31,394 nt of DNA from a virus, in IMG/VR virus record IMGVR_UViG_3300020411_001441, positions 1-31,394 of that record; one strand, 5' to 3'. Below, piece by piece: positions 1-31,394 of this stretch. The notes below the pieces were generated by a model. The model saw nothing but the letters and a program-made list of their open reading frames with translations, was not told where the DNA came from and did no database searches. The position numbers and the translations under genes are program-made. Each line of letters starts with the position of its first letter. Position 1 is the stretch's first letter.

Positions 1-39
1 TATGACTGTTTCTTTAATAATACTAACTGCGAGGAGTAA
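1..39 (+). CDS. Possible 3' end of an upstream gene (partial)
   Basis: Frame 1 is open from the first base and stops with TAA at 37-39, three bases before the next ATG. The last two codons (GAG GAG) would double as the Shine-Dalgarno of the next gene, which is how tightly packed genes in this window are joined. Only 12 residues are visible, so no function can be given. Frame 2 is also open here, so the reading frame is uncertain. Confidence 0.3.
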   Translation, partial: YDCFFNNTNCEE

Positions 40-41
40 TT

Positions 42-542
42 ATGGCACTAGAAGAAACTGAAATAAATGTTGGAGGAGTTAAATTTAAAGGAGTTTACAT
101 TGCTGTAGTACTTGGTTTTGTATCTACTATTGCAGGTACTATATGGACAGCAAGTGAATTATACAGCAGACTAGAGGCAGTTGAAGCTTACGAAATTCCA
201 GACACAACACCTCTACATGAGGATATAGAATTAATTAAGCAAGAACTTGAAGATAACGATGTAAAGAGTCTTCAAGGAAAACTAGCAGAGCTAGGAACTA
301 ATTTAAAAACTATTATCGAACAGCAAAAAGAACTTTTACTCATAAAAGAAAGAGTAGTACAAGCAGAAAAGGATGTAGAAGCTATGAGGGCCACAGTACA
401 AGAAGCCAGACTCATAGCAGATAAAGTAGAGGGCTTTGAAACTTATCTAAAACAGTTTGATTCAAAGTTTGAAAGAGTAAATAAAGAAATTGATGATATA
501 TGGCTAGGAATGGATGAATTATCTAACCCTCTGGGAGGTTGA
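42..542 (+). CDS. Single-pass membrane protein with long coiled coil (unknown; spanin/holin-like layout)
   Basis: A 166-residue protein with a short hydrophilic N-terminus, one hydrophobic segment at about residues 16-39 (GVYIAVVLGFVSTIAGTIW) and then a charged, heptad-rich region to about residue 157 that should form a coiled coil. The start is supported by GAGGAG five bases upstream. The layout resembles inner-membrane spanins (Rz-like) or accessory holin-type proteins, but no family motif is visible and no partner lipoprotein was found. The segment after the helix (IWTASELYSRLEAVE) resembles that of the next gene (VWWASGVQASVERLE), so the two may be related by duplication. Function unknown; a role at the host membrane is inferred from layout only. 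Confidence 0.75.
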   Translation: MALEETEINVGGVKFKGVYIAVVLGFVSTIAGTIWTASELYSRLEAVEAYEIPDTTPLHEDIELIKQELEDNDVKSLQGKLAELGTNLKTIIEQQKELLLIKERVVQAEKDVEAMRATVQEARLIADKVEGFETYLKQFDSKFERVNKEIDDIWLGMDELSNPLGG

Positions 543-554
543 TAAAAATAATCC

Positions 555-584
555 TTGACTTTTCTTAGGACATTTTGATATAAT
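555..584 (+). promoter_or_regulatory. Promoter P1, sigma70-like with extended -10
   Basis: TTGACT (555-560) and TATAAT (579-584) are separated by 18 nt, and TG at 576-577 gives an extended -10. It lies in the only sizeable gap of this region (543-632). Transcription would start near 591 and cover the second membrane protein, the small ORFs, the lipase and the large terminase. It has the same architecture as the promoters at 3668 and 27398. Confidence 0.85.
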
Positions 585-632
585 ACTTATAAATTTTTTG
601 TACTTTAATAAGTGCTAGCAGGAATAATAGTC

Positions 633-872
633 ATGACCCCAAAACTAGACAAAATCCAGATAGGAACTTTACTAGCCCTTACAGTACAGTTTGCGGGTAT
701 AGTATGGTGGGCCTCCGGAGTTCAAGCCTCAGTAGAGAGGTTAGAAAGTCTTCATAGGGCTGTTGACCATGATCGAGTTGAGTTTTATCAAAGAATGTCT
801 GTTGTTGAAACAAAAGTTGAAACCAACAAACAAATTTTAGAAAGGCTCGAAAGAAAAATTGACCAGATGTAA
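633..872 (+). CDS. Small single-pass membrane protein with coiled coil (unknown)
   Basis: A 79-residue protein beginning MTPKLDK. One hydrophobic helix at about residues 9-29 is followed by a charged heptad-like tail (VERLESLHRAVDH ... ILERLERKIDQM) likely to form a coiled coil. An in-frame GTG at 612 would add seven residues, but ATG 633 is preferred because AGGAA (620-624) sits eight bases before it. It is the first gene behind promoter P1. Size and layout would fit a holin-like, spanin-like or envelope-anchoring protein. It shares architecture and a helix-flanking motif with the gene at 42-542, suggesting paralogy. No family can be named from sequence alone. Confidence 0.75.
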   Translation: MTPKLDKIQIGTLLALTVQFAGIVWWASGVQASVERLESLHRAVDHDRVEFYQRMSVVETKVETNKQILERLERKIDQM

Positions 873-884
873 AAGGAGTACTAT

Positions 885-1070
885 ATGGCTGAAGGATACG
901 TAATGGCTCAAGAAGAACTAGATGAATTTCGCAACAGAGTCGAACTTCTAGGAAAGAAAGGGTATACGTTAGGTTATGAAGTAACCAACATTGAAGAAGG
1001 AAAGTTCTTAGTAAAATATATTGGAGAACATGATTTTGAAGAAATAGCACGTATTGATGCAGGGGAATAA
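885..1070 (+). CDS. Small acidic protein, unknown
   Basis: A 61-residue acidic soluble protein (MAEGYVMAQEELDEFRNR...). AAGGAG at 874-879 lies just upstream of the ATG, and the gene follows the previous stop by 12 bases. The centre (GYTLGYEVTNIEEGKFLVKYIGE) alternates like a small beta-sheet after an N-terminal helix. No recognised domain, signal peptide or membrane segment. It appears to be co-transcribed from P1 with the membrane proteins and lipase. Confidence 0.7.
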   Translation: MAEGYVMAQEELDEFRNRVELLGKKGYTLGYEVTNIEEGKFLVKYIGEHDFEEIARIDAGE

Positions 1071-1079
1071 GGAGGAAAT

Positions 1080-1268
1080 ATGGAATACGAAACTAAAGAT
1101 GTAAAAGCAAAAAGCACTTCAGAAGCAAAAGTAGCTCCTGCTGCTGCAAAATTTGTACAGCCGGGACCCGGAGCAGAATTTTTTACTATCATGGATGTTG
1201 ATGGTAATAAATATGAGCAGTTTGCAACAATGGCGGAAGCCGAGGCAGCTTTGGCTGCAGGGAGTTAA
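1080..1268 (+). CDS. Small protein, unknown
   Basis: A 62-residue protein with a Lys/Ala/Ser-rich, probably flexible N-terminal third (about residues 1-24) and a compact C-terminal part (FFTIMDVDGNKYEQFATMAEAEAALAAG). The latter reads as a short beta-hairpin with an Asp/Gly turn followed by an alanine-rich helix. AAGGAGG directly upstream (1070-1076) is a strong ribosome binding site. No known family recognised. Its last codons carry the Shine-Dalgarno for the cysteine-rich microprotein that follows. Confidence 0.65.
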   Translation: MEYETKDVKAKSTSEAKVAPAAAKFVQPGPGAEFFTIMDVDGNKYEQFATMAEAEAALAAGS

Positions 1269-1270
1269 AG

Positions 1271-1360
1271 ATGGAACTTTGTACTTGTGATTCTTGCGAG
1301 TGCGAAACCGTACTAGAGTGTGAAACTATAGATTGCGGTTGCTGTGAGCATGGAGAGTAA
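1271..1360 (+). CDS. Cysteine-rich 29-residue microprotein
   Basis: An ORF of 29 codons with eight cysteines at residues 4, 6, 9, 11, 17, 22, 24 and 25, i.e. C-x-C-x2-C-x-C-x5-C-x4-C-x-C-C. It is also rich in Glu/Asp and has almost no basic residues. GGGAG at 1260-1264 lies six bases upstream of the ATG, and its TAA (1358-1360) directly abuts the ATG of the lipase, whose Shine-Dalgarno (GGAG, 1352-1355) lies inside it. The spacing and tight packing argue for a real gene. The Cys-x-Cys pattern suggests metal binding of metallothionein type or a disulfide knot; both are inference. Confidence 0.6.
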   Translation: MELCTCDSCECETVLECETIDCGCCEHGE

Positions 1361-2107
1361 ATGGATTTAGCTGCTTACTTATCTGAGATGGCACGATTAG
1401 CATATCTTGAACCTCAACAGTTTGATGAAGAATTTGTTGAGCTACCTGGGTATGTTAATCGTGAGTTTATCTGTGCCGATAATGCAGAAGGCTATATAAT
1501 TGAATTCGAAGATACTGTAATACTATCTTTTAGAGGCACTCAACCTTCTCAACTAAAAGATATTACTGCGGATCTAAAATTTTGGAGAATAGATCCTAGT
1601 AGTAATGGAGAAAAGATACATTCAGGCTTCTGGAAAGAAGCTTTTTCTTTATTTCCTCTTGTAGTAGCAAAAACACAAGAACTAAGACACAAACCCTTTC
1701 TCATCACAGGACATAGCCTTGGTGGGGCAATAGCCGTAGTAATGACAGGATTTTTATTGGATATAGGATATAATATTCAACATCTCTACACCTATGGGCA
1801 ACCTAGAGTTGGCAATAAAAAGTTTTGTAGTAAAATTGATAGAGAATGTAACTGGCAACGATTTGTTAATAACAATGATATAGTACCTAGAGTGCCTTTA
1901 AAAGCAGGATGGCTGTTTAGTGACGGAGGTAATTTAAATTATATCAATTGTTACGGTCAGGTACGAAACCTTACTTGGTGGCAAAGCATAAAAGACTCTT
2001 TCAGGGGCAGATGGTTTGCTTGGAAAAAGAAACAATGGTTTGACTCCTTTTATGACCATGCAATATGGTTATATAGAGACTTACTAGAAGACGCGAGTAA
2101 AAAATGA
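1361..2107 (+). CDS. Lipase/esterase, class-3-type alpha/beta hydrolase
   Basis: A 248-residue protein with the hallmarks of class-3 lipases: FRGT at 57-60 (oxyanion-hole strand and turn), the nucleophile elbow GHSLGG at 117-122 with catalytic Ser119, YGQPRVGN at 145-152, Asp173 in NNNDIVPRVP, and a C-terminal His233 in YDHAIWLY. The Ser-Asp-His triad is complete and in the usual order, so the enzyme should be active on acyl esters such as lipids or phospholipids. No signal peptide or membrane segment is evident; export would need a holin-type route or lysis. It lies between a cysteine-rich microprotein and the terminase, downstream of two single-helix membrane proteins, and shares an ATGA overlap with the next gene. 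A role in damaging the envelope at exit is a plausible inference; modification of the particle or of host lipids is the alternative. Confidence 0.88.
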   Translation: MDLAAYLSEMARLAYLEPQQFDEEFVELPGYVNREFICADNAEGYIIEFEDTVILSFRGTQPSQLKDITADLKFWRIDPSSNGEKIHSGFWKEAFSLFPLVVAKTQELRHKPFLITGHSLGGAIAVVMTGFLLDIGYNIQHLYTYGQPRVGNKKFCSKIDRECNWQRFVNNNDIVPRVPLKAGWLFSDGGNLNYINCYGQVRNLTWWQSIKDSFRGRWFAWKKKQWFDSFYDHAIWLYRDLLEDASKK

Positions 2108-2343
2108 ATAAAACATGGCACGGAGCAGTAGCTACGACTTGTCATCACATAATACTAAGATTAATTGACGAGACAGACGGCAAAATGAACCCCGAAACCT
2201 TCTCTCCTGATCAGCTTCAGGATTTTAATATTGCAGCAGCTTACTTAGAAATGTATGCGGCTGCAATAAGTAATGGTCTAATAAAAGAAGCTCCAGAAGA
2301 GCCTTTTGGATATTTTATGGAACAACCAAAGATAGTTCACTAA
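2104..2343 (+). CDS. Small helical protein upstream of terminase, unknown
   Basis: A 79-residue protein starting in the ATGA overlap with the lipase stop and ending in the TAATG overlap with the large terminase, so all three are translationally coupled. It is mostly helical (residues 8-24 and 38-60), ending in a Pro/Glu-rich segment. Its position fits a terminase small subunit, but it is much shorter than usual (typically 140-200 residues) and no helix-turn-helix is convincing. The small-subunit idea is a positional guess only. Confidence 0.65.
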   Translation: MNKTWHGAVATTCHHIILRLIDETDGKMNPETFSPDQLQDFNIAAAYLEMYAAAISNGLIKEAPEEPFGYFMEQPKIVH

Positions 2344-3644
2344 TGTTAGAAATAAGTAGAGCAGACGTATTAGGGGAAGAACTATTAGAGTATTCCCCCG
2401 AAAATAGATTTATAAAACTCCCTGTAACTCCTTACTTAGACTTGTTAGGAGTTGATCCAATAGCTTCTCAAAAGGGAGTAATAAATGCGATTAATAACCC
2501 TAAGTACAGATTTGTATGTGCCGCACTATCAAGGCGGCAGGGTAAAACTTATATAGCAAATATTATCGGGCAATTAACTGTTCTTGTTCCTGGTAGCCAT
2601 GTACTACTTATGTCTCCAAACTATTCTCTTTCTCAAATTTCTTTTGATTTACAAAGAAACTTAATTAAACATTTTGACTTGGAAGTAGTGAGAGATAACG
2701 CAAAAGACAGAGTTATAGAATTGTCTAATAACTCTACGATAAGAATGGGGTCTATAAATCAAGTAGACTCAGTTGTTGGTAGAAGTTACGACTTAATTAT
2801 ATTTGATGAAGCAGCTTTAACAGACGGTCGTGAAGCTTTTAATGTAGCGTTACGTCCCACACTGGATAAAGACAATAGTAAAGCACTCTTTATCTCTACA
2901 CCCCGAGGAAGAAATAATTGGTTTGCGGACTTTTTTCATCGTGGTTTTAATGATGAATTTCCAGAATGGGTTTCTATAAAAGCAACGTACCATGAGAACC
3001 CTCGACTAAGCGAAGACGATATTATAGAAGCAAAGAAATCTATGTCTACTGCTGAGTTTGCTCAAGAATATTTAGCAGATTTTAACACTTATGAAGGACA
3101 GATTTGGAATTTTGATTATGAGAATTGCGTTACTAATGTAGATCAATTTAATCCTGAAGGTATGGATGTATTTGCAGGACTTGACGTAGGGTATAAAGAT
3201 CCTACGGCTTTTTGTGTCATAGCGTATGATTGGGAATCAGAAAAATATTATTTAGTTGATGAATATATAGATGCAGAAAAGACAACGGAGCAACATGCAA
3301 CAGAAATACAAAAACTTATTGATAAATGGGATATCGACTATATCTACATCGATTCAGCAGCTCAGCAGACTAGATTCGACTTCGCCCAGAACTACGACAT
3401 TACAACAATTAACGCCAAAAAATCGGTTCTGGATGGAATTGCACATGTCGCAAATATTGTAGATAATAAAAATCTTTTTGTTAGTCAAAAATGCGAGCAC
3501 TCTTTAGAGTGCCTAGATCAATATCAGTGGGACCCTAATCCTAATTTGTTAAGAGAGAAACCTAAACACGATAGATTTTCTCATATGTCAGATGCGCTAC
3601 GTTACGCTTTGTACAGCTTTGAGATTTCTGCAGGTACTTTTTAA
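2343..3644 (+). CDS. terL: Terminase large subunit
   Basis: A 433-residue DNA-packaging motor. The ATPase domain has Walker A SRRQGKT (63-69), Walker B LIIFDE (151-156) with the catalytic Glu, and the coupling motif FISTP (183-187). The C-terminal RNase H-like nuclease has the expected acidic residues: Asp281 in AGLDVGYKDPT, Asp337 in YIYIDSAA and Asp417 in HMSDALRYAL. The length is normal for the family. It translocates DNA into the prohead through the portal and cuts the concatemer. Its start overlaps the preceding stop by one base (TAATG). Promoter P2 lies immediately downstream, so terminase belongs to the P1 transcript rather than the head-gene transcript. Confidence 0.97.
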   Translation: MLEISRADVLGEELLEYSPENRFIKLPVTPYLDLLGVDPIASQKGVINAINNPKYRFVCAALSRRQGKTYIANIIGQLTVLVPGSHVLLMSPNYSLSQISFDLQRNLIKHFDLEVVRDNAKDRVIELSNNSTIRMGSINQVDSVVGRSYDLIIFDEAALTDGREAFNVALRPTLDKDNSKALFISTPRGRNNWFADFFHRGFNDEFPEWVSIKATYHENPRLSEDDIIEAKKSMSTAEFAQEYLADFNTYEGQIWNFDYENCVTNVDQFNPEGMDVFAGLDVGYKDPTAFCVIAYDWESEKYYLVDEYIDAEKTTEQHATEIQKLIDKWDIDYIYIDSAAQQTRFDFAQNYDITTINAKKSVLDGIAHVANIVDNKNLFVSQKCEHSLECLDQYQWDPNPNLLREKPKHDRFSHMSDALRYALYSFEISAGTF

Positions 3645-3667
3645 TGGTACTAGATAAAAAATAACTC

Positions 3668-3697
3668 TTGACTTTTATACCTTATCTTTGGTATAAT
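3668..3697 (+). promoter_or_regulatory. Promoter P2, sigma70-like with extended -10
   Basis: TTGACT (3668-3673), an 18-nt spacer with TGG just before TATAAT (3692-3697), followed by a T run. The 15 bases TTTGGTATAATTTTT are identical to those of the promoter at 27398. The predicted start near 3704 leaves a leader of only about 16 nt before the ATG at 3720, with no clear Shine-Dalgarno. It would drive the HNH, portal, capsid and connector genes. Confidence 0.88.
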
Positions 3698-3719
3698 TTT
3701 TGAATGTGAAAAATAGTAA

Positions 3720-4094
3720 ATGAACCTAAAGAGAGACCTAGTAAAATACGTTAGAGATAAAGCAAAGTCAAGATACCAGAAGGGTACGAATTGTTTTATC
3801 TGCGCGACAGAGGAGAACCTAGATTTTCATCACTATTACGGATTAACGGAACTGCTGGAGATATGGTTACGGAAAAATAAAATAGTTATATCTACAGCAG
3901 AGGAAATAATGGAGGTACGAGATACCTTTATAGAAGAACATAATTCGGAACTGTACGATGAGGCAGTAACCCTTTGTCATACTCATCATCTAAAACTTCA
4001 TTCAATTTATGGTAAACGTCCTAAGTTGATAACCGGCCCCAAACAAAAACGTTGGGTAGAAAAGCAAAGAGATAAGTATGGCATGGTACAGTAA
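3720..4094 (+). CDS. HNH endonuclease
   Basis: A 124-residue protein with the HNH/treble-clef layout: CFIC (Cys25, Cys28), LDFHHYY with the probable catalytic His37/His38, and CHTHHLKLH where Cys86 and His89 complete the zinc site and His94 is a further candidate metal ligand. HNH proteins next to terminase and portal genes assist terminase cleavage during packaging in HK97-like phages, which is the likely role here. The N-terminus is basic, suited to DNA binding. The start lies about 16 nt after the predicted transcription start of P2 with no strong ribosome binding site. The 3' end overlaps the portal gene by 17 bases. Confidence 0.88.
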   Translation: MNLKRDLVKYVRDKAKSRYQKGTNCFICATEENLDFHHYYGLTELLEIWLRKNKIVISTAEEIMEVRDTFIEEHNSELYDEAVTLCHTHHLKLHSIYGKRPKLITGPKQKRWVEKQRDKYGMVQ

Positions 4095-5277
4095 TATATT
4101 TAGAGGCCGAACAGACGAAGAAAAGCTTAATCCTGCTCAAGTATTTATCTCCCAAGAAGAGGGAATGGTTTTAGGCTCGACTGAGAATATTAGAAATTAT
4201 ACCGCCGCATATGAACAGTTTGAAGTAGTAAATAGAGCGGTAAATTTAGTTGTAGATGATGTAGCAGAAATAAAAGTAGATGTAGGAGATAAATTAGCAT
4301 TACAGTCTATTCAAAAGAATATACGGAGATCACGGGTTGATCTTTTACTTAATTTAGAGCCGAATCCCTTTCAAGACATTAACACTTTCAAAAGAAACTT
4401 AGTTATTGATCTTTTAATGGATGGTAATATTTTTGTTTACTTTGATGGAGCGCATTTATATCAATTACCTGCTAAAAATGTAGAGATTGAAACAAGCGAA
4501 AGATCTTACATCAACGCTTTTATTTATGACGGTAAGTTATCGTATAGTCCAGAAGAGATAATACATATTAAAGAAAACTCTTTCGAATCTATGTATAGAG
4601 GAGTACCTAGGCTTAAGCCTGCTTGGGAAAGAATGCAGCTTCTAGGTTCTATGAAGAATTTTCAAAAGAACTTTTTTAAGAATGGAGCAGTTCCGGGACT
4701 TGTACTAAAAAGCCCGAATACTTTGAGTGAAAAGATCAAAGAAAGAATGTTAGCAGCGTGGAGATCAAGATATAATCCTAACGCTGGAGGACACAGACCT
4801 CTTATTTTAGACGGAGGTTTAGAAGTTGAGAATTTGAACGCTGTTAATTTCAGAGAGTTAGATTTTCAACAGTCCATAGAAGAGAATGAAAAAACTATTT
4901 TAGAAGCTATTGGAGTTCCTCCTATTCTTTTAAATAGTGGTAATAATGCAAATATTCGACCTAATCATAGGCTATATTACTTAGAGACGGTACTTCCTAT
5001 AGTTAGAAAAATGAACTTTGCATTTGAAAGATACTTTGGATATGATTTGCAAGAAGATATTAGTAATATTCCTGCACTTCGACCTGAGTTACAAGATGAA
5101 GCCGCATACTATTCTACTTTAGTAAACGGTGGAGTCATGAGTCCTAATGAAGCTAGACAAGCTTTGAGACTAGAACCTGTAGAAGGGCATGACGATCTTA
5201 GAGTACCTGCAAACATAGCAGGCTCTGCTGCAAACCCTTCTGAAGGTGGTAGACCTGAGGAAACGAATGACGGATAA
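4078..5277 (+). CDS. Portal protein (HK97/lambda-like family)
   Basis: A 399-residue protein matching HK97-type portals: the N-terminal FEVVNRAVNLVVDDVA, the core LLLNLEPNPFQDINTFKR, YRGVPRLKPA and NFFKNGAVPGLVL, then LEAIGVPPILL and a C-terminal clip/crown region ending Gly/Pro/Glu-rich. It forms the dodecameric ring at the capsid vertex for DNA passage and tail joining. The length is typical of the family. ATG 4078 falls inside the end of the HNH gene, an overlap suggesting coupled translation. The end overlaps the capsid fusion ORF; GAGG at 5257-5260 within the portal gene is that ORF's Shine-Dalgarno. Confidence 0.96.
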   Translation: MAWYSNIFRGRTDEEKLNPAQVFISQEEGMVLGSTENIRNYTAAYEQFEVVNRAVNLVVDDVAEIKVDVGDKLALQSIQKNIRRSRVDLLLNLEPNPFQDINTFKRNLVIDLLMDGNIFVYFDGAHLYQLPAKNVEIETSERSYINAFIYDGKLSYSPEEIIHIKENSFESMYRGVPRLKPAWERMQLLGSMKNFQKNFFKNGAVPGLVLKSPNTLSEKIKERMLAAWRSRYNPNAGGHRPLILDGGLEVENLNAVNFRELDFQQSIEENEKTILEAIGVPPILLNSGNNANIRPNHRLYYLETVLPIVRKMNFAFERYFGYDLQEDISNIPALRPELQDEAAYYSTLVNGGVMSPNEARQALRLEPVEGHDDLRVPANIAGSAANPSEGGRPEETNDG

Positions 5278-7654
5278 AGCTGTATCGGATATTGACTTCA
5301 AACCTACTGAGTCCATGGCAAAAGAAGCTCAAAGAGGCTTAGACTGGAGAAAAGAATTTGGTAGAGGAGGAACTAATATAGGATCTACTCGAGCCAGCCA
5401 GTTAGTAGCAAGAGAGAATCTATCTCCTAAGACAGTTAAGAGAATGCATTCTTATTTTAGCAGACATGAAGTCGATAAGCAAGGTGAGGGCTTCTCTCCT
5501 GGCGAAGACGGATACCCTAGCGCAGGTAGAATAGCGTGGGCTCTTTGGGGCGGGGATCCTGGCCAATCTTGGGCAAGAAAGAAAGCAGCTCAGATTGATA
5601 GAGAGGAAGGTAAAAGTATGAATAAAATCATTAATCTAACATCTACTTTGAAGTTAGCCGGAGAGGAAGATAATAATCTTAAAATCGAAGGTTATGCAAG
5701 TACGAATGATGAAGATAGGGTTGGAGACATTATCGAACCTACCGCATGGAAAAAGGGCGGGTTAGATAATTATCAAAACAATCCTATTCTACTATTTAAC
5801 CACGATTATAATACCCCTATTGGTAAGGCTACTAGCCTAGAAATAACCAAGAAGGGTCTTAGAATCGAGGGTATAATTTCTAAGTCAGCGGGTAAAATCG
5901 CGGATTTAGTTAAAGAAGGCATCCTGGGCGCTTTTAGCGTTGGTTTCCGGGTCAAGGATGCTGACTATAATAAGGAAACCGATGGTTTAAGGATCAAGGA
6001 TGCGGAACTGTTTGAAGTGTCAGTTGTTTCTGTCCCTGCAAATCAGTCCGCGATCTTCTCTGTAGCAAAAGCTTTTGACTCAGAAGAAGAATATGCGGAC
6101 TGGAAAAAACAGTTTGTTAACGATCCTCATGTTGAAATCGATCAGTCCGATAAGGACTCATCAAAGGAAACAGCAAATGCTGTCTTCGGAGACAATATTA
6201 TGTCTGATAAAGACTTTGATCTCGAAGAGTTCGCAAAAGAAGTAGCTCGTAAGACTGCTGCTGAAATTCAGATGAAACAAGCTGAAGAGAAAGCAGCTGC
6301 TGATGCAGAAGCCAAAGAGGCTGCTGTACAGCAGGAAGCTCAAAAAGCTGCTGAAGAAGCACAACTCGAAGAGAAGAAAGCTGAGGTCCAAGCTGTAGTT
6401 CAGGGCGTAACGTCGGGCGCGGAACGTCTCGTCTCAGATTTGGAAGAAAGGGTTCTTAAAGGTCAAGAAGACCTTGGAACTGTTGTAGACGAGTTGCGAA
6501 AAGAACTTAATGAGAAATCTGAAGAGATTTCTGCTATTCGCGAGTCTAAGAGAATTTTCGGTGAGCGTCGCGACAGTGGCGACTGGAAAGTTAAAATGGC
6601 GTCTGACGTAGAAGATGCGTATATGCTTGGTCGCGTTACTGGCAAAGGTTATGAAACTGACTTTGCCAAAAATGTAATGGAAAAGGTAAATACTATGTCT
6701 GGTGTTGCAGTTCAAGGAGCTGATTTTGAACAAGTTGTCTCTACTAACGTAGAACGAGACATTCAGTTAGAGCTTAAATTAGCTCCCTTATTCCGTGAAA
6801 TTCAAATGAGTTCAGCAAGCCAGATTTTACCTGTAATGCCTGACTCTGGATATGCCGAATTCGTTTCAGCTCAGATGACGGATGGAGTTTCCCCTCATGG
6901 TAACTTAGCTGAGAGAGGAGACCAATACAAGACTACAGGTCAAGGTGATAGAGGCGGTATCGATATGACTGCAACTACTCTTACCACCAAGAAGCTTATT
7001 TCTCGTACCTATCTTGGTAACGAGACTGAAGAGGATGCAATTATTCCTATTCTTCCTCTTATCCGTGAAGCCGTTATTAGGTCTCAAGCACGTTCCGTCG
7101 AGAATATGATTCTTGTTGGTAACACTGGTGACAGTCCTTTCGGATCGGGTAATGCTTCTCCTGATGGTCTCATAAAGTATGCGGGTTCTAATAAAACTCA
7201 GCATGCCACAGCTTATGCTAATCATCCTGTTATGGTAGCTACCGAACTATTGGCAGCTCGTAAAAATATGGGTAAGTATGGTGTTCGTCCTGAGGATGTA
7301 GTTTACATCGTTAGCTTGACGAAGTATCATGAGCTTATTTCTGATACTGCTTTCGCAGATGTCAGTCAGGTTGATAATGCAAGTTCAACCAAACTTACTG
7401 GTCAAGTAGGCCAGGTTTACGGATCCCCCGTTATTGTATCGGACGAGTTCGCGACAGCGGGCACAGATAAGTTCTATGCAGTAGCAGTGAATCCACGTAA
7501 CTTTGTAATTCCGCGTCTTCGTGGTGTTACGGTTGAAAGCGATTATGAAGTCGCTGAACAGCGTAGAGTTCTTGTCGCGTCACAACGACTTGGATTCGCA
7601 GGCATCATCGCAGGTACTACTGCGGCGTGGCCTTTGCAGTTCAAGGGTTCTTAA
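5267..7654 (+). CDS. Fusion: N-terminal domain + S78 prohead protease + HK97 major capsid protein
   Basis: One 795-residue ORF carries three parts. Residues 18-112 form a conserved small domain (LDWRKEFGRGGT, LSPKTVKRM, PSAGRIAWALWGGDPG). Residues 136-268 are an HK97-family (S78) protease with His179 in LLFNHD, Ser224 in GAFSVGF and the ELFEVSVVSVPAN strand with Glu248/Glu250. Residues 312-795 are the capsid: a Glu/Ala/Lys-rich coiled-coil delta (scaffold) segment to about 430, then an HK97-fold shell domain. ATG 5267 is preferred over GTG 5246 because GAGG lies six bases before it. Two further in-frame ATGs, 5618 (M118) and 6200 (M312), each have good ribosome binding sites at exactly the domain borders, so protease-capsid and free capsid are probably also made. 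A full fusion alone could not easily give the roughly 400 capsid copies per protease dose that a shell needs. The protease should remove itself, the N-terminal domain and the delta segment on maturation. Confidence 0.93.
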   Translation: MTDKAVSDIDFKPTESMAKEAQRGLDWRKEFGRGGTNIGSTRASQLVARENLSPKTVKRMHSYFSRHEVDKQGEGFSPGEDGYPSAGRIAWALWGGDPGQSWARKKAAQIDREEGKSMNKIINLTSTLKLAGEEDNNLKIEGYASTNDEDRVGDIIEPTAWKKGGLDNYQNNPILLFNHDYNTPIGKATSLEITKKGLRIEGIISKSAGKIADLVKEGILGAFSVGFRVKDADYNKETDGLRIKDAELFEVSVVSVPANQSAIFSVAKAFDSEEEYADWKKQFVNDPHVEIDQSDKDSSKETANAVFGDNIMSDKDFDLEEFAKEVARKTAAEIQMKQAEEKAAADAEAKEAAVQQEAQKAAEEAQLEEKKAEVQAVVQGVTSGAERLVSDLEERVLKGQEDLGTVVDELRKELNEKSEEISAIRESKRIFGERRDSGDWKVKMASDVEDAYMLGRVTGKGYETDFAKNVMEKVNTMSGVAVQGADFEQVVSTNVERDIQLELKLAPLFREIQMSSASQILPVMPDSGYAEFVSAQMTDGVSPHGNLAERGDQYKTTGQGDRGGIDMTATTLTTKKLISRTYLGNETEEDAIIPILPLIREAVIRSQARSVENMILVGNTGDSPFGSGNASPDGLIKYAGSNKTQHATAYANHPVMVATELLAARKNMGKYGVRPEDVVYIVSLTKYHELISDTAFADVSQVDNASSTKLTGQVGQVYGSPVIVSDEFATAGTDKFYAVAVNPRNFVIPRLRGVTVESDYEVAEQRRVLVASQRLGFAGIIAGTTAAWPLQFKGS
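5601..5620 (+). promoter_or_regulatory. Internal ribosome binding site and start, protease-capsid form
   Basis: GAGAGGAAGG (5601-5610) lies seven bases before an in-frame ATG (5618) at the border between the N-terminal domain and the protease. The resulting product would begin MNKIINLTS, a natural protease start, and lack the first 117 residues. Confidence 0.6.
6188..6202 (+). promoter_or_regulatory. Internal ribosome binding site and start, free capsid form
   Basis: GGAG (6188-6191) lies eight bases before an in-frame ATG (6200). The product would begin MSDKDFDLEEF, looking like an ordinary major capsid start followed by a delta coiled coil, with 484 residues. Confidence 0.6.
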
Positions 7655-7677
7655 TCCCTATTTGGGTAATAGTGATC

Positions 7678-7699
7678 AAGGGGAGGTTCGCCTCCCCTT
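7678..7699 (+). terminator. TTCG hairpin after the capsid gene (no U-tract)
   Basis: A perfect 9-bp stem AAGGGGAGG (7678-7686) / CCTCCCCTT (7691-7699) closes a TTCG loop, 23 bases after the capsid stop. GGTAAT (7665-7670) and ATTACC (7702-7707) could extend it through an internal loop. Only three T's follow, so it is a poor intrinsic terminator; RNA 3'-end protection or a processing site that favours capsid mRNA is more likely. Confidence 0.7.
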
Positions 7700-7721
7700 T
7701 GATTACCTCAAGGAAATCTTT

Positions 7722-8321
7722 ATGGCAAACTTAGTAACAAAAGACGATTACAAGTTATACAGAGGAATCGAGAACTTCAAGGATGACTCGAAGATCGATC
7801 AACTTGTTACGCCTGTAAGTGACCTAGTAAAAACGTACTGTGGTAATAGTATAATAGACCATTACTCTAGTGCTAAAACTGAAGTTTTTGATATTCATGA
7901 TAAAGAAACATCAGAGATATTCTTAACAGAATCGCCCTTAAATGCAGTAACTTCTGTACAAGAAAGAGGTAGTATTGCAGATGCTTATACTACTTTAGTT
8001 AACAACACAGACTATTATATTGATACTGAGCATGATAGAATCTATAGAATCGACGGAGAAACTAGCGCAAAACCTTTTGAGAAAGGATTCGGTTCCGTTA
8101 AAGTCATTTACACCGCAGGATATTCTACAACTCCTCAAGACCTCAAACTAGCTATATTCGATTTGATTACTTATTACCTTAAAGAAGAGTACAAAGGAAG
8201 AAAATCATTGGCTGGTGCGACTATTCAAAACGATACGTCCACAAGTATTCGAGAAAATATTGGATTCCCTGACCATATTAAAAGGGTTCTAGATATGTAT
8301 CGAGTAATTGATGTGATATAA
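7722..8321 (+). CDS. Head-tail connector (gp6-like)
   Basis: A 199-residue protein. The reading frame is open upstream to 7521 inside the capsid gene, but ATG 7722 is chosen because AAGGAA (7710-7715) precedes it and the upstream part overlaps the capsid. Features fit gp6-like connectors that bind below the portal: an N-terminal helical region (VSDLVKTYCGNSI), a central beta part (SVKVIYTAGYSTTPQDLKLAIFDLITYYLKEEYKGR) typical of the family, and a C-terminal helix. Its stop overlaps the next start (TAATG). Confidence 0.82.
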   Translation: MANLVTKDDYKLYRGIENFKDDSKIDQLVTPVSDLVKTYCGNSIIDHYSSAKTEVFDIHDKETSEIFLTESPLNAVTSVQERGSIADAYTTLVNNTDYYIDTEHDRIYRIDGETSAKPFEKGFGSVKVIYTAGYSTTPQDLKLAIFDLITYYLKEEYKGRKSLAGATIQNDTSTSIRENIGFPDHIKRVLDMYRVIDVI

Positions 8322-9886
8322 TGTCAAAAGCAATCGTAGACTCTATAATACGAGATATGATTATCCGCCGCACGGATGACCGTCGTCGTGTTGATAAAAT
8401 TATTCGTGATTATCAGGGAAAAACAAATCCGCACTTAATTACTATAACTTTTAGTGATATTAAACAAACAGTTGTAGCTAATACTATTGCTGTTCTTCAA
8501 AAGAAGAAAACTATAGATGCAAGAAAAGCAGAAATTGAGCAAGCAACAGGAAAAACTAACCAAAGACTAGAAGCTCAGTTAGCTATTGCGGCTGAACAAC
8601 CTGAACTAATGACTGCTATGGAGAAAGTAGCAAACTATGTGTTTGATAATTTCGAGCAAGAATATAATAGTTTACCTCTTCACAAAGACGCTCTTCCTGC
8701 TAAAAGAGAAGGTAATGCTGTACAACTTTACTTTTCTAAATATGATGATAGTATGAATAAGAGCCGTCTTAAGGTACCTTTTGAGAATCTTGTAAAAAGA
8801 GCTATGGAACAAGAACCTGCTTTTAGAGGTGTTACTTCTACAGACGGGTGGGGGAAATTTACACGGCAAACTCAAATGCTTCACACAGAGAGAACAGTTG
8901 GATTCGACACTTTAGGTGAGATGGATCGTCACTTGTCTGGGAAAGGAGCAAAAGAAGGAGTTGATAAAGGAATGAATGAACAAGGGGGCGATCAAGCCTC
9001 TTTTGATAAAGCCTTTAAAGAGGTCATAGAAGAATCTTCAGATTTAGCATGGAAGGATATTAGGTTCAGTACTGCTGATGCTAGAAATGCTGCACATACT
9101 GTATTAAAGAATATGATTGCAGACGTTAGTTGGGCCTGGGATAGCAGCCAAGGTGCACAACCAGAGAACTTTCTAAAAAATATTAGAATTACAGGAAGAA
9201 TAGGTCCTAATGCTGCGAATAAGCCCGGAGAGGAATCTACAGACTGGAAAAGAATCAAGCCTATGTTAGAAGCAGCTATTGAGGAAGAATTAGAAAAAAC
9301 GGTAGGTAAGGAATTAGCTGTAAAAGGAGCAAGTCCTTCACCTGTAAGTCTAATAACTACTTTAGCTGTGAATAGAATTTTAAGAGATTTTAAGGGATTA
9401 TCAACCCTGCCGGGTATTACTGTTAAAATGAATAAAAAAGAACAGAAGGTAGTAAGAAATAAAAGGGATAAAAGTGTTATTGGAAAGGTAGGTAAGAAAA
9501 AGAATCTTTCTAAAAAATCTACTACTACACAGCCCAAAAGGGGATTTACTACAGAGGGGCAGAAAACTATAGATAAAAAAGAGAGTCCTTGGAGCCCTAT
9601 CTCTCTCCTAACACTATTGAATAGAAAGTTACCAGATACTCTGCTAGCAAACATGACAGAGCCTGCACTTGTAAATAGAACAGGAAGATTTAGACAAAGT
9701 GTTAAAGTACAAAATATGATGAGTAATAAAAAGTTTCCTACTATTCAATATAAGTATCAACTGGATCCTTATGAGGTATTTGAAAAAGATCCTGATAGAG
9801 ATCCTAGAAAGTTAATTGATAAAAGCATAAGAGAAATTGCTGCTCAAGTAATGAAAGGCAGATTCTATACACAGAGAATTAGATAA
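8321..9886 (+). CDS. Virion structural/head-tail joining protein, not firmly assigned
   Basis: A 521-residue protein between the connector and the tail terminator. The N-terminal 150 residues are basic and helical (IIRRTDDRRRVDKIIRDY); a Lys-rich linker at about 385-425 (KKEQKVVRNKRDKS, KKKNLSKKS) precedes a C-terminal domain with LLNRKLPDTLLANM, ALVNRTGRFRQSV and DRDPRKLIDKSIREIAAQ. That C-terminal pattern recurs, from memory, in structural proteins of other marine tailed phages near the neck genes. Position suggests a neck or head-completion protein. There is no good Shine-Dalgarno, so translation probably relies on the TAATG overlap. The size is large for a simple adaptor. Confidence 0.7.
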   Translation: MSKAIVDSIIRDMIIRRTDDRRRVDKIIRDYQGKTNPHLITITFSDIKQTVVANTIAVLQKKKTIDARKAEIEQATGKTNQRLEAQLAIAAEQPELMTAMEKVANYVFDNFEQEYNSLPLHKDALPAKREGNAVQLYFSKYDDSMNKSRLKVPFENLVKRAMEQEPAFRGVTSTDGWGKFTRQTQMLHTERTVGFDTLGEMDRHLSGKGAKEGVDKGMNEQGGDQASFDKAFKEVIEESSDLAWKDIRFSTADARNAAHTVLKNMIADVSWAWDSSQGAQPENFLKNIRITGRIGPNAANKPGEESTDWKRIKPMLEAAIEEELEKTVGKELAVKGASPSPVSLITTLAVNRILRDFKGLSTLPGITVKMNKKEQKVVRNKRDKSVIGKVGKKKNLSKKSTTTQPKRGFTTEGQKTIDKKESPWSPISLLTLLNRKLPDTLLANMTEPALVNRTGRFRQSVKVQNMMSNKKFPTIQYKYQLDPYEVFEKDPDRDPRKLIDKSIREIAAQVMKGRFYTQRIR

Positions 9887-10335
9887 TGGCAAGAGACAAT
9901 ACTACAAGAAGATCAAAGATACTAAGTTCTCTTGCAGAGAAGTTAGAAGTTATTGACGGTACTGGTGCATATAAAACTGATATATCGGATAGTATTTCTC
10001 CCCGAATGCTTTTTTGGGATGAGGTTGATCAGTTTCCTGCAGTACATATGTCTGCCGGAATGGAAACACGACAGTATTACGGTGGTGGTAATAAATGGCG
10101 ATTTTTAAACGTCACCATAAGGGTTTACGTAAATGGAGAAGACCCTATAGAAGAATTAGAACTTGTCCTTGAGGACATAGAAACGGTTTTGGATGCAAAT
10201 TCCACGCTTGGGTACGAAGAGGACTCAGGTACGGATAAAAATGTCGTCCAAATCACCCTTATTAGTATTGATACCGATGAGGGTGCTTTAGCGCCTCTCG
10301 GTGTCGGTGAAATGGTACTAGAGATGCGATATTAG
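9886..10335 (+). CDS. Tail terminator/completion protein
   Basis: A 149-residue protein between the neck genes and the tail tube gene, where tail terminators (lambda gpU-like) sit. The N-terminal helix (RRSKILSSLAEKLEVI) is followed by a beta-rich core (PAVHMSAGMETRQYYGG, WRFLNVTIRVYVNGEDP), a helix with EELELVLEDIETVLDAN and a final strand ALAPLGVGEMVLEMRY. This alpha-beta order is that of gpU-like proteins that cap the tail tube and join it to the head. The start overlaps the preceding stop (TAATG). Confidence 0.75.
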   Translation: MARDNTTRRSKILSSLAEKLEVIDGTGAYKTDISDSISPRMLFWDEVDQFPAVHMSAGMETRQYYGGGNKWRFLNVTIRVYVNGEDPIEELELVLEDIETVLDANSTLGYEEDSGTDKNVVQITLISIDTDEGALAPLGVGEMVLEMRY

Positions 10336-10380
10336 GAGTCTTTTGTTTAATACAGCGAACGCACAGTTAAACAACGACTC
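10336..10380 (+). promoter_or_regulatory. Large 5' leader hairpin upstream of the tail tube gene
   Basis: GAGTC (10336-10340) pairs with GACTC (10376-10380), and TTGTTTAA (10343-10350) pairs with TTAAACAA (10367-10374); TT and C form a small internal loop, and the apical loop is 16 nt. It fills the gap between the tail terminator stop and the tube gene's AGGAG (10386-10390). It may stabilise or mark a processed 5' end of the highly expressed tube mRNA. No promoter was recognised here. Confidence 0.6.
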
Positions 10381-10396
10381 AGGTTAGGAGACTAAC

Positions 10397-11764
10397 ATGG
10401 CAGTATTTTTGCAAAGAGACGTGGTGTTGCATGTGACGGCGAATGATGACGCTGGATCAGCAACTTCCACAGTCTATAAAATACCCATTCAAGAAGGGTT
10501 TAGCTTCAGTCAGGCAACTAATGCTAGTGAAGTTACGCTCTCAGAAATGGAAAGTACGGCGGGTGCTTCTCGTCGTGGTCGAAGAATGTTTAACGACTCT
10601 CTTGCTCCGGCAGAGTGGTCTTTTACAACATATATTCGTCCTTTTAAGTCTAATGGTAGTGGAACTAAAAATCATGGCGCTGCTAAAATGCACGCTGTTG
10701 AAGAGGTTCTATGGAACGCACTTTTAGCTCAGGGAGATCTCTCTGATGCTGCTGATTGCGCGAGAACTACACATGCGACAAACTCAGTAGTATTCGATTC
10801 TACTAGATCAAATAAAGCGGCTTTGAATACTCTTACATTAGAGTTTCAATTTGCTACCGGCTTCGTTTATAAGTTGAATAAAGCAGTTGTAAATACCGCA
10901 AATATCTCTTTTGACGTTGATGGTATTGCTCAAGTAGAGTGGAGTGGTTTCGCAGAAACTATTGAAGAATCTGCTTCTACTATTACAGGTGCTACTGCTA
11001 CAGCTTCTAATGATACTATCACTAGTTCAGGGCACGGATTAGCAAACGGTACTTTAGTAAGTCTTTCCGGATTTAGTGGAACTGGAGTAACAGAGGGAGA
11101 ATACTTTGTTATTTCAACTGCTACTAATACTTTTCAGATTGCTAACACTTCTGGAGGCAGCGCGGTAAATATTACGGCAGACGCCACTGGTGGTATTATT
11201 ACTACTGGAGGAAATCTTACCGCTTCTACTATAGAAGAAGGACAAAGAACTTCTGATACAGCTAATTACTTGCGTAATCGACTAACTCAGTTAGTTCTTG
11301 ACGGTGATAATAGCGTTAACCATGCGAGTGCTAAGAAGTCTTATAGTTTGACACTCACTGGTGGTAATATTAGTATTGATAACGGTATTACTTATCTTAC
11401 TCCAAACACTCTTGGTGAGGTAAACTCTCCTCTAGAGCACGTAACAGGTCCTAGAAACATTAGTGGTTCTTTTACTTGTTATCTTGCTAGTGGTAAAGAT
11501 ACTTCTCAGGATTTTTGGCAGGATATGAGTGGTACAGGACAAAGGGCTATTACTACTAACCAATTTGATATTACATTCAAGATTGGTGGTACGTCAAGTC
11601 CTTATACCTTCATTCAGCTTCCTAAAGCTCACGTAGAGATTCCTACTCACTCTATTGATGATGTGATCTCTCTAGAAACTACATTTAACGCACTTCCTAC
11701 AGATTTGGATAGCGCAGATGATGTAACTATTACAATGGTTGGTCCAGTCGCGGCTGCATCGTAA
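10397..11764 (+). CDS. Major tail tube protein with inserted beta domain
   Basis: A 455-residue protein, the tube subunit by position (after the terminator protein, before the G/GT chaperones and tape measure), by beta-rich content and by expression signals (AGGAG six bases upstream, a 5' hairpin and a 3' terminator). Residues about 1-195 and 275-455 form the tube part. Residues about 196-272 (ATASNDTITSSGHGLANGTL, GEYFVISTATNTFQIA, TADATGGI) form a separate module of the HGLANG / NTFQIA type seen in many phage tail and fibre proteins (FCCH-like beta domain), probably displayed on the tail surface. At 455 residues it is about twice the minimum for a tube protein; the insert and other loops account for part of this. 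Confidence 0.85.
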   Translation: MAVFLQRDVVLHVTANDDAGSATSTVYKIPIQEGFSFSQATNASEVTLSEMESTAGASRRGRRMFNDSLAPAEWSFTTYIRPFKSNGSGTKNHGAAKMHAVEEVLWNALLAQGDLSDAADCARTTHATNSVVFDSTRSNKAALNTLTLEFQFATGFVYKLNKAVVNTANISFDVDGIAQVEWSGFAETIEESASTITGATATASNDTITSSGHGLANGTLVSLSGFSGTGVTEGEYFVISTATNTFQIANTSGGSAVNITADATGGIITTGGNLTASTIEEGQRTSDTANYLRNRLTQLVLDGDNSVNHASAKKSYSLTLTGGNISIDNGITYLTPNTLGEVNSPLEHVTGPRNISGSFTCYLASGKDTSQDFWQDMSGTGQRAITTNQFDITFKIGGTSSPYTFIQLPKAHVEIPTHSIDDVISLETTFNALPTDLDSADDVTITMVGPVAAAS

Positions 11765-11775
11765 TAGAAATCACG

Positions 11776-11806
11776 GAGGGTGGGTTCGCCCACCCTCTAT
11801 TTTTTA
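11776..11806 (+). terminator. Rho-independent terminator after the tail tube gene
   Basis: A perfect 9-bp GC-rich stem GAGGGTGGG (11776-11784) / CCCACCCTC (11789-11797) with a TTCG loop is followed by TATTTTTT. It sits 11 bases after the tube stop. No promoter is visible before the next gene, so tail assembly genes would be transcribed by partial read-through. Confidence 0.93.
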
Positions 11807-11825
11807 ATTAAAAGGTAGAATAAAA

Positions 11826-12272
11826 ATGACAGAACAAGCTACAGCACAGAAAAAAGGACCGCAAGTATCACTAGCAAGTTTGTTAACTCCTAGTAAAACG
11901 GTTACTTTAGATTTTCCTGGAATAGATGGATTTCAGGTTGCTTTAACACATTTATCGAGAGAAGAACTTTTAAAAGTACGAAATAAATGTGTACAGAATA
12001 AATTTAATAAGAAGTCTAGGGCTTTTGAAGAGCAACTAGATGAGGATAAGTTTCTAACGAAATATGTAGAAGCAGTTATTCAAGGATGGAGTGGACTCAC
12101 TTACGGCAGACTACAAGAATTGTTACTAGTAGACGTTAGTGCACAAAACCCAGATGAAGAGCTTCCATATTCGAGAGAAAACGCAGAAGTTTTAATGAAG
12201 AACTCTCCAGACTTCGATACTTGGGTTACAGAGGCAGTTGGTGACCTAGAAAATTTTACGGAGAGCAAGTAA
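11826..12272 (+). CDS. Tail assembly chaperone (gpG-like)
   Basis: A 148-residue soluble helical protein directly after the tube gene and before the tape measure, the position of lambda gpG. The C-terminus (EAVGDLENF then TESK) contains a slippery heptamer (12251-12257), from which part of the ribosomes would shift -1 into the next ORF. It coats the tape measure protein and recruits tube subunits during assembly. The Shine-Dalgarno is modest (AAAGG about ten bases upstream). Confidence 0.85.
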   Translation: MTEQATAQKKGPQVSLASLLTPSKTVTLDFPGIDGFQVALTHLSREELLKVRNKCVQNKFNKKSRAFEEQLDEDKFLTKYVEAVIQGWSGLTYGRLQELLLVDVSAQNPDEELPYSRENAEVLMKNSPDFDTWVTEAVGDLENFTESK

Positions 12273-12293
12273 CTCAAATACTACAGTTACTTG
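12251..12293 (+). promoter_or_regulatory. Programmed -1 ribosomal frameshift signal
   Basis: The heptamer A AAT TTT (12251-12257, written in the zero frame) follows the X XXY YYZ rule. After an 8-nt spacer a perfect 9-bp stem follows: CAAGTAACT (12266-12274) / AGTTACTTG (12285-12293), with a 10-nt loop. The zero-frame stop TAA (12270-12272) lies in the stem. The -1 frame has a stop at 12242-12244, so the shift must happen in the short window where the heptamer lies. Confidence 0.9.
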
Positions 12294-12673
12294 ACCGAAA
12301 GTATCAAAATACGGAAATTAGTTTAGATACTTATTTGAGAATGTGCGAACAGTTAGGCGAAGAGCCCGACCCAGAAAGAATGCCTGTAGAAGATAGTATA
12401 TTTCCTTATGAAGTACAACTATCGATGGGACTTTACCAGTATATGCCTGATAGATGGGATGGTATGAGTGGTGCTTATATGGGAAAAGACTGGAGCATAT
12501 TACCAGAACTACTAGAGGCTTTTAAAGTAGAAGACAGAAAAGAGGTAATATATTTTATAAAGCAGATAGAAATTCTTAATATGAATAGAATTAATGATGA
12601 AGTAGCGAAAAAACAAAAGGCCATGAAAGCCAACAGCGGGTCAGAAGAATTATACCCTGTTAATAAGAGATAG
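12257..12673 (+). CDS. T extension of the G-T tail chaperone (reached by -1 frameshift)
   Basis: After slippage, reading continues from codon TAC at 12257 (YGEQVTQILQLLDRKYQN...) to the TAG at 12671-12673, adding 138 residues. Together with 144 residues of the G part, this gives a 282-residue GT product. Read as a separate ORF it would start only at ATG 12335, with no ribosome binding site, and would lose the conserved-looking N-terminal helix. In lambda, gpGT contacts tube protein through its T part while G binds the tape measure; the same division is inferred here. The tape measure ATG follows two bases after the stop. Confidence 0.87.
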   Translation, partial: YGEQVTQILQLLDRKYQNTEISLDTYLRMCEQLGEEPDPERMPVEDSIFPYEVQLSMGLYQYMPDRWDGMSGAYMGKDWSILPELLEAFKVEDRKEVIYFIKQIEILNMNRINDEVAKKQKAMKANSGSEELYPVNKR

Positions 12674-12675
12674 AT

Positions 12676-15600
12676 ATGGCAGATGTAGAAGTTGGTGTAC
12701 GCGTATCAGACAACGGAAGTTTACAGCAAGTTGGAAAAAATGCTCGTACAGCAGACAGAAATTTAAAAGGTGCCGCTAAAACTTCAGCGAACGCCACAAA
12801 AAACTTTTCTAAAATGGCTCAAGGCATTACGGGAGGGCTTGTTCCTGCCTATGCAACTTTAGCCGCTAATGTTTTTGCTATTACTGCTGCCTTTAACTTC
12901 TTAAAAAATGCCGCTGACTTCGAAAATCTACGAAAGGGACAGATTGAATTTGCGCAAAAAACTGGTGTGGCTCTAGGAGCGATGACAGGTAAACTACAAG
13001 AAGCTAGTGGCGGTATGCTTGGCTTTAAAGAAGCTGCTCAGGCTGCTGCAATAGGTACTGCTAAAGGGTTTTCTACGGATCAGTTAGAGAAACTAACTAT
13101 AGGAGCTAGGAAAGCAGCGGCTGCACTAGGAAGAGACTTTGAAGAATCTTTTGATCGATTAGTTCGAGGTGTGTCTAAAGCGGAACCAGAACTTTTGGAC
13201 GAATTAGGTATTACTCTTCGTTTGGAAACTGCTACTAAGAGGTATGCTCAACAGATAGGAAAGACCGCAGACCAGTTAACTTCGTATGAAAGAAGCCAAG
13301 CAGTTCTCGCAGAAACACAGCGTCAGCTAGATGAGCAATATGGAGATATGTCAACTCCTGTAAATGAATTCGTAAAGTTACAGAAAACTTTTGATAGAAT
13401 AGTAAAGGCAGTTACTCAAGCACTTCTACCCGCTTTTCAAGGATTGGCAGGATTCATTGCGGACAATGCGACTATCGCCGTTTTACTGTTTGGTGCTCTT
13501 GGTTTATCTATATTTAAATCCATTCCCGGAGTATCAGAATTAGGTGAAAAAATAAGTAATATTGGAAAGGGTGGAAAAGGCATTAAAGATGTTATTCAAG
13601 ATTTTAAGAAATGGAATTCTGATATCGAGGATACTCGGGTAAGTCTAGAAAGTCTTCAAGCCACTGCAACTAAAAAGTTTAAAGGAGTTGCAGGACAGTT
13701 AGCCGCGAGTTCTGACAGTAAAATACTTAAAAAAGCATCAGAAAAAGGATTTGAAGGACTACATGGAGGTGATAAAGCAAACTTAAAAAAAGCTCTAAGA
13801 TCTGCCGAAGCTCAGTATGCTAAACATGGAAGAATAGTTTCTGGTATGTTTAAGGATGCAGATATTAAAGTAGTTAGACACTTTGAAAAATCCATGAAAG
13901 ACATGGAGAAAAGTAGTCTAGGGTTTGTTAGAACAGTAAAGAACGGCATGAAATTCGTAGGAATAGCAGGCAAAGGAAGTGCTAGGTTAATTCGTAGTTC
14001 TTTTGTTGGTGCCTTTACAGCAATAAAAGCAGTTGCCCGTGGAACTATGAAAGTAGTAAATAAACTTATGAAAGCCACCATTATCTTAGGAGTAGTAAAA
14101 GCTATTTTTGATGCCTTTAATTCCCTAATGAAGATGCCTCATACTCTTGCTATGAATGTTGCAAAAGGTCTTGCAAATATTGCTAAAACAATACAATTTA
14201 TAGCAAATCTTGCCGTTCAGACTATTAATGCAGGAATGGACGCTCTTCCTGATTCTTTTTTTGCTTTTATAGGAAAAGACAGAGCAGATTTTAAAATAGA
14301 AAAATTTACTTTTGCTGATGACGCGGACGTAAAAGCTGTAGAAATGGTAAATGCTGGTCTCGCTAAACTGAATATTAGTATGGACGATTTAGCAAAGCAA
14401 GAAGCAGAGCATACTAGAAAAGCACAAATGGAAGAAAGACTTGCAGATTTAGCTTCTGGATATACTACATTAAATGAAAGTATTCAGGCAGCTAAAAGCG
14501 GTCTTGCAGAAATGATTGCAGAAGAAAAGTCAGCAGAAGAACAAGCTAGATTAATTATAAATAGTTTATCTACTACTGACCTTGCATCTGAGTTTAGAAA
14601 AGCTCTCGCTTTAGACGTTTCTGCAGTCGCAGGAGAAAAAGCTACTGCTGCAGAAATAGCATCCGCCCAAGCAGAAATATTAGGAAAAGGTGGAGGCGCT
14701 GCACTGAAGCAATTTAAAAACAGTCTTGAAGATATAAGTGCTCTTTCTCCAGAAATGCAACAAGCAATAGATAACTTAGATATTACGAAAATTACACAAA
14801 TAACTTCGCAAGCTCAGTCTGCAAAAGGAAATTATGAAGCTGTAAAAAGAGGAATAACAGATTTAACGGTAGAACTTCAGAAAGGAGGAAGAGAAACTAT
14901 AAATTACTTAGAAAGCCTTAAAGATTCTGCTGAAGCATCGGATGAAATGGGAGAAGCGATTAAAGTTGGTGCTACAGGAGCAGTCCAGCTTCTGGCTGAC
15001 GCAATGGCAGAACGCGGGCTAGACACAGATAAATATATACAAAGATTGAGGTATGTGGTAGAGGAAACACAAAGATTAAAAATGGCAAATTTAGACTTGC
15101 AGAGACAAACAAATGAAAATAGACTTTCTGGTGCTGTTGTAAAGCAGCAAGTAGACAGAGAATTAGCGGCTGAAAAAGCACTTTTAGAAGTACGGCAACA
15201 AAAGCTTGACACTTTAAATCTAGAGAATCAGTTAGCTGCTATGAGGGACTCGGATGCGGGATATCAAGATAAAATCGATGAGATTGAGCTTTCACGACAG
15301 AATACTATTGTTTTGATGAACAATGCAGCTATTGCAAAAAAAGAAGCCACTGCTGTAGGTCAGATATTGATGACAGTTAATGACTCTTTTCAAAGTAGTC
15401 TGGCTTCAAGCTTGCAAGGATTAATACAAGGTACTATGAGTGTTAAAGATGCTTTTAAAAATATGGCACTAGGCGTTCTTAATGCTTTATCTCAAATCAT
15501 TGCAGAACTTATGGTAGTAGCTCTAGTTAGACAACTAGCTTTAGGGGGTATAAGTGCAGGCCAGTCGGCTCAACTTGAGGGTTTTAATACTAATATGTCT

Positions 15601-16005
15601 ACTAAGATGAACACAGATTTAGGAGGACGAATTGACGCAAATATAGGTAACGTCCTAGGCCCAGGCAACAGGTATGGAGGAATAGTGGAGCGTCCTGTGG
15701 GATACTCTACAGGCGGAATTGCAAGAGGTAGTAGTGCAGGATACCCTGCAATACTACACGGAACAGAAGCGGTAGTGCCCCTTCCTAACGGAAATGCTAT
15801 TCCTGTTGAAATGCGAGATGGTGGAGGTACAAATAACGTAAGTATTACTGTTAACATGAACGAAGGAGGCTCAAGCTCAGAACAGAGCGGTATTACTGCC
15901 GATCAAGCGGGCCAATTAGGTAAACTGTTATCCGCAGCAGTACAAGAAGAACTTCAAAATCAAAAACGACCCGGAGGCATACTTAGCCCCTATGGAGCAG
16001 CATAA
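12676..16005 (+). CDS. Tape measure protein
   Basis: A 1109-residue protein, the longest but one in the window, with the usual features: an N-terminal region of variant repeats of charged helices (VRVSDNGSLQQVGKNARTAD), hydrophobic stretches at about 52-75, 253-281 and 465-485, long helical coiled-coil segments (about 560-960) and a Gly-rich C-terminus with GGIVERPVGYSTGG and LHGTEAVVPLPNG typical of these proteins. It sets tail length, is threaded through the tube and may help DNA enter the host membrane. At roughly 1.5 angstroms per residue it would predict a tail of about 160 nm. The end overlaps the M gene (TAATG). Confidence 0.96.
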   Translation: MADVEVGVRVSDNGSLQQVGKNARTADRNLKGAAKTSANATKNFSKMAQGITGGLVPAYATLAANVFAITAAFNFLKNAADFENLRKGQIEFAQKTGVALGAMTGKLQEASGGMLGFKEAAQAAAIGTAKGFSTDQLEKLTIGARKAAAALGRDFEESFDRLVRGVSKAEPELLDELGITLRLETATKRYAQQIGKTADQLTSYERSQAVLAETQRQLDEQYGDMSTPVNEFVKLQKTFDRIVKAVTQALLPAFQGLAGFIADNATIAVLLFGALGLSIFKSIPGVSELGEKISNIGKGGKGIKDVIQDFKKWNSDIEDTRVSLESLQATATKKFKGVAGQLAASSDSKILKKASEKGFEGLHGGDKANLKKALRSAEAQYAKHGRIVSGMFKDADIKVVRHFEKSMKDMEKSSLGFVRTVKNGMKFVGIAGKGSARLIRSSFVGAFTAIKAVARGTMKVVNKLMKATIILGVVKAIFDAFNSLMKMPHTLAMNVAKGLANIAKTIQFIANLAVQTINAGMDALPDSFFAFIGKDRADFKIEKFTFADDADVKAVEMVNAGLAKLNISMDDLAKQEAEHTRKAQMEERLADLASGYTTLNESIQAAKSGLAEMIAEEKSAEEQARLIINSLSTTDLASEFRKALALDVSAVAGEKATAAEIASAQAEILGKGGGAALKQFKNSLEDISALSPEMQQAIDNLDITKITQITSQAQSAKGNYEAVKRGITDLTVELQKGGRETINYLESLKDSAEASDEMGEAIKVGATGAVQLLADAMAERGLDTDKYIQRLRYVVEETQRLKMANLDLQRQTNENRLSGAVVKQQVDRELAAEKALLEVRQQKLDTLNLENQLAAMRDSDAGYQDKIDEIELSRQNTIVLMNNAAIAKKEATAVGQILMTVNDSFQSSLASSLQGLIQGTMSVKDAFKNMALGVLNALSQIIAELMVVALVRQLALGGISAGQSAQLEGFNTNMSTKMNTDLGGRIDANIGNVLGPGNRYGGIVERPVGYSTGGIARGSSAGYPAILHGTEAVVPLPNGNAIPVEMRDGGGTNNVSITVNMNEGGSSSEQSGITADQAGQLGKLLSAAVQEELQNQKRPGGILSPYGAA

Positions 16006-16379
16006 TGGCTATAGGATTCACAGATTTAACTAGTACTGTCAGAGTTCCAGACAAAGGAATGTCTAGAAGTACAGAACCTGTTAGACATATAGTACAGTTT
16101 GGCGATGGATATCAACAAAGAATGGTAGAAGGAATTAATCCTTTAAAAGAAACTTACAATCTTGCTTTTTCTAATCGATCCAGAGCAGAAATTGACGATA
16201 TAATTGCTTTTTTTGAGAGTAAAAAAGCAGTCACTGCTTTTAGCTTTACAATACCTGATACAAATTCTGGCGGAAATGAAAAAACCATTAAAGTAGTTTG
16301 TAGTAAATGGAGTACAACTTATACAAATGGAGTAGGTTCAACCGTCTCAGCAACTTTCGATAGAGTATATGAACCATGA
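16005..16379 (+). CDS. M: Minor tail protein M (distal tail/tip)
   Basis: A 124-residue protein with the signature of phage minor tail protein M: VQFGDGYQQRMVEGINPLKETYNL, a helix for the linker (RAEIDDIIAFFESKKAVTAF) and a C-terminal strand ATFDRVYEP. It forms a ring at the tail end above the tip complex. The length equals that of the family. GGAG in the tape measure 3' end is its ribosome binding site; the end shares ATGA with the next gene. Confidence 0.92.
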   Translation: MAIGFTDLTSTVRVPDKGMSRSTEPVRHIVQFGDGYQQRMVEGINPLKETYNLAFSNRSRAEIDDIIAFFESKKAVTAFSFTIPDTNSGGNEKTIKVVCSKWSTTYTNGVGSTVSATFDRVYEP

Positions 16380-17566
16380 CACAAGAAGCAATAGAATCAG
16401 CACAAAAACTAGATACCGATGGCAGCGAATATATTGAATTATTTATATTAGAGTATGTCACAGGTTCTTACGCTTATTTTTATAATGGAGGATATGAAGA
16501 TCTAGGGGCACAAACACCTGTAAAAATGAGAGATACAACAGGAGGGACTGTAAGAGATTATGTTCCTGTACCTATAGATATAGAAGGCATGAAGTTTGAG
16601 AGTGACGGAGCTATCTTTCGACCCACTCTAACAATAGCTAATATTGCCGCTGTTTTCTCTACTAATATAGGCGATATGGATTATGAAGAGCTTATAGGAG
16701 CGAGAATTACAAAAAGAACAACTCTTAGAAAGTACTTATATGATTCAAATACTGCGAATCCTCCTATAGAGTTTCCTATACAAAAGTACAATATAGATAG
16801 AATACAACAAAAAAATATATTAAATGTAGTTTTTGAACTTGCATCTCCTATTGATATTCAAAATGTAACCGTACCTGCTAGACAAGTAATTGGAGGTGCT
16901 TGCCCTTGGCAATACCAAGGAGCTGCAGAAAATAAAACAGATGCCAATAAGGTGGGAGGCTGTAGTTGGAGAACAGATTATCAGATTACTTGGGGAGGAG
17001 TTAATTATAATATCTATGTTAATAAAAAAGACGAGTATATTGTTCCCCATAACTTAATACAAGCTTCTACAAGCAGTCCTGTAGCAGGAAATTTTTACAC
17101 TTATTCAAAAGATACTTCTTTGATACGAGTTAACTCAAATGGAAGTCGAACTGCAGGACAATCAAAAGTTTTTCAGTTATATACTGCAACAGCATTAGGA
17201 GCTACTCCTACAGATAGTAATTCTACTATAGTAAGAAAATTTAGAACATATAGTGCAAGTGACACTTATTACGCATATACAGACACAGATTTTAACGATT
17301 ATGTTTTACATAACAACATACTATGGCAAGTAAAAAATGTAACTCAAACAGGAGGTGCTCACACGGTCGCTCCTGAATCTGGTAATTATTGGCAACGAGG
17401 AGATCAATGCGGTAAAAAATTAACTTCCTGTGCTAAACGTTTTGGAGCTACAGGAAAATCAAGCACAGTAAGCTCTGTTACTATTAAACACGTAAACCCT
17501 GATATTCAAAACAATTATGCAGTATTACCTTTTGGAGGATTCCCTGGATCCAGAAGGTTTATATGA
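16376..17566 (+). CDS. L: Minor tail protein L with enlarged insert
   Basis: A 396-residue counterpart of lambda gpL (232 residues). The N-terminal domain (about 1-165) is beta-rich and joins the distal tail ring. The C-terminal part holds four cysteines, Cys176 (GACPWQY), Cys196 (GGCSWRT), Cys345 (GDQCGKK) and Cys352 (TSCAKRFG), the positions that bind an iron-sulfur cluster in lambda gpL. Between the second and third lies an insert of about 135 residues (205-340) with a motif like chitin-binding folds (NNILWQVKNVTQTG, APESGNYWQRGD). The C-terminus (LPFGGFPGSRRF) is typical. It is part of the tail-tip assembly. Start and stop overlap its neighbours by ATGA. Confidence 0.9.
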   Translation: MTQEAIESAQKLDTDGSEYIELFILEYVTGSYAYFYNGGYEDLGAQTPVKMRDTTGGTVRDYVPVPIDIEGMKFESDGAIFRPTLTIANIAAVFSTNIGDMDYEELIGARITKRTTLRKYLYDSNTANPPIEFPIQKYNIDRIQQKNILNVVFELASPIDIQNVTVPARQVIGGACPWQYQGAAENKTDANKVGGCSWRTDYQITWGGVNYNIYVNKKDEYIVPHNLIQASTSSPVAGNFYTYSKDTSLIRVNSNGSRTAGQSKVFQLYTATALGATPTDSNSTIVRKFRTYSASDTYYAYTDTDFNDYVLHNNILWQVKNVTQTGGAHTVAPESGNYWQRGDQCGKKLTSCAKRFGATGKSSTVSSVTIKHVNPDIQNNYAVLPFGGFPGSRRFI

Positions 17567-18270
17567 TAGATAATAAATTAATACTGGAAATAGCTACAGA
17601 TTTACAAAGAGATTACCCTAGAGAGGGCTGTGGACTTTTAATTAATAAAAGAGGAAAATTAAAATGGGTTTATTGCGATAATGTAGCAGAAGGAGAAGAA
17701 GAATTTAAGATAGACCCTAAACAATATGTTGCCGCTCGATTATCAGGAGATATATACGCAGTAGTTCATAGTCACCCAGATTATTCATGTGAACCTAGTG
17801 GTGCAGATATAAAGGCTTCGGATATTTTAGGAATACCTTATTTTATAATCTCTTTACCGAGTTTAGAAACTTATTTATATGAGCCTGAGTATAACTCAGC
17901 TCCTTTGTTAGGAAGAGAGTATGACTTTAAGACTGCAAATTGTTGGAGTCTAGTTAAGGATTACTATTTACAGAAATTAAATATAGAACTTCCCACTATT
18001 GATTGGGAAGACGATTGGTGGGAAAAAGGTCTTAACTATTTTGATGACATGGTAAAGCCTTTTGGTTTTTATGAAGTAGATCAAGTACAGGAACATGATG
18101 TAATACTTTTTAAAATACAAGCACCCGTAGAAAGTCATTGTGGGGTATATTTACAAGAAGATATATTTATGCACCACGCAGAAAACAGACTCTCTTGCAG
18201 AGAGAGTTTACAGAGTAGGTACTTTGCACCGCAAGTAACGAGGTATATGAGATGCAGACAGTTAGATTAA
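17563..18270 (+). CDS. K: Tail tip peptidase K (JAB/MPN + NlpC/P60 domains)
   Basis: A 235-residue two-domain protein as in lambda gpK. Residues 1-110 form a JAMM metalloprotease domain: Glu21 (EGCG), HSHP (His69, His71), then Ser79 and Asp82 in the HxHx7Sx2D arrangement, all present. Residues 118-235 form an NlpC/P60 cysteine peptidase with Cys127 (NCWSLVKDYY) and His192 (SHCGVYL), with His204/His205 nearby. It would cut peptidoglycan peptide links and possibly process a tail protein. Its 3' end overlaps the I gene by 19 bases. Confidence 0.94.
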   Translation: MIDNKLILEIATDLQRDYPREGCGLLINKRGKLKWVYCDNVAEGEEEFKIDPKQYVAARLSGDIYAVVHSHPDYSCEPSGADIKASDILGIPYFIISLPSLETYLYEPEYNSAPLLGREYDFKTANCWSLVKDYYLQKLNIELPTIDWEDDWWEKGLNYFDDMVKPFGFYEVDQVQEHDVILFKIQAPVESHCGVYLQEDIFMHHAENRLSCRESLQSRYFAPQVTRYMRCRQLD

Positions 18271-19088
18271 TGGGAGATTTAGGAGATAGATTTGGAGAAG
18301 TTTGGGAGGTGAATGTAACTTCTGTTGCAGAAATCTTTAAACTGATTGGTTGTAATACTGTAGGACTCCAACAGTATTTGATAGATTGTACTGAAAATGG
18401 CATTGATTTTACCGTACAACAAGGAGAGGAGTTTTATGGAAATGATGAATTTACTTTGAACAATGCTCTTGGGTCTGAAGATATTATAATAGCACCTGTT
18501 CCTGCAGGAGAGAAGAAAGCTCTTACAAAAATTTTAGTAGCGATACTTATAGTTGTAGCTCTTTATTTTGGTTTTCAAACAGTATTTGATATGTCTTTGG
18601 CTACAGCGCTTGGTGGAGGACAAGGCTTTGCAACTTTTACGGCTTGGACAGGCTTAAGTATGGCGGTAAACTTAAGTATAGCAGGTATAACACAAATGCT
18701 CGCTCCAGGACCTGAAGTAGATAACCCAGAAAGAAACGAAGCCTATTTATTTAACGGACCAGTTAATCAAGCTAGACAAGGTATCGGTGTGCCTATTGCC
18801 TACGGAGAGCTTTTAGTAGGAGGAACAGCAATAAACGTTTCTTTACGATCTACTCCATTTCCTGGAGGTGCTTATAATTTTGGTGCTTATAATTATGGGC
18901 AAGAGTATAATGGAAATAGTACCAATACTTCAGGTACTCAAACTACACATACGTCAACAAACGACGACACAACAGGAAGCACATGGCAGGATCCAGCAGG
19001 TTCGGCATTAGTTTATGAAGGGTATGAAGATTACTGGGGTAATTCAGCAGGAATGGGTGATGATTATATCAACATCAACTACGACTAA
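18252..19088 (+). CDS. I: Tail assembly protein I
   Basis: A 278-residue counterpart of lambda gpI. The N-terminal ubiquitin-like part (TVRLMGDLGDRFGEVWEVNV) has the family form. It is followed by two hydrophobic segments at about 88-110 and 118-146 (KILVAILIVVALYFGF), then YLFNGPVNQARQGIGVPIAYGELLVGG, which is highly typical. The C-terminal region, 210-278, is rich in Asn, Thr, Gly, Tyr and Asp and looks like a disordered or beta tail. It acts in tail-tip assembly with K, L and J and may insert into the membrane during DNA entry. Confidence 0.92.
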   Translation: MQTVRLMGDLGDRFGEVWEVNVTSVAEIFKLIGCNTVGLQQYLIDCTENGIDFTVQQGEEFYGNDEFTLNNALGSEDIIIAPVPAGEKKALTKILVAILIVVALYFGFQTVFDMSLATALGGGQGFATFTAWTGLSMAVNLSIAGITQMLAPGPEVDNPERNEAYLFNGPVNQARQGIGVPIAYGELLVGGTAINVSLRSTPFPGGAYNFGAYNYGQEYNGNSTNTSGTQTTHTSTNDDTTGSTWQDPAGSALVYEGYEDYWGNSAGMGDDYININYD

Positions 19089-19100
19089 TAGGAGAAACAC

Positions 19101-22100
19101 ATGGTTAGTTTTGTAGGACCAGGAACAACAGAATACGGTCCAGGACAGGATCCGACAGATCCAACTTCTCCTGGATACCAAATGGGCTCTAGAAAAAGTG
19201 AGCACCAGTATGGTTTAATATATGATTTGTTATGTGAAGGAGAAATAGGAGGCCTAGTTAATGGTCTGGCAAGTATTTATTTAAATAATACTCCCATGGC
19301 CAATGGAACTGCTTTAGCTGCCTCCGGTCCTCGTGTGGGAAGCTCTACTACAACAGCAAATAATGCGAGTGTCACTGTGAAAACTGGATTTTCTCAGGGC
19401 CTAAGCCTGACTCAAGGTAAGCGATATATAAATATAATGAATGCAGCCGCTACAGGAGCAATTGATGGTGCGCTACCTATAGGGGCAACTACAATAAATA
19501 CTACCACTAATATTTTTACTTCAGACATGGATGACGATATTATACTTGCTCAGGGAATAAAGCAGGCAAGAACATCAATACTTCCTAGGTATGTAAGTAT
19601 TCCCAATGCCGGTCCTGGAGGTGCTACAGGAAGATACCTGTTACTTTCTTATACTGATGCCAATACTATAGAAATATTTCCGGGTATTCATACCGCTATA
19701 TCTTCAGGTAATAAAATACACGTAGATTATATCGGGGAAATTACTAATATTTCAGGTACTACACTGACTGTTTCACCTAACGTACCTAGAGCAGTTACTC
19801 ATGCGCCTTCACAAATTTCACAAAGACTTACAAATGGTGGAATTGCGGATGACTTTAATTTTGAAAATGTAAGTGGAGACTTCAAAACAGGAGCTAGAAA
19901 TCAGATACTTCCAGCCCAAGGAGCTGCTTTAGGAGTTCCTAGTGCGAGTTTTACTAACGCTCCTAATCTTGACTTACAATGGACTCAAGGATTTACATCT
20001 AGAAGTCTCGAAAGTAGTGCTACTGTTGCAAGTGGACAGCAAGCTCCTCAAATAATTAATCCTACTTCTTCGTCTATAAACTTAACAGCAGCTCAGGCTA
20101 GAGAGGCAGATTCTGTTCGTTTAGTTATTGAATTTCCCGGAGGTTTAATAGGAAGAAGCGACGAAGGAGACGAACAACTAGCGTACGCAACCTTTCAAGT
20201 ATTTCTCAGGTATAAAACTAAGTCTACTGACTCTGCGTATAAAAAATTACTTAGTGTAGGTCCTGCAAATCCTGGAGCATGGACGGCTCATGGGTCTGGT
20301 TCTTATAGGTATAACCAAGATGATGGTGGAGGTGGTACAGTTACAGGAAAGACTAATACTGCTTTTGTTATTGAGCATGTTATTGATCTTACTCCTGTAA
20401 AACCTTTTGATGATTGGTATATAGAAATAAAAAGAACTACTCCATCTACTCAAAAAGATTATGTAAACGGCGAAGCTTTTCCAAATGAAGGTTTTACAGG
20501 AATGGCTAAGCTCAAGTTTATAGAGATAATGATTATGGATAAGTTAAGTTATCCTAAATCAGCGTATGGTATTGTTAATTTTTCAGCTAGAGATTTTCCC
20601 ACTCCTCCTACTCGGGCCTACCATATAAGAGGAAAGAAAATAAAAGTTCCTTCTAACTATATTACAAGAGAAGAGATAAACTACGGCTCTCCACTATCAC
20701 AGGAAGCTAAGTATACACGAAATACTAGTACTGGAGTTGATACAGGGAGTTACGTTAACTGGGATGGAAATTTTAGAGGAGATGACAGTCTTGCGGGAAC
20801 GCATATTAATAGATTTCCAGTATATTGTAATAATCCTGCTTGGGTATTTTATGACTTACTTACTAATAAAGACTACGGTCTTGGTCAGCATTTAAATGCG
20901 GCAGACATAGATAAGTATTCTTTATATCAAATTGCAAGATATTGTGATGAAATGGTGCCTGATGGTAAGGGAGGACTTGAGCCTAGATTTACTGCAAATG
21001 TTTACTTATCTAAAGTGGAAGAAGCTTATAAAGTATTAAAAGATATGGCAAGCATCTTTAGAGGGATGTTGATATGGATGGATGGGCAATTAACTCCTGT
21101 ACAAGACCGCCCCAAAGAGCCTATATATACTTTTACAACTGCAAATGTTAAAGACGGGCTTTTTAGTTATGAATACACAGGAACTAAAGCTCGTCCTAAT
21201 CAAGTCAATGTTACTTATAATGATCCAGAGCAAAATTATAAGCAAACTGTTTTAACTGTAGACGATATTGATAATATTATTGAAACAGGAAAGATAGTAA
21301 AGAAAGATACTATTGCTTTTGGTTGTACTTCTGCAGGACAAGCCCAGAGACTTGGACATTGGGTTATAAAAACAGATACTTTAGAAACAGAGCTCCTTAG
21401 TTTTACAACTTCTGTAGGAGCAGGCTTTCTTCGTCCGGGAGATATAATAAATGTACAAGACAGAAAATTAGACTCTATAGATTTTGGAGGAAGATTATCT
21501 ACAGGGTCTACAACTACTTCGATAAAATTAGATCGAGGAGTTGAACTACAGTCAGGACAGTCCTATGAGTTATATATTTTCTTCCCTGAGCCAGGGACTT
21601 ATCTGCAACAAGATGCCGCTACTATTAATGGAGTTTCCCTTGTTAGAGGGGACTTAATTCTTGTAGATAAAGATGGAAATGCTATAGATACGGAAGAAAA
21701 AGCAGCAAATCTATTGGATGATTCAAACAATAGCGTATTCACTTATTACTCAAAAGAAGGAAGATTAGAGAAAAAATCTATTACTACAGGAGCTGGGACC
21801 GATATTTCTACTATAACGGTTTCTTCTGCTTATTCTTCCGCTCCTCCTTCTGAAATTATTTGGGCAATTAGCAACGTAAACGACTTACGAACAGACGCTC
21901 CAGTTAAATTTAGAGTTTTAGCTGTCGTAGAAGACGATGATCATACTTGGAGCATATCTGCTGTTAGATATGTGGAAGAAAAATATGATGAAATAGAGAA
22001 AAAGTTTTTACTTCCTCAAGATCAATACAAAGCTACTCCGGATAAAAATGCAGAGGTACCTGCTCCTACGGGTTTAAGAATAACTATGATTCCTTCTGCA

Positions 22101-25100
22101 GGAATAGTAGGACAAAGCTCTGGAAACGAATTTATTACTACAGTTGCATGGAACTCTCCTGTAGTAGCCGGATCAAATCCTTTTTATAAATATAATGCAG
22201 GATATGAATTGTTACACTTCTTTGAAGCAGAGGCACATAGTAAAGGTACTGTTGTAAGATTAAGTGCTGGTCAACATAGTAAAACTTTTACTAATGTTCC
22301 TAGTGGTACTTATACAGTAAAAGTTAGGACTGTAAATACTGCGGGACAAGTATCTAAATGGACAACTGTCCGACAAGAAGTGAAGCCGAGTGAAGTTCCT
22401 TCGAGTGCTTTTCTTCGGGCAGGTAAACTCGTTTTTGGAGGTCAAGTAACTTCTCCTGCAGAAATAACTAGTGGTGGAGCGTTTAAGTTCACTAAAGCTA
22501 ATTTTAGATTCGTGAGTCCTTCTAAAACTTTTATGGATCAAAGTGGGACTATGACAGCTTTAGATTTTTCTAGTCTTTCAAATGGACAAAGTGCTTATGT
22601 TTACTTTGATGCAAGCGTTCCTGGTTTTATAGCGGCACAACTACACACAGATAATGTAGTTAAAGATGCAGCAGGAGATGTAATAAATGCTACATATTGG
22701 AAGACTTTAGGAGCTGCTAATAATGGACTTTCTGCTCTTTCTCAAGGAACGGTTTCTACTGCTATAGGTAGTAATGTGGTAACCGGAAATGGTACAGATT
22801 TCGATACAGACTTTAGTGTAGGAGACTTGATAAAAGTGTCTACAAATAGTGCTCCAGGTACTCAACTTGCTGGTTCTGAATATAATGAGATAGTATCTAT
22901 TATAAGTGATACAGAAATGCATTGTGCTACAAACTTTACAAAAGCACAGACAGGATATGGCTTCAAGCAACTATTTAAGCCCGACTTTGCAGGCGACTGT
23001 ATCGCGGCTTTAGTAGAAAAAGCTAGTGATGCATATACTTATAAAGCATATGCAACTCTCACAGGAGAAGACGGATTAGAGGGTTCAGATGCAAAAGTAG
23101 TGCACCTAGAGTCTACAGACTATTCAATTGTTTACAATAGTGCAGGTTCTAGTCCTCAGTTTAATGCTGATCCAAGTGACGCAAATAAGATTAAAGTTAC
23201 TGCAAGTTCTCAAGGGTATACTGCTCCTGAATATAGATTTTTGAAAGACGGATCAGAAGTGCAAGCATTTAGTACTACTGCTACCCATTCTATTACTTAT
23301 GCAGGAACCACACATTCTAATACAGACCCCAGTGATGTTATAAAAGTAGAGGTAAGAGAAGGAAGTTCTGGAACAAGTACAGCAGATGATTCTATTTCTA
23401 TTTTTAAAGTAAAAAGTGGTAATTCAGCAGTAACAAGTCATGAGGTTACAATATATAAAGCAGTACAGTCAAGTACTAGTGCTGTTGCAAAACCAGCGGC
23501 ACCCACAGCGGCTGTTTATAGATTTCATGACAGTACTTTTACCGGAGGATTATCAGGTTGGTCAAAACAATGGCCCGGTAATAGTTATAGAAATGTTGTT
23601 TGGGCTATAAGTGCAACGCCCCAAGCAAGTGTAGATATAACAAATACTACTACAGATACTTTAGCACAAAGTGACTGGAGCAACGCCATTGTAGTAGATA
23701 GACCAAGAGATACTAATGTTATTTATCAATATACTGCAAGTGGTACTAGTAATTCTACACCAAGTTCTGGTCCTATTGCAAACTCAAGGGCTGCAAGTAT
23801 TCCTACTGGTTGGTATGACAGTCCTGCAGCAGCGAAAACTGCTAGAGATAACGCAGGAAATAGTTCCACACACTTATTTTTATGGTCTTCAGTAGGAAGT
23901 ATTGAAGAAAATTATACTGAAGATAATGGATTTTATACTGATGCTACGAATCAGTGGGTTTGGGGTGCTCCAAAAAGATTAGAAGGTCAAGATTCTTATA
24001 CTGTAGTTATGAGTAATGCTTCCCATACTTTTCCCGCAGGGGCAAATGGAGCTGTGAGCAGTACTGCTAATTCAGGTACTTTCTTTGAGGTATTAAGAGG
24101 AGGACAAAATCTAACTCCTATAGACACCGGAACTCCTGGTGCGGATGAATTTAAAGTAACTGCTGCTCAAAGTGGTGGAAATAATATTAATGTTTCTTCA
24201 GCTAATGGAACAGCAAATACTACTACAAAAACAGTTACTTTTCCAAACTATACTGCAGGTAATATAATGTCAGGCACAAGCGTTACAAACGCAGAGATAA
24301 CCTATACTATAGCTATCTCTTCAGGAGATACCGCTGTAACAGACACCAAAGTTCAGACGTTCACCAAAGTCTCAGAGGGGGAGCAGGGAGAAAAGGGAGA
24401 CGATGGTGCTGCAGGACCAAAAGTCGCAGAATTAGAACTTTATTACAAGATATCGGGGTGGACTTACGGTAATAATGCAAACTGGCCTTCCACTCCTAGT
24501 ACAGGAACATATAATTTTGCTACCGATACCTTATCCAGTATCCCTAGTGGTTGGAGTAGAACTAAGAGTACAACTAAAGGTTCTTTAAACTCTATATCAA
24601 GAGCTTTAGTAACTGAGAGTAGTACAGAGAATGTGTCTAATTCAATAACATGGGGTACCCCTAGTTTTTCAGACGAAGGAGTTGGAGACACTAACTTTAT
24701 ATTCAAGTATATGAGTTCTGCAGGATCTGCTCCTGGAGGTACTTCTTATCCAAATATTCCTAGTGGTTGGTCTGATAGTATACCTAATAATCCCAATGAC
24801 GGAACAAAGTTATTTTCCTCTAAAGGAACAGCAGCTCTTAGTGGAAGCGGAACTAATTTCCAGTTTAATTATACTTGGCAAACTCCTGTGCTTCATGTTC
24901 AAGATAAAGCGGATATTTCTCTTGGTAGTGTAGAAAATAAATCTTCTGCTTCTATTCGTTCTGAAATAGACGCCAATGACTTGGCAGGGTCAGGAAAAGC
25001 TTTTAGCACTTTACCAGAAAGCGGGGCAACAGTAGGAGCTACGGTAGGTACTAACTTTTTTAAGCCAGGAACTACGACTAATTATAATACAAATGAATTT

Positions 25101-26024
25101 CAAAACGAAGATTTAGCTATTTCCGCAGGAAGTAATGGGGTATTCACTTTAAATAGAGGAGTAAGTAGTACTACAACTACGATTACTAAAAGTAATTTAG
25201 GACTTAATTATACAGATGGAGCGGACGTAACAAGTGCTAACACTTCAGCAGATACGGCAAAAGTTAATGGTGTTGCGGCAGGCACAATCAGTGGAGGAGC
25301 GGATAGAGCTAATAATGCTATAGACTCAAATTATCGTATAACTGGAAGTCTTTATAACGGCAGTACTGCCAGAACTATATCTGATATTTTAGGGGCAAGA
25401 GATAGGGCATATGCTGCTATAGACGCGAATAATCGTATAACTGCAAATCTCTATAGTAGTACCTATGGTGCTATAAGCCCAGCTAACATTTATACTGGAG
25501 CTACAAGGGCTAATAATGCTATAGACTCGAGTAATCGTATAACTGGAAATATTTATGACGGAACTAACTCTATAAGCCCAGCTAACATTTATAGTGGAGC
25601 TACAAGAGCTAATGCGGGACTTAGCTCCAGTGGGGATGTCAACCGAGCTGTTCCTCAAGCTCAGTTGGGAAATGTAAACACTTATAGTGTAGATTACCAA
25701 GTTGTTACTTGGAATAAAGTATCCAACGCAGGTTATTCTCCCTCAAACACCTCCCAAGCAATTAATATCAAGTGGAAAAGAGCTTCAGACGGAGCAGAAG
25801 TTTGTACTTCTAGATGGACTCCCTCTATAAATACTACTTCTAATACTATTAATAGTGTTACTCCGACTGCAAATGTTACAGGCTCTGGATGTACTGCTAG
25901 CAGTCAAACAGGAGCAGGTACTGCTTTTTCAACAGTTACTTTTACCCGAAATGGGGTTTCCGTTACTGTTACTGCAAAAATAAATGTACTATCAGGTTTT
26001 ACTTTTAAGAGTAGTGGAGGCTAA
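19101..26024 (+). CDS. J: Central tail tip/host specificity protein J, long multidomain form
   Basis: A 2307-residue protein, about twice lambda J (1132). The N-terminus (MGSRKSEHQYGLIYDLLCEGEIGGLVNG) is the J signature; the phage-tail_3-type region lies at about 640-730 (IWMDGQLTPVQDRP); a fibronectin type III-like domain covers about 985-1095; beta modules with an internal duplication span about 1470-1940; a short collagen-like run (GEQGEKGDDGAAG) begins near 1759; three and a half repeats of 33-34 residues (NAIDSSNRITGNIY, ISPANIYSGATRA) occupy about 2065-2173; and the last 120 residues form a distinct domain with two cysteines, the likely receptor-binding end. AGGAG lies six bases upstream. 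Confidence 0.95.
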   Translation: MVSFVGPGTTEYGPGQDPTDPTSPGYQMGSRKSEHQYGLIYDLLCEGEIGGLVNGLASIYLNNTPMANGTALAASGPRVGSSTTTANNASVTVKTGFSQGLSLTQGKRYINIMNAAATGAIDGALPIGATTINTTTNIFTSDMDDDIILAQGIKQARTSILPRYVSIPNAGPGGATGRYLLLSYTDANTIEIFPGIHTAISSGNKIHVDYIGEITNISGTTLTVSPNVPRAVTHAPSQISQRLTNGGIADDFNFENVSGDFKTGARNQILPAQGAALGVPSASFTNAPNLDLQWTQGFTSRSLESSATVASGQQAPQIINPTSSSINLTAAQAREADSVRLVIEFPGGLIGRSDEGDEQLAYATFQVFLRYKTKSTDSAYKKLLSVGPANPGAWTAHGSGSYRYNQDDGGGGTVTGKTNTAFVIEHVIDLTPVKPFDDWYIEIKRTTPSTQKDYVNGEAFPNEGFTGMAKLKFIEIMIMDKLSYPKSAYGIVNFSARDFPTPPTRAYHIRGKKIKVPSNYITREEINYGSPLSQEAKYTRNTSTGVDTGSYVNWDGNFRGDDSLAGTHINRFPVYCNNPAWVFYDLLTNKDYGLGQHLNAADIDKYSLYQIARYCDEMVPDGKGGLEPRFTANVYLSKVEEAYKVLKDMASIFRGMLIWMDGQLTPVQDRPKEPIYTFTTANVKDGLFSYEYTGTKARPNQVNVTYNDPEQNYKQTVLTVDDIDNIIETGKIVKKDTIAFGCTSAGQAQRLGHWVIKTDTLETELLSFTTSVGAGFLRPGDIINVQDRKLDSIDFGGRLSTGSTTTSIKLDRGVELQSGQSYELYIFFPEPGTYLQQDAATINGVSLVRGDLILVDKDGNAIDTEEKAANLLDDSNNSVFTYYSKEGRLEKKSITTGAGTDISTITVSSAYSSAPPSEIIWAISNVNDLRTDAPVKFRVLAVVEDDDHTWSISAVRYVEEKYDEIEKKFLLPQDQYKATPDKNAEVPAPTGLRITMIPSAGIVGQSSGNEFITTVAWNSPVVAGSNPFYKYNAGYELLHFFEAEAHSKGTVVRLSAGQHSKTFTNVPSGTYTVKVRTVNTAGQVSKWTTVRQEVKPSEVPSSAFLRAGKLVFGGQVTSPAEITSGGAFKFTKANFRFVSPSKTFMDQSGTMTALDFSSLSNGQSAYVYFDASVPGFIAAQLHTDNVVKDAAGDVINATYWKTLGAANNGLSALSQGTVSTAIGSNVVTGNGTDFDTDFSVGDLIKVSTNSAPGTQLAGSEYNEIVSIISDTEMHCATNFTKAQTGYGFKQLFKPDFAGDCIAALVEKASDAYTYKAYATLTGEDGLEGSDAKVVHLESTDYSIVYNSAGSSPQFNADPSDANKIKVTASSQGYTAPEYRFLKDGSEVQAFSTTATHSITYAGTTHSNTDPSDVIKVEVREGSSGTSTADDSISIFKVKSGNSAVTSHEVTIYKAVQSSTSAVAKPAAPTAAVYRFHDSTFTGGLSGWSKQWPGNSYRNVVWAISATPQASVDITNTTTDTLAQSDWSNAIVVDRPRDTNVIYQYTASGTSNSTPSSGPIANSRAASIPTGWYDSPAAAKTARDNAGNSSTHLFLWSSVGSIEENYTEDNGFYTDATNQWVWGAPKRLEGQDSYTVVMSNASHTFPAGANGAVSSTANSGTFFEVLRGGQNLTPIDTGTPGADEFKVTAAQSGGNNINVSSANGTANTTTKTVTFPNYTAGNIMSGTSVTNAEITYTIAISSGDTAVTDTKVQTFTKVSEGEQGEKGDDGAAGPKVAELELYYKISGWTYGNNANWPSTPSTGTYNFATDTLSSIPSGWSRTKSTTKGSLNSISRALVTESSTENVSNSITWGTPSFSDEGVGDTNFIFKYMSSAGSAPGGTSYPNIPSGWSDSIPNNPNDGTKLFSSKGTAALSGSGTNFQFNYTWQTPVLHVQDKADISLGSVENKSSASIRSEIDANDLAGSGKAFSTLPESGATVGATVGTNFFKPGTTTNYNTNEFQNEDLAISAGSNGVFTLNRGVSSTTTTITKSNLGLNYTDGADVTSANTSADTAKVNGVAAGTISGGADRANNAIDSNYRITGSLYNGSTARTISDILGARDRAYAAIDANNRITANLYSSTYGAISPANIYTGATRANNAIDSSNRITGNIYDGTNSISPANIYSGATRANAGLSSSGDVNRAVPQAQLGNVNTYSVDYQVVTWNKVSNAGYSPSNTSQAINIKWKRASDGAEVCTSRWTPSINTTSNTINSVTPTANVTGSGCTASSQTGAGTAFSTVTFTRNGVSVTVTAKINVLSGFTFKSSGG
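25295..25620 (+). repeat. Tandem repeats of 33-34 codons in J
   Basis: Three full units and one partial unit. The DNA motif gctaataatgctatagactc occurs at 25308 and 25509 and in diverged form at 25407; ctataagcccagctaacatt occurs at 25471 and 25570. Unit steps are 99-102 bp, in frame, consensus G-A-T-R-A-N-N-A-I-D-S-x-N-R-I-T-G-N-I-Y followed by IS-PANIY. Probably a repetitive shaft before the tip domain. Confidence 0.85.
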
Positions 26025-26026
26025 TA

Positions 26027-26638
26027 ATGGCGTTAACAAAAATACAATCTGACAATATTTATTTGCGATTTTTAAAATGGGAAGATATGAGCATTATTAC
26101 TCCTGCTCTTGTAGGAGTATTTCCGGGAGATGTACTACCGGATGAAAACGAGCAAAAATTTTTTTACTATCAAGCAAAGAAGCAAAATGAAGCCCTTTTT
26201 TCTAAAAGGGCTTTACAAGAGGGAGACGTGGGCTGGTTGAATTTTGCTATATGTTTGAATTCTACAGATGCTCCTATTGGTTATTGTGTTCACTTTTATC
26301 ACGGTACTCAAGTTGAGTATCATGTTACCGCATTAATTTCTTCAGAAAGAAGAAAGCATTATTATACTGAATCAATAATTTTACGCCACAGATTTATATT
26401 CGATACTTTAGAAGCAACACTTTCTAAAGCAACTATACCTGTTTCGGACTCCGAAATAAATACTTCAGTCAAAACAACTTTAGACTCTTTGTATGTAACC
26501 AATGAAGATCCTGCATATACTATCGCACAAGGAACCTATCGAAAAACAACACTTACAAAAGAAGAGTGGAATACTTGGATAAACCATAGTGACCGCTCTT
26601 CTAAAAAATCTTTATCATACAGCTTAACTTGGAGCTAA
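26027..26638 (+). CDS. GNAT-like protein, degenerate
   Basis: A 203-residue protein directly behind J (three bases between stop and start). DNIYLRFLKWEDM at the N-terminus and the segment APIGYCVHFYHGTQVEYHVTALISSERRKHYYTESIIL follow the order of GNAT acetyltransferases, but the acetyl-CoA loop (usually Q/R-x-x-G-x-G/A) reads SSERRKHYY, lacking both glycines. Activity is therefore doubtful. The last 60 residues carry YRKTTLTKEEWNTW, comparable to YDKRVITREQFLAWY in the next gene, so the two are likely paralogs. It could be a structural or chaperone-like derivative working with the tail tip. It contains a perfect 10-bp hairpin at 26190-26213. Confidence 0.6.
   Translation: MALTKIQSDNIYLRFLKWEDMSIITPALVGVFPGDVLPDENEQKFFYYQAKKQNEALFSKRALQEGDVGWLNFAICLNSTDAPIGYCVHFYHGTQVEYHVTALISSERRKHYYTESIILRHRFIFDTLEATLSKATIPVSDSEINTSVKTTLDSLYVTNEDPAYTIAQGTYRKTTLTKEEWNTWINHSDRSSKKSLSYSLTWS
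26190..26213 (+). promoter_or_regulatory. Intragenic perfect hairpin
   Basis: AAGCCCTTTT (26190-26199) / AAAAGGGCTT (26204-26213) with the loop TTCT, 163 bases into the first GNAT-like gene. No U-tract follows on either strand beyond TTTAC, so termination would be weak. It may be an attenuation or pausing element after the long J gene, or chance. Confidence 0.35.
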
Positions 26639-26641
26639 TAA

Positions 26642-27376
26642 ATGTCCTATATAAAAGCCACAGGCCCTACCCTGTACATAAGACCAATTTCTATTAATGA
26701 ATTAGATGTGATCAGAGAGTGTGTTGCTGATTGGAGAGCAGATGGAGTAACTCTTCCAGAGAAAGAAGCAAAATTAGAAGTATTAAGCTGGGTAAAACAA
26801 ATGAAATGGGCTCTGGAAGAGACCACTTACTTAAAACGAAAAGACGAAAGAGGAGACTACATTTTAGATATTCAAAATTCAGAAGAGTGGAGATCCCAAG
26901 GAATAAAAAGTGTTGATGGAAACGGCCTCACAGATCTTAATACACGTATTAGCTGGGTAGAAGGGATATTTTTACGTTCAGACGATACTTGTGTAGGTAT
27001 AAATAAAGCTTACTGGAAAGATCAAGATTTTCAGCTTGAAATGACAGCTATGCATCCTGACTATCGAGGTCAGGGAATATGGGATGAAGCAAATAAAATT
27101 GGGTTAAAATCTTTATTTATAGCTTTGCCGAATGTTAGATCACTAACAACCTGGGTTCCTGTTGAAAAAAGAAACACAGCAGGAGACCAGTTAGCTACTA
27201 TCGCTGAAGAAACTACCGATAGTACAGTTACTTTAGCAGATCGAATAGATGAAGTTACTTACGATAAAAGAGTAATTACTAGAGAACAATTTTTGGCTTG
27301 GTATAATTTACCAGAGCAAGAAAGTTTACGTAATCTTTACCATAAACTAGAGGTTATAGAAGAGGATTTATTTTAA
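26642..27376 (+). CDS. GNAT-family N-acetyltransferase
   Basis: A 244-residue protein with TLYIRPISINELDVI at the N-terminus and, at the centre, LEMTAMHPDYRGQGIWDEA, where YRGQGI supplies the Arg/Gln-x-x-Gly-x-Gly-like acetyl-CoA pyrophosphate loop. Later come LPNVRSLTTWVPVEKRNTAG and a C-terminal helical extension. It should transfer an acetyl group to an amine; the substrate is unknown. It is paired with a degenerate homolog behind the J gene, before the fibre promoter, so a virion or host-surface protein is a conceivable substrate. The start follows the previous stop by three bases. Confidence 0.72.
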   Translation: MSYIKATGPTLYIRPISINELDVIRECVADWRADGVTLPEKEAKLEVLSWVKQMKWALEETTYLKRKDERGDYILDIQNSEEWRSQGIKSVDGNGLTDLNTRISWVEGIFLRSDDTCVGINKAYWKDQDFQLEMTAMHPDYRGQGIWDEANKIGLKSLFIALPNVRSLTTWVPVEKRNTAGDQLATIAEETTDSTVTLADRIDEVTYDKRVITREQFLAWYNLPEQESLRNLYHKLEVIEEDLF

Positions 27377-27397
27377 CTACCAAGAAAAAAATATACC

Positions 27398-27427
27398 TTG
27401 ACAATAGTATTGTAATTTTGGTATAAT
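27398..27427 (+). promoter_or_regulatory. Promoter P3, sigma70-like with extended -10
   Basis: Consensus TTGACA (27398-27403), an 18-nt spacer and TGG-TATAAT (27422-27427) followed by TTTTT. The predicted start near 27434 lies only about four bases before the GGAG (27438-27441) of the first fibre-cassette gene. It gives the fibre genes their own transcript. Confidence 0.9.
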
Positions 27428-27451
27428 TTTTAAGAATGGAGAAAAATTACT

Positions 27452-27784
27452 ATGTCAGCAGGCAAATATAACATTACGATGGATCAAGGCAGCGACTTTA
27501 CTCTGCAACTTACAGTAAAGGAAAGCGGTGTCGCCAAAAACCTAAGTGGTTACTCAGCACGAGGCCAAATTCGTACCAGTGCGTCTGCTGAAAACGCTTC
27601 GGCGTCTTTCGTGTGCACAATTACTAATGCCACGGCCGGAACTTTAACTATTGCATTATCTGCTACTACTACAGGCGGACTGTCCGCAGGGCAGTATGTA
27701 TATGACGTAGAAATATTTACTGGGTCAACCGTACAAAAACTTATACAAGGAAATGTTAGAGTTAATGCAGAAATTACAAAATGA
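27452..27784 (+). CDS. Small beta-sandwich virion protein (BppU-N-like)
   Basis: A 110-residue beta-rich protein. ITMDQGSDFTLQLTVKESG, NLSGYSARGQIRT, TLTIALSATTTGGLSAGQYVYDVEI and VQKLIQGNVRVNAEIT match the order of strands seen in the N-terminal domain of BppU-type baseplate proteins and similar adaptor domains, in which DQG-D/N-F and L-x-G-Y/Y-x-A are recurrent. It probably links a fibre to the tail tip. It is first in the P3 transcript and shares ATGA with the next gene. Confidence 0.7.
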   Translation: MSAGKYNITMDQGSDFTLQLTVKESGVAKNLSGYSARGQIRTSASAENASASFVCTITNATAGTLTIALSATTTGGLSAGQYVYDVEIFTGSTVQKLIQGNVRVNAEITK

Positions 27785-28167
27785 CCGAATACTTAGCTAC
27801 TACAGTTATTCATGTTACAGCCACTGAAAGATCTTTTGTGGAAAATGCAGTAAATGATGTAACTGTAAACTTAGACTCAATTGAAACAGAAGTTCCTGCT
27901 AACTTTTCTTTGCATCAATTAGGAGCAACAGGAGTTGGAATAACCCCCATCTCTTCTTTAACTGCCAATAATGTTCAAGACGCTATTGACGAGTTAGCAG
28001 ATGAATACTATCATAAATCTGCCTCAGCTCCTTCGAATGCAGTTAACGGAGACGTATGGTATGATACTTCAGAAGATGTTTTAAAACTATATAGAAATAA
28101 TGAATGGGTGACTTTAGCAGGCGCTACAGGTACTAGTATGAGTACTTTTAGTGGGGGAACTTACTAA
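27781..28167 (+). CDS. Short fibre-associated protein, paralog 1
   Basis: A 128-residue protein with an N-terminal beta part (residues 1-60), then SLTANNVQDAIDELADEYYHK, a helix common in phage fibres, then the module SAPSNAVNGDVWYDTSEDVLKLY ending NNEWVTL, and a C-terminal FSGGTY. The C-terminal half is closely similar to that of the next gene, so the two arose by duplication. Probably a subunit of the fibre or tail-tip adhesin; no enzymatic motif is visible. Its stop overlaps the next ATG (TAATG). Confidence 0.7.
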   Translation: MTEYLATTVIHVTATERSFVENAVNDVTVNLDSIETEVPANFSLHQLGATGVGITPISSLTANNVQDAIDELADEYYHKSASAPSNAVNGDVWYDTSEDVLKLYRNNEWVTLAGATGTSMSTFSGGTY

Positions 28168-28547
28168 TGACTACTGAAGTATATATAACAGAAAATGTAA
28201 CGGATATAGCCATAGGGGGAGACCAAGGGGCTACAGAAGTAACTGTACAAGAAAATAAAACAGAGGTCACCATTAGTGCTGCTTTGTCAGCTACTGCTGG
28301 TGCTAATGCTATTGTTTATACGCCGGGAGGTTCTATAAGCAGCACTACAGTGCAGGGTGCAATAGAAGAATTAGCGAATGACTTTTTTAAGGGTACAGAG
28401 GTACCTACAACTGGAGTAGAAGAAGGAGACTTATTTTACGACACAGATGATAATATTCTAAGAGTTTATGCAGATAATCAGTGGATTACTCTAATGGAAG
28501 CGCAAGACTCTACAAATATGCTCAGGCTAGATGGCGGATCTTACTAA
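28167..28547 (+). CDS. Short fibre-associated protein, paralog 2
   Basis: A 126-residue protein, a paralog of the preceding gene. The N-terminal part (MTTEVYITENVTDIAIGG, VTVQENKTEVTIS) is beta-rich and differs, while TTVQGAIEELANDFFK, the module EEGDLFYDTDDNILRVY ending NQWITL, and a C-terminal LDGGSY correspond to the same parts of paralog 1. The diverged N-termini suggest different partners. Part of the fibre operon behind P3. Confidence 0.7.
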   Translation: MTTEVYITENVTDIAIGGDQGATEVTVQENKTEVTISAALSATAGANAIVYTPGGSISSTTVQGAIEELANDFFKGTEVPTTGVEEGDLFYDTDDNILRVYADNQWITLMEAQDSTNMLRLDGGSY

Positions 28548-28574
28548 GACCCCCAAGTAGATGCGGAGACGTAA

Positions 28575-30122
28575 ATGGCAAACATAATACAGATAAAACG
28601 GAGTACTGGCTCAGACGCGCCCTCCGGCCTTCAGGCTGGTGAATTAGCGTATTCTGGAGGCACGGGCACTCAGAGTAATGGGGGCCAGCGGTTATTTATT
28701 GGAGATCCTTCAACAGGTAATAATAAACTAATTGGTGGTGAATACTTTACCGCTATGTTGGATCAAGTCGCAGGGACTCTTACTGCTAGTAGCGCAATAT
28801 TAGTTGACGCTAATAGTAAAATCGATAAATTACTCAGCGGAAATATTAGAATTAATAATACTGCGGGTCAAATCGATACCTCTGCGGGTAATTTAACTAT
28901 TGCTCCGGCTGCTGATTTAATTCTTACTATGGGCGGTGGTACATTGGATATGTCCAATACCAATGCAAACGAAATTAAATTTGCAGATAATCAAGCAACC
29001 TCTTTAGTATTAAAAACAGCAGATCATAATTATATTACTTTTGTTTCTACAAATAGTGGCGAAAAAGTACTATTTGGAAGGGATGTAGAATTTGATAATG
29101 CAGTACAAGCAGACAATACTGTAACAGTAGGTGTAGATGATACTGGCTACGATGTAAAATTCTTTGGTGATACTGCAGGTAAATCATGGTTGTGGGATAC
29201 TTCTGCAGATAAGATGGTTGTTACTGGTGACGCATCAGTAAGCGGAGCCACTACACTTTCTGGAGGGCTTTCTGTTGCTGCTTCTCAAACTATTGATATG
29301 GGAGGAAACAGAGTAACAAATGTTTCAAACCCTAGTGCTGCACAAGACGCTGCTACTAAATCATATGTAGATGCCGTAAAACAAGCACTTGATATAAAAG
29401 ATTCTGTTAAGTTAGTTACTGTTGCTGCTCTTCCTGCTGTAACTTATAATAATGGTGCAGGAACTTTAACTGCAGATGCAAACGGAGCTTTATCTGTTGA
29501 TAGCGTTGCTGTTGCTGCTAATGATAGAATACTTGTTAAAGATCAGGCAAATAAAGTTCAAAACGGTATTTATACTGTAACAACTCTTGGAGATGGGTCT
29601 ACGGCTTTCGTACTTACTAGAGCGGAAGATGCTAATGCAAATACCGAAGTTACTGGAGGCGTGTTTGTTTTTGTAGAAGGCGGAAGCACTCAAGCAGATA
29701 ATGGATTCGTACTCTCTAGAATTCAAGATGGTTCTGATAATGATGTATTCGGAAATGCTACTCTAGGAACAGACAAATTAACGTTTACTCAGTTTTCTGG
29801 TGCGGGTCAAATTATTGATGGCAATGGTATTACCAAAAGCGGGAATACTTTAAACTTAGACTTAGCTAATAATGGCGGTTTAGTTTTTGATTCTGGAAAA
29901 TTAAAAGTTGACCTTTCTCTTGGATCTATAGACGGAACTCTAGATGAGACCGGTGGTGGTACTGGAAATAATACCTATGCTGTAGGTGACTTATTATATG
30001 CAAATGCAACAAATCAATTAACAAAACTTACTAAACCTGCAAATTCATCATTAGGAGTCTTTTTATCTATGACTTCTGCAGGGGTTCCTTCTTGGGAATC
30101 TATTGATGGTGGCACATATTAA
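28575..30122 (+). CDS. Tail fibre protein
   Basis: A 515-residue protein. The N-terminus MANIIQIKRSTGSDAPSG and LQAGELAYSGG is the attachment-type start common in fibres of marine phages. The centre has beta repeats (IKFADNQATSLVLKT), followed by a copy of the widespread fibre module beginning PSAAQDAATKSYVDAV, LDIKDSVKLVTVAALP, AANDRILVKDQ, NGIYTVTTLGDG and FVLTRAEDAN. It ends ESIDGGTY, the same tail as its two upstream neighbours. GGAG lies before the ATG. No enzymatic depolymerase motif was recognised; it is likely a receptor-binding or shaft protein. Confidence 0.85.
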   Translation: MANIIQIKRSTGSDAPSGLQAGELAYSGGTGTQSNGGQRLFIGDPSTGNNKLIGGEYFTAMLDQVAGTLTASSAILVDANSKIDKLLSGNIRINNTAGQIDTSAGNLTIAPAADLILTMGGGTLDMSNTNANEIKFADNQATSLVLKTADHNYITFVSTNSGEKVLFGRDVEFDNAVQADNTVTVGVDDTGYDVKFFGDTAGKSWLWDTSADKMVVTGDASVSGATTLSGGLSVAASQTIDMGGNRVTNVSNPSAAQDAATKSYVDAVKQALDIKDSVKLVTVAALPAVTYNNGAGTLTADANGALSVDSVAVAANDRILVKDQANKVQNGIYTVTTLGDGSTAFVLTRAEDANANTEVTGGVFVFVEGGSTQADNGFVLSRIQDGSDNDVFGNATLGTDKLTFTQFSGAGQIIDGNGITKSGNTLNLDLANNGGLVFDSGKLKVDLSLGSIDGTLDETGGGTGNNTYAVGDLLYANATNQLTKLTKPANSSLGVFLSMTSAGVPSWESIDGGTY

Positions 30123-30171
30123 ATAATATGAACTTATCCTCCGCGTATATACGCAAGACTTGGAGAGCCAA

Positions 30172-30465
30172 ATGGCACAAACTATCAAATTAAAGCGGTC
30201 TTCCACTGCGGGAGCCGCTCCTACTACGTCCAATTTAGCACTCGGCGAATTAGCTATGAATACTACAGATGGCGCTATTTATATGAAAAAGAGCGTAGAC
30301 GGTACCGAGTCTATCGAACATATCAATAGAGGAAAAGTTTTTCTTGTACAATCCGACTCGGCTCCTAGTAGTCCACAAATAGGCGATATGTGGAGAGATT
30401 CAAACGATTTTAAAACGTTTATCTATTATAATGATGGTTCTCGATCAGACTGGGTAGAAATTTAG
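30172..30465 (+). CDS. Small fibre-type protein
   Basis: A 97-residue protein starting MAQTIKLKRSSTAGAAPTTS. ATG 30172 is chosen over an in-frame TTG at 30160 because GGAG (30162-30165) stands six bases before it. It joins the N-terminal module of the preceding fibre (IKLKRSS, LALGELAMNTTDGAIYM) to the C-terminal module of the short fibre proteins (SAPSSPQIGDMWRDSN, SDWVEI). This looks like a fibre reduced to its two ends, possibly an adaptor or a competitor in assembly. Confidence 0.75.
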   Translation: MAQTIKLKRSSTAGAAPTTSNLALGELAMNTTDGAIYMKKSVDGTESIEHINRGKVFLVQSDSAPSSPQIGDMWRDSNDFKTFIYYNDGSRSDWVEI

Positions 30466-30475
30466 GAGTATATAG

Positions 30476-31394
30476 ATGGCAATTTCATTTCCTTCAAACC
30501 CCCAAAATGGAGATACTATAAGTTCGGGCGGAGTTACGTGGACATACGTTTCTGCTAAAAGTAGGTGGGAAAATAATATTATCGGTATGGCAGGAGGTTC
30601 TTTAACTATCGCTGCAGATTCAGGTTCTAATGATAATGTTACTATTGGTAGTGATACTCTTACTTTTGCGGGTGCTTCAGGTATTACAACTACGGTAAGT
30701 GATAATCAAATTAGTATTGATTTAGATGATACAGCTGTAAGCGCAGGAACTTATGGTACTGCGGCTACTGTGCCTCGTATAACTGTAGATGCTCAAGGAC
30801 GTATAACTGCAATTTCAGAAGCAGGTAACGTTCCCACAGGCAACATAAATGTAACTTCAGATACTTCTACTAACTCTACTCATTATGTAACTTTTGCTAG
30901 TGGTACATCCGGTAGTGTAACCTTAAAGGCAGCTAGTAATCTCACCTATAATCCTAGTACTGGATATATAACAGCAACCAATTTGCAAGGTAGTTTTATA
31001 GGTAATGTTACTGGTAATCTTGAAGGTAACGTTGTTGGTAATGTAACAGGAAATATTACAGGAACAGTGACTGGAGGAGCCTCTAGTGCTTCTCAAGTAA
31101 TTGTTGCAAATAATTCCGCAGCCTCAGATAGTATGTTTGTATTGTTTGCAGATGGAGCTGCAGGAAATGCAGAAAGCGTAGAAGGCGATAATACATTTAG
31201 ATTTAAACCTTCTACAGACACTTTAACTATTGCTAATCTTAACACTACAGAAGGACTTTTAAAATTAGCTTCTGCAGATGGTGCAGACGATGACACTAAA
31301 GACATCGGATTTTATACTGCGGTAGATACTACAACAGGCGAAGAAGTTTCTTCTATCACTTTAAATAATTTAACTGAGATTGGTGGATATACTT
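30476..31394 (+). CDS. Tail fibre protein, N-terminal part (runs off the window)
   Basis: The frame is open from ATG 30476 to the last base (306 codons). AGGAG at 30464-30468 precedes the start. It begins MAISFPSNPQNGDTISSGG, then VTWTYVSAKSRWENN, the same P-x-x-G-D / W-type module seen in the small neighbours. Next come a beta region, the common fibre motif PRITVDAQGRITAISEAG (residues about 102-119), and a shaft of short repeats, GNVTGNLEGNVVGNVTGNI at about 181-199, continuing TGTVTGGASS, which suits a triple-stranded beta structure. The receptor-binding C-terminus is outside the window. Confidence 0.85.
   Translation, partial: MAISFPSNPQNGDTISSGGVTWTYVSAKSRWENNIIGMAGGSLTIAADSGSNDNVTIGSDTLTFAGASGITTTVSDNQISIDLDDTAVSAGTYGTAATVPRITVDAQGRITAISEAGNVPTGNINVTSDTSTNSTHYVTFASGTSGSVTLKAASNLTYNPSTGYITATNLQGSFIGNVTGNLEGNVVGNVTGNITGTVTGGASSASQVIVANNSAASDSMFVLFADGAAGNAESVEGDNTFRFKPSTDTLTIANLNTTEGLLKLASADGADDDTKDIGFYTAVDTTTGEEVSSITLNNLTEIGGYT

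Follow-up and report, generated by a model that had tools for sequence, protein, structure and literature searches.

How does a phage that encodes its prohead protease and its capsid protein in one reading frame set the ratio between the two? A polyprotein made one to one would put a protease on every capsid subunit. The question is raised by a long open reading frame (ORF) in a 31.4-kb viral record, all 31,394 nucleotides of which were analyzed here and are referred to as the window. The phage it represents is siphovirus-like, has a T5-like head, and encodes a homologue of the lambda-type tail-fiber protein J. An earlier reading, made without comparison to other genomes (the sequence-only reading), proposed that this ORF has an additional start at each of its two domain borders and that the second of these, at position 6200, yields free capsid in excess. 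The comparison with relatives described below indicates that the one gene very probably gives rise to a minority of fusion chains and, through initiation at the internal start at 6200, to free capsid in abundance.

The ORF runs from an ATG at 5267 to a stop at 7652 to 7654 with no internal stops, and matches to Peptidase_S78 and to T5-type capsids bore out the proposal of a continuous three-part frame (Table 1). The Peptidase_S78 model (PF04586) matched with an E value of 8e-19 and 68.7 bits, compared with a gathering score of 21, and TIGR01543 matched with 77.9 bits (cutoff, 59). By the curated Pfam score the protease part is a predicted member of the S78 prohead protease family. The remainder of the frame aligned with T5-type capsid structures (8zvi, E 4e-47; 5tjt, E 2.5e-43). 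The 8zvi alignment spans amino acids 323 to 787 of the fusion and that of mature pb8 (5tjt) begins at amino acid 474, which assigns this part to the T5 pb8 type, with a predicted N-terminal scaffold domain and maturation border. The whole protein scored 58 bits against the NCBIfam protease/capsid fusion model NF045541, for which the cutoff is 525. The small N-terminal domain had no match in Pfam, and its AlphaFold model (pLDDT 51) was too poor for a fold search. No Rfam model matched at its gathering score within the window, and no phage DNA nearly identical to the window was found. The search for a host through genome contigs gave two matches, both from one gammaproteobacterial MAG bin, which is insufficient to name a host.

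Table 1. Features of the protease-capsid ORF and its putative starts (positions in the window; SD, Shine-Dalgarno sequence)
Feature	Position	Strand	Remarks
Fusion ORF: small domain, S78 protease, T5-like scaffold domain and capsid	5267..7654	+	795 aa
SD region of first start	5255..5266	+	CTGAGGAAACGA, predicted duplex -6.1 kcal/mol
Small conserved N-terminal domain, ~117 aa	5267..5617	+	Homologues in relatives
SD of middle start	5601..5610	+	GAGAGGAAGG, duplex -9.6 kcal/mol
Middle start ATG, in frame (protease-capsid form)	5618..5620	+	Putative
S78 prohead protease and variable linker	5618..6199	+	Pfam match at aa 131-265
RNA hairpin ACAGC-AAAT-GCTGT	6170..6183	+	Position and pairing conserved, covariation among relatives
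SD of internal capsid start	6188..6191	+	GGAG, -6.6 kcal/mol
Internal in-frame ATG of capsid precursor	6200..6202	+	Met-Ser in 236/236 relatives
Nested capsid precursor, scaffold domain (about aa 312-472 of fusion) then T5 pb8-like capsid	6200..7654	+	

Both border ATGs are in frame and each has its own SD at the place that the sequence-only reading gave. The long ORFs of the window contain 125 internal in-frame ATGs, and for 8 of them the predicted SD duplex is as strong as -6.0 kcal/mol or stronger; the two domain borders account for two of the eight. Another of the eight, at 6965 (-8.9 kcal/mol), lies within the capsid domain, where its SD is probably due to chance. Compared with synonymous recodings, the window sequence by itself was not significant for either the SD (p 0.12) or the hairpin (p 0.33), and in the minimum-energy fold of the window the 6200 SD pairs with downstream sequence. 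Because the window alone is only moderately unusual in these respects, the weight of the case rests on its relatives.

Three IMG/VR scans from different subclades yielded 236 usable loci with both domains, some of which are copies of one contig, so that the number of distinct linkers is 102; an additional locus, L141, holds the capsid part only and was kept outside the 236. Protease and capsid share one open frame in all 236. The linker between them is hypervariable, with differences in every column neighboring the capsid border and variation in length, and the Met-Ser at the border (ATG followed by TCA, TCT, or TCG) is invariant. Among 23 linkers less than 85% alike, the SD duplex at the capsid start averaged -6.7 kcal/mol, compared with -3.1 kcal/mol for synonymous recodings that followed each gene's own codon usage (Fisher p 8e-6), and the energy of the hairpin was -6.6 compared with -3.3 kcal/mol (Fisher p 4e-10); these p values treat the 23 representatives as independent, which relatives are not entirely. 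When 300 nt on either side were scanned, the best SD fell at the capsid start (about -6.7 compared with a mean of -1.5 elsewhere), as did the best hairpin (about -6.0 compared with -1.4 elsewhere). These comparisons strongly support the proposed production of free capsid from an internal start and make the predicted start at 6200 convincing. The suggestion that internal SDs would be conserved beyond what coding requires thus held for 6200; the evidence at 5618, considered below, is weaker.

The hairpin lies directly 5' of the SD, at about -30 to -16 from the start, with a stem of 3 to 7 bp and a loop of 3 to 7 nt. Its arms are diverse: ACAGC/GCTGT in the window and, among relatives, ACAGAC/GTCTGT, ACAGTC/GACTGT, GCAGAC/GTCTGC, GAGGA/TCCTC, GGGC/GCCC, GTGGG-TTCG-CCCAC, ACGG/CCGT, and TGAGGT/ACCTCA. 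Covariation was evaluated on 74 distinct sites, aligned by sequence alone with MAFFT, with the stem as the named structure and with shuffled and slid controls. Across these sites, 83% of stem cells paired (61% when shuffled), 97 cells had changed on both sides and still paired (35.5 when shuffled), and the covariation score was 0.49, compared with 0.15 when shuffled and at most 0.09 when slid. In the ACAGAC subclade (19 sequences) every stem cell was paired and two pairs covaried. Five members of that subclade (L037, L058, L066, L067, and L079) have lost 1 nt from the loop and gained 1 nt downstream of the SD, a compensated -1/+1 frameshift that converts ...VFKEN... to ...SSRKN... and leaves the stem, the SD, and the fusion frame intact. 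Because these loci keep stem and SD while the peptide changes, the constraint at the hairpin is likely to be on the RNA and not on the peptide, and because the fusion frame is kept as well, read-through and the internal start both appear to be maintained. This argues that the hairpin is under selection as RNA in the T5-like clade. Gene starts in these phages do not generally have one: a comparable hairpin is present at 98% of the capsid starts but at 29% of the remaining gene starts with an SD on these contigs. It does not seem to serve as an opener of the SD either, since predicted SD accessibility did not fall when the left arm was recoded and was higher in 11 of 23 cases. When RNAalifold folded the gapped alignment automatically, the consensus lacked the hairpin and had a weak CC/GG pairing in its place.

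The hairpin may be older than the fusion. In cultured T5-like phages protease and capsid are separate genes, 3 to 17 nt apart, and the capsid gene starts with its own SD at the equivalent place. One branch of the capsid tree divides the fused from the separate forms. Separate-gene T5-like phages likewise tend to have a stem within the final codons of the protease gene, ahead of the capsid SD (p 0.005 when six phages are combined). The deep fused lineages L300 and L268 have a stem at about the equivalent position (p about 0.07 each); L259 and L270 have no stem before the capsid SD. These comparisons are suggestive of an origin of the hairpin before gene fusion. We lean toward the view that a previously undescribed cis-acting RNA module in translated sequence, composed of hairpin, SD, and ATG at near-fixed spacing, drives internal capsid initiation across a large marine family of T5-like phages and that it may predate the fusion.

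The start at 5618 has the strongest SD among the internal ATGs of the window ORF, and it corresponds to the normal gene start of most relatives, which are without the N-terminal domain. That domain was present at 11 loci in the T5-like set and was also found in Roseobacter and Synechococcus phages. Three relatives with the domain (L006, L007, and L011) have an SD and ATG at the equivalent of 5618 (-6.4 kcal/mol). In L004 (-6.5) and L015 to L020 (about -5.6 to -6.0), SD and ATG are found nine codons upstream, at MSSK or MSSN, and the ATG equivalent to 5618 is gone or is without an SD. The upstream SD may be coding driven, because the site often lies within the conserved peptide LPEGHPMS. The proposal of a middle start thus gains from the relatives that begin there but loses from those N-domain relatives in which its ATG or SD has disappeared. 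Our assessment is that 5618 is probably used as a start, with an exact position that shifts among relatives.

The search with the N-terminal domain led to the Roseobacter phages CRP-406, CRP-811, and CRP-821 and the Synechococcus phages S-CBS1 and S-CBS3, in which the gene annotated as major capsid protein encodes N-domain, protease, and capsid in one ORF. The capsid of these phages belongs to another subfamily, PF05065. Among roseophages, CRP-406 and CRP-822 have been isolated and purified (PMC12629253). All 83 Roseobacter CRP-type loci have one protease-capsid ORF, with the N-domain inside it in 60, and all 83 have an internal ATG at the capsid border. Among 18 representatives the SD duplex there was -8.6, compared with -4.5 for recoded sequences (p 2.5e-6). 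The hairpin is absent from the Roseobacter clade, the upstream region of which is less structured than expected. A second capsid clade therefore has the predicted nested start as well, there with a stronger SD and without the hairpin. S-CBS1 and S-CBS3 keep the fusion and the internal ATG but have no SD. An intact fusion with a destroyed internal SD, which the sequence-only reading had named as evidence against its proposal, was thus encountered in these two distant cyanophages and in none of the 236 close relatives or the 83 members of the second clade. SD-independent initiation in cyanobacteria is a possible reason for the SD-less cyanophage genes. The sequence-only reading mentioned neither the hairpin at 6170 to 6183 nor the recurrence in a second clade.

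In the mechanism that we propose, some ribosomes would translate the whole ORF from 5267, or part of it from 5618, and produce a minority product, the fusion chain, whose protease is covalently tied to the scaffold domain and so would be carried into the prohead. Other ribosomes would bind the SD before 6200 directly and produce free capsid precursor, and the relative strength of the starts would set the ratio of protease to capsid. In the T5-like clade, the internal ribosome site would include the short hairpin just 5' of the SD. The existence of these products, their ratio, and delivery of the protease by the tether are what we infer from the comparisons. A guaranteed tether would be useful because T5, according to the title of Huet et al. 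2016 as listed in PMC10275583, needs protease and portal for correct procapsid assembly. The role of the hairpin is the least certain part of the mechanism. Our leading guess, a tentative one, is a roadblock: ribosomes translating the protease would slow or park upstream of the SD and leave it accessible to a 30S subunit. Alternatively, the hairpin may protect a processed capsid mRNA.

It could be argued that all capsid is made as the full fusion, one to one with a protease that later excises itself, and that the internal ATG and SD are incidental. The ORF is open at every locus, the chain includes a prohead protease, and HK97 and T5 tolerate scaffold domains fused 1:1 to the capsid protein (PMC10275583). 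However, the invariant Met, an SD above the synonymous null, and a covarying hairpin at a fixed distance would all be left unexplained, and we consider this account very improbable. The position of the hairpin, in translated sequence at a domain border and after a proline codon in 88% of sites, would also suit an action of the hairpin and the SD-like sequence on elongating ribosomes only, with a pause at the border that lets the protease fold before the capsid is made. A pause needs no ATG, yet the ATG is invariant in 236/236 and 83/83 loci, and the second clade lacks the hairpin but has a stronger SD; pausing alone is extremely improbable.

A further reading accepts the start as real and lets the RNA set the ratio, with free capsid made from a separate or processed mRNA that arises from an internal promoter or from cleavage 5' of a capping hairpin. 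This reading is compatible with a nested start. A 5' stem adjoining the SD would fit a stabilized processed mRNA, and the hairpin appears to be under RNA-level selection, but it is absent from the second clade. An internal promoter for capsid was rejected for lack of a conserved -10-like element near the start: there is none near the start in the window, and in a loose census 7 of 23 representatives had such an element, its position differing from one to another. On this evidence, free capsid is rather unlikely to come from a separate or processed mRNA. The hairpin might instead be one state of a switch, in which the right arm has two alternative partners, the left arm and the SD, and a ribosome over the left arm closes the capsid start. 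On the unconstrained alignment RNAalifold does prefer pairing of the right-arm CC with the SD GG, possible in 74/74 sites, but this amounts to two pairs, complementarity beyond CC/GG is by eye not conserved across subclades, and left-arm recoding did not lower SD accessibility in silico. We regard such a switch as quite improbable. Internal initiation at 6200 remains the reading that we prefer.

Nested starts in two capsid clades provide a testable answer to how the protease-to-capsid ratio is set, and they suggest that the chain annotated in databases is probably not the main capsid product, in which case its listed start, size, and copy number would be wrong. Being compact, natural, and associated with initiation within an mRNA under active translation, the hairpin is useful for asking how internal ribosome sites function when ribosomes are passing over them. 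Protease-capsid fusions in general may carry nested capsid starts.

Such fusions are known and have been called common in small siphoviruses (PMC9671004). The families NF045541 and NF045540 and the Rhodobacter cluster RcC (PMC8601537) likewise place a prohead protease and an HK97-fold capsid in one ORF, but the fusion described here falls far below the NF045541 cutoff and its capsid is of the T5 type. The portions of these accounts that were covered (PMC8601537 and PMC9671004) describe no internal capsid start, and a literature search of partial coverage found reports of the fusion but none of an internal capsid start or a covarying hairpin. T5 and other Demerecviridae have homologous protease, scaffold domain, and capsid in the same order, with a capsid SD directly after the protease; the genes are separate there and fused in all 236 relatives of the window. 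The CRP-type and S-CBS phages share a homologous N-domain, protease, and capsid in one ORF and an internal ATG at the capsid border, but have a PF05065 capsid and no hairpin, with an SD that is strong in the Roseobacter phages and absent in the two cyanophages. Herpesvirus UL26/UL26.5 also has a protease that shares its frame with an assembly protein, and a nested short form is made in excess; the short form has its own transcript, and the fusion does not include the capsid protein. Nested protease and scaffold genes are classical: lambda C is a protease gene with the scaffold gene Nu3 nested in frame, and similar pairs occur in Mu and P2, each joining a protease in frame to an assembly protein whose short form is made in excess from a nested start. 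With its same-frame start and conserved SD, the fusion ORF is a predicted nested in-frame gene of this type. The difference is that the nested product in lambda is the scaffold, with a separate capsid gene, whereas here it would be scaffold and capsid together, and we know of no covarying hairpin before the Nu3 start. The apparent novelty lies in a capsid that has a nested start of its own, kept in two capsid clades, and in a covarying hairpin-SD-ATG module within coding sequence.

The linker between protease and capsid in the fusion ORF is variable among relatives, and 88% of the 102 distinct linkers carry a proline codon 11 to 16 codons upstream of the internal capsid ATG. This codon lies directly 5' of the hairpin that precedes the capsid Shine-Dalgarno (SD) sequence, at the equivalent of window positions ~6154-6169, where the window encodes serine in place of the relatives' proline. 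A stem 5' of the capsid SD was also observed among cultured and environmental T5-like phages (L238-L243, L252, L266, and L267) that have separate protease and capsid genes, yet place the stem within the final protease codons.

At the other end of the capsid gene, essentially all of the 23 representative loci, whose linkers are less than 85% alike, have a strong, GC-rich hairpin 3' of the gene, usually followed by a T-rich tail. This hairpin looks like a terminator or a 3' stabiliser. A consensus scan made no call for the window's copy.

Features in the window
Feature	Position	Description
Esterase/lipase ORF (PHROG 21992 match)	1361-2107	Directly upstream of terminase gene
Additional in-frame ATG	6965	Within capsid body; predicted SD strong (-8.9)
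Hairpin 3' of capsid gene	7655-7710	AAGGGGAGG-TTCG-CCTCCCCTTTGATT
Start of minor tail protein gene	16005	Upstream hairpin of -6.4 kcal/mol, equal in strength to capsid-start hairpin

The 5' part of the fusion gene seems to gather domains. Small in-frame extra modules are present between the N-terminal domain and the protease, within the portal-to-protease interval, in L006 (60-1028), L007, L011, and L016-L019. One extra module in this position resembles DUF5824, a domain for which there is a Pfam match in the fusion protein of Roseobacter phage CRP-821, a member of the second capsid clade.

The genome is a mosaic across window positions 2343-26024, with T5-like head genes, lambda-like minor tail proteins, and a J tail-fibre protein of the lambda type (PHROG 31).
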